Shown here: positions 1 to 61,526 of the stretch, piece by piece
Layout of the letters: every line of letters starts with the position of its first letter
How positions within the stretch are numbered: the first letter of the stretch is position 1
NCBI GenBank assembly: GCA_019752015.1
Contig: JAIEMQ010000043.1
Location: forward strand, 1 to 61,526
Direction of reading: 5' to 3'
Source: Cyanobacteriota bacterium
GTDB taxonomy: Bacteria; Acidobacteriota; Vicinamibacteria; Vicinamibacterales; UBA2999
Length of the DNA: 61,526 nt
Position numbers and translations under genes: made by a program
The notes under the pieces: generated by a model
Databases searched by the model: none
Told to the model about the DNA's origin: nothing
The model's input: the letters and a program-made list of their open reading frames with translations, nothing else

Positions 1-45
1 CACATCGCACGCTGCCGCAATGGAACTACACGCTCAGGCCGCATG

Positions 46-68
46 AAAAGTAAACTTTATTTTGTGGT
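46..68 (-). promoter_or_regulatory. AT-rich dyad motif, left copy
   Basis: A 23-bp AT-rich stretch contains AAAGTAAACTTTATTTTG, an imperfect dyad (AAAAGTAAA, C, TTTATTTTG). Its exact reverse complement lies at 61426-61448. On the minus strand both copies are followed 5-6 nt later by GCCTGAGC, so about 40 bp of leader is shared. A minus-strand ATG at 44-42 would begin a gene running off the window edge, but only 14 codons are visible. An operator or promoter for a repeated gene family is inference. Confidence 0.5.
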
Positions 69-70
69 GA

Positions 71-280
71 GCCCTAAAGACCGGCCGCTGGGTCCGTCAC
101 GCGGCCAGCCGAGGCCCGGTGGTCGTCACCGACCGGGGCCGGAGAGTGGCAGCGCTGCAGCCCGTGGATCTCTCGTCCGCCGGTCGCCCTCTTCCGAATC
201 GCGAGGAGGCCATCCGTAAACGTTCGCGGATACCAGTAGATTCAGTGGTCTACCAAGCCGAGGCGCGCGGCGATCGGTGA
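71..280 (+). pseudogene. 5'-truncated Phd/VapB-type antitoxin
   Basis: An open frame ends in TGA at 278-280 and overlaps the GTG start of the PIN toxin gene, as antitoxin-toxin pairs usually do. The core PVVVTDRGRRVAALQPV matches the conserved strand and turn of Phd/YefM/VapB antitoxins, followed by a C-terminal toxin-binding-like tail (LPNREEAIRKRSRIPVDSV). The frame opens only after a stop at 68-70 and has no ATG, GTG or TTG ahead of the core. The DNA-binding N-terminus, normally about 20 residues, is therefore missing or frameshifted, right next to the AT-rich motif at 46-68. It is probably non-functional unless an unusual start is used. Confidence 0.6.
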
Positions 281-717
281 TTTACTTTGACGCGGCGTAC
301 GTCGCAAAGTGCTACCTCAACGAGCCGGGCGCGGAGCGGGTTCGCGACGTCGCGCATCAGGCCGATGGGCTCGGGTCGTGCGAGCTTGCCCGGATCGAGT
401 TTGCCTCGATCCTCAAGCGACACGTCAGGGAGCGCCACATCACTCGTCGGGAAGTGTCGACCGTGCTTCGGGAGTTCGAGGAAGACGAGGGGAACGGGGT
501 GTGGCACTGGTACGCCATTACCTCGGCTCTCATCGAAAAGGCACGCCAATCGATATTGCAGCTACCGAGCACCGTATTCATTCGATTGGGCGACGCCTTG
601 CACTTGACGTGTGCGGAGGAAAACGGCTTTCGCGAGGTTTACACGAACGATCGGCATATGTTGGCCGCTGCCCGACCCTTTCGTCTCAAAGGCGTTGATG
701 TCGTCGGTGAGCGGTAG
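277..717 (+). CDS. vapC: VapC-type PIN-domain toxin ribonuclease
   Basis: A 146-residue PIN-domain protein of the usual VapC length. The four acidic positions expected for a Mg2+-dependent RNase are visible: D5 in the N-terminal FDAAY, E41 in CELARIEF, D106 in LGDALHL and D125 in YTNDRHM. The GTG start at 277 is chosen because it overlaps the antitoxin stop and puts the first aspartate at position 5. Known VapC enzymes cleave tRNA or rRNA and are held inactive by the antitoxin encoded upstream. Here the antitoxin frame lacks its N-terminus, so the toxin may be weakly expressed, silent, or neutralised in trans. Substrate cannot be inferred. Confidence 0.85.
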   Translation: MIYFDAAYVAKCYLNEPGAERVRDVAHQADGLGSCELARIEFASILKRHVRERHITRREVSTVLREFEEDEGNGVWHWYAITSALIEKARQSILQLPSTVFIRLGDALHLTCAEENGFREVYTNDRHMLAAARPFRLKGVDVVGER

Positions 718-724
718 GCCGCAT

Positions 725-951
725 CGGCAATCGAGCATTCGCGCACGGGCCAGCGCTGAATTGAATCGGCGTTCCCGCCGTCTCAAGAAGCTGCTGAATC
801 GGAGGCGCCAAGCAGCGAACTGCTCACAGAACGCACCCTGCCCGCGCTGTCAAGCGGATCAGAAGTTCTTGCGAGGCAAGAAATCTCCCAAGAACATCGG
901 TCGTGGCCGTGCGGTCCGCCTCGTCGATCTCTTCTGCGGCTGCGGTGGGAT
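725..951 (+). pseudogene. Possible DNA (cytosine-5) methyltransferase N-terminal fragment
   Basis: One frame reads LKKLLNRRRQAANCSQNAPCPRCQ, then GRGRAVRLVDLFCGCGG, before losing all similarity. VRLVDLFCGCGG matches motif I (SAM-binding FxGxGG) of C5-cytosine methyltransferases, and a CPRC pair precedes it. No start codon of usual kind is present and the frame joins directly to an unrelated hydrolase reading frame near 950. I read it as a 5' gene splinter. The motif is short, so chance similarity is possible. Confidence 0.35.
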
Positions 952-1140
952 CTGCACGGCGGTGCGTGGAACAACAACGACCGCACGGCGGAAGCGCCGA
1001 TGGATCGCGCGCTGGCGGAGAGTGCATTGCTGGCGGTCGCGATCGACATGACGAACGCGCCGGAAGCGCCGTATCCAGCGTCCGTGCAGGAGGCGAACTA
1101 CGGCGTGCGCTGGCTCAAGTGGAAGGCGCCGTCGTGGAAC
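946..1140 (+). pseudogene. Alpha/beta-hydrolase internal fragment
   Basis: About 63 residues in one frame begin WDLHGGAWNNNDR and continue through LLAVAIDMTNAPEAPYPAS to GVRWLKWKAPSWNG. HGGAW is the oxyanion-hole motif of esterase-like alpha/beta hydrolases, and the APEAPYPA stretch is typical of the same region in that family. The nucleophile elbow and the catalytic Asp and His are absent. Both ends are abrupt: a methyltransferase-like frame before and an ADOP permease frame after, each in a different reading frame. It is a relic with no expected function. Confidence 0.65.
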
Positions 1141-1507
1141 GGCGGCGGCTCCGCGGCCTGTTGGTCGTTGCCAAGGTCGCGATCTCGCTGATGTTGCTGA
1201 TCGGCGCGGGGCTGCTGATCCGCAACTTCGTTCGGCTTCAGCAGGTGTCGGGATTCGACGAGACCAGCGTGGTCTCGATGCGCGTCAGCGGCACGTCACG
1301 CCAGTTGCGCAATCGCGATGAAGTGATCGCGTACTATCGGCCACTGCACGACGCGCCCGCGTCCGTGCCCGGCGTCCAGTCGCGTCGGTTCGTGTCCGCG
1401 CTGCCGTGATGCCGATGACGCTGGCCATGACGGCTGCCGCGGCCATCCTTATACCCGCAATGCGCGCGACTCGCGTCGATCCGGCCGTCGCATTGAGAGA
1501 GGCGTAG
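1129..1507 (+). pseudogene. ADOP-family FtsX/MacB-like permease fragment
   Basis: Frame one reads RRRLRGLLVVAKVAISLMLL, IGAGLLIRNFVRLQQVSGF and then VIAYYRPLHDAPASVPGVQS, the central membrane segment and start of the periplasmic domain of acidobacterial ADOP permeases, and stops at 1407-1409. A second frame at 1409-1507 reads AAAILIPAMRATRVDPAVALREA and stops, matching the extreme C-terminus of the same family. Several hundred residues between the two parts are missing. This is an internally deleted, frameshifted remnant of a roughly 800-residue permease. Confidence 0.75.
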
Positions 1508-1602
1508 CCGCACAACTCCCGGTGATGGCGCAATAAGGGACTTCGCTTGCTCTGAACGACACAGTTCGGCTCACTCTGCCCATGCGCGTCCGCGCCAGAT
1601 GT

Positions 1603-1608
1603 TATGAT
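1603..1608 (+). promoter_or_regulatory. Possible -10 element for the PilZ gene
   Basis: TATGAT lies 27 nt upstream of the PilZ gene start. No convincing -35 is visible at standard spacing. Support is by position and sequence only. Confidence 0.3.
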
Positions 1609-1634
1609 CTGCCGCGATACATAGCGCGACCCCC

Positions 1635-2294
1635 ATGGTCACTTCTTTCGTTATAGTCAGGCCCGAGCATCTGGAGTCGATCAGGAAACGCCTCGCTGAT
1701 GTCGAGGGCGTCAACGTGATCTCGGAATCGGATCTCCTGCCGATCCAGGACACGCTCCTGTCGCGTCCGCCGGAAATTCTCGTCATGCACTCGGCGTTTG
1801 CGACCACGTCACGCGGCGCGACGCTGGTGTCGGGTCTCAAGGCCAGGCCGAATGAAACCGGGACGGCCATCCGCGTCTTCATCGAAGACGACGTCAAGCC
1901 GCTGATCCTCAGCGAGACCGCGCTCGATCCGCACGATGCGATGCTGGAAACCTCGCGGCCGCTCGATCGCGCCGGCACGCGTCAGGCGGCACGCTACCCG
2001 ATGAACCGGCGCGACGTTGCCGTCAACGGCGAAGCGGGGCAATTGATCGATCTATCGGTGTCCGGCGCGCAGGTGCAGTCCGCCATGCGGCTGCGTCCGC
2101 TCAAACTGGCGCGGCTGGTGTTGCCGGACGCCACCGGTGATCTGCGGCTGCAAGGCACGGTCGCCTGGGCGATCGCCGTGCCGAGCGGCGGCGCAATTCA
2201 GTATCGCGCCGGCGTGGAGTTCGTGAATCCCGACAAGCGCATGCTGACCGCATTCTGCGAGCGTCACGGGATCGCGCCCGATCCGACCCGCTAG
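1635..2294 (+). CDS. PilZ-domain protein with receiver-like N-terminus
   Basis: 219 residues. The C-terminal half carries the two marks of a cyclic-di-GMP-binding PilZ domain: an arginine-containing segment TRQAARYPM (R116, R120) and D139-L-S-V-S-G144, the D/NxSxxG motif. The N-terminal 110 residues (MVTSFVIVRPEHLESIRKRL onward) alternate strand and helix like a degenerate response-regulator fold but lack a clear phospho-acceptor. Such proteins usually sense c-di-GMP to tune motility, exopolysaccharide or envelope functions. The downstream PBP gene starts 34 nt later, so co-transcription is likely. The effector partner is unknown. Confidence 0.75.
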   Translation: MVTSFVIVRPEHLESIRKRLADVEGVNVISESDLLPIQDTLLSRPPEILVMHSAFATTSRGATLVSGLKARPNETGTAIRVFIEDDVKPLILSETALDPHDAMLETSRPLDRAGTRQAARYPMNRRDVAVNGEAGQLIDLSVSGAQVQSAMRLRPLKLARLVLPDATGDLRLQGTVAWAIAVPSGGAIQYRAGVEFVNPDKRMLTAFCERHGIAPDPTR

Positions 2295-2328
2295 TAGTAA
2301 ATCGCACTTCACAAGTCCCGCAACCGAT

Positions 2329-4371
2329 ATGGGACGATGGATCGGGATGCGCGCGATGTGGCGAACCGATCTGGGCCGGGCGAAAGTCCTGCTGTACGCC
2401 TTCATCGTCGCCGCCACGATCGCGTTCGCGTGGTTCGCCAGGCAGAGTTACGCGGTGTCGCGCCTCACGCGCGGTGTGGGCGACACGTGGTTCCAGACCG
2501 CCGACGGCCGGCGGTGGTTCCGACTGGATGAGCAGCGGCACGACGTGCCGATTACCGCGATCGCTCCGGATCTCCAGCACGCCTTCGTCGCCGTCGAAGA
2601 TCATCGTTTCTTCCTCCACCCCGGCGTCGATCCGATCGCGCTCGGGCGCGCGGCCTTTCGCAACATGCGTTCCGGATCGCTGCAGGGCGGCAGCACGCTG
2701 ACGCAGCAGCTCGCCCGCACGCTGTTCCTGTCGAACCGCAGGAGCTACGGCCGCAAGGCGCGCGAAGCCGTGATCGCGTATCTGATCGAAGTCCAGCTGA
2801 CCAAGCAGCAGATTCTCGAGCTGTACTTGAATCGCATCTTTCTCGGCGCCGGTATCTACGGCGTCGAGGCCATGTCGCAGCGGGTGTTCGGCAAGCCCGC
2901 GAAATCACTGACGCTTGCCGAGAGCGCGCTGATCGCCGGACTGGCGCGGGCGCCGGCGGCGCTGTCGCCGTGGTCGAATCTCGATGAGGCGCGGGCGCGC
3001 AGCCACGTCGTCCTCATGCGCATGCGTGAGGAAGGATTCATCACCGAGGAGCAGTATCGCGACGCGAAGCAGGCACCGTTGCGCATTCGTCCGTATCGAA
3101 GCGACAGCGATTCGCGTCGAAGCGACAGCGATTCGCGTCATGGCTACGCGAAGGCGTACCTCCGGCAACGCTTCCGCGATGAGTTCGGCGGCGATCATCC
3201 ACCAGACTGGCGCGTGCAGACGACATTCGTCGCCGAGCTGCAGGATGCGGCTGAAGCCGCGGTGACCAGAGGGCTCAAGCGCACCGGGAAGCCGGCGCTG
3301 CAAGCGGCGCTCGTGGCCATCGACCCGGCAAACGGGAACATCCTGGCCGTGGTCGGCGGCCGCGACTATCAGCAGTCTGCTTTCAACCGCGCCAGTCGCA
3401 GCCGGCGTCAACCGGGATCGGCATTCAAGCCGTTCGTGTTTGCCGCGGCGCTCGAGCGCGGCCTGTCGCCTGTGTCGACTCTGACCGGGCTCAATGAAAT
3501 CGAGCCGCAGGGCCCCGACGAGTGGACACCGCGTAACGTGCATGACGATGCGCCTGATGAGCTGACGCTGCGGGCGGCATTGATCGAATCCAACAATCGC
3601 GCTGCAACCGTGTTGCAACAGCAAATTGGTAGTGGCCGCGTGCTGGACGTCGCCGACAAGTCAGGACTCGACGATCTCCCGGACGTGCCGTCGCTGGCAC
3701 TCGGTTCGGGCCTGGTCACGCCGCTGGCCATCACCAGCGCGTTCGCCGTCTTTCCGAATGGCGGTGTCGCGGTGCGGCCGCGCGACCTCCTTCGCGTGCG
3801 CGATGCCGACGGCGGCACCGCGTTCCAGCAGAAGGTGGAGACCGACCGCGTGATCTCTCCGGAGGTCGCGTATCAGATGGTGTCGATGTTGAGCGATGCG
3901 ATCGATCGCGGCACCGGATCGCCGGCGAGGCAACTCGGCATTCGCTTTCCGATTGCGGGCAAGACCGGCACCACCAACGAGTTCAAGGACGCGTGGTTCG
4001 TCGGCTTCTCATCCTCGATCGTCGTCGGCGTGTGGGTCGGCTTCGATCAGCCGCGGCCGATTGGCTCGGAAGGCTATGGCGCCCGCTATGCGCTGCCGAT
4101 CTGGGCGGACTTCATGCAGCGTGCCGCGAAGGTTCGCGTGCCGACGGAATTCGAGCGCCCGGCGGGATTGCAGGAAGAATCGCTTTGCGCGATCAGTTAT
4201 CGCAAGCCGGTTGACGGCTGTCCGCTTTACACCGAGTACTTCAAGGAAGGCGACGACGTTCCCGATCGTCTGTGCACGATCCACGTCGGCTCGATTCGCC
4301 AGCGGCTGACGCGCACGTTCCAGGGATGGATGGCCGAAGCTGGGCGCCGCGTTCGCGGCATCTTCCGCTAG
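2329..4371 (+). CDS. Class A penicillin-binding protein (PBP1 type)
   Basis: 680 residues, bifunctional peptidoglycan synthase. A short cytoplasmic tail and one TM helix (about 19-37) precede a GT51 glycosyltransferase domain with catalytic E90 in EDHRFF, GGSTLTQQLAR (120-130), RKAREAVIAYLIE (142-154) and LELYLNRIFLGAGIYG. The transpeptidase domain shows SAFK (serine near 364), SNN near 421 and KTGTT near 545. It polymerises lipid II and cross-links stem peptides in the periplasm. A 21-bp direct duplication (3097-3138) gives RSDSDSR twice in the inter-domain linker. The 3' end overlaps the convergent HAD gene by 4 nt. E. coli PBP1a/1b are longer, so no specific symbol is assigned. Confidence 0.93.
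   Translation: MGRWIGMRAMWRTDLGRAKVLLYAFIVAATIAFAWFARQSYAVSRLTRGVGDTWFQTADGRRWFRLDEQRHDVPITAIAPDLQHAFVAVEDHRFFLHPGVDPIALGRAAFRNMRSGSLQGGSTLTQQLARTLFLSNRRSYGRKAREAVIAYLIEVQLTKQQILELYLNRIFLGAGIYGVEAMSQRVFGKPAKSLTLAESALIAGLARAPAALSPWSNLDEARARSHVVLMRMREEGFITEEQYRDAKQAPLRIRPYRSDSDSRRSDSDSRHGYAKAYLRQRFRDEFGGDHPPDWRVQTTFVAELQDAAEAAVTRGLKRTGKPALQAALVAIDPANGNILAVVGGRDYQQSAFNRASRSRRQPGSAFKPFVFAAALERGLSPVSTLTGLNEIEPQGPDEWTPRNVHDDAPDELTLRAALIESNNRAATVLQQQIGSGRVLDVADKSGLDDLPDVPSLALGSGLVTPLAITSAFAVFPNGGVAVRPRDLLRVRDADGGTAFQQKVETDRVISPEVAYQMVSMLSDAIDRGTGSPARQLGIRFPIAGKTGTTNEFKDAWFVGFSSSIVVGVWVGFDQPRPIGSEGYGARYALPIWADFMQRAAKVRVPTEFERPAGLQEESLCAISYRKPVDGCPLYTEYFKEGDDVPDRLCTIHVGSIRQRLTRTFQGWMAEAGRRVRGIFR
3097..3138. 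repeat. Two 21-bp direct repeats inside the PBP gene
   Basis: The 21-nt unit beginning CGAAGCGACAGCGATTCGCG occurs twice in tandem and keeps the frame, adding seven residues (RSDSDSR) per copy to the linker between the two catalytic domains. The unit contains GCGA and TCGC arms and could form a small hairpin. Confidence 0.8.
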
Positions 4372-5030
4372 GCCAACGGCGATTCGCCGAGCCGCGCCAG
4401 CAGATCGTGCGGGCCATCGTAGATGGCAATGGCGTCCGCCAATTCCCGATCGGTCCACCCGCCACTTCGAAACGCGATCGTTTCGAGGCCGGCTCGCCGC
4501 GCCGCTTCAATGTCGTAGGGCGTGTCGCCGATCATGATCGCGTCCGGGGGCGACGCCTTCGCCAGCTTCAGCGCCGCCTCGATAATGTCGGGATCCGGTT
4601 TCGAATCCTCCGCGTCGTCGCTGGATGTCTTGTCGTCCATCAGATCTTCGGCCCTGGCGATCTTCAGCAGCGCCTTCAAGTCTTCCTTCGACGCGGAACT
4701 CGCGGCCACCGCGGTATAACCGCGCTCCTTGAGCGCCGTGACCAGGCCGCGCGCGCCCTTGAACGGCTTCAGGCGCGGCAGAAACTCTTCCTTGAAGATC
4801 TCACCGCGGCGCTTCGAGATTTTTTCGCCGAGTGCCGAGTTCTCGTCGATGCCGCTGACTTCAGGCATGAGCTTGTCGCCGCCCATGCCGATGCATCGCC
4901 GGACCAACGTGGGATTTACCTTGACGCTGAATTCCTGGAACGCCTTGACCCAGGCGCGGGCGTGCGCATCGTTGCTGTCGACCAGTGTGCCGTCGACGTC
5001 GAAGAGAACGGCCTTGAGCTTCCGCTGCAT
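4368..5030 (-). CDS. HAD-superfamily phosphatase (phosphoglycolate phosphatase-like)
   Basis: 220 residues. HAD motif I is DVDGT with D11 nucleophile and D13 general acid; motif II is the S111 region; K144 lies in DSKPDPD; motif IV is GDTPYD with D169. A helical cap sits between motifs I and II, as in the beta-phosphoglucomutase/phosphoglycolate phosphatase branch. It probably hydrolyses a small phosphorylated metabolite in the cytoplasm. The substrate cannot be assigned because this subfamily is promiscuous. It is convergent with the PBP gene and followed upstream by a 34-bp triple repeat. Confidence 0.85.
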   Translation of the reverse strand: MQRKLKAVLFDVDGTLVDSNDAHARAWVKAFQEFSVKVNPTLVRRCIGMGGDKLMPEVSGIDENSALGEKISKRRGEIFKEEFLPRLKPFKGARGLVTALKERGYTAVAASSASKEDLKALLKIARAEDLMDDKTSSDDAEDSKPDPDIIEAALKLAKASPPDAIMIGDTPYDIEAARRAGLETIAFRSGGWTDRELADAIAIYDGPHDLLARLGESPLA

Positions 5031-5060
5031 ACGCGCAGTGCGTATGCAACTAACCCGCCA

Positions 5061-5181
5061 GACGCGACCGTTAACGGGTGCCAGGCACCCGATGCTGGTA
5101 GACGCGACCGTTAACGGGTGCCAGGCACCCGATGCCGGTTACTGGTAGACGCGACCGTTAACGGGTGCCAGGCACCCGATG
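5061..5181. repeat. Three copies of a 34-bp palindrome-bearing repeat
   Basis: Copies at 5061-5094, 5101-5134 and 5148-5181 are identical: GACGCGACCGTTAACGGGTG followed by CCAGGCACCCGATG. Each contains GGGTGCC-A-GGCACCC, a 7-bp palindrome around one base. The gaps are 6 and 13 nt (GCTGGTA-like), too short for CRISPR spacers. The array fills the gap between the acyl-CoA dehydrogenase stop and the HAD gene start, both on the minus strand, and could act as a terminator or mRNA-stabilising REP-like element. Confidence 0.9.
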
Positions 5182-5185
5182 TCGG

Positions 5186-6376
5186 TTAGTTCGCGAAGGC
5201 CGGGATGCCCGTTTGCGCGCGTCCGAGGATCAGCGCGTGGACATCGTGCGTTCCTTCGTAGGTATTTACTACTTCTAGATTTACCAGGTGCCGAATCACG
5301 CCGAACTCGTCGACAATGCCGTTGCCGCCGAGCATGTCGCGGGCATCGCGCGCAATTGCGAGCGCCTTGCCGCAGGAGTTGCGCTTCAGCATCGAGGTGA
5401 TTTCCGGCGCGGCGCTGCCTTCGTCCTTCATGCGCCCGAGCCGCAAACACGCATTGAGACCGAGCGCGATCTCGGTCTGCATGTCGGCGAGTTTCTTCTG
5501 GATCAACTGATTGGCGGCAAGCGGCCGCCCAAACTGCTTCCGCTCCATCACATAGTTGCGCGCGCGGTGCCAGCAGTCCTCGGCCGCGCCCATCGCGCCC
5601 CAGCAAATGCCGTAACGAGCGGAATTGAGACACGTGAACGGCCCCTTCAGACCCTTGATGGTGGGGAAGGCGTTCTCTTCGGGACAAAACACGTTGTCCA
5701 TGACGACTTCGCCGGTGAGGCTCGTGCGCAAACCGACCTTGCCGTGAATCGGCGGCGCGCTCAGACCCTTCATCCCTTTCTCGAGGATGAAGCCGCGAAT
5801 CACATCCGCATCGTCTTTCGCCCAGATGATGAAGACGTCGGCGATCGGGCTGTTGCTGATCCATGACTTGCTGCCGGTCAGCGAATAGCCGCCGTCGACT
5901 TTCTTTGCGCGCGTCGTCAGGCCGCCGGGATCGGATCCGTGGCCGGGCTCCGTCAACCCGAAGCAGCCGATGTACTCGCCGGTGGCGAGCTTTGGCAGGA
6001 ATTTCTGTTTCTGTGCCTCGGTGCCGAACTCGTTGATCGGGACCATCACCAGCGAGCCCTGCACGCTCATCATCGAGCGGAAGCCGGAGTCGACGCGCTC
6101 GATTTCGCGCGCGACCAGTCCGTAGCTCACGTAATTGAAACCGGCGCCGCCGTATTGCTCGGGGATGACGATGCCGAGCAGATCGAGCGCGCCCATCTCG
6201 CGGAAGATCGACGCATCGGTCTTCTCGTGCCGGAACATTTCCAGCACGCGCGGCGTGAGACGATCCTGCGCATACGAGCGTGCCGTCTCGCGGACCATCT
6301 GCTCTTCGTGGGTGAGTTGCTGTTCCAGGAGGAGCGGGTCGCTCCAGTTGAAACGCGTTTCGGTCTTGGTTGACAT
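5186..6376 (-). CDS. gcdH: Glutaryl-CoA dehydrogenase-like acyl-CoA dehydrogenase
   Basis: 396 residues from the preferred ATG at 6376, which has GGAG six bases upstream; an in-frame ATG at 6400 would overlap the upstream gene. The family hallmarks of glutaryl-CoA dehydrogenase are present: [35 protein letters not shown] (FAD contacts), [42 protein letters not shown] and the catalytic glutamate near 374 in [10 protein letters not shown]. It oxidises and decarboxylates glutaryl-CoA to crotonyl-CoA in lysine/tryptophan and aromatic degradation, passing electrons to ETF. The gene starts 1 nt after the membrane-spermidine synthase fusion gene. No other pathway genes are nearby. Confidence 0.85.
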
Positions 6377-6377
6377 G

Positions 6378-8681
6378 TCACTCCGGCAACGAGAATTCAT
6401 CCCGCGGAAACAGGTCCGTGTTGAGATCGGTCATCCGGCGCGCATCGCCCGGGCCGAATCGTCTCGGCTCGGCCGCGAGGTACGGGGCCACCAGCCCCAT
6501 GATGTCGATGCCCGCCTCAGAATAATAGTCGCGGACGGCGCCGATCCGCTCCCTGATCACGTTCGGATCGAACGCGATCGGTTCCGCGCTGCCGACGAGG
6601 ATGTCGCCGAACAACAGCGCGTGCGGGAAGACGCTCACGAATGTGTCCCGGATGCGCGGTGTCGGCGCCCAGGTGACCGCGTATCCGCCGGGCTTCAATC
6701 GCCGCCGCAGCAGGTCGAAATACTCCTGCGAATAGAGATTACCGGCATACGCGCTGGTGGGGCGCAGCGCATCCATCTCGATGATGTCGAATCGCGGCTC
6801 CGATCGGAGCACGTAGGCACGGCCATCTCCGGTGACGTGCTCGATGCGCGTGTCCGTCAACACGCGCGTCAATCCCGGATAGGGCTGAATCTCGGCTTGC
6901 CGCCGCAGCGTCGTCAACTGCGCGCCGATGATCTCGACACAGGTGACGCGCGAGGTTTCAGCCCGGCCCGCCGCCGCAAATGCGGTGTCGCCTGAACCGA
7001 GCCCGATGATGATGATGTTCTTCGGATCGGGATGCAGCAACGCCGGCAGCGCGCCGAGCACCGTGTGGATGCCGCCGTAGGGAATCCAGCTCTGCCCAAT
7101 GCCGTTCACGAACACCGCCGTGTCGCGGCTGGTCGTCGACGGCTTCAACACGGAAACGCCCGATCCATCTTCTGCGGCGATCACCGTGTAGGGCGCGGCG
7201 CCGTGCAGTCGCGCCCACAGCGTTGCGCCATCGGGGACGGACGACGAGACGATCGCGGTGATCGCCAGTGCCCCTGCGGTCAGCAGGATACGCGAGGCGC
7301 CGCGGGAGATCTGCCACAGCGGAATTGCCAGCAGCGCGCCCATGATGACGAGGATGCGCAGCGTTGACGCCGTGCCGAACTCCGGCAGCAGCCACCATCC
7401 GGTGATCGTGGTGCCGATCACGCTGCCGGTGATGTTGGCGGAGAGCAGCGCGCCGACGCGCCGGCCCAACAGCTGCAGGTTCGACTGACACGCGCGCTGC
7501 AGGAACGGAAAGCTGAATCCCATCAGCAATGTCGGCGGCCCGACGATCAGCGCGGGGATGCCGAGATACAACAGGAAGAATCCGCCGAGCGATGCGAACT
7601 CTCCATTCTTGAGGGCGAGGACCGCACCGTAAACGTAGTACGGCTCGTACTCGCTGAGGTACGTCACCAAGCGCACCGGCACTCCCCGGCCGATCGCGCT
7701 GATGCTGATCGCGATCGAGATCGCCGCATACCACGTCAACGCGAATTGCAGCAGCAGGAAAGTGCGGCCGGGCGCGCGGCTGCGGTGCACGAATCGCGAT
7801 CCGATCGCGCCGCCAAGGCCGAGGCCGGCGAGGTACACGGCCAGCACGGTCCCGAACGTGAATGCCGTGGACTTCTGCACCGCGCCAAGCAGGCGGAACC
7901 ACGCGATCTCGAAGCCGAGCGCGATCAACCCGGTGAGCGCGTAGATCAATATCCAGCTTGTAAAGGGCAACGCCGTCAGCTCGATCGAGCTGACATCGTC
8001 AGGAGCGTCGGCCGGCGTCGACGTCGCCTCGATCGCATTGTCTTTCCTGCTGATCGCAACCGCGCCCATGGCGCAGAGCATGTTTGCAGCCGCACCGCAC
8101 AACAGCGCGCCCTGCAGCCCGATGTTCGGCACCAGGATCCACGTCGTCGCGAACGCGCCCGTCGCGGCGCCGAGCGTGTTCCATCCGTAGAGCGAGCCGA
8201 TGATGCGGCCCGCCTCGGCGACATGGTGCGTCAACGCACGCGAGAGCAGCGGCAGCGAAACACCCATCAGGAACGTGGGGATCAGCAGACTCGCAAACAG
8301 CACCAGCGTGGCGACGACCGCGTTTTCGCCGAGCTGCGGCAGCCGTGAATAGAGCACGTCGTAGAACAGAAACCTGCTGAGCAGTCCGAAGACGCCGATC
8401 GATATTTCGGCGATCGCGAACGCCGTCAGGCTCGATCGCGGTCCAAGACGATCGGCGAGGCGCCCGCCGGCGACGTTGCCAAGACCGAGTCCCGCCATGA
8501 ACGCCGCGACGATGATGGTGATCGAGTAGATGTCGGCGCCGGAGAAGAACGTGAGCAGGCGCTGCCAGATGACTTGATACAGCACCGCCGCAAAACCGGA
8601 GAGGTAAAAGGCGAGCAGCGCCAAGAAATACAGCGTAGCATGCGGCTGCTCTTCTTGACTTGCCCGGCGGCCGCTCCCCAT
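6378..8681 (-). CDS. Membrane-fused spermidine synthase-like protein
   Basis: 767 residues. About 13 hydrophobic segments in the first 500 residues resemble an MFS-like transporter ([36 protein letters not shown] with a typical cytoplasmic loop). The C-terminal 250 residues form a spermidine-synthase-type Rossmann fold with [39 protein letters not shown] and [20 protein letters not shown]. The family is widespread in Acidobacteriota and annotated as fused MFS/spermidine synthase. The actual reaction is not established, and the membrane part may only anchor the enzyme. It is transcribed away from the gene at 8754 and overlaps none. Confidence 0.85.
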
Positions 8682-8753
8682 AATGACCGCATACGGACGT
8701 CAGCGCGCACCCCAGCCGCTGCCTGAGTCCCCGATGACCGACGGGACACGACA

Positions 8754-9740
8754 ATGTCACTCGAAGATCGCATCAAGACCACCATCGATCAGGCCGTAGC
8801 TCCACTCGTCAAACAGCTCGTCGATCAGGCCGGCGAGGCGCGCGACGAGGGCATTCGCGCGGCCAAGATCCAGATTTTCGAAGAAGCCGAGCAGGCCGCG
8901 CGGACGCGCGTCACCGATGCGGAAGCCCGCGTGCGCGCCGACATGGAGCAGAAGTTCGCCCAGACGCGGATCGAAGATCGCGAAGGCGCCGCCCGCGAAG
9001 TCCGCCGGCAGATGGAAGACGAAGTCGAAAAGAAAATGCGCGACGCCCTCGAAGCCGCCGAGCATCGCATGCGCATCGCGCTGGCGGATGGCCAGGCGAA
9101 AGCCGCCGAGGAGCTCAGGCAGGCCGTTGCCGACGCGCGCGTCAAGGAGCGCGAGATCGAAATGGCCGGCGTCAGCCGCATGCTCGAGAGCGTTCGCGGT
9201 CTCGACGGGGCGGCCTCGTTGAGCGAAGTCCTCGACGCGCTGGCGCAGGCCGCCGCTCGCGAAGCCGCGCGTGCCGCCGTCGTCGTGCTTCGCAGCGAAC
9301 GCATCCAGGGCTGGCGCATGGCCGGATTCGGGGCGCGCGATGCGCAGCCGAAGTCGATCGATCTGCCGCTCGCCGAATCCGGCGTCATCGGCCTGTCGGT
9401 CGCCGCCGCCCGCGCGGTGACGACGAAAGACAGCCCGAGCGCGAGTGTCGGGCCCGGCTTCGAAACGATTCCGCAGGATCGTATGGGCCTCGCGGTGCCA
9501 GTCATCGTCGGCGGCCGCGTGGTCGCTGTCGTCTATGCCGACGCGGTGACGCTCGATGGTCACGAGCGGCACGTGCCGAGCTGCTGGCCGGAGTTGATAG
9601 AAGTGCTCGCACGCCATGCCGGCCGCTGTCTTGAAGCGCTGACATCGCAGAAGACCGCGCCGCCGAGAATCGCCACTCCGGCGGGCGCGACTGGTCCAGC
9701 TAACACATCGGGGTCCGCATCGGCATCGAATCCGGCGTAA
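8754..9740 (+). CDS. Coiled-coil protein with GAF-like domain, function unknown
   Basis: 328 residues. Residues 1-155 are strongly charged heptads (EEAEQAARTRVTDAEARVRA, REVRRQMEDEVEKKMRD), predicting a long coiled coil. Residues 155-300 resemble a GAF domain: a helix SLSEVLDALAQAAAREA, core strands RAAVVVLRSERIQGWRMAGF, and MGLAVPVIVGGRVVAVVYAD, the usual end of a GAF sheet. The tail is Ala/Thr/Ser-rich. There is no catalytic output domain. It is followed 10 nt later by the lytic transglycosylase gene, so the two are probably co-transcribed. A role as a sensor scaffold is inference. Confidence 0.7.
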   Translation: MSLEDRIKTTIDQAVAPLVKQLVDQAGEARDEGIRAAKIQIFEEAEQAARTRVTDAEARVRADMEQKFAQTRIEDREGAAREVRRQMEDEVEKKMRDALEAAEHRMRIALADGQAKAAEELRQAVADARVKEREIEMAGVSRMLESVRGLDGAASLSEVLDALAQAAAREAARAAVVVLRSERIQGWRMAGFGARDAQPKSIDLPLAESGVIGLSVAAARAVTTKDSPSASVGPGFETIPQDRMGLAVPVIVGGRVVAVVYADAVTLDGHERHVPSCWPELIEVLARHAGRCLEALTSQKTAPPRIATPAGATGPANTSGSASASNPA

Positions 9741-9750
9741 CCTGAGTACG

Positions 9751-11870
9751 ATGAAAGTCCCCTCGGCCGTGGCGGCCGGCGCATTGCTGGCCGGCGTCAC
9801 GCTATCCGCAACACAGCTTGTCGTCCCCGGCCGGGCCGGCACCGTTACTCCTGCGAAGCTTTTGCCGACGGCGCACCCGCCGGTGCCGAACGATCTCGCC
9901 TCGATGTGGCTCGTGCCCGAGCAGAACGCCACGCTTGGCCCGGCGTTGGCCAATTTCGTTCGCGGCGTGCAGCTGCTCGAAGAGGACGACAAGCCGGCGC
10001 AAGCGTTGCCGCTCGTGAGCGATGGCGCGCTGTCCACGACACCGGTTGCCGATTACGCGCGCTATTACACCGGCCTTGCGCTGATGAAGCTCGATCGCAA
10101 TGCTGAGGCGGATAAGGTGCTTTCGGATCTGGCCGCGCGACAGATCGACGGCCATCTCCCCGAGGACGCCGCTTTCCGTCTTGCCGAGCTCCGCGAATCG
10201 CAGAAAGACTACCAGGGAGCGGTCTCCGCATACGAATCGCTCGTGCTGAAGAAGCTCGCGCAGCCGCAGGTGGCGTGGCTGCGCCTGGGACTCGCCGCCG
10301 ATCTGGCCGGCATGCCGATGCGATCGGTCGAGGCGCTGCAGCGCGCCTATTACGATTTCCCGACGACGGCTGAGAGCGATCAGGCGGGGCAGGCCCTCGA
10401 CAAGCAGGACGTCGATCTGGATGCGGCATTTGCCGCGAAAGAGCTCGCCCGCGCCGAAACGCTGTTCCAGGCACGGCGATGGACGGGCGCGCGGCAGTCG
10501 TACGATCGCGTGAAGCCGTTCGTTGCCGACACCGAGAAGGATCGTGTGGCGATGCGCATCGCCGCCGCCGACGTCGGCCTCGGCCGTCATCGCCAGGGCC
10601 GCGATGCGTTGCGGCCATATTTGACGGGCCCACTCGCCGACGAGGCCAACTTCCATTTCGTGCTGGCGACGCGCGGCCTCAGGCTGCAGGACGAATACGT
10701 CGCGGCGTCGCGATCGTTCGTCGAGAAATTCCCGGACAGCCCGTTCGCGGAAGAAGTCCTCAACAATCTCGCGTCCGCCTACATCGTTGACGATCGCGAT
10801 GCGGATGCCGATGCCGTGTTTCGCGAAATCCTCAATCGCTATCCGGCCGGCCGTTTCACCGAGCGCGCGGCATGGAAGGCCGGGTGGTGGGCGTATCGGC
10901 AGGGCCAGTTCACCGATGCCCTGCAGTATTTCGATCGAGGCGCGGCGCAATTCCCACGCTCCGATTACCGTCCGTCATGGCTATATTGGTCGGGCCGCGC
11001 GGCGCAGCAGGCCGGCGATATCGAGACCGGCATCGCGCGGCTGCGCCTCGCCGCAACCGATTATCACAACTCGTATTACGGCCGGCTCGCGGTGAAGCGT
11101 CTTGCCGGCGAGCGCGGCGGCGCGATCGCGCCGACACTCCAGCGTCAGCCGCTGCAGCCCACGTCAATCCCGACGGCCGGCCGGATCGCCTCGCTGCTGT
11201 CGGTGGGCCTCAATCGCGAGGCCATGAGCGAGCTGCAATACGCGCAGCGCGTGTGGGGTGACTCGCCGCAGCTGCAGGCGACGATCGCCGTCACGCACAA
11301 GCGTCTCGGCAACGTGCGCGCCGGCATCAACGCGATGAAGCGCGCGTATCCGCAATATCTCGCCGCCGGCGGCGAGACGCTGCCGCCGGAGATCCTGAAG
11401 ATCATTTTCCCCGTCGACTACTGGCCGCTGCTGCAGAAGTACGCGAAGGAGCGCAACCTCGATCCGTATGTCGTCGCCGCGTTGGTCGTGCAGGAATCGA
11501 ATTTCGATCCCGTGGTGGTGTCGCACGCGAATGCATACGGGTTGATGCAGGTGCTGCCGAGCACCGGCCGTAGTTACGCGCGCAAGCTCGGGATCAAGCC
11601 GTTCTCCACGCGCCGGCTCAAGGAGGCCGAGGTCAACGTCCGCATCGGCACGCAGATCTTTGCCGACGAGATCCGCAAGTACGGCGGCGTCCATTTCGCC
11701 CTCGCGGCATATAACGCCGGCGGCAGCCGCGTCATCCGCTGGCAGCGCGAGAAGCCGGGCCTGCCGCAGGACGAGTTCATCGACGACATCCCGTTCCCGG
11801 AGACGCAGAACTACGTCAAGCGCATCCTGGGTACTGCGGAGGACTACAGGTTTTTATATAGTTCTCAGTA

Positions 11871-11871
<1 letters not shown>
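9751..11871 (+). CDS. Soluble lytic murein transglycosylase with TPR-like region
   Basis: 706 residues. A Sec signal-like segment (VAAGALLAGVTLSATQLV) is followed by about 520 residues of TPR-like helical repeats. A C-terminal SLT domain follows, with catalytic E582 in VVQESNFDP, AYGLMQVLPSTG, VNVRIGTQIFADEI and FALAAYNAGG. Slt70-type enzymes cleave the MurNAc-GlcNAc bond with formation of 1,6-anhydroMurNAc in the periplasm. The length and architecture match Slt70 rather than short MltC/E forms. The stop codon TAG overlaps the GTG of the aminotransferase gene by one base. Confidence 0.9.
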
Positions 11872-13029
<1,158 letters not shown>

Positions 13030-13052
<23 letters not shown>

Positions 13053-14799
13053 TCCCGTCCTCGACGGTTTCCAGCTGGACATCGATGATCGTGTCGATCG
13101 CATCCAGCGCTGTTCGGCCATAGCGCCGCTCGTACTGCCGCTCGTGCACGAGCACGTGTGAGACGTGCGCGACTCTCAGCTCCGCCAGCGCCGCTTCGCT
13201 CGGAAACGAGTTCAACACGCGGCCGCGTGCTTCGAACGACTCCGGATGGAAGCTGCTGTAGCCGTTCAGCAGCGGCTTGAAGTAGCGCGTGTTCGCGAGC
13301 ACGTATGGACCGTTGAGGCTGACGTCCGCTCCCGAGTAGAAGGGGAATTCCGCGATGACGGCCCCGGGCTGCCCCGCGAAGCGGTCGTAGATTTTCGGGA
13401 TCTCGTAGACGGGCGTGAATCCGACCGGCGTGCGAATCGCTTCCACCGTGATCAGGACTGCGAGAACGACTGGCGCATAACGCCAGTGGCCCTTTCGCGC
13501 TTCGAGGGCGGCGGCGCCAAATCCCGCCAGCATCGCCAGCGCGGCGAGGGGTAACCATCCCCATCGCGCCACGTTTCTGAGCCCGCTCATCAGCGGCAAG
13601 TACTGATGGATGAGCGCGTATCCGGGCAGATCTGTTCCAAACGACAGGGCAAACCCCATCAGCCCCATCCCAATCGCCATCCTGACCCTCGACGCTACAT
13701 TTGGGGCCAGCCCCCGACTGTAGCCGGCTACGTTCCCGGCTACGTTCCCGGCTACGTTCGGGGCCAGCCCCCAACTGTCGCCGGCTACGTTCGGGGGCTG
13801 GCCCCAAACGTAGTTTGAAAGCGCAATAAGGGACAGGATGAGCACCGTGAAGCCGGGAAAGAGCGCCGTCCGCCCCTCGTAGAACTTCTGGCTCCACCAC
13901 GCAAAGTGCAGGCGGCCGCCGGTGGCGAGATAGTCGCGCCAGCTCGCGTTGTATTGCGCGACGTCGCTCGCCTGCCGCGCCAGGCCCTGATCGCGGTTCA
14001 CTTCGTAATACGGCCACAGGAACGGCGCCAGCGCGATCGCACTGATCGCGCCCGCGACTGCGAGCTCCTTGATGACGCCGCCGGGTCTCATCGCAATCTC
14101 GCGCCACCGGACGAGGACGCAGATGATCAGCGAGTAGGTCATGAAGACCAGCAGGTAATTGCTGCAGAGCGACTGCAGCACGAACGCTGCCGCAAGCAGG
14201 ATCGAATCGCGGCGTTTGCGATCGACGAGGACGCGATCGAAGGCGTACAGCATCAACGGAAAGAACTCGACGTGATGCGCCTGCAGGTGCACGAACCGCG
14301 TCAACACGTGCGCATTGAACGCGTAGGCGAGCCCCGCGATCACGCCGGCCCATTCGCTGCCCGTCCATCGCCGCATCAGCAGATACATCGACCAGCCTGA
14401 GAGCGCGAGTCCCGCGATGATCAGCAGGTTGTAAACGAGCACCGGCGACGCGCCCGCCCACATCAGCGGCGCGCCCATCACCGATTCGACGAACAGGTGT
14501 TCCGAGAACGCGAGCGAATGATGTTCGGGGTAAAGGATCGGCGCTTCGAACAGATTCAACGGCTGCCGCGGCAGCGCATGCGCGACCCACGCGATGATCC
14601 AGGTGTTGAGCTCGGCGTCGTGATTGTCGAGACGCGCCAGGCGGCCCGGCGCGCTGGCCAGCGGCCACGAATGCAGCACCGCCATCAGGATGAACAGCAA
14701 GGCTCCGCCCCAAACACCCAGCTTCGCCTTGCTGTTGGCAGTGTGGCCTTGCGCCTGCTCCGCAGGCGCGGCCCGTTCGCTTCGCTGCCGCTCGCTCAC
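13030..14799 (-). CDS. Polytopic membrane protein, GT-C/YfhO-like, with repeat insertion
   Basis: 589 residues with about 10-12 predicted TM helices and an N-terminal loop LDNHDAELNTWIIAWVAHAL typical of large GT-C-type membrane proteins. It is a paralogue of the adjacent gene at 14804-16426: both have WVAHAL, a YP-x-LAFSE motif, and a C-terminal soluble domain reading NGYSSFHPESF or NGYSDHIPQDF. A glycosyltransferase-type role is inferred only. Residues about 329-369 are a low-complexity insertion (GLAPNVAG, NVAG units) that is the in-frame translation of a GGGGCCAGCCCC palindromic repeat. The two genes are separated by 4 nt and likely form one operon. Confidence 0.75.
13692..13815. repeat. 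In-frame GGGGCCAGCCCC repeat cluster inside a membrane-protein gene
   Basis: About 124 bp contain three copies of the palindromic core (GGGGC, two bases, GCCCC), spaced by short tandem units of GGCTACGTTCCC. Read on the coding strand it gives GLAPNVAG and NVAG repeats without a stop. The same family occurs between genes at 39360-39438 upstream of dnaK, so this is a dispersed element rather than local protein sequence. Confidence 0.85.
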
Positions 14800-14803
14800 G
14801 GGA

Positions 14804-16426
14804 TTAGCGCGGCCAGGCGACGATTTCGTAAAGCCACACGTTGCCGTCCTTTTCGAGCGGCTTCAGATATCCGGCGTAATCAACATCGAGCCGGCGCGCC
14901 AGCTCCGCGGTTGCCGCGGCCGGCATCAGATCCATGTGCAGCACCGCATAACGCGCCTGCATCTTCTCCAGGATCGCGAATGATTCACGGCTCGGGAAAT
15001 TCGCCAGCGTGGTGGCGTTGTCCCGGAAATCCTGCGGGATGTGATCGCTGTAGCCGTTGATCAGCGGCTGCCAGTGCGCCGTCGACAACAACATGTACTC
15101 CGCGTGGCGGTGAAACTCGATGCTCGTCGCCCAATACGGCAGCTCGATCACCGGGCCTCTCGGGAGCGATGCGAGCATGCGATGGACGTCCGACAGCGGC
15201 GGCGCCTCCCGCATCCGCAGCGGCGCCCGGTACAAATCCGCGCACGCCAGCAGCAGGAGGATTGACCCGGCGGCTTTGGCGCCACGGCGTTGCATGATCG
15301 CAACCATTGCCGGCGCCGACAGCACGACCAGGCACAGCGTGACGACAATGCCGGCGCGAGTCGGCGCCCGGAGGAATGAGAAGACCGGGACCGTGTTGTA
15401 GAGCAACGTGTAGAGGCCGGCGGCCGGGCCCAGGGTGATCCAGAACGTGAAGATGGCGAGCCCGATGTAGTACCACGCGACGTCTCGCAGCTGACTGCGC
15501 AGCATCACCCGTGCGCCGCTGACGCCGAGCACGATGGCGAGGATGCCGGGGAAGATGCCTTCGCTCGGGTTCGTCAGATACGGCGCCCACCAGCGATGGG
15601 CCCACGCCGACGACAACAGCCAGCCGCCAAGGTTCGCGGAATACTGCCCTGACAGCGTGCGCTGGAACCCGGTCGATTCCTGCATCTGCACGTAGGGCAG
15701 GAAGAATGGCGCGATCACGCCCACGCACACGACGGCGGCGACGCCAACCATGGCCCAGTACCGGATGTCCTTCCATCGCTGCCGTGAAATCGCAAACCAG
15801 ATCGAGGCAATCGCGATCATGCCGCCGGCGAAGATGCCGTAGTAGGCGCAGGCAAGACCCGTCAGCGCCATGACCACGCCGAGCTCGATCGCGCGGGCGA
15901 TCGAGGTGCGATCGAGGAAGCGATGCCAGCACAGCATCACCCACGGCAGAAAGCCAATCATCAGCAGCTGGATGTGGGCCTGCCGGATGAACGCAAACGG
16001 GCAATACGCGTACATCACCCCGCAGATCACCGCGGCCCAGCGATCGCCGGTGAGACGCCGCACCAGGTAATACGTGGCGATGAACGACTGCGCGAACGCG
16101 GCCAGGAAAATGAAGTTGTGCGTCGTGTACGGGTTCTTCGTCAGCCGCCACACCGGCGCGCCGATCACGCCCTCGACGATGTTGCCTTCGGAGAAGGCCA
16201 GCGCGTTGGTGTGCGGGTAGAAGATGTTGGCGTTGAACAGCTGCCGCGGATCGGTCGTCAGCGCATGCGCCACCCACGACACCACCCAGATGCTCCAGCG
16301 GCCGTCATTGGTATCAAGCCGGCCGGCGTCGTTGAAATGGAGGATATAGGGAAGGGTGAAGACGCACGCGAGGATGACAGCGCCGAGCACGACGGCCGTG
16401 GCTTCGACGGATCCTCGAAAGCGCAT
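14804..16426 (-). CDS. Polytopic membrane protein, GT-C/YfhO-like (paralogue)
   Basis: 540 residues, about 11-12 TM helices (first VVLGAVILACVFTLPYIL). The large first loop LDTNDGRWSIWVVSWVAHAL, YPHTNALAFSEGNIVEGVIG and C-terminal NGYSDHIPQDF align with the neighbour at 13030, without the APNVAG insertion. Such proteins in Acidobacteriota are usually left as hypothetical or YfhO-like; transfer of a lipid-linked sugar is an inference from topology. It is divergent from the methyltransferase gene, with only 28 nt between starts. Confidence 0.75.
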   Translation of the reverse strand: MRFRGSVEATAVVLGAVILACVFTLPYILHFNDAGRLDTNDGRWSIWVVSWVAHALTTDPRQLFNANIFYPHTNALAFSEGNIVEGVIGAPVWRLTKNPYTTHNFIFLAAFAQSFIATYYLVRRLTGDRWAAVICGVMYAYCPFAFIRQAHIQLLMIGFLPWVMLCWHRFLDRTSIARAIELGVVMALTGLACAYYGIFAGGMIAIASIWFAISRQRWKDIRYWAMVGVAAVVCVGVIAPFFLPYVQMQESTGFQRTLSGQYSANLGGWLLSSAWAHRWWAPYLTNPSEGIFPGILAIVLGVSGARVMLRSQLRDVAWYYIGLAIFTFWITLGPAAGLYTLLYNTVPVFSFLRAPTRAGIVVTLCLVVLSAPAMVAIMQRRGAKAAGSILLLLACADLYRAPLRMREAPPLSDVHRMLASLPRGPVIELPYWATSIEFHRHAEYMLLSTAHWQPLINGYSDHIPQDFRDNATTLANFPSRESFAILEKMQARYAVLHMDLMPAAATAELARRLDVDYAGYLKPLEKDGNVWLYEIVAWPR

Positions 16427-16435
16427 GTGAGACGG

Positions 16436-16441
16436 TAGAAT
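16436..16441 (+). promoter_or_regulatory. Possible -10 element (near-leaderless)
   Basis: TAGAAT lies 13 nt before the GTG start of the methyltransferase gene. This would leave a leader of only about 7 nt. There is no clear -35. Confidence 0.3.
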
Positions 16442-16454
16442 AACCTGTCTTTTT

Positions 16455-17195
16455 GTGGACCGGCTACTTGAACTGACCTACCGCGCCGAACAATCGCACT
16501 TCTGGTTTCGCGGCTTCCGCCAATTCATGCGGCCCGCGCTCGAGCGCGCCATCGCCGGTGTCGCCGCGCCGCGGATCCTCGATTGCGGCTGCGGCACCGG
16601 CTCGAACCTCGAGATGCTGCGTCCCTACGGCAGCGCCGTCGGTTTCGATCTGACCCGCATCGGCGCCGAGTTCGCAAAGGCGCACGGCCACCGCGTCGCG
16701 CAGGCGAGCATTGCCGAGATGCCGTTTCAGAAGGAGTCGTTCGATCTGGCGACGTCGTTCGACGTCTTCCAGGTGCTGCCCGATGTGATCGAGCAGGCCG
16801 CGATCATGGAAATGTGGCGGGTCCTGAAGCCCGGCGGCCGGATCCTCTTGCACGTAGCCGCGCTGCAGATCCTGCACGGCAAGCATTCGGTGTTGTCGGA
16901 AGAGAAGCGGCGCTATACGCCGGCGCGCCTTCGCTCGATCGTTGAAAGCGCGAACTTCCGGATCGAACGGCTCACGTTCGATCATTTCAGCTTGCTGCCG
17001 ATGATCCTGCCGGTGCGCGCGTGGCACCGCCTGACCGCGAAGGATGGAGTCGTCTCGGCCGGGGAGGGTGAAATCACCGTGCCGATGGCGCCGGTGAATG
17101 CCCTCCTGACCGGATTGGTGTCGCTCGAAGCGCTGGCCCTGCGAGCGGTCGACATGCCGATCGGCAGCTCCCTAATGGTTTTGGCCCGGAAGTAA
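16455..17195 (+). CDS. Class I SAM-dependent methyltransferase
   Basis: 246 residues. Motif I is ILDCGCGTGSNLEML, motif II ends in VGFDLT, motif IV is SFDLATSFDVFQVLPD, and WRVLKPGGRILLHV is the post-III signature of methyltransf_11/25-type enzymes. The N-terminal YRAEQSHFWFRGFRQF resembles methyltransferases acting on lipids or sugars, including some near glycosyltransferases. The GTG start at 16455 follows a weak promoter. The position beside two membrane proteins of possible glycan function suggests, but does not show, a surface-polymer role. Its stop codon sits in the loop of the terminator hairpin at 17179-17210. Confidence 0.8.
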   Translation: MDRLLELTYRAEQSHFWFRGFRQFMRPALERAIAGVAAPRILDCGCGTGSNLEMLRPYGSAVGFDLTRIGAEFAKAHGHRVAQASIAEMPFQKESFDLATSFDVFQVLPDVIEQAAIMEMWRVLKPGGRILLHVAALQILHGKHSVLSEEKRRYTPARLRSIVESANFRIERLTFDHFSLLPMILPVRAWHRLTAKDGVVSAGEGEITVPMAPVNALLTGLVSLEALALRAVDMPIGSSLMVLARK

Positions 17196-17210
17196 GGCAC
17201 CGGGCCAAAA
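17179..17210. terminator. Bidirectional terminator hairpin
   Basis: TTTTGGCCCGG (17179-17189) and CCGGGCCAAAA (17200-17210) are perfect 11-bp inverted repeats around a 10-nt loop containing the TAA stop of the methyltransferase gene. A/T tracts on both sides suit termination for this gene and for the convergent outer-membrane protein gene. Confidence 0.6.
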
Positions 17211-17252
17211 TCTCGCCGAAGCGCGAAGCGCGAAGGCGGACGCGTAAACCCG

Positions 17253-18080
17253 TCAATAGCGGACCACGCCTCCAAAGTACAGACCGGTGAACTTCAAGTC
17301 GCCGGTGTCGGTCGACGTCTGGTAGAAGATCGTCGTCTTGCGCCAGCCAAGCTGCGCGCCGATATACTTGTTCGCGTTGTAGGTCGCGTGCAGATCGAAG
17401 TCGTTGTAGCTGCCGTCGCCGTTGAGCTGTTCCTTGAGGCTGCGCGGAATCCGGAAGAACGTGAAGTCGCCGTCGATCGACAGGTTGCGCGTGACATAGC
17501 CGCGGCCGGCGAAATTGAACGCCGGAATCGGGGCGACCTGCCTGAAAAACTCCGCGCCAATCGGACTTGCCAGATTGACGTCGATGGTCGCGAGCTTGCC
17601 GCTGATGCCGGCGCCGATGAAGCCCCACGGCTTGTGAATGAAGTCGTATTCGTACCCGAAGCTGTCGGTCGAGAAATCCACCGTTGTCGTCACCGGCAAA
17701 CCGATGTTGTAGCGCTGGCCGTTGAAGATGAAGGACCGCTGCACCGGGAACGCGTCGGTCTGGTACTTGATCGGCAGGCGCTGATACTTGAAGCGGTGCT
17801 TCTTCGCCGGCTTCAGCACGAGATCGAACTTGCCGAGCCGATGCTTCTGGATGCCGAGGTCGGCAATCAGATCGACGTCGGAGCCGAGAATGCCGAGCGA
17901 CTCCGAATTGACGATCAGCTCCGGGGTGGCGTTCCACCAGCCGTACGCGGCTTCGATGTGGTAATCCTCGGCGATGCCGCCTCCACGCAGAGACCGGTAC
18001 TGTGCCTCTGCCGCCGGCGGTGCCGCCAACAGTCCTAGAATCACGACACTCGAGAAAACGTACACACGGCATACAGACAT
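17253..18080 (-). CDS. Outer-membrane beta-barrel protein, function unknown
   Basis: 275 residues with a signal peptide (VFSSVVILGLLAAPPAAEAQ, cleavage after AEA). The mature part alternates amphipathic strands rich in Tyr/Phe and Gly (YHIEAAYGWWNATPEL, FGYEYDFIHKPWGFIGAG, GLYFGGVVRY at the end), typical of a small 8-12-strand barrel; the final residues end in an aromatic as expected for BAM recognition. No family name is recognised. It is convergent with the methyltransferase gene and shares the hairpin terminator. Confidence 0.65.
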   Translation of the reverse strand: MSVCRVYVFSSVVILGLLAAPPAAEAQYRSLRGGGIAEDYHIEAAYGWWNATPELIVNSESLGILGSDVDLIADLGIQKHRLGKFDLVLKPAKKHRFKYQRLPIKYQTDAFPVQRSFIFNGQRYNIGLPVTTTVDFSTDSFGYEYDFIHKPWGFIGAGISGKLATIDVNLASPIGAEFFRQVAPIPAFNFAGRGYVTRNLSIDGDFTFFRIPRSLKEQLNGDGSYNDFDLHATYNANKYIGAQLGWRKTTIFYQTSTDTGDLKFTGLYFGGVVRY

Positions 18081-18169
18081 TAAAAAAGGATATCAGATCT
18101 CAGATCTCGGAATGCTGATTTGAACTCTTCAACAAAAATCAGCAATCCGCCATCAGCGATCGGCTTTTC
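18081..18169. repeat. Short tandem 7-mers and an inverted repeat downstream of cstA
   Basis: CAGATCT occurs twice in tandem near 18093-18106. GCTGATTTG and CAAAAATCAGC (about 18114-18145) form a hairpin just after the cstA stop. It may serve as a terminator, but the U-tract is poor. Confidence 0.4.
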
Positions 18170-20005
<1,836 letters not shown>

Positions 20006-20086
20006 AGAACGTGAATTCTAGTGCAGGGCGCTGGCTAGACGCGTATCGAATTGTATTTTCAGGCGGACCGGGTCGAGTCGAGCCCC

Positions 20087-20650
20087 TTAGCGCGCGGCGT
20101 CGCTGCCTGGTGCGGGCGCGGGCGCCGGTGCGGCGGGCGGGGCCGGCTTCTTCGCGTCGGCCTCGCGCTTGCGGAAGAGCGTATCGACCACGCCGGGGAT
20201 GCTGTTCTCGGGGCTCCAGCCAAGGCGCAGCACCGTCAGGCGCACCTTGCGGCGGCCGAACTGCAACGCTTCCTTGCAGCTCCACAGATAGAGATCGACA
20301 CTGCGGCCGCGAACGGCCGGGCCCGTATCCATCACGGTCCAGACGCCGCTGTACCGCGGGTTCGGTGTCTCGAGCCTGACGACGCTGCCGACCGGCAGGA
20401 TCGCCGGATCCGCGGCGGCAATGCCGGTGCGCACGCCCACTCCGGACGCGGTCGTTTCGCCCTTGCAATATGCGGTCGCCGAAAACTGCAGGCGCGCTCC
20501 GGCCTGCGGCAGCACCGTGGTCTCGGTGATGGACGGCACGCTCGCCTCGGATCGCGAGTCGCGCGTCTTCATCTCGTGCGCAAACACGAATACCGTGGCG
20601 ACGGTGAATGTCGCGATCGCTCTCTTCCAATAGGCTTCAGCGATGCGCAA
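20087..20650 (-). CDS. 3D-domain protein (MltA-C-terminal-like)
   Basis: 187 residues from a TTG start that overlaps the thiL stop by 14 nt. A hydrophobic segment IATFTVATVFVFA near the N-terminus suggests export or anchoring. A 3D domain follows: FSATAYCKGETTASG, VRTGIAAADPAILPVGSVVRL, YSGVWTVMDTGPAVRGRSVDLYL, with the three conserved aspartates in the DP, DTG and VDLY positions. 3D domains belong to cell-wall-active enzymes such as MltA and Stationary-phase Sps proteins. The tail is Pro/Ala-rich. A peptidoglycan hydrolase role is inferred. Confidence 0.7.
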   Translation of the reverse strand: MRIAEAYWKRAIATFTVATVFVFAHEMKTRDSRSEASVPSITETTVLPQAGARLQFSATAYCKGETTASGVGVRTGIAAADPAILPVGSVVRLETPNPRYSGVWTVMDTGPAVRGRSVDLYLWSCKEALQFGRRKVRLTVLRLGWSPENSIPGVVDTLFRKREADAKKPAPPAAPAPAPAPGSDAAR

Positions 20651-21677
20651 AGTGTTCGAACCCTTCCGGTAACGCGTCCTGCTTTCCCGCTCGATCGATC
20701 ACGAGCTCGAGCGGGTCTTTCGTAAACACGCCGATCTTCGTCAACGGTGGATCCGATACGTGCCGGGCCACCGATCGCAACGCGCCGCCGCTGCGAGGCG
20801 GCACCGCGAAGAGCAGCTCGTAATCGTCGCCGCCGCGCGTTGCCGCCATCACGGGATCGACGCCGCGATTCGTCCACCACTCGCGCGCGCACTGATCGAT
20901 CGGTAATACATTGCCGTCGATCCGCACGCCAACTCCACTCGCCGCCGCCACTTGTCTCAGCGCATCCGCGAGACCGTCGCTCAAATCCATCGCGGCTTTC
21001 GCAGCCCGCGCGCGACCCATCGCCACTCCCAAGCGGACGCGTGGCTCGGGTCGCCGATGTCTCGCGGCGCAGCCGGGATCCGGGATCCGGGATCCGGGAT
21101 CAGTGAGCATTTCCAAACCGGCCGCGGCTCCACCAATCGTTCCACTCAGCCAGATCTCATGGCCGGTTCGCGCTGCGCCGCGTGTCAACCATCGCCGCGG
21201 TCCGGCCTCTCCGCCCGCGGTCACATCGACGACCAGTGGGCCGTCGGTTCGCGTGATATTCCCGCCCGCGACCGAAACACCGTGACGGCCTGCGAGGGCC
21301 GCCAGTCCATCCACGAGATCTTCGACGTCTGCCACCAGCCAGGAGCCGGGCAGCACCAGAGAAAGCAGAGCCCAACGGGGCGTCGCCGCCATGGCGGCCA
21401 GGTCACTGAGATTGACCGCGAGCGCCTTGTGTCCGACATCCGCCGGGCTCGAATAGGCGCGAGTGAAATGCACCCCTTCGACAACGGCGTCCGTCGTGAC
21501 GACCAACCGTTCGTTCCGGCCCGGAGCCAGAACCGCCGCATCGTCTCCAGGTCCGACCAGGACCGAGGCTGAGGGGCGGGGGAGGCGAGCCAGGATTCTC
21601 GCCAGAAGCGCGTGTTCGCCGAGGTCGGCGACCGTCATGGCCGCGGACTCGGCTGAGCACTCCTGACGGCGCGACAA
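20637..21677 (-). CDS. thiL: Thiamine-monophosphate kinase
   Basis: 346 residues in the longest form; an ATG 13 codons in (21638, MTVADLGEHALLARIL) is a plausible true start. VGPGDDAAVL, VVTTDAVVEGVHF, NLSDLAAMAATPRWALLSL, GGNITRTDG and AMDLSDGL match the Mg-ATP and thiamine-phosphate-binding motifs of ThiL. It phosphorylates TMP to thiamine diphosphate in the cytoplasm. A heptamer array (GGGATCC, four copies, 21073-21102) is translated in frame as DPGSRIPDPG in a loop before MDLSDGL. It lies downstream of the 6S RNA gene. Confidence 0.88.
   Translation of the reverse strand: MSRRQECSAESAAMTVADLGEHALLARILARLPRPSASVLVGPGDDAAVLAPGRNERLVVTTDAVVEGVHFTRAYSSPADVGHKALAVNLSDLAAMAATPRWALLSLVLPGSWLVADVEDLVDGLAALAGRHGVSVAGGNITRTDGPLVVDVTAGGEAGPRRWLTRGAARTGHEIWLSGTIGGAAAGLEMLTDPGSRIPDPGCAARHRRPEPRVRLGVAMGRARAAKAAMDLSDGLADALRQVAAASGVGVRIDGNVLPIDQCAREWWTNRGVDPVMAATRGGDDYELLFAVPPRSGGALRSVARHVSDPPLTKIGVFTKDPLELVIDRAGKQDALPEGFEHFAHR
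21073..21102. repeat. GGGATCC heptamer array inside thiL
   Basis: Four tandem copies of a heptamer (GGGATCC, the last diverged) keep the thiL frame and insert about 10 residues. The unit is itself a GGATCC palindrome. Confidence 0.85.
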
Positions 21678-21699
21678 CGGAGCGCCGTGCAGGTCGATA

Positions 21700-21882
21700 A
21701 GATCCCGCTTTGCCGTGTGGGAGGGATCGCTGAACCTGCGTTAGCAGGTGGAGCTGCTGTAAAAACCACGCTTTAGGCTTCCTCTCCGCGGAGGCATGCA
21801 CACCACATGGCCGTCGCAACTCGCTTGGGTTAAAGACATCGGCTCAGACGAGCCCTCTAACCATCACGAGCAAAGCAGGAGA
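21700..21882 (-). ncRNA. ssrS: 6S RNA
   Basis: About 183 nt on the minus strand. The 5' segment TCCTGCTTTGC pairs with the 3' segment GCAAAGCGGGA, and internal blocks CTGAGCCGAT, GTGTGCATGC and GAGGAAGCCTAAA match conserved 6S RNA positions. 6S RNA mimics an open promoter and sequesters the housekeeping RNA polymerase holoenzyme in stationary phase. The site directly downstream of zapA is the classical location. A sigma-70 promoter precedes it at 21887-21915. Ends are approximate. Confidence 0.88.
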
Positions 21883-21886
21883 TTGG

Positions 21887-21915
21887 ATCGTAGGTCTTTG
21901 GGGGGCTGGGGTCAA
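21887..21915 (-). promoter_or_regulatory. Sigma-70 promoter of 6S RNA
   Basis: On the minus strand TTGACC (21915-21910), a 17-nt spacer and TACGAT (21892-21887) place transcription start near 21880, matching the predicted 5' end of the 6S RNA. Confidence 0.75.
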
Positions 21916-21923
21916 GCTCATGG

Positions 21924-22012
21924 CGAAGAAAGAACGAAAAACGAAGAACGAAAAACGAAGAAAAGACAAGCCATTTTGTTTTTTGTTCTTCGTTCTTTGT
22001 TCTTCGTTATTC
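21924..22012. repeat. Inverted heptamer arrays after zapA
   Basis: Left arm: GAACGAA and AAACGAA heptamers; right arm: their complements TTCGTTC and TTCTTTG. The arms face each other over about 20 nt and would fold into a long AU-rich hairpin. The right arm begins exactly at the zapA stop codon. Related heptamers occur at 47935-48069 and 26324-26412. Confidence 0.85.
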
Positions 22013-22303
22013 TGCGAGAGCGAGCGCCTGATCGACCATTTTCTCGAGCGCCTCGGCCCGCGCCGTCAGGGTGCCGGAGTTGTTGGTCAGGGCCGACCGG
22101 GCCCGGAAGAACTCGTCGGTGATGTTGAGGGCGGTCAGGATGGCCAGGCCGACGGCGTCGCTCGACGGGGAGCTGCGCGACGCCAGGGCCATCCGGGCCT
22201 CGACGAACTGGGCCAGCTCCTCGACGTAGCGGGGATCCAGCTCGGTTCGAATCGGGTATTTCTGCCCGTGGACTTCGACCTGGACGACCTTGGGCTCGGG
22301 CAT
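22007..22303 (-). CDS. zapA: Cell division protein ZapA
   Basis: 98 residues, usual ZapA length. VVQVEVHGQKYPIRTELDPRYVEELAQFVE is the N-terminal globular region (VxIxGxxYxI...DxxYVxxLA), followed by AVGLAILTALNITDEFFRAR and a C-terminal coiled coil. ZapA bridges FtsZ protofilaments at the Z-ring. It is preceded by a small coiled-coil gene with a 1-nt gap and followed by 6S RNA. The stop codon TAA is the first element of a heptamer array. Confidence 0.88.
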   Translation of the reverse strand: MPEPKVVQVEVHGQKYPIRTELDPRYVEELAQFVEARMALASRSSPSSDAVGLAILTALNITDEFFRARSALTNNSGTLTARAEALEKMVDQALALAE

Positions 22304-22304
22304 A

Positions 22305-22583
22305 TCAGAGATTGAGCCCGTCCAGTTGCTTGAGCATGTCCGCGACGCGCGATTTGATCAGGTCGCGCTCTTCGCGCAGCGTCGTGACTTCGGCGCCGGC
22401 GCTCTCCGCGGTGTTGACGCGGCCCTTGAGCGTTTCAATCTCCGATTTGAGGCGGACGTTCTCTTCGGCAACGCGGGTCTGCTCACCCTTGATGCGGCCG
22501 ATGGTGCTGACGAGCAGCTTGATCTTCTCTTCGAGCCGGTCGATGGACTCGAGTCCGGGGGCTTTCGTTTGCGTCTGTGCCAT
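22305..22583 (-). CDS. Small coiled-coil protein, possible ZapB-like partner
   Basis: 92 residues, almost entirely heptad-patterned (IDRLEEKIKLLVSTIGRIKG, LKSEIETLKGRVNTAESAG, EERDLIKSRVADMLKQLDGL). It lies one nt upstream of zapA in a conserved pheT-coil-zapA order, so a division-related role like ZapB is plausible. The ATG at 22583 falls at the junction of two units of a 9-mer array (22573-22608), and the residues AQTQT come from that array. No Shine-Dalgarno is visible. Confidence 0.65.
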   Translation of the reverse strand: MAQTQTKAPGLESIDRLEEKIKLLVSTIGRIKGEQTRVAEENVRLKSEIETLKGRVNTAESAGAEVTTLREERDLIKSRVADMLKQLDGLNL

Positions 22584-22608
22584 CTGTGCTATCTGCGCCT
22601 TCTGTGGC
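22573..22608. repeat. 9-mer array that forms a start codon
   Basis: Four 9-nt units on the plus strand (GTCTGTGCC, ATCTGTGCT, ATCTGCGCC, TTCTGTGGC). On the coding strand the GAT/GGC unit junction creates the ATG of the coiled-coil gene at 22583. Confidence 0.8.
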
Positions 22609-24678
22609 TTACCGTTGGACCGCCTCTAGATCGCGCGTCAGCGCGGTGATGATCTGCTGCATCGCCGCCTGCACCTCGTCGTCGGTCAGCGTGCGCTCCG
22701 GTGACTGGAAGGTCAATCGGAACGACAGGCTCACCTTGCCGTCGGGGATGCCCTTGCCCTGATACCGATCGAACTCGCGAATGTCGATCAGTTCCAGAGC
22801 CTGCCTCGCCGAAGCATCCCGCGAAGGCTGGGCGGCAGAGCGAATGGTGCCACGAACCGTTTCGGCAGACAAGGAATCGTTGACGAGGATCGACACGTCG
22901 CGCACCACGGACGGGTAGCGCGGCAGGGCGGCGGCGCGGAGCGTTTCGGCGCGCGACGCGGCGCTGAGCGCGTCGAGATCGATTTCGCCGACGTAGACCT
23001 CATCCACACGCGGCCACTGGCGCGCTTCGGCGATCTCGGGCACGAGCTGTCCGAAGGTGCCGATCGCTTGGCCGTTGACGACGAGCGACGCGGCGCGTCC
23101 CGCGACCAGATACAACGCGCTGACGTCGGCGAACGACGGCGTCACTTGATACGCGGCGGCGAGTTGCTCGATCACGCCCTTCACGTCGAAGAAATCGGCG
23201 GGACGCCGCGCGCCGCTCCAGTGATCGAGCGATGCAAGGCCCGTCCACGCGAAGCCGGCGCCGCGCGTTTCGCCGTTCGGCGAGAAGCGCGTGCCGATCT
23301 CGAACAGCCGCACATCGGCGCGGCCATGACGGCGGTTGTGACTGAGCGCGTCGATGATGCCCGGCAGCAGGCTGGGGCGCATCACCGCGAACAACTCCGA
23401 CAACGGGTTCGCGATCGTGACGGGCGCGTTCCCATTGAGGAACGGCTCCGCGGCCTTTGCTTCGATGAACGCGAGCGTGATCGATTCCGAGAAGCCCATC
23501 GCAAGCAGCGCGGTGCGCGCGCGGCGATCGCGCGCGATGCGCGGATCGGACGGCGGCGGCGCCTGCTCGACGCCGGGGAACGTGGCCGGCAGGTGTTCGT
23601 ATCCGTAGTGCCTGCCGACCTCTTCGATCAGATCGACCATGCGATGCATGTCGACGCGCCACGGCGGCGCTACGATTTCCCACGCCGCCGGGGCTTGGGA
23701 CGTGGGGCTTGGGGCTTGGGCAATTTCAAATCCCAGCGACTTCAGAATTTTTTCGACCTCATTGTCCGGAACTTCCATCCCGAGCAGTCCGGTGATCCGC
23801 GCGCGATCGAGGCGCATGGTCTTCGGCTGATACGGTCGCGGGTAGATATCGGTCGCATCGCCCGTGAATGTGCCGGCGCCGATCTCTTCGAGCAGCTGAA
23901 TGGCGCGCGCCATGGCGACCGGCGGCGCGGTGCGATCGGCTCCGCGCTCGAAACGCGATGAGGCTTCGGTCTTGAGGCCCAGTTTCTTGCTCGTCGATCG
24001 AATGTGGCTCGAGGTGAAGTTCGCGGCCTCGAACGCGACGCGCGTCGTCGCTGACGTGATCTCCGATGCGGCGCCGCCCATCACGCCGCCGATGTCCTCC
24101 GCCTTCCCGGCATCGGCGATCACGAGCATGTCTTCCGTGAGCGTGCGCTTCTTGCCGTCGAGCGTCGTCATGGTTTCGCCGCGCTTCGCGCGACGCACGA
24201 TGATCTTGCCCTGGCGCATCTTGTCGAGATCGAACGCGTGCATCGGCTGCCCGAGCTCGAGCATCACGTAATTGGTGATGTCCACGATGTTGCTGATCGG
24301 ACGCACGCCGCACATCGTCAAGCGGTCCTGCATCCACTTCGGAGACGGACCGACCGTGACGGTCGCGACCGCGCCGACGTAGCGCGTGCACAGCTCCGGC
24401 TCCTCAATTGTGATCGGGAGTTTTCCGTTCGTTTGGAGAGCGACAGCTTTAGCTGTCGCTAACGGAAGCTGGTACGCCGTCGCGATCTCGCGCGCGATGC
24501 CGCGGATCGACATGCAGTCGGGACGATTCGCCGTCACCTCGAAATCCATGACGACGTCGTCCCCGTGCGGCTCGAGGCTCTCGAGCGGCAACCCGCGAAG
24601 GCCCATCATCGCGCCGATTTCTTCGGCGGACGCCTCGACGTCAACGAACTCGCGAATCCACGAGAGCGGCGCCTTCAT
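22609..24678 (-). CDS. pheT: Phenylalanyl-tRNA synthetase beta subunit
   Basis: 689 residues from the ATG at 24678, which overlaps the pheS stop as ATGA. MKAPLSWIREFVD, FEVTANRPDCMSIRGIARE, the B5 segment APPWRVDMHRMVDLIEEVGR and the C-terminal ferredoxin-fold anticodon-binding domain (YPSVVRDVSILV) are present. The usual tRNA-binding (EMAP/OB) insert after the first 40 residues is not visible, making the protein about 100 residues shorter than E. coli PheT. Residues about 72-85 (ATAKAVALQT) come from an in-frame palindromic element, and a heptamer array (23693-23720) adds APSPTSQAPA. With PheS it charges tRNA-Phe as an alpha2beta2 enzyme. Confidence 0.92.
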   Translation of the reverse strand: MKAPLSWIREFVDVEASAEEIGAMMGLRGLPLESLEPHGDDVVMDFEVTANRPDCMSIRGIAREIATAYQLPLATAKAVALQTNGKLPITIEEPELCTRYVGAVATVTVGPSPKWMQDRLTMCGVRPISNIVDITNYVMLELGQPMHAFDLDKMRQGKIIVRRAKRGETMTTLDGKKRTLTEDMLVIADAGKAEDIGGVMGGAASEITSATTRVAFEAANFTSSHIRSTSKKLGLKTEASSRFERGADRTAPPVAMARAIQLLEEIGAGTFTGDATDIYPRPYQPKTMRLDRARITGLLGMEVPDNEVEKILKSLGFEIAQAPSPTSQAPAAWEIVAPPWRVDMHRMVDLIEEVGRHYGYEHLPATFPGVEQAPPPSDPRIARDRRARTALLAMGFSESITLAFIEAKAAEPFLNGNAPVTIANPLSELFAVMRPSLLPGIIDALSHNRRHGRADVRLFEIGTRFSPNGETRGAGFAWTGLASLDHWSGARRPADFFDVKGVIEQLAAAYQVTPSFADVSALYLVAGRAASLVVNGQAIGTFGQLVPEIAEARQWPRVDEVYVGEIDLDALSAASRAETLRAAALPRYPSVVRDVSILVNDSLSAETVRGTIRSAAQPSRDASARQALELIDIREFDRYQGKGIPDGKVSLSFRLTFQSPERTLTDDEVQAAMQQIITALTRDLEAVQR
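23693..23720. repeat. GCTTGGG heptamer array inside pheT
   Basis: Four heptamers (GCTTGGG, ACGTGGG, GCTTGGG, GCTTGGG) keep the frame and encode a Pro/Ala/Ser-rich loop before the B5 domain. Confidence 0.8.
24433..24462. repeat. In-frame palindromic element, pheT copy
   Basis: TTGGAG is followed by perfect 10-bp arms AGCGACAGCT and AGCTGTCGCT (24439-24460, TT loop), then AA. On the pheT strand it is read LATAKAVALQT. It shares outline and flanks with copies at 25221, 35718, 53329 and 53436. Confidence 0.92.
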
Positions 24679-25748
24679 ATCCCGAACTGCTCCAGGAAGC
24701 GCAGATCGTTTTCGTAGAACAGGCGGATGTCGCCGACGCCCCACTTCAATTGCGCAACGCGCTCGACGCCCATGCCGAATGCGAAGCCGGTGACTTCGTC
24801 GGGGTTGTAGCCGACCGCTTCGAACACCGCGGGATGCACCATGCCGCTGCCGAGAATCTCGATCCAGCCGCTCTTCTTGCAGAGCGCGCAACCCGCGCCG
24901 GCGCATTTGAAGCAGCGGATGTCGACTTCGGCGCTCGGTTCCGTGTACGGGAAGAAGCTCGGACGGAAACGCACTTCCGCCGATCCAAACAGCTCGCGCG
25001 CCATCGCGCTGACCGTGCCTTTGAGATCGGCGAGCGTGATGCCTGTGCCGACGACGAGTCCTTCGACCTGGTGGAACATCGGCGTGTGCGTGAGGTCGAG
25101 ATCGTCCTTGCGATACACCGGGCCGATCGCGACGAGTCTCACCGGCGGCGGGTTGTTCTCCATGTGCCGGATCTGCATCGCGCTGGTGTGCGTGCGCAAC
25201 AACGTCAAGGGTCGTGACGGTTGGAGAGCGCCGGCTTTAGCCGGCGCTATCGGTGTCTCGAGGTACAGCGTGTCGTGCATGTCGCGAGCGGGATGATCGC
25301 CCGGCATGTTGAGGGCTTCGAAGTTGTGATAGTCGTCTTCGATCTCGGGGCCTTCGAGGACCTGGTAGCCGAGACGCGTGAAGATTTCCATCACCTCGTC
25401 GCGTACGAGGCTGAGCGGATGGCGATGACCGAGCTGCGGCGCGCGGCCAGGCAGCGTGATGTCGACGGCGTTCTTCGGACGCGCGCTGGCGCCGAATTCC
25501 TTTTCGCGCTCGGCGATCGCCGTTTCAACGATGCTGCGCAGCTCGTTGATCGCGCGGCCCAGCTCTTTCTTGAGCTCGGGCGCGGCGGTCTTCAGCAGCG
25601 ACGTGTACTCCGCAATGCGCCCGCTCTTGCGACCGAGCCACGAATTGCGCAGCTCCTGGAACTCGGAGCTCGTACGCACTTCGGCCAGCGCGGCGCGGAA
25701 CTTTTCCCGCGCCGCCTCGATTCTGCTGATCTCGTTCTGCTCGCTCAT
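24675..25748 (-). CDS. pheS: Phenylalanyl-tRNA synthetase alpha subunit
   Basis: 357 residues. The N-terminal coiled coil binds tRNA. Class II motifs follow: GRAPQLGHRHPLSLV, FTRLGYQVLEGPEIEDDYHNFEALN (motif 1), LLRTHTSAMQIRHM (start of motif 2), FHQVEGLVV and GFAFGMGVERVAQLKWGVGDIR (motif 3). The zinc-like cluster CFKCAGAGCALCKKSGWIE is present. Residues about 164-182 (PIAPAKAGALQPSRPL) sit between HDTLYLE and LLRTHTS where PheS normally has a short loop; this is the palindromic element at 25221-25250. Confidence 0.95.
   Translation of the reverse strand: MSEQNEISRIEAAREKFRAALAEVRTSSEFQELRNSWLGRKSGRIAEYTSLLKTAAPELKKELGRAINELRSIVETAIAEREKEFGASARPKNAVDITLPGRAPQLGHRHPLSLVRDEVMEIFTRLGYQVLEGPEIEDDYHNFEALNMPGDHPARDMHDTLYLETPIAPAKAGALQPSRPLTLLRTHTSAMQIRHMENNPPPVRLVAIGPVYRKDDLDLTHTPMFHQVEGLVVGTGITLADLKGTVSAMARELFGSAEVRFRPSFFPYTEPSAEVDIRCFKCAGAGCALCKKSGWIEILGSGMVHPAVFEAVGYNPDEVTGFAFGMGVERVAQLKWGVGDIRLFYENDLRFLEQFGI
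25221..25250. repeat. In-frame palindromic element, pheS copy
   Basis: TTGGAG then arms AGCGCCGGCT and AGCCGGCGCT (25227-25248). It has the same outline as the pheT copy with compensatory arm changes, and is read APAKAGALQP on the pheS strand. Confidence 0.92.
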
Positions 25749-25750
25749 GA

Positions 25751-25826
25751 CAGTAGCCAGTATCCAGTAGCCGGTAGCCAGAAGAACTCTGGTCTTTCTG
25801 GCATCTGGCTACTGGCTTCTGGATAC
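25751..25826. repeat. Inverted CAGTAGC heptamer arrays between rplT and pheS
   Basis: CAGTAGC, CAGTATC, CAGTAGC, CGGTAGC in tandem (25751-25778) face a complementary array (25798-25826) that starts right at the rplT stop codon. Together they can form a stem of about 28 bp with a 20-nt loop. It may act as a processing or attenuation hairpin. Confidence 0.85.
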
Positions 25827-26183
25827 TTACGCGGCAGCGGCTTTGGCTTTTTCGGCGAGCTTGGTAAACGCCGCGGGCTCACGTGCCGCGAGTTCGGCGA
25901 GGCTCTTGCGATCGAGCTCGATGCCGGCGTGCTTCAGGCCGAGCATGAACTTGCTGTACGACATGCCGTTCTCGCGCGCCGCCGCGTTGATGCGGACGAT
26001 CCACAGGCTGCGGTAGTCCCGCTTCTTGCGCTTGCGGCCGGTGTACGCGTAGACGCCCGCTTTTTCGGACGCCTCTTTCATGAACTTGTAGAGCTTGCTC
26101 TTGTTCTGGAAGTAGCCCTTGGTGAGTTTCGAGAGCTTCTTGCGCTTCTGACGGCGTACGACGCCACGTTTGACGCGAGGCAT
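25827..26183 (-). CDS. rplT: 50S ribosomal protein L20
   Basis: 118 residues, canonical length. [41 protein letters not shown] and [23 protein letters not shown] are highly conserved L20 sequences. It binds 23S rRNA early in assembly. It sits in the usual infC-rpmI-rplT order. The stop codon abuts the inverted heptamer array. Confidence 0.97.
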
Positions 26184-26323
26184 GACTGGCTTTCTTGCGT
26201 TATCGGGGGCCGGCGTTTCGCCGAACTTCAGGGCGCATCATGCTGCAGCGGAAACGCCCCAATACCGCAGGCTGCAGCGCGCCGAAAACTTAAAAGGAAA
26301 AGCTAAGAAGGAAAATGTTTCCC

Positions 26324-26412
26324 TTATTTCTTTTTCGTTATTCCTTTTTCGTTATTCCTTTTTCGTTATTCCTTTTTCGTTATTCCTTTTTCGTTATTCC
26401 TTTTTCGTTTTC
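26324..26412. repeat. CCTTTTTCGTTATT tandem array between rpmI and rplT
   Basis: Six near-perfect copies of a 14-nt unit (two heptamers) end 4 nt before the rpmI stop. The whole 233-bp gap 26184-26416 otherwise shows no gene. On the transcribed strand each unit presents AAAAAGGAAT, so the leader before rplT contains multiple purine-rich tracts. Confidence 0.9.
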
Positions 26413-26416
26413 ACTT

Positions 26417-26623
26417 TCATTTATACGGCAGCATCAAATTGATCTTGCGCGCATCGCCAGGGGTGACCACCTTCGAGCCGCGCAAGTGACGCTTCACCTT
26501 GGTCGACTTGCTCGTGAGGATGTGACGCTTGAAGGCCGCGCCGCGCAGGATCTTGCCAGTGCCGCTCTTCTTGAACCGCTTGGCGGCGCCGCGGTGTGTC
26601 TTCAGCTTCTGCTTCTTCGCCAT
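26417..26623 (-). CDS. rpmI: 50S ribosomal protein L35
   Basis: 68 residues. [40 protein letters not shown] and an internal basic pattern match L35. It is encoded between infC and rplT as usual. The sequence immediately 5' of its ATG is a TTAACTT heptamer array that also holds the infC stop codon, leaving only AAAAGTTAAAAAT as leader with no obvious Shine-Dalgarno; translation may be coupled to infC. Confidence 0.96.
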
Positions 26624-26624
26624 A

Positions 26625-26669
26625 TTTTTAACTTTTAACTTTTAACTTTTAACTTTTAACTTTTAACTT
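26625..26669. repeat. AACTTTT heptamer array spanning the infC stop
   Basis: About six tandem heptamers fill the gap between infC and rpmI. The infC stop TAA (26658-26656) and its last two codons lie inside the array. Confidence 0.9.
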
Positions 26670-27246
26670 CTGCTTCAGCCGCTTCCGCCTTTTTCGCCTT
26701 AGGCGTGCCCTTTTTGCCGGTCAGGATCGTGTGCATCTGGTTGCCTTCCTGACGAGGCATCGTTTCCGCCACCGCGACCTCTTCGAGGTCCTTGATCAGG
26801 CGCATCAGGATGCGATGGCCGATTTCCGGGTGCGCCATTTCGCGGCCGCGGAAAAAGATCGTCGCCTTGACCTTGTCGCCGTCTTCAATGAAGCGCTCGA
26901 TGTGGTGCTTCTTGAACTGGTAATCGTGCTCGTCCACCTTCGGACGAAACTTGATTTCCTTGACCTCGATCACCTTCTGGTGGCGCTTGGCTTCGCGAGC
27001 CCGCTTCTGCTCCTGGTATTGATACTTGCCGTAGTCCATGATCCGGCAGACCGGCGGCACGGCGGTCGGAGAAATCTCGACCAGATCGAGGCCTTTCTGT
27101 CGGGCAAGGATAAGAGCCTGGGGCGGCGGCATGATGCCCAGCTGCTGCCCCGCGTCGTCGATTACGCGGATTTCACGGACGCGAATGCGCTCGTTGATGC
27201 GCAGGCGGTCGTCACGACGGGTCGGGCGAGATCTATCGAAGGCGAT
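26656..27246 (-). CDS. infC: Translation initiation factor IF-3 (AUC start)
   Basis: 196 residues from a proposed ATC start at 27246. GGAGGG at 27260-27255 lies 8 nt upstream, and the protein then begins IAFDRSRPTRRDDRLRINERIRV, the normal IF3 N-terminus. Non-AUG starts (AUU, AUC, AUA) are known for infC and allow IF3 to repress its own synthesis. An in-frame ATG at 27309 would overlap thrS and has no such site. INERIRVREIRVID, GLDLVEISPTAVPPVCRIMDYGKY and FRPKVDEHDYQFKKHHIERF are IF3 hallmarks. IF3 prevents premature 50S joining. The C-terminal VKS and stop come from a heptamer array. Confidence 0.93.
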   Translation of the reverse strand: MAFDRSRPTRRDDRLRINERIRVREIRVIDDAGQQLGIMPPPQALILARQKGLDLVEISPTAVPPVCRIMDYGKYQYQEQKRAREAKRHQKVIEVKEIKFRPKVDEHDYQFKKHHIERFIEDGDKVKATIFFRGREMAHPEIGHRILMRLIKDLEEVAVAETMPRQEGNQMHTILTGKKGTPKAKKAEAAEAEVKS

Positions 27247-27277
27247 AAGCGTTTCCCTCCAAAGGCGACAAAGATTA

Positions 27278-29206
27278 CTAGGATAACGCTTTGGCCCGGA
27301 CCTCGGCAAGCGCGTCGGTCACGAACTGCGCCAGCGGCCGGGGGCCCAAATCGCCCTTTTTCTGGCTGCGAACCGCCACCGCCCGGTCGGAAATTTCCTT
27401 GTCGCCGACGACCAGCATGTAGGGAATCTTCATCAGCTGCGCCTCGCGAATCTTGTAATTCACCTTTTCCGAGCGGTCGTCGACCTCGACCCTGAGTCCG
27501 GCCCGGTCCAATTCGGCCGCCACTTCGCGGGCGTACTCGAGGTGCCGGTCTGCGATCGGCAGCACGATCGCCTGGACCGGCGCGAGCCACAACGGGAACG
27601 CGCCGGCAAAGTGTTCGATCAGGATCGCAATGAAGCGCTCGAGGGAACCGGACACCGCGCGGTGAATCACGACCGGCCGATGCTCGGCGTTGTCCTCACC
27701 GACGTACGTGAGATCGAAGCGCTCCGGCGCCGCGTAATCGAGCTGGATCGTTCCAAGCTGCCACGAGCGGCCGAGCGCGTCCGTGACGTCGAAATCGATC
27801 TTGGGGCCATAAAACGCGCCGTCGCCCGCGTTGATCGTGTAAGGCATGCCCGTCGCTTCGAGCGCGCTCTTGAGGCCCGCCTCGGCGCGGTCCCACATCG
27901 CATCGTCGCCAATGCGCTGCTCGGGGCGTGTCGCGAACTTGATGCTGGCCTTCATCCCGAACGCTTCGTAGTGGCCAAGGATGAAATCCATCAGGAACTT
28001 CACTTCGCTGGCGATCTGGTCCTCGCGCAGGTAGACGTGGCAATCGTCCTGCGAGAATTGCCGCACGCGCGTCAGTCCCGCGAGCGCGCCTGACAACTCG
28101 TTGCGGTGCAACGGATCGAACGTGACGTAGCGAAGCGGCAACTCGCGGTACGAGCGACGCGCCGTGCCGAAGTAGAGATGGTGAGACGGACAGTTCATGG
28201 GCTTGAGGCTCATGTCGTGATCGTTCGTCTCGGTGTTCAGGACCAGGAACATGTTCTCCCGGTACTTGCCCCAGTGCCCTGACGTCTCCCAGAGCGTCTT
28301 CGTGTAGAGCAGTGGCGTCTTGATTTCCTGGAACGCGGCCTTCTGCCGTTCCTGGCAGAACGCGACCAGCGTGTTGTAGAGCGTCGTCCCTCGAGGAGTC
28401 CAGAACGCGGCGCCGGGCGCCACCGGATGCATCTGAAAGAGATCCAGCTCCTTACCGAGCTTGCGATGATCGCGCTTCCTGGCTTCTTCGATGCGCGCCA
28501 GATGCTCGTCGAGCTCCTTCTGCGAGAAGAACGCCGTGCCGTAGACGCGCTGCATCGGCGCGTTCTTGGCGTCGCCCTTCCAATAGGCGTTCGACGTCGA
28601 CGTCAGCTTGAATGCCTTCAGGCGGCTCGTTGATGGCACGTGCGGACCGACGCAGAAGTCGACGAACACGTCGCGATCCTTGATCGTGTAGACGGAGACC
28701 TCTTTCTGGCCGGCCGTCTTCTCTTCGATCAGCTGCACCTTGAGCGGCTCGCCGCGCTTCTTGAAGAAGTCGATCGCTTCCTGGCGCGGCCACATCTGGC
28801 GCTCGTAAATGTAGTCCTGCGACGCCAGCTCCTTCATCTTCTTCTCGATCGCCTCGAGGTCCTCGGGGACGAAGGGACGTTCGACGATGAAGTCGTAGTA
28901 GAAGCCGTCTTCGAGCGGCGGACCAATGCCGCACTGGACGTTCGGGAAGAGCGCCGTCACGGCGGCGGCAAGCAGATGCGCCGTCGAATGGCGATAGACC
29001 TCGAGCGCCTCGGGATTCTTGTTGGTGACAATCCGGACCCTGGCGTCGTGCGTGAGCGGGTAGGTGAGATCGACGAGCTTGCCGTCGACATCGGCAACGA
29101 TCGCCGCGTCGGCCAGGCGAGGCGAGATTGCCTCGGCGACTGCTCTTACAGGAGCGCCGTTCTCAACCTGTTTCGTTGAGCCATCCGGAAGCGTGACTGT
29201 GATCAT
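27278..29206 (-). CDS. thrS: Threonyl-tRNA synthetase
   Basis: 642 residues, full length. The N-terminal TGS domain (MITVTLPDGSTKQVENGAPV) is followed by the editing domain with HSTAHLLAAA and the SAD motif region CVGPHVPST. The class II core reads MNCPSHHLYFG, LPLRYVTFDPLHRNELSG, FSQDDCHVYL and RAVSGSLERFIAILIEHFAG. The C-terminal anticodon-binding domain (LWLAPVQAIVLPI) completes it. It joins threonine to tRNA-Thr. It leads the thrS-infC-rpmI-rplT-pheST series. No T-box leader is seen. Confidence 0.97.
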   Translation of the reverse strand: MITVTLPDGSTKQVENGAPVRAVAEAISPRLADAAIVADVDGKLVDLTYPLTHDARVRIVTNKNPEALEVYRHSTAHLLAAAVTALFPNVQCGIGPPLEDGFYYDFIVERPFVPEDLEAIEKKMKELASQDYIYERQMWPRQEAIDFFKKRGEPLKVQLIEEKTAGQKEVSVYTIKDRDVFVDFCVGPHVPSTSRLKAFKLTSTSNAYWKGDAKNAPMQRVYGTAFFSQKELDEHLARIEEARKRDHRKLGKELDLFQMHPVAPGAAFWTPRGTTLYNTLVAFCQERQKAAFQEIKTPLLYTKTLWETSGHWGKYRENMFLVLNTETNDHDMSLKPMNCPSHHLYFGTARRSYRELPLRYVTFDPLHRNELSGALAGLTRVRQFSQDDCHVYLREDQIASEVKFLMDFILGHYEAFGMKASIKFATRPEQRIGDDAMWDRAEAGLKSALEATGMPYTINAGDGAFYGPKIDFDVTDALGRSWQLGTIQLDYAAPERFDLTYVGEDNAEHRPVVIHRAVSGSLERFIAILIEHFAGAFPLWLAPVQAIVLPIADRHLEYAREVAAELDRAGLRVEVDDRSEKVNYKIREAQLMKIPYMLVVGDKEISDRAVAVRSQKKGDLGPRPLAQFVTDALAEVRAKALS

Positions 29207-29339
29207 TTTTTGCTGCGGCCCTTCGACTCGCGTTCGGTCACTCTGTGACCAAATGCTCGCTCAGGACATTCGACGCGTCAGATGGCTTGCCATGAGCAAA
29301 CCTTTCGCTTGCCGTGAGGCAGGCGGAAGGTGCGTCGAA
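29207..29339. repeat. Inverted repeats between tRNA-Val and thrS
   Basis: GCGTCGAATG and CATTCGACGC flank about 55 nt, and GGTCACTCTGTGACC is a near-perfect small palindrome. The CCTGAGCGAGC and GAGTCGAAGGG blocks resemble dispersed palindromes known from several bacterial genomes. It may process the tRNA 3' end or attenuate thrS. Confidence 0.5.
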
Positions 29340-29416
29340 TGGTAGGCGCGGGTGGATTCGAACCACTGACCTCCTCCGTGTCAGGGAGGCGCTCTAACCA
29401 ACTGAGCTACGCGCCT
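29340..29416 (-). tRNA. tRNA-Val (GAC anticodon)
   Basis: 77 nt including an encoded CCA. Acceptor arms AGGCGCG and CGCGCCT pair perfectly. The D arm is GCTC...GAGC, the anticodon arm CCTCC-CTGACAC-GGAGG gives anticodon GAC, and the T arm carries TTCGAAT. It decodes GUC/GUU valine codons and lies upstream of thrS on the same strand. Confidence 0.95.
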
Positions 29417-29477
29417 GTCTTTTGGCGAATGTCGGCCTTAAGCCGAACGAAAAGTATATCAGACCGCCGGGCAGGTT

Positions 29478-30647
29478 CTACGCGGCGGCCTTGGTAGTCA
29501 GCGATTCGATCGCCTTCTGCAAGGTCGCATCGGTGGCCGGCGCCACCTGGCCGAAGTCGATGTCGGGCTGTTCGACCGCGACATCGGGGACGAGGCCCTT
29601 CTCGTGGATCGCGACGCTGGCCGGCGTCATGTAGATCAGGTGCGTCAGCATCAGGCCGCTGCCGTCGGGCAGCCGCACCAGCTTCTGGCGGGCGGCGCGG
29701 CCGAGCGTGCGCTCGCCAATCAGCTGCGCGCGCTTGTTGCCGGCGAGCGCGGCGGCGAAGACTTCGGCGCCGTTCGACGTGCCGTTGTCCGTCAGCACCA
29801 CCGTGTTGATCGTGATCGCGCCGTCGCCGGCGGCAGCGGACACCGCTTCCTTCTGCTTGTCGCGATCCTGGCGATAGGCGAGCACGCCGTTCTTGACGAA
29901 AAGCCGCGCCGCGGCGAGACCGGCGTCGACATCGCCAAACGCGGTGCCGCGCAGATCGATCATCACGCTCTTCGCGCCGTTCTTTGTGAGCGAATTGATC
30001 TCGCTCTTGATCTGATCGGGCGTGTTCTTCGCGAACTCGGCGACGCGCAGGTAACCGACACCGGGCGCGGCGATCTTCGACTTCACCGATACAGACGACA
30101 ACTCCTCGCGCGCGAGATCGATTTCATGCGGCTCGGCGGCATTGCCGCGGAGCACCGTCAGGCGCACCTTGGTGCCGGGACGGCCGCGCAGCAGGCGCTG
30201 CCCTTCATAGACCGTGACGTCGCGCGTCGACTGGCCGTCGATGGCGCGGATGTAATCGCCCGGGAGCAAGCCGGCTTTCGCGGCGGGCGAGCCGTCCCGC
30301 GCCGCGATCACGCGCAGGTAATACTGTCGCGTCAGCTCGAGGCCGGTCTGCGCCGGGCCACCGAGATCGCCCTTGTCCAGCACCTTGACCTGCGCCACGT
30401 CGAGATAGGCGCTGTCCGGATCGAGGCCATCGGCGAGGCCGTGCATCGCGCCGTGCATCACCTTGTCGACGTTTACTTCTTCGACGTAGTTGCTGAGGAT
30501 GAGCGAGACGACATCTTCGAAGATGCGCAGGTATTGATAGCTCTGTTCACGCGCGACGGCCTTGCTCATGAATCCGCCGATCACCGCGAAGGCGATGACG
30601 GGCATGGAGACGGCAAGGACGAGGACGCGGCCGCGAATCTTCATCAT
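29478..30647 (-). CDS. S41-family (CtpA-like) peptidase with altered active site
   Basis: 389 residues from the ATG at 30647, which overlaps the previous stop as ATGA. A signal-anchor segment (VLVLAVSMPVIAFAVIGGFM) precedes a PDZ domain (YYLRVIAARDGSPAAKAGLLPGDYIRAIDGQ) and the S41 core. Where active CtpA proteins have GSxSASE with catalytic Ser and later FGKGxVQ with catalytic Lys, this protein reads GTSNGAE (Asn292) and LGRAARQ (Arg317). It may be inactive or use the neighbouring Ser291. Pairing with the EnvC-like gene upstream matches the envC-ctpA pairing seen in many bacteria, suggesting control of septal peptidoglycan hydrolysis. Confidence 0.8.
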   Translation of the reverse strand: MMKIRGRVLVLAVSMPVIAFAVIGGFMSKAVAREQSYQYLRIFEDVVSLILSNYVEEVNVDKVMHGAMHGLADGLDPDSAYLDVAQVKVLDKGDLGGPAQTGLELTRQYYLRVIAARDGSPAAKAGLLPGDYIRAIDGQSTRDVTVYEGQRLLRGRPGTKVRLTVLRGNAAEPHEIDLAREELSSVSVKSKIAAPGVGYLRVAEFAKNTPDQIKSEINSLTKNGAKSVMIDLRGTAFGDVDAGLAAARLFVKNGVLAYRQDRDKQKEAVSAAAGDGAITINTVVLTDNGTSNGAEVFAAALAGNKRAQLIGERTLGRAARQKLVRLPDGSGLMLTHLIYMTPASVAIHEKGLVPDVAVEQPDIDFGQVAPATDATLQKAIESLTTKAAA

Positions 30648-31774
30648 TTGTCCTTCAGCCATTCTAGCGGGTTCACCGGGCGGCCGTCGATGCGGACCTC
30701 GAAATACAGGGCGGCTCCGGCGGACGGCGACAGCCCGATATGGCCGAGCGGCGTGCCGCGGCTGACGTTCGTCCCAGTGCTCACGGAGGCATCCAGCAGA
30801 TGGCCATAGACGGTGAACGCGTTATTGCCGTGATCGACGATCACCATGGTGCCGAAGCCGCTGAACGGCGCCGCAAATGCCACCGTGCCTTCGTGCACCG
30901 CGGTGGCGACGGCGCCTTCTTCGGCGGCGACCTCGATACCATTTCGGACGATCGAGGTGTTGAAACGGCCGGACGCCTGCCGGCCGAATCGCGCGCTGAC
31001 CTCGCCGGTGGTCGGCCACGGCAGATCGCCGCGGAAGGCGCGAATCGGCAGCGCGACCGACGGCGCCGATCCGGCGCCGGCGGCGGCAATGGTCTCATCG
31101 AGCTGCGCCTGCGCCGCCTGCAGCTCGGCGACGAACTGCGCGGCGAGATCACGGCGCTGATCGAGATCCGCGATCATGCGGTTGCGCGCCGCGACCGCGG
31201 CCTCGACGGCGGCCCGGGCGCGCTGCGCCTCCTTCTGCATCGCCTCGACCATGTCGTATTTCTGGTCGAGCTCGTTGAGCGCATCGCGCTCGGCGGCGAG
31301 CGTGCGGCGATGCGTCTCGAGACGGACGCGATCCATTTCCGCCACCGCGGCGACGCCCCGCGCCATGCGTCCAATCGCGCGCACGTCGTTCGTCGCCAGC
31401 AGCAGCTGCACGTATCCCGCGCGCCCGTGTTTGGACAATTCGACGAGACGCTCGCGAATCGCCGGCGTCTCCGCGATGCGCGTTGCCTCGAGCACTTTCA
31501 GCCGCGCCTCGGTGCGATCGCGATCCAGCGTCACGCGCGCCAGCTCGGTCTGCGTCCTGGCGGCTTCCGCCTGCTTGATCTCGCGGTCTATCTCGAGCCG
31601 GCGCAATTCACCAAACACCGTGCGCGCCTGTGCCGCGAGCTTGTCTGATTCCGCCTGCAGCGCCTTGATCCGCGCGGCGATGCGGTCGGACTGCGCCTTT
31701 GGATCGACCTGCGCGCTGATGCCCGCGATCAACAGGCCACCGAGACACAGAGATACGGAAAGCGCGTATTTCAC
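30644..31774 (-). CDS. EnvC-like murein hydrolase activator (M23 domain)
   Basis: 376 residues from a GTG start at 31774; the longer open frame runs antisense into ruvX and is rejected. A signal peptide (YALSVSLCLGGLLIAGISAQ) is followed by a long coiled coil (residues 22-245) and a LytM/M23 domain (RFGRQASGRFNTSIVRNGIEV, GTVAFAAPFSGFGTMVIVDH, VYGHLLDASVSTG). EnvC activates amidases at the division site; its M23 domain is non-catalytic. In this copy the first zinc-ligand HxxxD is not visible (NTSIVRNGIEV), which fits an activator. It is divergent from ruvX by 21 nt and coupled to the S41 gene. Confidence 0.85.
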   Translation of the reverse strand: MKYALSVSLCLGGLLIAGISAQVDPKAQSDRIAARIKALQAESDKLAAQARTVFGELRRLEIDREIKQAEAARTQTELARVTLDRDRTEARLKVLEATRIAETPAIRERLVELSKHGRAGYVQLLLATNDVRAIGRMARGVAAVAEMDRVRLETHRRTLAAERDALNELDQKYDMVEAMQKEAQRARAAVEAAVAARNRMIADLDQRRDLAAQFVAELQAAQAQLDETIAAAGAGSAPSVALPIRAFRGDLPWPTTGEVSARFGRQASGRFNTSIVRNGIEVAAEEGAVATAVHEGTVAFAAPFSGFGTMVIVDHGNNAFTVYGHLLDASVSTGTNVSRGTPLGHIGLSPSAGAALYFEVRIDGRPVNPLEWLKDK

Positions 31775-31783
31775 TGTGCCGAT

Positions 31784-31789
31784 TATACT
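31784..31789 (+). promoter_or_regulatory. -10 element giving a probable leaderless ruvX mRNA
   Basis: TATACT ends 6 nt before the GTG start of ruvX, so transcription would begin at or near the initiation codon. The -35 region is poor. Confidence 0.45.
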
Positions 31790-31795
31790 TGTCGC

Positions 31796-32248
31796 GTGCG
31801 GGTGCTGGGCATCGACTATGGCGCGCGTCGCATCGGCCTGGCGCTGAGCGACGCGACCGCGACGCTCGCCTCGCCGTGGCGGCTGGTGCAGCGGCCACCC
31901 TCCGAAGCGGAAACCCTGCGCCTCATGGTCAAGGAAATCACCGCGCTCGCCGCCGAAGACGACGGTCTCGAAGCCGTCGTCGTCGGCTGGCCGCGCCGCC
32001 TCGATGGATCGCCGACCGATCAGACCAAGTACGTCGAAGCCTTCGCGCGCGCGATCGAAACGCAGATCACGATCCCGGTCGTGCTGCAGGACGAGCGCCT
32101 CTCGAGTCACGAGGCCGAATCGCGCCTTGCCGCGCGCGAGTCCGACTGGCGCAAGCGCAAGGCCAAGCTCGACGCCGCCGCGGCGGCGATCATTCTCCAG
32201 GACTATCTCGACGGACGCACACGAGTGTCGACGAATGCGGTGGATTAA
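31796..32248 (+). CDS. ruvX: Holliday-junction-resolvase-like YqgF/RuvX
   Basis: 150 residues, standard length. VLGIDYGARRIGLALSD is the first acidic motif, VVVGWPRRLDGSPTDQT the second strand region, and LQDERLSSHEAESRL plus KLDAAAAAIILQDYLD carry the remaining acidic residues of the RNase H-like fold. YqgF is implicated in 16S rRNA 5'-end maturation and, in some species, junction resolution. It starts at GTG and overlaps mltG by 14 nt. Confidence 0.92.
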   Translation: MRVLGIDYGARRIGLALSDATATLASPWRLVQRPPSEAETLRLMVKEITALAAEDDGLEAVVVGWPRRLDGSPTDQTKYVEAFARAIETQITIPVVLQDERLSSHEAESRLAARESDWRKRKAKLDAAAAAIILQDYLDGRTRVSTNAVD

Positions 32249-33281
32249 GCGACTCTTCTATCTGGTCCTGCTCGTGGCGATCGTTGCCGGCGCCGGCGGC
32301 TGGTGGATCTATCAGCAGGTCATCGAGCCGTATCGCGGCTACAACGAGGCTGAAGTGTTCGTCGACATTCCGAGCGGCTCCGGCCCCGGTCGAATTGGCG
32401 ATCAGCTGGTGCGCGCCGGCGTCGTCCGCGATCCCACGATCTTCCGCGCGGCGCTGTGGATCAGCGGCCGCGCCCGCGCGCTGAAGGCGGGCGAGTATCG
32501 CTTCAACCAGCCGATGCACGCGCTCGACGTGATCGACAAGATCGCTCGTGGTGATGTCTACAAGCGCCTGCTGACGTTCCGCGAAGGCCTGACGATCGCC
32601 GAGATGGCCCAGGTGTTCGAGGAGAAGAAATTCGGAACGGCCGCCGATTTTCAAAAGGCGGCGGCGAACGTGAAGCTGATCGCGGATCTCGATCCGGCCG
32701 CCACGGATCTCGAAGGCTATCTGTTCCCGGAAACCTACTCGCTGCCGCGCAACACGCCCGCGAGCGACGTCGTCGCGCAGATGGTGGCGGGTTTCAGGAA
32801 CGCGTTGACGCCGGAGATTAGAACGGCGACCGAGGCGGCCGGCTTCAGCGTGCGCGAGCTGGTGACGCTCGCGTCGCTGGTGGAAAAGGAAACCGGTGCC
32901 GGCGACGAGCGTCCGCTGGTGTCGGCGGTGTATCGCAACCGCCTGAAAATCGGCATGCCGATGCAGGCCGATCCGACGGTGATCTTCGCGCTGCAGAAGG
33001 CCGGCCGCTACAACGGCAACCTGACGCGCGAACACCTGCGCGAGCTCGATTCGCCGTACAACACCTATAAATACGGCGGCCTGCCTCCGGGCCCGATCGC
33101 CGCGCCCGGCCGCGCGTCACTCCACGCCGCCGCGATGCCGGCCGATGTCGACTACTTGTATTTCGTCAGCAAGAACGACGGCACGCACGTCTTCGCGTCG
33201 ACGCTCGCCGAGCACAATCGAAATGTGTTCACCTGGCAGGTTGAGTACTTCAGGAAGCAGCGGGCGCAGCAGGAGCGATAG
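32235..33281 (+). CDS. mltG: Endolytic peptidoglycan transglycosylase MltG
   Basis: 348 residues from the ATG inside the ruvX 3' end. One N-terminal TM helix (FYLVLLVAIVAGAGGWWIY), a LysM-like region (FVDIPSGSGPGRIGDQLV) and a YceG domain: DLEGYLFPETYSLP, LASLVEKETG with the catalytic Glu, VYRNRLKIGMPMQADPTVIFAL, SPYNTYKYGGLPPGPIAAPG. MltG cleaves nascent glycan strands and sets their length at the inner membrane. The ruvX-mltG order is common. A roughly 400-bp gap follows. Confidence 0.93.
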   Translation: MRWIKRLFYLVLLVAIVAGAGGWWIYQQVIEPYRGYNEAEVFVDIPSGSGPGRIGDQLVRAGVVRDPTIFRAALWISGRARALKAGEYRFNQPMHALDVIDKIARGDVYKRLLTFREGLTIAEMAQVFEEKKFGTAADFQKAAANVKLIADLDPAATDLEGYLFPETYSLPRNTPASDVVAQMVAGFRNALTPEIRTATEAAGFSVRELVTLASLVEKETGAGDERPLVSAVYRNRLKIGMPMQADPTVIFALQKAGRYNGNLTREHLRELDSPYNTYKYGGLPPGPIAAPGRASLHAAAMPADVDYLYFVSKNDGTHVFASTLAEHNRNVFTWQVEYFRKQRAQQER

Positions 33282-33468
33282 GCCGACGGTCAGGATGCTG
33301 CTTTCGCCAGAACACACCGGTCCAGTCGATGGTCTCGATCGGCGCGCCGAGGTCCTTCGCGAGAACGAACCGTTTTCGTTCAAGAAGTCGGACCACGCGC
33401 GCGATAATCCAACTGCGGACCGGGACTGGCCGGTCGCTGAACTGCTTCGTGAAATACTCGAACGGCAT
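33250..33468 (-). CDS. Small ORF of unknown function
   Basis: 72 residues (MPFEYFTKQFSDRPVPVRSW, then IIARVVRLLERKRFVLAKDL) with protein-like composition. The frame continues 12 codons upstream of the ATG (REKKRHWPEPL) to a stop, so a longer ancestral gene is possible. It ends inside mltG on the opposite strand and has no clear Shine-Dalgarno. The surrounding 33282-33697 shows no other gene. It may be a degraded fragment. Confidence 0.3.
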   Translation of the reverse strand: MPFEYFTKQFSDRPVPVRSWIIARVVRLLERKRFVLAKDLGAPIETIDWTGVFWRKQHPDRRPIAPAAPAAS

Positions 33469-33697
33469 CAGCGGTTCGGGCCAGTGACGCTTCTTTTCAC
33501 GTCGCTATCCTGCATTCGCGTTGGCGTTTGGCGTTGGGGGCGCGTCGTTGCCCGTCAGCAAGACATGTCCCCCGGATGTAGGTGCCGTCTACGCCTCGAT
33601 TGCAAGTTGAATGGCTACTGAATGGTCGAATTGACTTCTTAGGCGACTCTTGGCGCTCAACTCAGCAGCTCACGAGATCAAGAGTTCAATAGATTCC

Positions 33698-34567
33698 CTA
33701 CCGCTCGTTCCACTTCAGCTTCTGGCGAAGCACCTCGAAATAACTGCGAGTGGTCGATCGGATCAATCGCAGCGGCCGCTCCGATTTGGCGATGCTGATC
33801 TCGTCGTCTTCCTGCAAACCGAAACCGGTCTGGCCGTCGACGGTGACGTAGACTTCGTCGCCGGCATTCGAGCTGGTCGATCGCACGCGCACGTCGCGCT
33901 CGGTGGGAATGACGATCGGCCGGTTGGTCAGCATGTGCGGCGCGATCGGCGTGAGGACGAGCGCGTCCATCGACGGATGCACGATCGGGCCACCAGCCGC
34001 GAGGTTGTAGGCCGTCGATCCCGTCGGCGTCGCGACAATCAGGCCGTCGGCCTTCACCGCAGTGACGAACTGATCGCCCACCGACACCGACAGCTCGATC
34101 ATCCGCGACAGCGCCGTGCGCGTGAAGACGACGTCGTTCAGCGCCATGTGCGAGAACGGCGCCTTGCCCCTGGTGGTCGTGGTCGCCCGCAGCATCATCC
34201 GCAGATCGTGCGTCGCCGTGCCGTTGAGCACGGCTTCGAGCGACTGGTAAATCTCCGGCCGCGTGATCTCCGTCAGGAAGCCGAGCGATCCGAAATTGAC
34301 CGCGAGGATCGGCACGTCCTTGCCGCTCTCGGCGATCGCCTTGGCCATCGACAGCAGCGTGCCGTCGCCGCCGAGGACGAGGACGACATCGACCTGTGAC
34401 GGCAGCTCCTCGCGTTCGGCGACCTTGCGATCGCCGCCGTCGACGAGCTTCGCCGCTTCGGTCGTCCAGACCGTGTCGACCTTGCGCTCGCCGAGCCATG
34501 ACGACAGCGACGCGAGCGTGTCGCGCGCTTCGACGAGCCTCGGTTTGACGGCTATTCCTATTCGCAT
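33698..34567 (-). CDS. nadK: NAD kinase
   Basis: 289 residues. GGDGT (66-70) is the ATP-grip-like catalytic motif, LAVNFGSLGFLTE, HMALNDVVF and DGLIVATPTGSTAYNLAAGGPIVHP form the NAD-binding second half. It phosphorylates NAD to NADP in the cytosol. It overlaps the tlyA gene by 10 nt; tlyA-nadK adjacency is widespread (with recN further on, not seen here). Confidence 0.95.
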   Translation of the reverse strand: MRIGIAVKPRLVEARDTLASLSSWLGERKVDTVWTTEAAKLVDGGDRKVAEREELPSQVDVVLVLGGDGTLLSMAKAIAESGKDVPILAVNFGSLGFLTEITRPEIYQSLEAVLNGTATHDLRMMLRATTTTRGKAPFSHMALNDVVFTRTALSRMIELSVSVGDQFVTAVKADGLIVATPTGSTAYNLAAGGPIVHPSMDALVLTPIAPHMLTNRPIVIPTERDVRVRSTSSNAGDEVYVTVDGQTGFGLQEDDEISIAKSERPLRLIRSTTRSYFEVLRQKLKWNER

Positions 34568-35307
34568 CGCAGATGCATCAAGAATTCGCGATTGCCGTGC
34601 GCGCCGGTGATCGGGGAGTCGATCAACGCGACGCGCCTCAATCCTACTTCAGCGGCCGCGGCCGTCACCTCCGAGACGACGCGATCGTGCACGGCGGGAT
34701 CGGTGACCAGCCCGCCTTTGCCCACATCTTCACGTCCTGCCTCGAACTGCGGCTTCACGAGCGCGACAATGTCGGCGGGCCTGGCGACGAGATTCGGCAG
34801 GACCGGAAAGATGTGCCGCAGGGAAATGAACGACACGTCGATGCTGACGCGCGTGATCGGTCCCTTATCGGGAAGATCGCCGGCCTGCAAATGCCGCGCG
34901 TTGGTGTGTTCGATCACCGTGACGCGCGGATCGCTGCGCACTTTCCAGTGCAGCTGGCTGTGCCCGACGTCGAGCGCAATCACGTGAGCCGCGCCGCGTT
35001 GCAGCCAGACGTCGGTGAACCCGCCGGTGGATGCGCCGACATCGAAGGCGATGCGATCCGTCGCGTCGATCCTGAAGGCGTCGAGTGCCGCCGCCAGCTT
35101 GACGCCGCCGCGGCTGACCCACGGGTGATCGGGGCCGATGACCCGCACCTCCGCATCGATCGGCACCATCGTCCCCGCTTTCGCCGCGCCGTGTCCGTCC
35201 ACATCGACCTGGCCCGCGAGAATCAGCGCGCGTGCCTTCTCGCGCGACTCGACGAGTCCTTTCTCGACCAGCAACGTGTCGAGCCGTTGTCGTCGCGGTG
35301 TTTTCAA
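34558..35307 (-). CDS. tlyA: TlyA-family rRNA 2'-O-methyltransferase/hemolysin-like
   Basis: 249 residues from a TTG start. An N-terminal S4 RNA-binding domain (RLDTLLVEKGLVESREKARALILAGQVDV) precedes an FtsJ-like methyltransferase domain (IAFDVGASTGGFTDVWLQRG, ALDVGHSQLHW, SIDVSFISLRHIFP, LVKPQFEAGRE). TlyA of mycobacteria methylates 16S C1409 and 23S C1920 and affects capreomycin sensitivity. The 8-mer array GAGGTCGT lies immediately upstream and may supply the Shine-Dalgarno. It stands between ispA and nadK; dxs, often found here, is absent. Confidence 0.9.
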   Translation of the reverse strand: MKTPRRQRLDTLLVEKGLVESREKARALILAGQVDVDGHGAAKAGTMVPIDAEVRVIGPDHPWVSRGGVKLAAALDAFRIDATDRIAFDVGASTGGFTDVWLQRGAAHVIALDVGHSQLHWKVRSDPRVTVIEHTNARHLQAGDLPDKGPITRVSIDVSFISLRHIFPVLPNLVARPADIVALVKPQFEAGREDVGKGGLVTDPAVHDRVVSEVTAAAAEVGLRRVALIDSPITGAHGNREFLMHLRCE

Positions 35308-35337
35308 GACCTCACGACCTCACGACCTCAAGACCTC
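35308..35337. repeat. GACCTCAC 8-mer array upstream of tlyA
   Basis: Four 8-nt units (GACCTCAC, GACCTCAC, GACCTCAA, GACCTCTA) fill the tlyA-ispA gap. On the coding strand each is GTGAGGTC, providing a GAGG about 10 nt before the TTG start. Confidence 0.85.
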
Positions 35338-36293
35338 TATGTTTTGCGGTCAATGATCCAACCCGCAATGTCCGCGAGTCGCGAATCGAGCAGCCCCGCC
35401 TTGTCGAGCGCGGCCCGCGCTTTCGTGTTGCATTCGGCCGCGAGCTCCTTCGATCGCTCGAGTCCGAAGAACGCCGGATACGTCGGCTTGCCCGCCGCCT
35501 TGTCCTTGCCCGCGGTCTTGCCGAGCGAGGCGGCCGATCCTTCCTCGTCGAGGATGTCGTCGACGATCTGAAAGGCAAGCCCGATCTCAGTGCCGTATTG
35601 ATCGAGCGTCGTGAACAGCGAATCGGTCGCCCCGCCCATCACGGCACCAGCGGCAACGGAGGCGCGGATCAACGCGCCGGTCTTGCGCGCATGCATATCG
35701 CGCAGTTGATCGGGCGTTCGGAGAGCGACCGCTTTAGCGGTCGCTGAACCTGTCCCCGCCGAGTTGCCGACAGCGCTGAGATCAATCGCCTGTCCCCCCA
35801 CCATCCCCGGCGCGCCGGCGGCGTCGGCGATGATCGCCATCACCTTCAGCTTCCGCTGCATCAGCGTCGGGTGATAGCCGGCCGGCTCGCGCGCGAGGAG
35901 GCGAAACGCCTCGGCCTGCAAGCCATCGCCGGCGAGAATCGCCATGCCCTCGCCGTGCACGACATGCGACGTCGGTCTGCCGCGGCGAAGATCATCGTCA
36001 TCCATCGACGGCAGATCGTCGTGGATCAGCGAGTAGGTGTGGATCATTTCAAGCGCGCACGCGGCCGGCATTGCCGCATCTCGTGCCGCGGCTTCGGAGG
36101 CGCCGATTGCCTGCGCGACGCCTTCGGCGCTGGCGATCACGAGCAGCGGGCGAAGACGTTTACCGCCGCCGAGGAGGCTGTACCGCATCGCCTCCACGAG
36201 CACGGGTGGGACCGCCGGTGCCTTGGAAAGAAACTCTTCGAGCGCGGACTCAACCTGCTTGCGGCGCGCGTCGAGGTACTCCGAAAAGGTCAT
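35337..36293 (-). CDS. ispA: Polyprenyl (farnesyl) diphosphate synthase
   Basis: 318 residues. GGGKRLRP (42-49), first aspartate-rich motif HDDLPSMDDDD (D92-D98) with RRGRPTSH, and second motif FQIVDDILDEEG are present. The pattern (SLIHDDLPSMDDD with two residues between) fits bacterial farnesyl/geranylgeranyl diphosphate synthases. Residues about 174-196 (SAGTGSATAKAVALRTPDQ) form an extra loop before LRDMHARKTGALI, created by the palindromic element at 35718-35747. It overlaps xseB by 4 nt, as in the xseAB-ispA(-dxs) operon. Confidence 0.93.
   Translation of the reverse strand: MTFSEYLDARRKQVESALEEFLSKAPAVPPVLVEAMRYSLLGGGKRLRPLLVIASAEGVAQAIGASEAAARDAAMPAACALEMIHTYSLIHDDLPSMDDDDLRRGRPTSHVVHGEGMAILAGDGLQAEAFRLLAREPAGYHPTLMQRKLKVMAIIADAAGAPGMVGGQAIDLSAVGNSAGTGSATAKAVALRTPDQLRDMHARKTGALIRASVAAGAVMGGATDSLFTTLDQYGTEIGLAFQIVDDILDEEGSAASLGKTAGKDKAAGKPTYPAFFGLERSKELAAECNTKARAALDKAGLLDSRLADIAGWIIDRKT
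35718..35747. repeat. In-frame palindromic element, ispA copy
   Basis: TCGGAG then arms AGCGACCGCT and AGCGGTCGCT (35724-35745, TT loop). The ispA strand reads SATAKAVALRT, the same frame as in pheT and pheS. Confidence 0.92.
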
Positions 36294-36535
36294 TCCTCTT
36301 CGTCGTCTGGAAGATTGAGGGAGGAGGGCGCCGGCTTCAGCTCGCCGCGCTCGTTGACGATCTCAATGCGGCGCTCGGCTTCCTCGAGCCGGGAATGACA
36401 GAAGCGGGAGAGCTGCACACCGCGCTCATATAGCTCGAGCGACTTCTCGAGCGCGAGATCGCCCTCCTCGAGCTTCTTGACGATGCCCTCGAGCTCGGCG
36501 ATTGCGGCCTCGAAGTCCTTGATCGTTGGATCCAT
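36290..36535 (-). CDS. xseB: Exodeoxyribonuclease VII small subunit
   Basis: 81 residues. FEAAIAELEGIVKKLEEGDLALEKSLELYERGVQLSRFC is the XseB signature, with a typical acidic, Glu-rich tail. It forms the large XseA/XseB complex that degrades single-stranded DNA. It lies between xseA and ispA; the 115-bp gap to xseA holds a long hairpin repeat. Confidence 0.95.
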   Translation of the reverse strand: MDPTIKDFEAAIAELEGIVKKLEEGDLALEKSLELYERGVQLSRFCHSRLEEAERRIEIVNERGELKPAPSSLNLPDDEEE

Positions 36536-36545
36536 CTAGTATTGG

Positions 36546-36650
36546 ACAAACATACACAGAATCACTGAATCACAGAAACACGGAAGCCATTATTGGTCCG
36601 TAAAAAAGAGTGCTGTGCTTCTGTGGTTCCGTGGTTCTGTGTATGTTTGT
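36546..36650. repeat. Long inverted repeat with 8-mer arrays between xseA and xseB
   Basis: The left arm 36546-36586 (ACAAACATACACAGAATCAC, then 8-mers TGAATCAC and AGAAACAC) is complementary with few mismatches to the right arm 36618-36650, whose units are CTGTGGTT and CCGTGGTT. The right end abuts the xseA stop codon. It could form a stem of over 30 bp. There is no ORF in it, so a MITE-like or processing element is possible. Confidence 0.88.
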
Positions 36651-38060
36651 TCACTCCCGGTTAACTCTGTCGACTGTGGCAATGATGGAACCGCGCTCAA
36701 CCGTAATGCTCACGGCGTCCCCGGCTTTCACTGTTGCCGCATCGCGAATGATACGCGTGCGGTCGGCGTCCCACGTAACGGAATAGCCGCGACCGAGGAC
36801 TGCGAGGGGGCTGAGGCCTTCGACGCGCGCCGCGAGGGCGCCGAAGCGCGTTTGCGCCCGCGTCAGTCGGCGGCGGGCCGCTGCAACAAGCTGCCCTTCG
36901 CGCGACACGAGGCGCGTGCGGACCGCCGCGAGGCGATGGCGCGGATCAAATTGATCCAGCGAGCGGCGCAACAATTCGTGGCGGCGCGCGCGACGAGCGA
37001 ACCCTTGCGACACGCGTTGGCGTAACGCCGATGCCAGTTCCGAGACATGACGGCCTCGAACGGCAAGCCGCCCCTCGAATCCCGCATACCCCGGCCGCGC
37101 CTCGAGCATGTGCAGGCGCGTCTCCATGCGGCGCAGGCGATGGTGAATCGCCGCATCGAGACGCTCGCAGATGCGTCCGATGTGGCCGAAGAATTCGTCC
37201 TTCCGGCGCACGACGAGCTCCGCCGCTGCCGACGGCGTTGGCGCACGCAGATCCGCGACGAAATCGCAGATCGTGAAGTCGGTTTCGTGGCCGACGCCGG
37301 AAATGATCGGCACCTGCGATTGCGCGATCACGCGCGCCAGCACTTCTTCATTGAACGCCCACAGGTCCTCGAGCGAGCCGCCGCCGCGCGCGACGATGAT
37401 CACGTCGACGTCTTCGATGCGCTCGACCTTGCGGATCGCGTGCGCGATCTCGCGGCCCGCGCCTTCGCCCTGCACGCGCGTGCCCGACAGCACCAGGTGC
37501 GCATTGGGATAGCGTCGACGCAGCACTCGAATGATGTCGCGCAGCGCCGCGCCGTCGAGCGACGTCACGATGCCGATGCGGCGCGGTAGCGCGGGTAGCG
37601 GACGCTTGCGCGCCGGATCGAACAGCCCCTCGGCGGCGAGCTTCTTCTTCAGCTGCTCGAATGCCTGCTGCAGCGAGCCAAGGCCTTTCGGCTCGAGATG
37701 CTCGCAGAGGATCTGATATTCGCCCTTCGGATCGTAGACGCTGACCTTCCCGCGCGCGACGACCTTCAATCCGTCCTCGGCCTTGAACTTCAGGTAACGC
37801 ACCGCCGAGCGGAACATGACGGCTTTGATCTGCGACGCGCCGTCCTTGAGCGTGAAATACATGTGACCCGTATTCCACACGCGCGCATTCGAGATTTCAC
37901 CTTCGACCCAGACGGTATGCAGCTGATTTTCTAAGAGGTCTCGAATGGTGGCGTTGAGCTCACTGACGGTGAGAACCGTTCGAACCACCTTTGGAACCGC
38001 TGGAACTTCTGGAACTTTTGGAACCGAGGGTTTTTCGTCTTCGAACGGCAGCCGGCTCAT
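36651..38060 (-). CDS. xseA: Exodeoxyribonuclease VII large subunit
   Basis: 469 residues. The N-terminal OB-fold (LHTVWVEGEISNARVWNTGHMYFTLKD) precedes the catalytic core with GIVTSLDGAALRDIIRVLRRRYP, DVIIVARGGGSLEDLWAFNEE and ISGVGHETDFTICDFVADLRAPTPSAAAE. The C-terminal coiled coil and beta-barrel (GRGYSVTW) follow. It overlaps the YmdB-like gene by 4 nt. The first 30 residues (PSVPKVPEVPAVPKVV) precede the OB fold and derive from a 9-mer array at 37993-38028. Confidence 0.95.
   Translation of the reverse strand: MSRLPFEDEKPSVPKVPEVPAVPKVVRTVLTVSELNATIRDLLENQLHTVWVEGEISNARVWNTGHMYFTLKDGASQIKAVMFRSAVRYLKFKAEDGLKVVARGKVSVYDPKGEYQILCEHLEPKGLGSLQQAFEQLKKKLAAEGLFDPARKRPLPALPRRIGIVTSLDGAALRDIIRVLRRRYPNAHLVLSGTRVQGEGAGREIAHAIRKVERIEDVDVIIVARGGGSLEDLWAFNEEVLARVIAQSQVPIISGVGHETDFTICDFVADLRAPTPSAAAELVVRRKDEFFGHIGRICERLDAAIHHRLRRMETRLHMLEARPGYAGFEGRLAVRGRHVSELASALRQRVSQGFARRARRHELLRRSLDQFDPRHRLAAVRTRLVSREGQLVAAARRRLTRAQTRFGALAARVEGLSPLAVLGRGYSVTWDADRTRIIRDAATVKAGDAVSITVERGSIIATVDRVNRE
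37993..38028. repeat. 9-mer array encoding the XseA N-terminal extension
   Basis: Four 9-nt units (GGAACCGCT, GGAACTTCT, GGAACTTTT, GGAACCGAG), translated as a three-residue VPK/VPE/VPA repeat. Confidence 0.85.
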
Positions 38061-38884
38061 GTGCGTGCTGCCGTCACACTATCAGTAATTTCCTTGAGCT
38101 GCTGTTCGGTCAGGCCAATCCGCTCGATCGCCGTCGCCTTGCCGGTGGTCTGATCAACAGTGATCATCACGCCGTGGAGGCGCGGATCGCCCGAGGCGGT
38201 TTCGAATCGCGCCGGCAATCCGGTGATGAAGCGCTGGATGATCGCGTCCTTCTCGATGCCGATGACGCCGTCGTGCGGTCCGGTCATGCCGACATCGGTC
38301 AGGCACGCGGTGCCGCCGGCCAGAATCCGCTCGTCCGCGGTTTGCACGTGCGTGTGCGTGCCAATCACCGCGGTGACCATGCCGTCCAGGTAATAGGAGA
38401 TCGCGATCTTTTCCGACGTCGTCTCGGCGTGCATGTCGACGAAGATCACCTGCGCGCCGTCGCCGCGCACCTTGGCGATCTCGCGCTCGGCAACGCGGAA
38501 CGGATCGTCGATGGCATTGAGAAACACGCGGCCCATCACGTTGATGACGCCGACCTTGACGCCGTTTGTCGCGGTAATGACATGCGAGCCTGCGCCGGGC
38601 GTGCCGTCGGGATAATTCGCCGGCCGCAGCAATCGCGGCTCGTTGCCGATGAACTCGAGGGTCTCGCGCTTGTCCCACACGTGATTGCCGGTCGTGATCA
38701 CGTCCACGCCCGACGACAGGATCTCGAGCATGTTCTCGCGCGTGATGCCCGCGCCGCCGGCGGCATTTTCGCCGTTGGCAATCACCAGATCCGCGTCGTG
38801 ATGCGACGCGAGCGCGCGGACGTGACGCCGGATCAGATCGCGACCGGGGCGGCCGACAATGTCGCCGAGGAACAGCAGTTTCAT
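38057..38884 (-). CDS. ymdB: YmdB-family metallophosphoesterase
   Basis: 275 residues, matching the TIGR00282-type calcineurin-like family. LLFLGDIVGRPGR, DLVIANGENAAGGAG, DVITTGNHVWDKRE, VDMHAETTSEKIA and VIGTHTHVQTADE provide the di-metal ligands. B. subtilis YmdB is a cyclic-nucleotide phosphodiesterase affecting biofilm fate; the function here is inferred. It overlaps hsp20 upstream and xseA downstream by 4 nt each. Confidence 0.9.
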   Translation of the reverse strand: MKLLFLGDIVGRPGRDLIRRHVRALASHHDADLVIANGENAAGGAGITRENMLEILSSGVDVITTGNHVWDKRETLEFIGNEPRLLRPANYPDGTPGAGSHVITATNGVKVGVINVMGRVFLNAIDDPFRVAEREIAKVRGDGAQVIFVDMHAETTSEKIAISYYLDGMVTAVIGTHTHVQTADERILAGGTACLTDVGMTGPHDGVIGIEKDAIIQRFITGLPARFETASGDPRLHGVMITVDQTTGKATAIERIGLTEQQLKEITDSVTAART

Positions 38885-39348
38885 CCGCGGGAGGGCGTAT
38901 CGATCGGGACGAGCAGGCCTGCGCCGCGACGGTCGGCAATGCGCGGCAGCACCACGCGCAGCTCGCCGTTGGCGAGCCGGGCGCGTGCCTGCGCCCCGTC
39001 GATCGCGGCGCTGATCTTCACCGCGCGCGCGAAGCGTCCAAAATCGCGCTCGACGAGATGAAAGCTGGCGGGACCGCGCTTCGTCAGATCCGGCCGCTCC
39101 TTTTCGCCGACGATCAGCACGACGCCGCTCTTGAAGAGGATGCGGATCGCGTCCGCGGCGATACCCGGCAAATCGAGGACGATCTCGACGGTCTTGTCCG
39201 TCTCGAAGACGTCGACGACGGGCATGCATTCGCCGGCAACGACGTGGCGGCGATCCGGCCGCCGGCGGGCCAGATCCTCGAGCAGCTTGTGGACATCCGC
39301 CGCCAGATCAGCCGGCTGATCCATCGAGCCCGCGGAGAAGGTCGCCAT
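38881..39348 (-). CDS. Hsp20/alpha-crystallin-like protein
   Basis: 155 residues. The central alpha-crystallin-like domain runs from MPVVDVFETDKTVEIVLDLPGI through IRILFKSGVVLIVGEKERP, ASFHLVERDFGRFARAVKI to ANGELRVVLP. It is divergent from dnaK, and a second Hsp20 follows dnaK, so the locus has two small heat-shock proteins. The C-terminal IxI anchoring motif is weak (LLVPI). It probably binds unfolded proteins in the cytoplasm. Confidence 0.85.
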   Translation of the reverse strand: MATFSAGSMDQPADLAADVHKLLEDLARRRPDRRHVVAGECMPVVDVFETDKTVEIVLDLPGIAADAIRILFKSGVVLIVGEKERPDLTKRGPASFHLVERDFGRFARAVKISAAIDGAQARARLANGELRVVLPRIADRRGAGLLVPIDTPSRG

Positions 39349-39359
39349 CCCTCGATTCT

Positions 39360-39438
39360 ACCGGCATCCGGCTACATCCAGGGGCTGGCCCCAAACGTAG
39401 CCGAAGCTACAGTTGGGGCCAGCCCCCGAGTGTAGCCG
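39360..39438. repeat. GGGGCTGGCCCC palindromic repeat upstream of dnaK
   Basis: Two inverted copies of the same family found inside the gene at 13030 (CCGGCTACAT, GGGGCTGGCCCC, AAACGTAGCCG and their complement). It occupies the gap between the divergent hsp20 and dnaK genes, ahead of the dnaK promoter. Confidence 0.88.
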
Positions 39439-39517
39439 GGGAAGGGTAAGGCTCAGGTTTTGTAACCACTTAGGCAGTCCCGGCGTCATATGAGTGTAAT
39501 TCGCTAAGATAAGGTGC

Positions 39518-39546
39518 TTGACAACCACTCACGTCTTTTCGATACT
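39518..39546 (+). promoter_or_regulatory. Strong sigma-70 promoter of dnaK
   Basis: TTGACA (39518-39523), 17-nt spacer and GATACT (39541-39546). AGGAGG at 39561-39566 precedes the dnaK ATG by 10 nt. No CIRCE inverted repeat is visible, so HrcA control is not indicated here. Confidence 0.8.
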
Positions 39547-39576
39547 GGAATCCGGTCCTGAGGAGGACACCAAAGA

Positions 39577-41328
<1,752 letters not shown>

Positions 41329-41330
41329 CC

Positions 41331-41714
41331 ATGTCCATCATTCGTTTCGATCCGTTCGCTGACCTGCTGACGAACGGCCGGTGGGTGCCGGCCGTCGATA
41401 TCTTCGAGAACGGCAAGCAGGAGCTCGTGCTGAAGGCGGAGCTTCCCGACATGAAGCGGGAAGACATCCAGGTCGTCTTCGAGAACAACACGCTGACGCT
41501 GAAGGGCGAGCGCAAGTTCGAAGGCGAGATCAAGCAGGAGCAGTTCCACCGTGTTGAGCGCGCGTATGGCACGTTCAGCCGGTCCTTCTCGCTGCCGTCG
41601 ACCGTCGATGCGTCGAAGATCGCGGCGGAATACAAGAACGGCGTGCTGACGATCACGTTGCCGTTCCGCGAGGAATCAAAGCCGCGGACGATCAACGTCG
41701 AGGTCGCAGCCTAA
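41331..41714 (+). CDS. Small heat-shock protein Hsp20
   Basis: 127 residues, starting 2 nt after the dnaK stop and surely co-transcribed. The crystallin domain is typical: VPAVDIFENGKQELVLKAELPDMKREDIQVVFENNTLTLKGER, FHRVERAYGTFSRSFSLPSTVD, AEYKNGVLTITLP. A short C-terminal tail follows. It holds unfolded proteins for refolding by DnaK. Confidence 0.93.
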   Translation: MSIIRFDPFADLLTNGRWVPAVDIFENGKQELVLKAELPDMKREDIQVVFENNTLTLKGERKFEGEIKQEQFHRVERAYGTFSRSFSLPSTVDASKIAAEYKNGVLTITLPFREESKPRTINVEVAA

Positions 41715-41739
41715 GACGCGCTATCTGGCGGAGGCGGCG

Positions 41740-41943
41740 GTGGCTACTGACGGATCAGTAACCTACACGTTTCCGCTGGAGTGTCCCGGCTGCAAGGCCT
41801 CCAGCGGGTATCCGTTCAAGGCGGGCACGAAGGGCGGCACCGTGACGGCGGTCGTGTTAGCGATGCGTTGTCGTGATTGCCGGCACGAATGGCCGCTCGA
41901 ACTGGAAACAAGCGAGATCACGTTTCCGGCGCGGCGCCATTAA
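41740..41943 (+). CDS. Small zinc-ribbon protein, function unknown
   Basis: 67 residues from GTG at 41740 with GGAGG just upstream. Two CxxC knuckles (ECPGCK, RCRDCR) suggest one zinc ribbon. It follows hsp20 by 25 nt and precedes the terminator, so it is probably the last gene of the heat-shock operon. No partner is known. Confidence 0.6.
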   Translation: MATDGSVTYTFPLECPGCKASSGYPFKAGTKGGTVTAVVLAMRCRDCRHEWPLELETSEITFPARRH

Positions 41944-41951
41944 GCAAAAGA

Positions 41952-41985
41952 TCCCGACGGGGAACATCTCCCGTCGGGAATTTTT
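41952..41985. terminator. Rho-independent terminator after the dnaK operon
   Basis: TCCCGACGGG (41952-41961) pairs with CCCGTCGGGA (41970-41979), followed by TTTTT. On the other strand TCTTTT follows the stem, so it may also serve the convergent rpoZ-like gene. Confidence 0.88.
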
Positions 41986-42282
41986 CTAGCGGAGGTCGAC
42001 GACGACCTTGAAGTCGGGGAGATCCCACTGGACGAGGTTCTGCTTCACCTCTTCCATCGCGACCCGCTCGGCCTTGATCGCCTTCACGTGCAGGAGCGGC
42101 TCTTCGGCCTGATCAAGGCGCGGCCGGGCACCGCGGCGCAGTTGCTTGGCGCGCAGGGCCGCCACGTCAACGTATAAGAAACGGCTTTCAATCGGCGCCG
42201 CCTTCTCGTGAATAATCGGCGCGTCTTCGGCAGGGGTCTCGGATGCCGCCGGGTCCACCTGCGGGATTTCAGCTTCTGACAT
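41986..42282 (-). CDS. rpoZ: RNA polymerase omega-like (RpoZ/Rpb6 family) protein
   Basis: 98 residues. The segment SRFLYVDVAALRAKQLRRGARPRLD resembles the omega core (RFxLVxVAxxRAxQLxxGAxPxV), and KAERVAMEEVKQNLVQW resembles the following helix. The first 30 residues are acidic and Pro-rich. Omega aids assembly of RNA polymerase by binding beta prime. gmk, the usual neighbour, is absent. Similarity is by eye only. Confidence 0.55.
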   Translation of the reverse strand: MSEAEIPQVDPAASETPAEDAPIIHEKAAPIESRFLYVDVAALRAKQLRRGARPRLDQAEEPLLHVKAIKAERVAMEEVKQNLVQWDLPDFKVVVDLR

Positions 42283-42338
42283 AGCCTCTCAGCATACTTC
42301 GGGAACTCCGAACCCGCAAATCCCGTCTTTGCCGTTAG

Positions 42339-42683
42339 ATGCTGGAACTGATTGCGTTGGCTGGGCTGTTCATTGGCGGTCTGGCGGTCGCGGCCATCCT
42401 CGGTATCGTCTTCCTGGTCCTCAAGCTCGCTTTTTGGGCGGTTTTACTGCCGTTCCGCCTCCTGACCAAGCTGATTTGGGTGCCGATCGGCCTTGCCGCC
42501 GGCGGCGTGGGCCTCGCGGCCGGGGCTGCCATCATTCCGATCGCCCTGGTCATCGGACTCGTCGTAGCCGTGCTCGCCGCAATCGCGGCGGTCCTCGCCC
42601 TGCTCATTCCTGCCATTCCGTTCCTGCTACTGGGCCTGGCCGTCTGGGCGGTGTTGCGGCGCCGGCCTGCGGCCGTCGCCTAA
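42339..42683 (+). CDS. Small integral membrane protein, function unknown
   Basis: 114 residues, almost entirely hydrophobic: four or five TM segments (LIALAGLFIGGLAVAAILGI, LAFWAVLLPFRLLTKLIWVP, IPIALVIGLVVAVLAAIAAV, LLIPAIPFLLLGLAVWAVL) and an RRR end. No family is recognised. The stop TAA begins a heptamer array. Confidence 0.6.
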   Translation: MLELIALAGLFIGGLAVAAILGIVFLVLKLAFWAVLLPFRLLTKLIWVPIGLAAGGVGLAAGAAIIPIALVIGLVVAVLAAIAAVLALLIPAIPFLLLGLAVWAVLRRRPAAVA

Positions 42684-42713
42684 GAATTAAAAATTAAAAA
42701 TTAGAAGTTAAAA
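42682..42713. repeat. AATTAAA heptamer array (left arm)
   Basis: AATTAAA, AATTAAA, AATTAGA, AGTTAAA in tandem, starting at the stop codon of the small membrane protein gene. The complement (TAATTTTTAATT) recurs at 43201-43236, so the two arms bracket the S23-type pseudogene. Confidence 0.85.
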
Positions 42714-43093
42714 GGGGCTCGGGTTCTTGCGGCGCATGTTTGCCCTTTTCTTGACGATTATCGCCCCGAAGATCGAGGCCATCTGCCTCGCTTCGTCCTC
42801 GTAGCGCGCGACGGAACTGTGGGCGGCGAGTTCGCACGCCACGATGATTCGGATCGCCACTCTGGTCTCTCTAGTCTCGCGCAGCGCGATCCTCATTTTC
42901 GCGACGAAGTCCGCATCGCTCGAGGCGGCCTGCGCCTCTTGGAGATCGACGATACTGCCTTGATCAACTGTCTCCAGATGATGCGGCTCGCCTCGTCGAG
43001 ATAGTTCTTCTTTGGAAAGGCCTTGATAACCGCGCACGTGAGATCGAACGAGCGGCGTTGCAGCCCCTGAATCTGATCAATGGTAGCCATGCC
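42708..43093 (-). pseudogene. Frameshifted four-helix-bundle (S23/IVS) protein
   Basis: The first part (MATIDQIQGLQRRSFDLTCA, FPKKNYLDEASRIIWRQLIKAVSSI) and the second part (VDLQEAQAASSDADFVAKMRIALRETRETRVAIRIIVACEL) are consecutive segments of the S23-type four-helix protein but lie in different frames, breaking near 42950. The conserved SIxANxxEG region at the break is also damaged. Family members are encoded in 23S rRNA intervening sequences and as stand-alone genes of unknown role. AT-rich inverted arrays flank it. Confidence 0.75.
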
Positions 43094-43200
43094 CTGAAGA
43101 GGAGCAAGATTCCGACCGCGCGGGTTTGGGCGAGAATCCCAATGTTTCGCGCCCACCGCTAGCAGAAACTGCGATCCAACCTGGAACCCTGCGGCGCATT

Positions 43201-43236
43201 TTTTTTGATTTTTAAATTTCTAATTTTTAATTAACA
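43201..43236. repeat. TAATTTTTAA array (right arm)
   Basis: AT-rich 7-8-mers complementary to 42682-42713. They sit between the S23-like pseudogene start and the acyl-CoA ligase gene. Confidence 0.8.
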
Positions 43237-43244
43237 ATCGCGGC

Positions 43245-44816
43245 GTGGAAGTACCCCTGACACCGCTCGACTTCCTGCGCCGCGCCCGAAAGCTGCATGG
43301 CGCACGCGAAGCCGTCGTTGACGGCGGCGAGCGCTGGAGCTACGAAGAATTCGGGACGCGATGCGATCGGTGGTCGTCGGCGTTGCAACGGCTCGGCGTC
43401 ACGCAGGGCGATCGCGTGGCGTACATCGCGCCGAATACGCACCGGCAGCTCGAGTCGTTCTATGCGGTGCCGCAGATCGGCGCGGTGCTGGTGCCGATCA
43501 ACTTCCGGCTCGTGCCCGACGATTTCCGCTACATGATTCAACACAGCGGCGCCAAGATCGTGTGCGCCGGGGCCGATCACACGGCAGCGGTTGATTCGAT
43601 CCGCGGCGACCTCAAGGACGTCGAACATTTTGTTTCGCTCGACGGTCCGCGCGACGGCTGGCTCGATTACGAATCGTTGTTGAAAGACGCGAGCGCAGCC
43701 TTCGATCGCCCGTCGATCGGCGAGCGCGATCTGCTCACCATCAACTACACCAGCGGCACCACCTCGCGTCCCAAGGGCGTGATGATCACGCATCGCAACG
43801 CATGGATGAACTCGGTGGGCATGTTGATGCACTGGCCGATGACGCCCGGCGACGCGTATCTGTGGACGCTGCCGATGTTTCACGCCAACGGGTGGACGTT
43901 CACGTGGTCGGTGACGGCCGCGGGCGCGAAGCACGTGTGCCTGCCGAAGTTCGATGCGCCGACGATTTTCAAGATCGTGGCAAAGGAACAGGTCACGCGC
44001 ATGTGCGCGGCGCCAACGGTGCTGATCATGCTGGCGAACGCGCCGGCGGAGGCAAAGGCGCTGGCGCCGAAGGGCGTCGGCGTGATGACCGCGGGCGCGC
44101 CTCCCGCGGCGGTGACGATCCAACGCATCGAAGAGGAGCTCGGCTGGAGCATCATCCAGATCTACGGCCTGACCGAAACCGCCCCCGGCATCAGCATCTG
44201 CGAGCCGCTGCCGGAGCATCGGGCGCTGTCGAAAGACGATCGCGCGAAGATCAAGGCGCGGCAGGGCGTGGAGTTCATCACGTCCGGCGAGCTGCGCGTG
44301 GTCGACGATCAGCGCCGCGACGTGCCGCGCGACGGCAAGACGCCGGGCGAGATCATCGCGCGCGGCAACGTCGTCATGGCGGGCTATTACAACGATCCCG
44401 ACGCGACCGCCAAGTGCATGGGCGACGGCTGGTTCAAGAGCGGCGATGCCGCGGTCGTGCATCCGGATGGCTACGTGCAGATCACCGATCGGCTGAAGGA
44501 CGTGATCATCAGCGGCGGCGAAAATATTTCTTCCGTCGAAGTCGAGGCCATGCTGCTGCGCCATGACGCGATCCAGGAAGTGGCGGTCGTCGGCGTGCCG
44601 AGCGAAAAGTGGGGCGAGTCGCCGCACGCGTTCGTGGTCTTCAAGACCGGACAGTCGGCGACGCCGGAGGCGCTGCGCCAGTTCTGCCGCGACAACATGG
44701 CGCACTTCAAGGTGCCGCACGGCTTCACGCCGATCGGCGAGCTGCCGAAGACGGCAACCGGGAAGATTCAGAAGTTCGTGCTGCGCAAGGGCCGCGCGAA
44801 TATCACTGCGCAATAA
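43245..44816 (+). CDS. Acyl-CoA synthetase (AMP-forming)
   Basis: 523 residues from GTG at 43245. ANL-superfamily motifs are clear: LLTINYTSGTTSRPKGVMITHRN (P-loop), WTLPMFHANGWTFTW, IIQIYGLTETAPG, GDGWFKSGDAAVVHPDGYVQITDRLKDVIISGGENISSVEVE (A8 hinge) and the catalytic Lys in LPKTATGKIQKFVLRKG. It activates a carboxylate, probably a medium- or long-chain fatty acid, to the CoA thioester. The closest description is FadD3/AlkK-like; the substrate is not set. The 3' end overlaps the convergent membrane gene by 49 nt. Confidence 0.9.
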   Translation: MEVPLTPLDFLRRARKLHGAREAVVDGGERWSYEEFGTRCDRWSSALQRLGVTQGDRVAYIAPNTHRQLESFYAVPQIGAVLVPINFRLVPDDFRYMIQHSGAKIVCAGADHTAAVDSIRGDLKDVEHFVSLDGPRDGWLDYESLLKDASAAFDRPSIGERDLLTINYTSGTTSRPKGVMITHRNAWMNSVGMLMHWPMTPGDAYLWTLPMFHANGWTFTWSVTAAGAKHVCLPKFDAPTIFKIVAKEQVTRMCAAPTVLIMLANAPAEAKALAPKGVGVMTAGAPPAAVTIQRIEEELGWSIIQIYGLTETAPGISICEPLPEHRALSKDDRAKIKARQGVEFITSGELRVVDDQRRDVPRDGKTPGEIIARGNVVMAGYYNDPDATAKCMGDGWFKSGDAAVVHPDGYVQITDRLKDVIISGGENISSVEVEAMLLRHDAIQEVAVVGVPSEKWGESPHAFVVFKTGQSATPEALRQFCRDNMAHFKVPHGFTPIGELPKTATGKIQKFVLRKGRANITAQ

Positions 44817-46150
44817 TAGGCGCCGAAGATCGCCGCCATCACGATCGCCGGCCAGACGCCGATTGTGAATCGCGAAAAGCCCGACGCCAGCAGCGCCGTG
44901 AGCAGCAGGCAACTGTGCGCGGTCAGCGCGGACACGGCGGCGATCGCGAAGATCGGCGGCAGTTGCCGCATCGTCAGGGCGGCGTAGATCCCGACGAACG
45001 CGATCGCGAGCGTCCAGATCGCCACGATGCTCATCATCCACTGCACGTAGCGGACGCGTTCTGAGCCGCTGAACACGAACGGCTCGCCCGGCTCGAGTGA
45101 GAACGCCAGCTCCTCGAACGGCATCGGGCGGTGCGAGCTCACGAACGCATTCAGCGCTGCCGCGCGCGCCGGATGACGCAGCCGGTCGATCGTCCACAGC
45201 GACTGGTAGTTCATTGCCGTCAGCATCGCGAAGGCGATCGGCGCGCGCCTGATCCGCGCCAGCGCCGCGGCGCCGAGCGTTGCCGTCTGCTGCGATTCGT
45301 CGAGCCGCGGCATCAGCGCGCGTGAGCGATCGACACAGCCGCCCTGCAGGCAGGTCTCGTAATACATCGCCAGCACGGCGCGGACCTCGGGCGGCGCCGA
45401 CGCGAGGAACGCGCGAATCGGCGCGTAGTCGTTCTGGAGATGCTCGTCGAGCGCGGCGCGCACGCGATCGGGGGATGCCGGCGCCGCGGGCGCGTCGATC
45501 AGCGCCGCCTTCGCAAACAGATGGCGGCCCATCAGGCTCGATGACTTACCGCCGTGCACGAGCGGCGCGGCGGCCTGTTCCGTGCCGATGATCACCAGAA
45601 ACGGCGCGAGCGCGGCGACGAAGAACAGCGGCGGTTGCGATCCGCGCAGCTTGTGACGCTGGAACAGCACCATCAACACCATGACGGGGAGCAGCGCGAA
45701 GGCGGTGCGACGGACCGTCGCGTCGAGTCCAGCGGCCGTGGCGATTAGCACCATCAAGTGCCACGTCGGGTGATACGCGAAGCGGACGCAGAAGCCGAGG
45801 AACACGACCAGCAGAGACAGGAACAACGACTCCGACAGGATCGACGCGTGGAACTCGCGGATCTGCGGCAAGGCCATCGAGCCGGCGACGACGGCGACCG
45901 CGAGCCAGGTGCTCGCGGTCAGCTTGACGATCTCGCGCCCCAGATAGGCCAGGGCGGCGCCGAACAGGACTGGCTGCGCGACAATCGCCCCGCGCGCGCC
46001 GAAAATACTCAGGAAGAACGGATAGCCGAGCGGAACGATCGGTGAGGTGTTGAGGTAATGCACCGAGTCCGGCGTGGTGTACGGTCCGGCCGGATTGGTC
46101 CCCAGGCAATACGCGACATAGGCGGCGCACAGCGTGAAGACGATTGCCAT
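44768..46150 (-). CDS. Polytopic membrane protein, GT-C-like, function unknown
   Basis: 460 residues, about 9-11 TM helices. After MAIVFTLCAAYVAYCLGTNP the loop GPYTTPDSVHYLNTSPIVPLGYP has the Asp pattern seen in GT-C mannosyltransferase-like proteins. A Cys-containing soluble loop (CLQGGCVDRS) lies in the middle. It differs from the pair at 13030-16426. Immediately upstream of its start lies gatA on the same strand (6-nt gap), suggesting co-transcription. Confidence 0.6.
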   Translation of the reverse strand: MAIVFTLCAAYVAYCLGTNPAGPYTTPDSVHYLNTSPIVPLGYPFFLSIFGARGAIVAQPVLFGAALAYLGREIVKLTASTWLAVAVVAGSMALPQIREFHASILSESLFLSLLVVFLGFCVRFAYHPTWHLMVLIATAAGLDATVRRTAFALLPVMVLMVLFQRHKLRGSQPPLFFVAALAPFLVIIGTEQAAAPLVHGGKSSSLMGRHLFAKAALIDAPAAPASPDRVRAALDEHLQNDYAPIRAFLASAPPEVRAVLAMYYETCLQGGCVDRSRALMPRLDESQQTATLGAAALARIRRAPIAFAMLTAMNYQSLWTIDRLRHPARAAALNAFVSSHRPMPFEELAFSLEPGEPFVFSGSERVRYVQWMMSIVAIWTLAIAFVGIYAALTMRQLPPIFAIAAVSALTAHSCLLLTALLASGFSRFTIGVWPAIVMAAIFGAYYCAVIFARPLRSTNF

Positions 46151-46156
46151 CTAGGT

Positions 46157-47632
46157 CTAGGCGTGAGGCTTGCCCCCCGTAGCTTCAGCGAAGGGGGGGA
46201 CCTCTGTATGGAATTTCGTGTCGCGCTGGAATGCATCCGCTGCGCGCAGCAGCGTCGCCTCGTCGAACGGGCGGCCCGTCAGCTGAAATCCAATCGGCAA
46301 CCTCGACGATGAGAACCCGCAGGGCACGCTGATCGAGGGCAGGCCCGTCAGGTTCGCGCTGACGGTGAAGATGTCGTTCAAGTACATCTGCACCGGATCG
46401 CTCGTCTTCTCCCCGAGCTTGAAGGCCGGCGTCGGTGTCGTCGGCGTTGCCACCACGTCGACCCGCTCGAATGCTGTCTGGTAATCCTGCAGCAGCAGCG
46501 TGCGCACCTGCTGCGCCTTCAGGTAATACGCGTCGTAGTATCCCGCGCTCAGCACGTAGGTGCCGAGCATGATGCGGCGTTTCACTTCGGCGCCGAAGCC
46601 CTGATCGCGGGTGCGCTCGTACATCTGCAGCAGCCCGTCGTCTTTTTCCAGCTTCGCGCGCAGGCCGTAGCGCACGCCGTCGTAGCGGGCGAGATTCGAC
46701 GAGGCTTCCGCGGTGCAGATCAAGTAGTAGACCGGGATGCCGTACGGCGCATGCGGCAATTCGATGTCGATGAGCTTCGCGCCGCGAGCAGCAAGCGTGG
46801 CCAGCGCCGACTCGAAGGCCGTGAGGATGTCCGCGTCAACGCCTTCGCCGAGAAACGCGCGCGGCACGCCGATGCGCAGGCCGTTCACATCGCCACTGAG
46901 CGCGGTGTTGAGATCGGGCATCGCTTCCGGTGAAGAGGTCGAATCGTGCGCATCGAATCCGCCGATCACCGAAAAGACCAGCGCCGCATCCTCGACCGTG
47001 GTCGCGAACGGACCGATCTGATCGAGCGACGACGCGAAGGCGAGCAGGCCATAGCGCGAGACGCGGCCGTAAGTCGGCTTGAAGCCGACAATGCCGCACA
47101 GTCCCGCGGGCTGGCGAATCGATCCGCCCGTATCCGATCCGAGCGCGAGCGGCACGAGACGCGCCGCCACCGCCGCCGCGGATCCGCCGCTCGATCCACC
47201 GGGCGTACGCGTCACGTCCCAGGGATTCTTCGACGGGCCCAGCGCCGAATTCTCCGTCGACGATCCCATCGCGAATTCATCGAGGTTGGTCTTGCCGATG
47301 ATGATCGCGCCGGCGCGCTCGAGGCGCTCCACGACGGTTGCGTCGTACGGAGGAATGAAACCGGTGAGAATTTTCGAGGACGCCGTCGTCGGCACGTCCT
47401 TCGTGCACATGTTGTCTTTGATCGCGATCGGCACGCCGTGCAGCGGTGCGCTCGCGCGGCCGGCGGCATCGAGCGAGGCCGCGCGATCGAGCGCGCGCTC
47501 GGCAATGACGGTGTTGAACGCCGACAGCTTCGGCTCGGCCTTCTTGATGCGATCGAGCGCCTGCTCGACGGCGGCTCGCGCCGTCGTCTTGCCGTCTTTG
47601 ATGTCTCGCGCGAGTGACCGGGCGGTCATCAT
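46157..47632 (-). CDS. gatA: Glutamyl-tRNA(Gln) amidotransferase subunit A
   Basis: 491 residues. The Ser-cisSer-Lys triad is K72 in PIAIKDN, S147 in [15 protein letters not shown] and S171 in [11 protein letters not shown]. The rest follows GatA ([46 protein letters not shown]). It supplies ammonia for converting Glu-tRNA(Gln) or Asp-tRNA(Asn). It overlaps gatC as ATGA; gatB is not in the window. The last 11 residues ([12 protein letters not shown] end) come from an imperfect palindrome at 46173-46198. Confidence 0.95.
46173..46198. repeat. Palindromic element forming the GatA C-terminus
   Basis: CCCCCCGTAGCT and AGCGAAGGGGGG are near-complementary arms around TC. The gatA frame passes through as [11 protein letters not shown] and stops shortly after. 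Confidence 0.75.
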
Positions 47633-47922
47633 CCGATCACTCGCGGCACTTTGAAGAGGCCCGACTCGAGCGCAGCATCCGGCGCGTTGCTCAGCAGCTC
47701 CGATCGCGACAAGGCCGGTCCGGGCACGTCATCGCGATCGACGGGACGGTTGAGGACCTGCGAGGTCGGCGCGACGCCGGTCGTATCGAGCGCGCGGATC
47801 TGTTCGACGTAGGTGAGGATGGCGCCGAGCTGACGAGTAAAAAGGTCGAGCTCCTCGGCGGTGAGCTCGAGGCGCGCCAGATCAGCAATGCGCTGTACGT
47901 CCTGTCGGGTGAGGTTACTCAC
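47629..47922 (-). CDS. gatC: Glutamyl-tRNA(Gln) amidotransferase subunit C
   Basis: 97 residues from GTG at 47922 ([20 protein letters not shown]); a TTG two codons earlier (47928) is also possible. [40 protein letters not shown] and the [10 protein letters not shown] end are GatC hallmarks. It stabilises GatA. It lies next to a hairpin-forming heptamer array that separates it from rnz. Confidence 0.92.
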
Positions 47923-47929
47923 AAGCAAT

Positions 47930-48070
47930 GAATAATAACAAAGAACGAAAAACGAAGAACGAAAAACGAAGAACGAAAAACGAAGAACGAAAAACGAAGA
48001 ACGAAAGCCGAAGAACGAAAGCCGAAGAACGAAAGCGCGTTTGTTCTTTGTTATTCGTTCTTTGTTATTT
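47930..48070. repeat. Inverted heptamer arrays between gatC and rnz
   Basis: Tandem GAACGAA/AAACGAA heptamers (about 47940-48030) face TTCTTTG/TTATTCG units (48040-48069). The rnz stop codon and its last five codons (ITKNE) lie in the right arm. Same family as at 21924-22012. Confidence 0.9.
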
Positions 48071-48905
48071 TCACAAAGCTGTCTTCATCGAGCAGCCAGC
48101 ACTCGCCGGCGAATCCGCTCTTTGCGACCTGCGCGCGCAGCGCCGGAAGAGCCGTGGCACGGTCGTACCTGATCGACAGGTGATAGAGGACCAGCGTCTT
48201 GACGTTGGCGCGCGTCGCGACATCGAGGGCCTCTTCAGTGGTGGCGTGGATCGGCTCGCGGCGGTCGGGCTCGTTCAGGAACGTCGCATCGTGGACGAGG
48301 ACGTCGGCATCGGTCACCAGCGCCGGATCGATCGGCATTGCATCGCCCGAGTGGGCGAAGACCACGTGGCGAACGTCTTCGAGCAGATCGTCGCGCGTCC
48401 CCTGGCGCGCCGCGGCCTCGATGTCCGCCTGCGTCATCGATGCGAAAGCCGGTTTCAGCCGCTTCCGTGTTTCGACGACGCGATAACCCAGCGCCACTTC
48501 GTTCGAGGTATGCCGGACGGTGATCGCCTCGAGCTGTTTGTTCTTGCCGATCGGCGTTGACGTGCCGGGCGCCGCGGCGATCCAGTTGAGAGGGAAGACC
48601 ACATCCGCATAGGCCCGTCCCAGGTATTCGCGGACGGCCTGGACGCCAACGGAACCTTCGGGAAAAACAATAGTCAAAGGCTTATCGACGGCGCCCTTGC
48701 CGAATCGCCGCGCGGCGAGCAGGCCGGGAAGACCGAGCACATGATCGGAATGGCCGTGCGTGATGGCGAGGACCGACGGCGAGAACACGTTCGAGCCGAG
48801 CGCGATCTGAAGGCCTTCACCGGCGTCGATGAGCAACTGCAGCGGCCGGTGCCAGAGCCAGTTGGAATACATGCCGCGGCTGAAACCGCGCAGCGTCTCC
48901 TGCAT
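48051..48905 (-). CDS. rnz: Ribonuclease Z-like metallo-beta-lactamase
   Basis: 284 residues. LLIDAGEGLQIAL (28-36), ITHGHSDHVLGLPGLL with H50, H52, D54, H55, a HxSNE segment (VRHTSNEVALGYRV), FAHSGDA, LVHDATF and HATTEEAL supply the ligands of the tRNase Z fold. It removes tRNA 3' trailers. The usual THLHxDH is THGHSDH here, and the N-terminus is shorter than E. coli RNase BN by about 20 residues, so a broader MBL hydrolase role is possible. The C-terminus is array-derived. Confidence 0.85.
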   Translation of the reverse strand: MQETLRGFSRGMYSNWLWHRPLQLLIDAGEGLQIALGSNVFSPSVLAITHGHSDHVLGLPGLLAARRFGKGAVDKPLTIVFPEGSVGVQAVREYLGRAYADVVFPLNWIAAAPGTSTPIGKNKQLEAITVRHTSNEVALGYRVVETRKRLKPAFASMTQADIEAAARQGTRDDLLEDVRHVVFAHSGDAMPIDPALVTDADVLVHDATFLNEPDRREPIHATTEEALDVATRANVKTLVLYHLSIRYDRATALPALRAQVAKSGFAGECWLLDEDSFVKITKNE

Positions 48906-48970
48906 CTGACCTTATTGTCTGTTATAGTTTCGGTTCGCCTTCTCTACGTCCTCGCAGGTTCGGAATACCC

Positions 48971-50146
48971 ATGAGCTTCTCTATGACCACCGCCCGTTTT
49001 TCCCCACGAACGCCTCTTTCATTCGCTTTTTATTCGCTCATCGCGTTGGCGGTGATGAGCGTGGCTTGTCGCGGCAGCCAGACCCAGGGGCAGGGTGGGG
49101 GACCGCCGGGGGGAGGCCCACCGCCAATGCCGGTGGAAATCGTCACGCTCGCAGCGGAATCCGTCGAGCAGACCACGGAATATGTCGCGTCGCTCAAGTC
49201 GCGCCGCTCGGCGACCATCAATCCGGAAGTCGAGGGCACGCTGACCGAGGTCGCGGTGCGATCCGGCCAGGACGTCGCGCGCGGTGCGCTGCTGTTCGAG
49301 ATCGATTCCGGGCCGCAGACCGCCGCGCTGGCCTCGCTGCAGTCGATGCGTCCGGCGCGTGAGTCGGACATCGAGTTCGCGCGCCAGCAGGTGCAGCGCA
49401 ATCAGACGCTGATGAAGGCCGGCGCGATCAGCCAGCGCGAGGTCGAGCAGTACGAGGCGCAGCTGCGTGCCGCGGAGGCGCAGCTGAAGGCGCTCGACGA
49501 ACAGATCAAACAGAGCCGCAGCCAGCTCAATTACTACCGCGTCACCGCACCGATCGCCGGCACGGTCGGCGACGTCCCGGTCAACGTCGGCGATCGCGTC
49601 ACGCGCTCGACCGAGCTGACGACGATCAACGAGAACGACGTGCTCGAGGTCTACATCAACGTGCCGGTGCAGCAGGCGCCGAATCTGAAAGAAGGATTGC
49701 CGGTGCGTCTGATTGACGATCGCGGCGAGGTGCTGGCCACGAACCGCATCACGTTCGTCTCGCCGACGGTGGACACTTCCACGCAGTCGGTGCTCGCGAA
49801 GGCGCAGCTGATTGAAGGCCGCGGTCAGTTCCGCGCCGACCAGTTCGTGCGCGCGCGCGTAGTCTGGACGACGGCGCCGGGTCTGACGATCCCAGTGACA
49901 GCGGTGGTCCGCATCAACGCGCAGTTCTTCGCGTTCGTGGCGGAGAAAACCGGCGCATCGGGAATGGTCGCCAAGCAGAAGCCCGTGCAGCTTGGCGAGA
50001 TCATCGGCAACGACTACGTGGTGAAAAGCGGGCTCGCCGTCGGCGAGCAGCTGATTGTATCGGGGCTGCAGAAAATTCGTGACGGCGCGCCGGTGATGCC
50101 CGCACCGCCCGCCGGTGCGGCACCCCCGGCACCCAAGGCACCTTAG
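48971..50146 (+). CDS. RND efflux periplasmic adaptor (lipoprotein)
   Basis: 391 residues. A lipobox (LAVMSVAC, C33) follows the signal helix. The order is beta-barrel/lipoyl/hairpin as in AcrA: VEIVTLAAESVEQTTEYVAS, INPEVEGTLTEVAVRSGQDV, a coiled-coil hairpin (residues about 105-190), YRVTAPIAGTVGDVPVNVGD, and VPVTAVVRINAQFFAFV. It links the inner-membrane pump with the outer-membrane channel. The Pro/Ala-rich end PPAPKAP runs into an AGGCACCC array. The pump gene starts 66 nt later. Confidence 0.92.
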   Translation: MSFSMTTARFSPRTPLSFAFYSLIALAVMSVACRGSQTQGQGGGPPGGGPPPMPVEIVTLAAESVEQTTEYVASLKSRRSATINPEVEGTLTEVAVRSGQDVARGALLFEIDSGPQTAALASLQSMRPARESDIEFARQQVQRNQTLMKAGAISQREVEQYEAQLRAAEAQLKALDEQIKQSRSQLNYYRVTAPIAGTVGDVPVNVGDRVTRSTELTTINENDVLEVYINVPVQQAPNLKEGLPVRLIDDRGEVLATNRITFVSPTVDTSTQSVLAKAQLIEGRGQFRADQFVRARVVWTTAPGLTIPVTAVVRINAQFFAFVAEKTGASGMVAKQKPVQLGEIIGNDYVVKSGLAVGEQLIVSGLQKIRDGAPVMPAPPAGAAPPAPKAP

Positions 50147-50208
50147 GCACCTTAGGCACCCAGGCACCCAGGCACCCAGGCACCCAGGCACCCAGGCACC
50201 CAGGCACC
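50140..50208. repeat. AGGCACCC 8-mer array between adaptor and pump genes
   Basis: About eight units (first AGGCACCTT, then AGGCACCC repeated). It includes the adaptor stop TAG and ends 3 nt before the pump ATG, so it also fills the ribosome-binding region; translation of the pump may be coupled. Confidence 0.9.
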
Positions 50209-50211
50209 ATC

Positions 50212-53200
50212 ATGATTGCTGACGTCTTTATTCGTAGACCCGTCCTCTCAACGGTCTGCTCGCTGTTAATCATTCTCGCGGGCGCGGTCGCGATCCCCAC
50301 GCTGCCGATCGCGCGCTATCCGGATCTCGCGCCGCCGTCGGTGACGGTGAGCGCGTTCTATACCGGCGCCAACGCGCAGGCGGTGGAAAGCGCGGTCACG
50401 ACACCGCTCGAGCAGGCCATCAACGGCGTCGAGGGCATGACCTACATGACCTCGTCGAGCACCAACAGCGGTTTTGCGAACATCACCGTCACCTTCGACG
50501 TCGATCGCGATCAGGATCTCGCGGCCGTTGACGTGCAGAATCGCGTCAACCAGGCACTCGGCCGCATGCCGGCGGAAGTGAGGCAGAACGGCATCGCCGT
50601 CGCGAAAGTTGCGACGGGCTTCATCGGCGGCATCGGCCTGTTCTCGAGAGACAACCGCTACTCGAGTCAGTTCATCAGCAACTATATCGACCTCTACATC
50701 CGCGACGCGATCAAGCGCGTGCCGGGCGTGGGCGACGTGATCGTATTCGGCGAGCGCAAGTTCGCGATGCGGCTGTGGCTCGATCCGACCAAGCTCGCCG
50801 GTCGAAACATTACGGCCGCGGACGTGCTCAACGCGCTGCGCGAACAGAACGTCCAGGTCGCGGCCGGCGCGCTGGGCGATGCGCCGTCGCCGGTCGATCA
50901 GGAATACACGATCAGCGTGCGCGCGATGGGCCGGCTCTCTGAAGCGCCGGAGTTCGAGGACGTGGTCGTCAAGGCCGGACGCGATGGTGCGCTCGTGCGC
51001 GTCAAAGACGTCGGCCGCGTCGAGCTCGGCGCGGAAACGTATTCATCCAACCTGCGCTTCCTCGGTCTCGAGGCGCAAGGCATGGGCATCTCGCTCCTTT
51101 CCGACGCGAACGCCATCGAAACCTTCAACGGCGTCGTGGCGACGATGGATCAGCTCAAGGGGAACTTCCCGCCTGGCCTCGAATGGCAGGTTGCGTTCGA
51201 CAACGTCGTCGTCGTGCGCGAGTCGATCGTCGAAGTGCTGTGGACGCTGCTCGAAGCAATCGGCCTCGTCATCCTGGTGATGTTCCTGTTCCTGCAGAAC
51301 TGGCGGAGCACGATCATTCCCGCAATCACGATCCCGGTGTCGCTGATCGGCACGTTCGCGTTCATCAAGCTGTTCGATTTCTCGATCAACGTGCTGACGC
51401 TGTTCGGCATCGTGCTCGCGACCGGCATTGTCGTGGACGATGCGATCGTCGTCGTCGAGAACATCGAGCGGCACATGCGCGAGTTCCACAAGTCGGCGCG
51501 GCAGGCCGCGGTGGATGCGATGCGAGAAGTGTTTGGCGCGGTGGTCGTGATCGGCATCGTGCTCGTGGCGGTGTTCGTGCCGGTGGCGTTGTTCCCCGGT
51601 GTGACCGGCCGTTTGTATCAGCAGTTCTCGCTGACGATCGCGTTTTCGGTGGTGTTGTCGGTGTTCAATGCGGTGACGCTGACGCCGGCGCTGGCGGCGC
51701 TGCTGCTCGACAAGGAGAGCCACACGCACGGCCGCTTCTTCACCGCTTTCAATCGCGGCGTCGAGTCCGGCACCAACGGTTACGTCAGGCTGGTGCGAGG
51801 CGCGCTGCGGTTCCGATACGTGCTGCTGTTGCTGTTCGTCGGCGGATTGTTTGCGACCTACACGGTCTTCCGCATGGTGCCCTCGTCGTTCGTGCCGCAA
51901 GAGGACGAAGGTTACCTGATGTGCATCGTGCAGGCGCCCGCCGGTGCGTCGCTCGAGTACACGACCGACATCGCCAAGCAGGCCGAGCAGATCATCTACA
52001 AGGACCCGGACGTCGCCGCGGCGTTCTCGGTGATGGGTTTCAGCTTCTCCGGCGCGGCGCCCAACAACGGGATGATCTTCATCCGCCTGAAGGACTACGA
52101 GCAGCGCAAGGATCCGAGCCAGTCGCTGCAGGCGGTGCTCGGGCGATTGAGCGGCCCGCTGTTCATGATCCCCGGCGCGATCGTCGCGGCGTTCCCGCCG
52201 CCGTCGATTCAGGGTCTGTCCCGATTCGGCGGCTTCCAGTTCGAGGTGCTCGATCAAACCGGATCGAGCGACATCAACACGCTCGCCGGCGCGACGTTCG
52301 GGCTGATGGGCGCGGCGAACCAGAGCGGGCAGGTGCAGGGCGCGTTCAGCAGCTTCCGCGCCGACGATCCGCAGCTGATCGTCGACATCGATCGCGACAA
52401 GGCGCGCAGCCTTGGCTTGCCGCTGCGTGAAGTCACCGATGCATTGCAGGTGTTCCTCGGCTCGCAGTACGTCAACGACTTCGACTTCAACAACCGCGCG
52501 TATCGCGTCTACGTGCAGGCGGATCAACGTTTCCGCGCGAGTCCGGCGAGCTTGAAGCAGCTCTACGCGCGTGCGTCGAACGGCGACATGGTGCCGCTCG
52601 ATACGGTCGTGCGTTTGCGCGAAACGACCGCGCCGCAGGTGATCAGCCACTTCAACCTGTTCCGCTCGGCGGAAATCACCGGCAACCCGGCGCCCGGACG
52701 GAGCTCCGGCCAGACGCTCGACGCAATGGAGCAGCTCGCGCAGCAGAACCTGCCACCCGGATTCAGCTACGCGTGGGCGGGGCAGTCGCTCGAAGAGCGG
52801 CTCGCGGGCGGCCAGTCAGGTTTGATCTTCGGCCTCAGCTTGTTGCTGGTCTACCTGGTGCTGTCAGCGCAGTACGAATCGTTCATCCTGCCGCTGATCA
52901 TCCTGCTCGGCGTGCCGCTCGCGGTGTTTGGCGCGCTGTCGGCGCAGTTACTGCGCGGCTTCAACAACGATGTCTTCTGCCAGGTCGGCCTGGTCTTGCT
53001 CGTCGGCCTCGCCGCGAAGAACTCGATCCTGATCGTCGAGTTCGCCGAGCAGCTGCGCGGGCAGGGCCTGTCGATCGTCGACGCGGCGATCGAATCGGCG
53101 CGTATCCGCCTGCGGCCGATTCTGATGACGTCGTTCGCCTTCATCCTCGGCGTGATGCCGCTGGCGCTCGCCACCGGCGCGGGCGCGGCGTCGCGCAACT

Positions 53201-54675
53201 CGGTCGGCACCGCGGTGGCCGGCGGCATGATCGCCTCGACGTTCCTGTCGATCGTCTTCATCCCGGTGCTCTACGTGATCATTCGCTCGCTCGCGCCGGG
53301 CCGGGCGCATCGCGATCGCGGCGACGATTGGAGAGCGGGGGCTTCAGCCCCCGCTAACACCGCGATGGGAATCATCTTTGCGCTCGCAATTGCAGCTCCG
53401 GCGTTGGCGCAGGATTCAGCGACGGCTCAGGATTCAGTGACCGCTAAAGCCGTCGCTCTCCAAACGTCAACGCAAACGCCCGTCGTCGAAAGCGTGACGT
53501 TCGACGAGGCGATCAATCGCGCGCTCGAGAAGAACCCTACCGTCGCAATCGCGTCGACGAACATCCTGCGGTCGGAAGCGCTGCTGGCGCAGGTCCGCGC
53601 GCAGACGCTGCCGCGTGCCGGCGTCACTGCCGCCAACACCACGCTCGACCGGGGCCGCCAGTTCGGCGGGCAGACGGTGCAGCCGCAGAACCAGACCGTG
53701 CTCGGCCTCACCGCCACGCTGCCGATCGGTCCGGCGCAATGGGCGGCGCGCGCGCAGGCGATGGATCAAGTGGAGATTGCGCGTCTGTCGGTGACGGACA
53801 CGCGCCGCCAGATCGCGGTGGCGGCGGCCTCCGCGTATCTGGCGATCATCGCGCAGAAGAGACAGGTGGATGTGATCATGACCGCGCTCGAAACGGCGCG
53901 TGGTCAGCTGGACTACAACACCAAACGCCGCGAGGGCGGCGTCGGGAGCCGCTTGAACGAGCTGCGGTCATCGCAGCTGGTATCGTCCACGCAGGCGGCG
54001 CTCGAGGTGCTGCGTCTCGCGGTACGCCGCGCGCAGGAAGCGCTCGGCGTGCTGATCGCGGCGACAGGTCCTGTCGATGTCAGCGACGAGCCGGTCTTCG
54101 AAGTCCCGTCGGAAACCGCCGACACCGAATGGCTGCCGAATCGGCCCGATGTGCGCGTGCTGATCGCCCAGCGCGACGCCAACGAGCGCATCGTCAGCGA
54201 CAGCAAGCGGGACTGGTGGCCCGTGGCCTCGGTGACGTTCGGCCCGCAGCTGCTGACGCCGGCCGGGATTTTCCAGCCGTCGCGGACGTGGACGCTGTCA
54301 CTGCAGTTGTCGCAGCCGCTGTTCGAAGGCGGCCAGCGGCGCGGGTTACGCCGTCAGCGCGAATCGATCTTCGAAGCCTCGAAGCTCTCGGTGGAGCAGT
54401 TGCAGATCGAAGCGCGATCGGATGTGCGGATCGCGCGGGCCGCGATCGAAGCGCGCGAGCGCGCCTTGACCGCCGCGCGCCAGGCCGCGCAGATCGCGAA
54501 TGAAGTGTTGACGATCACGATCATCGCGTTCGACGCCGGATCGACGACCAACATCGAGGTGATCGACGCGCAGCGCTCGGCGCGCGATCTCGAGTCAGCG
54601 GTGGTGCAGGCGGAAGACGCCGTGCGCCAGGCGCGACTCGAACTGCTGGTCGCGCTCGGCCGGTTTCCGCGTTGA
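50212..54675 (+). CDS. Fusion of RND multidrug pump (AcrB type) and TolC-type outer-membrane factor
   Basis: 1487 residues. Residues 1-1040 are a complete HAE1 RND transporter: MIADVFIRRPVLSTVCSLLI, GIVLATGIVVDDAIVVVENIERH (the paired proton-relay aspartates), NAVTLTPALAALLLDK, GLVLLVGLAAKNSILIVEFAEQ. Residues about 1070-1487 are a TolC-type outer-membrane factor: VTFDEAINRALEKNPTVAI, two coiled-coil regions and VTFGPQLLTPAGIFQPSRTW. Between them are a second signal-peptide-like segment (MGIIFALAIAAPALAQ, 1052-1067) and two palindromic elements, which read through in frame. It may be cleaved after ALA, or start again at the ATG at 53365, though no Shine-Dalgarno is visible there. With the adaptor upstream it could form a tripartite efflux system. 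Confidence 0.92.
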   Translation: MIADVFIRRPVLSTVCSLLIILAGAVAIPTLPIARYPDLAPPSVTVSAFYTGANAQAVESAVTTPLEQAINGVEGMTYMTSSSTNSGFANITVTFDVDRDQDLAAVDVQNRVNQALGRMPAEVRQNGIAVAKVATGFIGGIGLFSRDNRYSSQFISNYIDLYIRDAIKRVPGVGDVIVFGERKFAMRLWLDPTKLAGRNITAADVLNALREQNVQVAAGALGDAPSPVDQEYTISVRAMGRLSEAPEFEDVVVKAGRDGALVRVKDVGRVELGAETYSSNLRFLGLEAQGMGISLLSDANAIETFNGVVATMDQLKGNFPPGLEWQVAFDNVVVVRESIVEVLWTLLEAIGLVILVMFLFLQNWRSTIIPAITIPVSLIGTFAFIKLFDFSINVLTLFGIVLATGIVVDDAIVVVENIERHMREFHKSARQAAVDAMREVFGAVVVIGIVLVAVFVPVALFPGVTGRLYQQFSLTIAFSVVLSVFNAVTLTPALAALLLDKESHTHGRFFTAFNRGVESGTNGYVRLVRGALRFRYVLLLLFVGGLFATYTVFRMVPSSFVPQEDEGYLMCIVQAPAGASLEYTTDIAKQAEQIIYKDPDVAAAFSVMGFSFSGAAPNNGMIFIRLKDYEQRKDPSQSLQAVLGRLSGPLFMIPGAIVAAFPPPSIQGLSRFGGFQFEVLDQTGSSDINTLAGATFGLMGAANQSGQVQGAFSSFRADDPQLIVDIDRDKARSLGLPLREVTDALQVFLGSQYVNDFDFNNRAYRVYVQADQRFRASPASLKQLYARASNGDMVPLDTVVRLRETTAPQVISHFNLFRSAEITGNPAPGRSSGQTLDAMEQLAQQNLPPGFSYAWAGQSLEERLAGGQSGLIFGLSLLLVYLVLSAQYESFILPLIILLGVPLAVFGALSAQLLRGFNNDVFCQVGLVLLVGLAAKNSILIVEFAEQLRGQGLSIVDAAIESARIRLRPILMTSFAFILGVMPLALATGAGAASRNSVGTAVAGGMIASTFLSIVFIPVLYVIIRSLAPGRAHRDRGDDWRAGASAPANTAMGIIFALAIAAPALAQDSATAQDSVTAKAVALQTSTQTPVVESVTFDEAINRALEKNPTVAIASTNILRSEALLAQVRAQTLPRAGVTAANTTLDRGRQFGGQTVQPQNQTVLGLTATLPIGPAQWAARAQAMDQVEIARLSVTDTRRQIAVAAASAYLAIIAQKRQVDVIMTALETARGQLDYNTKRREGGVGSRLNELRSSQLVSSTQAALEVLRLAVRRAQEALGVLIAATGPVDVSDEPVFEVPSETADTEWLPNRPDVRVLIAQRDANERIVSDSKRDWWPVASVTFGPQLLTPAGIFQPSRTWTLSLQLSQPLFEGGQRRGLRRQRESIFEASKLSVEQLQIEARSDVRIARAAIEARERALTAARQAAQIANEVLTITIIAFDAGSTTNIEVIDAQRSARDLESAVVQAEDAVRQARLELLVALGRFPR
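53329..53358. repeat. Palindromic element at pump-TolC junction, first copy
   Basis: TTGGAG then arms AGCGGGGGCT and AGCCCCCGCT (53334-53355, TC loop). It is in the orientation opposite to the other four relative to coding sense and reads DWRAGASAPANT. It lies where the acrB stop would be expected. Confidence 0.92.
53436..53464. repeat. Palindromic element at pump-TolC junction, second copy
   Basis: AGTGACCGCT and AGCCGTCGCT (two mismatches) around AA, followed by CTCCAAAC. It reads SVTAKAVALQTS, the same peptide as in pheT and ispA, just after the internal signal peptide. Confidence 0.9.
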
Positions 54676-54678
54676 CAG

Positions 54679-55098
54679 CTACTGGACCGCCAACAGCTCG
54701 ATTTCGAAGATCAGCGTCTCGTTCGGGCGGATTACGCTGTTCGACGGCGGATTGTTGCCGTAGCCGAGATTGGGCGGAATCACGACGCGGCGCAGTCCGC
54801 CGACGCGCATGCCGACGATCCCCTGGCTGAAACCGGTAATGACGTTGCCCGGCAGAGTGAGGGAATAAGTGCCGGCGTCGAATCGCGAGCCCTTGTTGTC
54901 GGTTCCGAGCCTGTCCCACACCCAACCCGAATAATTGACCGTGACGTTCCGTCCGTTGGTCGCTTCGGCACCGGTGCCGACGCGCAGTTCGGTAATGGAG
55001 AAGGGCACGTTCGCCGACGGTGCAGTCGGGCTGCTGTCGCTGCCGCGGCATGCGCTGACCGCCACCGCGCACAAAACTACCAAGGGAAACAATCTCAT
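54679..55098 (-). CDS. FKBP-type peptidyl-prolyl isomerase lipoprotein
   Basis: 139 residues. A lipobox VSAC (C17) ends the signal peptide. The FKBP domain reads GRNVTVNYSGWVWD, SRFDAGTYSLTLPGNVITGFSQGIVGMRVGGLRRVVIPPNLGYG and ETLIFEIELLAVQ. The catalytic Asp/Tyr/Phe ring is mostly kept (Y near the VNYSGW, F in SRFD). It catalyses prolyl isomerisation in the periplasm or at the envelope. It is convergent with the efflux gene. Confidence 0.88.
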   Translation of the reverse strand: MRLFPLVVLCAVAVSACRGSDSSPTAPSANVPFSITELRVGTGAEATNGRNVTVNYSGWVWDRLGTDNKGSRFDAGTYSLTLPGNVITGFSQGIVGMRVGGLRRVVIPPNLGYGNNPPSNSVIRPNETLIFEIELLAVQ

Positions 55099-55108
55099 CC
55101 CGCTAGTC

Positions 55109-55157
55109 TACCCGGCTCCCGGCTCCCGGCTCCCGGCTCCGGCTCCCGGCTCCCGGA
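55109..55157. repeat. CCCGGCT heptamer array upstream of the FKBP gene
   Basis: Six heptamers of CCCGGCT/CCGGCTC fill the region between the FKBP start and the TonB-receptor leader. The rest of the 306-bp gap (55158-55404) contains a possible TTGACA at 55238-55243 with a weak -10 TAGCCT at 55261-55266. Confidence 0.85.
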
Positions 55158-55237
55158 CATAAGCCATGCGTTTTTCTGAGGCGAGCCATGACTAAACCGA
55201 AGGTCTTTATTCATCATAGGTTTGCAATAGTTTGTCA

Positions 55238-55266
55238 TTGACAGCCGGTAGCCGCGGGTTTAGCCT
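55238..55266 (+). promoter_or_regulatory. Possible sigma-70 promoter of the TonB-receptor pair
   Basis: TTGACA, 17-nt spacer, TAGCCT (two mismatches to the -10 consensus at the middle). The leader to the preferred ATG is about 130 nt. Confidence 0.35.
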
Positions 55267-55404
55267 CCACTAGCTTCGGCAACGGCTTTCGCGCCCGGTC
55301 TTGTTCTGAGTGTACGGCTTGTCCCGTTCGTTCGTCCTTCGGTTCCGCTGGTTCGGCGGGCCCACGCCTGCCGGTTGATTTGGTTGATGGAAGGGGAGCA
55401 GCAA

Positions 55405-58389
55405 ATGGCGCGACCTACAGCACGCAGGGTAATCTGTGCGTTCGCGCTGACGATGATGGTTTCGTCAGCGGCCTACGCGCAGAGTGTAATTACGGGGACG
55501 GTTCGAGACGCATCCGGCGCGGCGATGCCCGGAGTCACTGTCGAAGCCGCCAGCCCGGTCCTGATCGAAAAGGTCAAGTCCGTGATCAGTGACGGGAACG
55601 GCAATTACCGAATCACCGACCTGCGACCGGGTGTCTATTCGGTGATTTTCAGCTTGACGGGTTTCAATACCTACCGGCGCGAAGGATTGGAACTGCCGTC
55701 CGATTTCACCGCGACCCTCAACGCCGAGCTGAAGGTCGGCGCCCTCGAAGAGACGATCACCGTGACCGGCGAATCGCCGATTGTCGACGTGTCGAGCACG
55801 TCACGAGTGACCGTGCTGTCGCGCGATGTGCTCGATGCGGTGCCGACCGGCCGCACGATCTACGGCATGTCGCAGCTGGTGACCGGCGTGGCGCTCAATC
55901 AGCCTGACGTGGGCGGCTCGCGCGCGATGCAGCAGACCTACATGTCGACGCGCGGCCTGACCTCGGCCAACAACATCGTCCAGATCGACGGCCTGATGAT
56001 CAACGGTCTCGATGGCGACGGCGCGGTCCAGCAGTACATCAACAACCAGATGATCCAGGAAATGACCTACACCACCGCGGGCGCCGGCGCCGACGTGTCG
56101 CCGGGCGGCGTACGCGTCAACGTCGTGATGAAGGACGGCGGCAACCGGCACAACGGCTCGTTTTTCGGCGCGTGGAACGACGGCCGGTGGCAGGCCAATA
56201 ACATGACGCCGGCGCTGCAGGCGCAGGGGCTGCGCGCCGTCGACAAGATCAAGAAGATCTACGAATTCAGCGGCGGCTTCGGCGGGCCGATCAAGCGCGA
56301 TCGGTTGTGGTATTTCGCCGCCGGCCGCCTCAGCGGCGTCGACGCGCCGATTGCCGACACCTTTTATGTGCCGGCCGGCGCCACCAATGCCGACTGTCAG
56401 TCGGGCCGCGTCGCCTGCGAGCAGGGGATCGACAACCAGACCATCAACAGCGCGACGCTGCGCCTGACCTGGCAGATCTCGCCGCGCAACAAGATGTCGG
56501 TGTTTTACGAAGAGATTGACAAGTTCCGCGGCCGCGGCATGAACGCGGGTGACGATCCACTGACGGCGTCGCAGGTCTGGACCTCGCCGCGCTATAACGA
56601 CGCGGCGCTGAAATTCACCAGCGCGATCAGCAGCTCGCTGCTGATCGATGCAGGTTACTCCTTCAATTACGAGGAGTACGTGATCACCAACCAGGACGGC
56701 ATCAACCAGCAGCGTGGCACGGCGGCGTGGTATGCCGGCGCCAGCCGGCGCGATCAGACGCTGGTCACCTTGCGCAACGGCCTGGCGAACTGGGGCGGGC
56801 GCTATCCGGATCGCTTCAACACGCAGGCGTCGATGTCCTACGTGACGGGCTCTCACACCGCCAAGCTGGGCTTCCAGTACAACTGGGGCACTTACATCAA
56901 CACGCGTGAAACCAACGCTGATTTGCAGCAGGTGTATTCCAACGGCGTGCCGGTGTCGGTCACCGTCTATAACACGCCGCTGCGCTACAAGGACGCGCTG
57001 TTGGGCGATCTCGGGATTTACGCGCAGGATACCTGGACGCTCGATCGCCTGACGCTGAACGGCGGCCTGCGCTACGAAGTGCTGCGTCACGAGGTCTCGA
57101 AACAGGAGTCCGGCGGCGGCCGCTTCATCGGCGAGCGCAGGTTCGACCCAATCCCGATGCCGACCTGGAAGGACATCGCGCCCCGTTTCGGCGCCGTCTA
57201 CGATCTTTTCGGCAACGCCAAGACCGCGCTGAAGTTCGGCCTGAACCGCTACAACGAATCGCGCACGACATTTTTCGCGAACCGCTATAACCCGCTCGCG
57301 CTGTCGTCGGCGTCGCTGCAGTGGACCGACGTCAACGGCGACGACATCGCGCAGGGCGAGCTGGGTTGCACCTATCTGGCGTCGGGGTGCGAGATCAACT
57401 TCGCGACGCTGCCGTCGACCTTCGGCCGCGCGCAGTTGAACCGCGTCGATCCGAACTTCAAGCGCGTCTATAACGTCGAGACCACTGCCGGCGTGCAGCA
57501 CGAGCTGCTGCCGCGGGTTTCACTCAGCGCCAACTGGTACCGCCGCACCTTCCACCGGCTGCGCGTCACCGACAACACGCTGCGGACGATGGCCGACTAT
57601 ATTCCATTTGCGATCTTCAACCCGGTCACCGGCCAGCCGTTCACGATCTATGACGTGTCGGCGGCCGCGGCCACGCGCGTCGACAACCTCGACCTGAATG
57701 CCGGCCCCGAACGGAAACATGTCTACACCGGGTATGACATGAACGTCACGGCGCGGCTGCCGCGCGGCGGGTCGCTGTTCGGCGGGTTCGTCACCGAGCG
57801 GAACCTGCGCAACATCTGCGACGAACCGGACGACCCGAACCTGCTGCTGTACTGCGACGACACACAGAATGGCATCCCCTACCGCCCCACTCTCAAGATG
57901 GCCGGCACCTACCCGCTGCTGTGGGGTATTACGGTCAGCGGGTCGTTCCAGAGTCTCGCCGGCCGCCCGATTGGATTGACGACGACCGCCGGCAACAAGA
58001 TCAGCGGACCGGGGTATGGCGATACCGGCAGCCCGGTCGGCACCAATTTCCTGATCACGCGCACGACCCGGTATCCGGCGAATTGTCCGGCGCCGTGCCC
58101 GGCCGGCGCGCTGGTGGCGCCGACGCTGACGTCCGCCTCCGTGACCGTGCCGCTCGTCGCGCCCGGGACCGAGTTCCTGCCGCGCCTGAATCAACTCGAC
58201 CTGAGCTTCGCGAAGTGGTTCCAATTCGGCGGCTACCGCGTGCAAGGACAGGCCGACGTGTTCAATGTGTTCAACAAGAATTATCCACAGGCGTACCGAT
58301 CCACGAATTTTGGAACGGCGTCGTATCTGCAGCCGGCCAGCGTGCTTCAGGGCCGCATGATTCGGCTTGGGCTGCAGCTCCGATGGTGA
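55405..58389 (+). CDS. TonB-dependent receptor with carboxypeptidase-like regulatory domain
   Basis: 994 residues from the ATG at 55405 (GGGGAG upstream); an upstream TTG at 55375 is less likely. The signal peptide is RVICAFALTMMVSSAAYAQ. Residues 26-110 form a CarboxypepD_reg domain (SVITGTVRDASGAAMPGVTVEAA, GNYRITDLRPGVYSVIF). A plug (VTGESPIVDVSSTSRVTVLS, GSRAMQQTYMSTRGLTSANN) and a large barrel ending in LGLQLRW follow. It probably imports a large nutrient in the outer membrane, in the manner of SusC/Oar proteins. A TonB box is not obvious. The CPAPCPAG cluster near the end is shared with the next gene. Confidence 0.9.
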   Translation: MARPTARRVICAFALTMMVSSAAYAQSVITGTVRDASGAAMPGVTVEAASPVLIEKVKSVISDGNGNYRITDLRPGVYSVIFSLTGFNTYRREGLELPSDFTATLNAELKVGALEETITVTGESPIVDVSSTSRVTVLSRDVLDAVPTGRTIYGMSQLVTGVALNQPDVGGSRAMQQTYMSTRGLTSANNIVQIDGLMINGLDGDGAVQQYINNQMIQEMTYTTAGAGADVSPGGVRVNVVMKDGGNRHNGSFFGAWNDGRWQANNMTPALQAQGLRAVDKIKKIYEFSGGFGGPIKRDRLWYFAAGRLSGVDAPIADTFYVPAGATNADCQSGRVACEQGIDNQTINSATLRLTWQISPRNKMSVFYEEIDKFRGRGMNAGDDPLTASQVWTSPRYNDAALKFTSAISSSLLIDAGYSFNYEEYVITNQDGINQQRGTAAWYAGASRRDQTLVTLRNGLANWGGRYPDRFNTQASMSYVTGSHTAKLGFQYNWGTYINTRETNADLQQVYSNGVPVSVTVYNTPLRYKDALLGDLGIYAQDTWTLDRLTLNGGLRYEVLRHEVSKQESGGGRFIGERRFDPIPMPTWKDIAPRFGAVYDLFGNAKTALKFGLNRYNESRTTFFANRYNPLALSSASLQWTDVNGDDIAQGELGCTYLASGCEINFATLPSTFGRAQLNRVDPNFKRVYNVETTAGVQHELLPRVSLSANWYRRTFHRLRVTDNTLRTMADYIPFAIFNPVTGQPFTIYDVSAAAATRVDNLDLNAGPERKHVYTGYDMNVTARLPRGGSLFGGFVTERNLRNICDEPDDPNLLLYCDDTQNGIPYRPTLKMAGTYPLLWGITVSGSFQSLAGRPIGLTTTAGNKISGPGYGDTGSPVGTNFLITRTTRYPANCPAPCPAGALVAPTLTSASVTVPLVAPGTEFLPRLNQLDLSFAKWFQFGGYRVQGQADVFNVFNKNYPQAYRSTNFGTASYLQPASVLQGRMIRLGLQLRW

Positions 58390-58457
58390 TCGAATCTCAC
58401 GGGGGTGTGTGCCGGGCCGGCATCGTCGTGGCCTGGCGTTGAATTGGAGGGGACAGC

Positions 58458-61367
58458 ATGGCGCGAATCACTCGGACCGTGCCGGCGTTTGCCGGGGTGC
58501 TGCTCTTTTCGGCGGCAGCCTACGCCCAGAGTGCGATCATCGGCGTCGTCAGGGACTCGTCCGGCGCATCGATGCCGGGTGTCACTGTCGACGCCTCGAG
58601 CGACGTGCTGATTGAAAAGGTCAAGTCGACCATCAGCGACGGCGACGGCGCGTATCGCATCGCCGATTTGCGCCCCGGCACCTACACGGTGACCTTCACG
58701 CTGACGGGGTTCAAGACGTTCCGGCGCGACGGCCTGCAACTGCCGTCGGAATTCACGGCCACGCTGAATGCTGAACTTGGCGTCGGCTCGCTGGAGGAAA
58801 CGATCACCGTCACCGGCGCCTCGCCGGTGGTCGACGTGACCTCGACGGCAAAGACCTCGGTGCTGAACCGGGAAGCGATCGACGCGATTCCGACCGGCCG
58901 CAGCATCCAGGGCCTGGCGCAGTTGATCGTCGGCGTGAATCTCAGCCTGCCCGATACCGGCGGCGCGCGCGCCATGCAGCAAACCTATATGTCGACGCAC
59001 GGCATGAGCACCGCGAACACGACGGTCCTGGTCGACGGCCAGATGACCAACGGCCTGCAGAGCGACGGCGCGGTGCAGAGCTACTACAACGACGCGATGA
59101 ACGCGGAGATGAGCTACCAGACCAGCGCCATCAGCGCCGAGACCTCGTCGGGCGGCGTCCGGCTCAACATGATTCCGCGCGAGGGCGGCAACAAATTCAG
59201 CGGCGACTTCAAGGCCGCCTATCGCAACGGCGACTGGCAGTCGAGCAACCTGACGGACCGTCACAGGAAGGCCGGCCTGACCAACGGCAACGCCATCGAC
59301 CGCATTGTCGATTTCACGATCGCGCAGGGCGGTCCGATCAAGAAGGACAAAATCTGGTTCTTCGCCTCGGCGCGGAATTTCTCGGTGAACAACTTCATCG
59401 CCAATACTTACATGGATGACGGCACGCAGGGCATCGACGATCAGTTCATCCGCAGCGCCAACGCCCGCATCACGTGGCAGATCTCGCAGCGCAACAAGCT
59501 GTCGGCCTACTGGGACGAGATCGACAAGTACCGCGGCCACGACATGCAGTCCAACTACGATCCGGAGACGGCGGCCACGGTGTGGAAGTCGCCGGCGTAT
59601 CACACGGCGTCGATCAAGTGGACGTCGCCGGTCAGCGGCCGGTTGTTCCTTGAAGCGGGGATGTCGAACAACACCGAGTACTACACCAACGAATACCGGG
59701 AAGGCATCGGGAAGCCTCGCGGCACCGCGGCGTGGTTCGCCAGTGCCGCGAAAAACGAAGTCGACCTCGGCGGCTACACACAGGCGGCCCCGGTACAGAC
59801 GACGCAGAGTCCGAAAGCGCTGTATTGGAACGTCGCGGCCACCTACGTGAAGGGCGATCACACGATCAAGCTCGGCGCCAACAATCGCTGGGGCATTTTC
59901 ATGCACACCGTCGACGCCAACGCCGACCTGACGCAGCAGTACCGGAGCAGCAGCACCGGCGTGCGCTGGAGCGTGCCGGACGCGGTCCTGATTCGAAACA
60001 CTCCGCTCGTCTACGGCGAGAACCTGAATCGCGATCTCGGAATCTACGTGCAGGACCAGTGGCGTTTGAACCGGTTGACGGCCAACCTCGGCCTGCGGTG
60101 GGAAACGCTCAACTCGAAGGTGCGCGCCGGCAAGTCGCCGGCCGGCCGGTTCGTTCCCGAACGGACCTTCGAGGAGATCAAAGACGTGCCGAACTGGAAC
60201 GATTTTGCGCCGCGCATGGGACTGGTCTATGACGTGTTCGGCAACGGCAAGACCGCGATCAAGTACTCGCTGAACCGCTACAACCTGTCGCGCACGACCG
60301 GCATTGCCGGCAACTACAACCCGCTGGCATCGGCGACGGCGACCTTGCCCTGGCGGGACGTCAACGGCAACGACATCGCCGAGGGCGCGCGCGGCTGCAC
60401 CGGCTACCCGAGTGTGGGCTGCGAGATCGATTTCTCTGGCCTGGCACCGAACTTCGGTTTCGTGGCGCTCAACGAGTATGGCAAGTACCCGCGCACATGG
60501 AACCTCGAGTCGGGCCTCGAACTGCAGCACGAACTGCTGCCCGGACTCTCGGTGGGCGCGTCGTGGTGGAAAGGCAACTTCCGCAACCTGACGACGACGA
60601 TCAACCGTTCCTATACGACCGCCGACTACACGCCGTACACGTTCTACAACCCGCAGACCGGCCAGCCGTTCGAGGTCTTTGCGCGGACGCTGCAGGCGAG
60701 AAACACCAGCAATCTTGATACGTTCGATCCCGCGCGCAAGAGGGGCTATGAATCGTACAACTTCGAGAGCAGCTGGCGCATTCCCGGCGGCGGCCAGTTG
60801 CGCGGCGGCATCGCCATCGAGCGCGAGCGCAATACGAACTGCACGTCGCCCGACGATCCGAACTACGGCGGTCTCGGCCGCGCGCTGTGCGACGACTACG
60901 CGCTCGACATCCCGTTCCGGCCCGGCGCCAAGATCTCGGGCACCCGCGATATCGGCTGGGGCATCAACCTCAGCATGTCCTATCAGAACAACAGCAGCCC
61001 GATCAGCTCGCGGACGATGGCGATCACGCGCGGCAGCACGCGTTATCCGGCGAGCTGCCCGGCGCCGTGCCCCGCCGGCCAGATCATCATGCCGAGCAAC
61101 GTGTTCGGACAATCGACGTTGACCTATAACCTGGTGTCGCCGCAGGCGACGTCGATTGAACGGATCGTCCAGCTCGACTTCAAGGTGTCGCGCACGTTCC
61201 GCTTCGGCCGCTACAGCGTGCTGCCGACCTTCGAAGTATTCAACGCCAACAACTCGGACGCGATCATCAGCTACGTCTCGACCAACGTGCTGTCCGCGTC
61301 GTACCTGGTGCCGAACAGCATCATGCAGGGCCGGATGTATGGGCTTGGGCTGGTGACGCGCTGGTAG
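58458..61367 (+). CDS. TonB-dependent receptor, paralogue of the previous gene
   Basis: 969 residues with a signal peptide (VPAFAGVLLFSAAAYAQ). The order matches the preceding gene: CarboxypepD_reg domain (SAIIGVVRDSSGASMPGVTVDAS), plug (GARAMQQTYMSTHGMSTANT), barrel, CPAPCPAG and a final LVTRW. GGAGGGG lies 9 nt before the ATG. The 68-nt gap to the first receptor suggests one operon and a recent tandem duplication, with sequence clearly diverged in the extracellular loops, so ligand ranges probably differ. Confidence 0.9.
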   Translation: MARITRTVPAFAGVLLFSAAAYAQSAIIGVVRDSSGASMPGVTVDASSDVLIEKVKSTISDGDGAYRIADLRPGTYTVTFTLTGFKTFRRDGLQLPSEFTATLNAELGVGSLEETITVTGASPVVDVTSTAKTSVLNREAIDAIPTGRSIQGLAQLIVGVNLSLPDTGGARAMQQTYMSTHGMSTANTTVLVDGQMTNGLQSDGAVQSYYNDAMNAEMSYQTSAISAETSSGGVRLNMIPREGGNKFSGDFKAAYRNGDWQSSNLTDRHRKAGLTNGNAIDRIVDFTIAQGGPIKKDKIWFFASARNFSVNNFIANTYMDDGTQGIDDQFIRSANARITWQISQRNKLSAYWDEIDKYRGHDMQSNYDPETAATVWKSPAYHTASIKWTSPVSGRLFLEAGMSNNTEYYTNEYREGIGKPRGTAAWFASAAKNEVDLGGYTQAAPVQTTQSPKALYWNVAATYVKGDHTIKLGANNRWGIFMHTVDANADLTQQYRSSSTGVRWSVPDAVLIRNTPLVYGENLNRDLGIYVQDQWRLNRLTANLGLRWETLNSKVRAGKSPAGRFVPERTFEEIKDVPNWNDFAPRMGLVYDVFGNGKTAIKYSLNRYNLSRTTGIAGNYNPLASATATLPWRDVNGNDIAEGARGCTGYPSVGCEIDFSGLAPNFGFVALNEYGKYPRTWNLESGLELQHELLPGLSVGASWWKGNFRNLTTTINRSYTTADYTPYTFYNPQTGQPFEVFARTLQARNTSNLDTFDPARKRGYESYNFESSWRIPGGGQLRGGIAIERERNTNCTSPDDPNYGGLGRALCDDYALDIPFRPGAKISGTRDIGWGINLSMSYQNNSSPISSRTMAITRGSTRYPASCPAPCPAGQIIMPSNVFGQSTLTYNLVSPQATSIERIVQLDFKVSRTFRFGRYSVLPTFEVFNANNSDAIISYVSTNVLSASYLVPNSIMQGRMYGLGLVTRW

Positions 61368-61425
61368 GCCACAGATCAGACACCGATTAGACAGAAATTG
61401 AACTGCGCCGTTCCTCTAAGGCGTT

Positions 61426-61448
61426 ACCACAAAATAAAGTTTACTTTT
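61426..61448 (+). promoter_or_regulatory. AT-rich dyad motif, right copy
   Basis: Exact reverse complement of 46-68. It lies 26 nt upstream of the ATG at 61475 and so probably contains or overlaps the promoter or operator of that gene. Confidence 0.55.
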
Positions 61449-61474
61449 TGAGCGCCTGAGCCTATTCTGCCGGC

Positions 61475-61526
61475 ATGCAGCAGGCTGACGCGCTGACGTT
61501 GCGCGTGCTCAAGACGTTGAACGAAG
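61475..61526 (+). CDS. Partial ORF at window edge, unknown
   Basis: Only 17 codons are visible (MQQADALTLRVLKTLNE). The start is amphipathic and helical, as in a small winged-helix or HTH protein, but too short to identify. The shared upstream motif suggests it belongs to the same regulated family as the gene leaving the left edge. Confidence 0.4.
   Translation, partial: MQQADALTLRVLKTLNE

Follow-up and report, generated by a model that had tools for sequence, protein, structure and literature searches.

Tripartite pumps are a main pathway by which drugs leave the cell, and the current understanding is that their subunits are produced separately. The closest described systems, AcrAB-TolC and MexAB-OprM, comprise the same three components as the locus analyzed here, namely an RND pump, a periplasmic adaptor, and an outer membrane channel. 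The C terminus of the pump AcrB is cytoplasmic, and pump and channel stand in the assembled complex at a ratio of AcrB3:TolC3. Two other kinds of protein are built along similar lines. FbcH of Bradyrhizobium, the precursor of cytochromes b and c1, is cleaved at a signal peptide inside its chain; as here, a membrane protein is followed by an internal signal peptide and then by an exported partner. RND-outer membrane factor (OMF) fusion proteins of the CusA/CzcA type exist in databases, from Bacteroidota, and have the same domain order as the protein described below. Unlike AcrAB-TolC and MexAB-OprM, the present locus encodes pump and channel as one translation product; unlike FbcH, its exported partner is an outer membrane channel and some of the fusions carry a lipobox; and unlike the Bacteroidota proteins, its pump is of the HAE1 type and occurs in Acidobacteriota. 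An earlier note on this DNA, made from the sequence alone, knew of no described system of this kind. Among the papers listed in literature searches on RND-channel fusions and on internal signal peptides in polyproteins, which reached few subscription papers, none names a natural RND-OMF fusion; databases do hold the CusA-type fusions of Bacteroidota. The passages of one review that deal with fusion terms likewise name no natural RND-OMF fusion (PMC8277102).

In the window (the whole stretch of 61,526 nucleotides analyzed here, from a soil bacterium), one open reading frame without an internal stop encodes both pump and channel (Table 1). The Pfam profile ACR_tran (PF00873) aligns with the N-terminal part from profile position 2 to 1021 of 1021 (1146.5 bits; cutoff, 28), and this part also passes the HAE1 RND permease family models NF000282 (1286 bits; cutoff, 1250) and TIGR00915 (1252 bits; cutoff, 940). 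It contains the motifs GIVVDDAI (residues 405 to 412) and AAKNSILIVEF (residues 934 to 944), which we take to be the Asp pair and the Lys of the proton relay. The C-terminal part matches OEP (PF02321) in two stretches (148.2 bits; cutoff, 22), at nucleotides 53500 to 54054 and 54133 to 54660, so that both OEP repeats are present, while it stays below the curated cutoffs for TolC (TIGR01844; 91 of 225 bits) and NodT (TIGR01845; 87.5 of 210 bits). The earlier note's description of a complete pump running without a stop into a complete outer membrane factor was thus borne out. An AlphaFold model of the last 476 residues, built from nine sequences (mean pLDDT, 68.6; pTM, 0.57), contains the elements of a TolC fold, namely two pairs of long helices and four strands, with the junction poorly predicted. 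A Foldseek search with this model returned 39 PDB matches at E ≤ 0.001, OprJ, OprM, VceC, and TolC among them; TOprJ1 and OprM were the best, with low TM-scores of ∼0.3 and rmsd of at least 18. By its OEP pair and predicted fold, the channel part belongs to the outer membrane factors of the TolC/OprM superfamily. Of the PDB sequences matching the fusion, none covers both parts (best 60 of 83). The adaptor gene lies directly 5' of the fusion gene, and the whole tripartite pump is therefore encoded by two genes. Tandem repeats were also observed around these genes: an 8-base repeat (GGCACCCA, ∼11 copies) at window positions 50119 to 50208, covering the last part of the adaptor gene and the spacer between it and the fusion gene; an intergenic 14-base repeat (AACGAAGAACGAAA, 7 copies, 96% match) at 47937 to 48034; and a further array (CCCGGCT) at 55111 to 55156.

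Table 1. Features of the fusion locus, in window coordinates.
Feature	Position	Strand	Remarks
Periplasmic adaptor (membrane fusion protein) gene	48971..50146	+	TIGR01730, 222.8 bits (cutoff, 94.9); HlyD_D23; directly upstream of fusion gene
Fusion ORF: RND pump and outer membrane factor, joined by a linker that contains the internal signal peptide	50212..54675	+	1487 aa, then TGA; orthologous fusions elsewhere
HAE1-type RND permease domain	50218..53286	+	Residues 3-1025; ACR_tran, NF000282, TIGR00915
Linker 1/cytoplasmic tail	53287..53358	+	Basic, variable; contains first palindrome; topology as expected from AcrB
Palindromic repeat copy 1 (REP-like)	~53323..53355	+	In frame, in linker 1
Internal signal-peptide-like segment TAMGIIFALAIAAPALA	53359..53409	+	Signal peptidase I predicted to cleave after 53409, between ALA and Q
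Mature outer membrane factor (TolC/OprM fold)	53410..54672	+	OEP matches; model resembles OprJ/OprM/VceC/TolC chains
Palindromic repeat copy 2	~53436..53468	-	Inverted relative to copy 1; in linker 2

The same fusion, which the earlier note had proposed to look for in relatives, was found complete in several other Vicinamibacteria metagenome-assembled genomes (MAGs), at 84, 79, and 73% protein identity. Two others of the nine genomes of the window's genus carry it in full (84 and 79%), and a third, G005, has a contig-edge copy with a fused junction (L013). In the family (43 genomes), a further complete copy occurs in G042 (73%), and the copy of G041 (L063) is cut by the contig end. Among the matches listed from named records (80 kept of at least 582), 8 of 80 loci were fused (L133 to L139 and L163), all in records labeled Acidobacteria, Acidobacteriota, or Vicinamibacteria; L133, L134, and L135 probably represent the same genomes as G001, G006, and G042. 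In six pairwise comparisons of four fusion sequences (L039, the fifth planned, was left out), dN/dS was 0.11 to 0.19 for the pump and 0.23 to 0.44 for the channel, that is, both domains are under purifying selection. For the linkers, of 10 to 24 codons each, 4 of 12 comparisons exceeded 1 and 3 of 12 were undefined. Given purifying selection on both domains and the orthologous fusions, the fusion gene is a maintained gene. That two genes were merged by an assembly or sequencing error, or in a decaying gene, might be argued from the relatives with separate genes and from the broken copy L056 (G016:C187), which is fused separately at the junction and loses its channel frame ∼220 residues on, by decay or assembly error. 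For the fusion family this explanation is already contradicted by the recurrence of the fusion in several MAGs, by a single clade of eight rows in the pump tree (support, 99), by the selection on both parts, and by the fused gene of Occallatibacter savannae AB23, which is a named strain; we consider it extremely improbable. The orthologous fusions in further Vicinamibacteria MAGs make an assembly error in particular unlikely.

In most other relatives, whose pumps are 63 to 77% identical, the channel is the next gene and separate. At all 21 separate loci with a channel match, the channel lies in a reading frame other than that of the pump, and at 17 of the 21 its ATG stands 8 nt before the end of the pump stop codon, an 8-nt overlap; L048, L049, L055, and L059 lack an ATG at this position. 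The earlier note had taken separate gene pairs with the window's repeats between them as evidence that would contradict its interpretation; no such pair was seen, the genes overlapping by 8 nt at 17 of these 21 loci. Separate channels begin with signal-peptide-like N termini of their own, as checked in 16 of the loci L040 to L064 (48, 49, 55 to 59, 61, and 63 were left out as broken, partial, fused, or without an ATG at −8; automatic selection of the cut site was unsuccessful for 2 of the 16). Since the separate genes overlap and their channels have such N termini, the internal segment is most likely the former signal peptide of a once separate channel gene. On this view the fusion joined two genes that overlapped and were probably coupled, and what had been the N-terminal signal peptide of the channel became internal. 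In L138 and L163 the old start is still visible: both retain a Met and a charged residue before the segment (HMDKTA... and HMERTA...), and their junctions read ...RSHMDKTAMFFIGISLLGATTAFA and ...RSHMERTAGFFIAIMALGAATAFA, each followed by Q.

Within the window's internal segment, MGIIFALAIAAPALA spans residues 1052 to 1066 (nucleotides 53365 to 53409), and the next residue is Q. When nine of the twelve fusions of the window's family (family 1) were aligned, A55 and Q56 were the only invariant columns between G19 and V84. These two are the −1 and +1 positions of the predicted cut, and the rest of the junction varies in length and sequence; the three fusions left out of the alignment (L013, L056, and L063) each also have A followed by Q at the junction. 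A strict motif, [AVGST]xA[QED] after a hydrophobic core, was present in 28 of 43 fused junctions, compared with 1 of 411 hydrophobic segments taken from the pump parts of these proteins. The corresponding counts were 38/43 versus 63/411 for a looser motif and 36/43 versus 41/411 for plain AxA. This test took 43 of 45 planned junctions (L056 and L119 were left out), and its rows are related, with P values that are descriptive. The strict motif was missed in 15 of the 43 junctions: 9 misses are near variants such as AFAS, AFAA, AFAG, AYGQ, and AFGQ; others are L020 (ALAQ, which fails the charge rule), L078 (a lipobox), L093 (ALA before A), and L118 (VHA before G); and L094 and L095 have poor cut sites. 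In a second fusion family, an A-[FWYL]-[AG] site was found in 20 of 20 junctions, although the pattern itself asks for such a site. A point against cleavage is the weak n-region of the window's segment, whose nearest basic residue lies 10 positions ahead of the core. Both signal peptidase families, I and II, were found in G000, G040, and G331. The comparison thus supports the earlier note's interpretation of the internal segment as a cleavable signal peptide within a polyprotein: the segment has the position and likeness of the separate channels' N termini, and its predicted cut site is conserved.

The segment might instead be left uncut as a 13th transmembrane helix, with pump and channel acting as one chain across both membranes. 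The single open frame fits this, as does an uncharged hydrophobic run as long as in the pump segments (median around the core, 18.5 in 46 junctions versus 16 in 450 pump segments). Segment length had been considered as evidence of cleavage and was dropped, since junction runs are no shorter than those of the pump; it supports neither side. Against an uncut chain stand the invariance of the A-Q pair, the outcome of the motif test, the lipoboxes found at some junctions (see below), and the short linkers. The predicted cut lies 3 to 48 residues from the first channel helix motif, and 10 or fewer in 14 of 42 scored junctions (42 of 46, with NodT-like rows left out; the window was mis-scored there, its true value being ∼28). 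By the distances that we take for a canonical pump, the shortest linkers, of 3 to 6 residues, should not be able to bridge from the inner membrane to the channel if uncut. We therefore regard an uncut chain as unlikely.

Slightly less probable still is internal reinitiation, in which ribosomes also start at an in-frame codon before the signal peptide and so make the channel separately. An ATG stands before or at the core start in 12 of 43 junctions, and an ATG, GTG, or TTG in 36 of 43; in 14 of 43, a start within 25 aa is accompanied by a Shine-Dalgarno-like match of at least 4 bases. The window itself has an ATG at 53365, but the same test found no Shine-Dalgarno match for it, and starting there would yield a signal peptide without a basic n-region. 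With no start codon at this place in 7 of 43 junctions and no ATG in 31 of 43, reinitiation as judged from these codons is not general across the fused junctions.

These comparisons lead us to favor, as the likely explanation, that the fusion gene encodes a polyprotein cut by signal peptidase I at the internal signal peptide. Translation would yield an RND pump with a cytoplasmic C terminus, and the chain would continue into the signal peptide inherited from the channel. Because the pump ends in the cytoplasm, as in AcrB, the junction segment would insert N-in, as signal peptides do, reengage Sec, and take the channel domain to the periplasm. Signal peptidase I would cut after ALA (position 1066); the pump would remain in the inner membrane, and the freed channel would trimerize in the outer membrane. 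Together with the adaptor encoded just upstream, the two would form a tripartite efflux pump. Made as one chain, pump and channel would start at 1:1. At junctions that bear a lipobox, signal peptidase II would act instead of signal peptidase I.

Palindromic elements do flank the junction, as the earlier note had observed. A 301-base junction query gave 26 matches in the genome, itself included, so that dispersed palindromic copies, here an inverted pair, are present as in REP/BIME-like elements. In L011 (G001; match strand, ∼4627 to 4751), the same inverted pair brackets the internal signal peptide. The pair shared by L011 and the window and absent from the window's sister points either to shared ancestry with loss or to a preferred insertion site. 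The earlier suggestion that the palindromes removed the stop did not hold up: no copy was found in the fused loci searched, L010 (the window's sister), L013, L135, L136 to L139, and L163, and the separate-gene relatives differ by reading frame. We accordingly reject the view that the palindromes brought about the fusion; the two variable linkers tolerate them as passengers.

RND-channel fusions extend beyond this family. Members of a second fusion family, which share 26 to 30% identity with the fusion of the window, are scattered across the taxonomic family to which the window belongs, and the window's own genome carries one of them at C4:109581-114011. That genome has 14 ORFs with an OEP match (27 matches), of which the two open frames longer than 1400 aa are the two fusions. 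At least 22 of the 43 family genomes contain a complete RND-channel ORF, a lower bound owing to the limit of E ≤ 1e-125 (hand count, with L081 of G011 added). Further fused lineages are L079/L080; L091 to L095 with L113; L116 to L118; L078; L242; L243; and L248, and both domains were confirmed by Pfam in 5 of 5 representatives tried (L026, L078, L079, L092, and L116). On a quick tree of 92 pumps (without L119, L084, and L018), 12 changes of the fused label are required, of which starred branches force at least 9; the software gave a warning about long branches joining each other, rows were scored as "split" according to the end of the pump ORF, and label changes cannot tell gain from loss. Family 1 is fused in three places on this tree: the clade of eight, the pair L138 and L163, and L056. 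These data suggest that RND-channel fusions arose repeatedly in Acidobacteriota, the tree changes standing for gain or loss alike.

Searches with other fusions scored two candidates per genome and one pump subfamily and are no census. For L078-like fusions, 26 of 247 Acidobacteriota genomes gave 29 matches at E ≤ 1e-240, none of which extended into the channel part, and the pump tail ended 11 to 44 aa after TM12 in 29 of 29 loci (a stricter criterion located TM12 in 6). An L242-like search of Acidobacteriota matched 7 of 297 genomes at E ≤ 1e-290; L243 and L248 were fused, and L244 to L247 and L249 had a stop after the pump. The search of the phylum to which a Microbulbifer genome belongs gave matches at E ≤ 1e-300 in 44 of 299 genomes; the single full-length match has a stop, and the pump tail ended 13 to 44 aa after TM12 in the 20 loci fetched of 55 matches. 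For the phylum of a genome labeled Myxococcota, matches at E ≤ 1e-285 came from 3 of 282 genomes and did not extend into the channel part. Among six genomes reached via named loci, the one open frame longer than 1000 aa with PF02321 was the Occallatibacter fusion. In plasmid records, only H7 and H14 cover more than 70% of the query among the 90 matches listed, with separate genes annotated in both; 36 records cover at least 80%, most of them outside the matches listed.

Two junctions carry a lipobox, L078 (G040; ...SVVVLAAALLAGCAVRRPYEAP...) and L242 of Occallatibacter savannae AB23 (...LTILLLTMFLQGCSVGPKYKAP...), and the predicted cut there would fall before the lipobox Cys. Lipobox-like N termini are also found on the channels of the separate relatives L213, L215, L244, L246, and L249. 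The fused L243 (G185:C158) and L248 (G320:C29) have no lipobox Cys and instead show small-x-A sites, the junction segment ending in GAAA or AKA, as if lipidation had been given up after fusion. Occallatibacter savannae AB23, in which the RND-OprM-type fusion spans positions 1524 to 6119 and the adaptor gene ends 8 nt upstream, is a tractable test organism. A different arrangement was observed in L119 (G185:C117; ORF 784 to 4959, minus strand), a pump-adaptor fusion (ACR_tran and HlyD) whose junction, MKQTVLPLLLIAGLTVTGAAC, contains a possible internal lipobox, TGAAC. We think it fairly probable, on the comparisons assembled here, that Acidobacteriota repeatedly make polyproteins of efflux operons, with the outer membrane or adaptor part released when housekeeping signal peptidases cut at an internal site that suits the enzyme: signal peptidase I for TolC-like channels, and signal peptidase II with lipid attachment for some OprM-like ones.

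For annotation, "RND permeases" of 1450 to 1600 aa may be two proteins. If the polyprotein explanation is true, pump and channel can be produced together and then parted by general signal peptidases, with a 1:1 coupling of the two at translation. The fusions would then offer a natural system in which to study the stoichiometry of the subunits and the order of their assembly in tripartite pumps, and an unusual bacterial case of internal signal peptides, lipoboxes included, inside membrane polyproteins.
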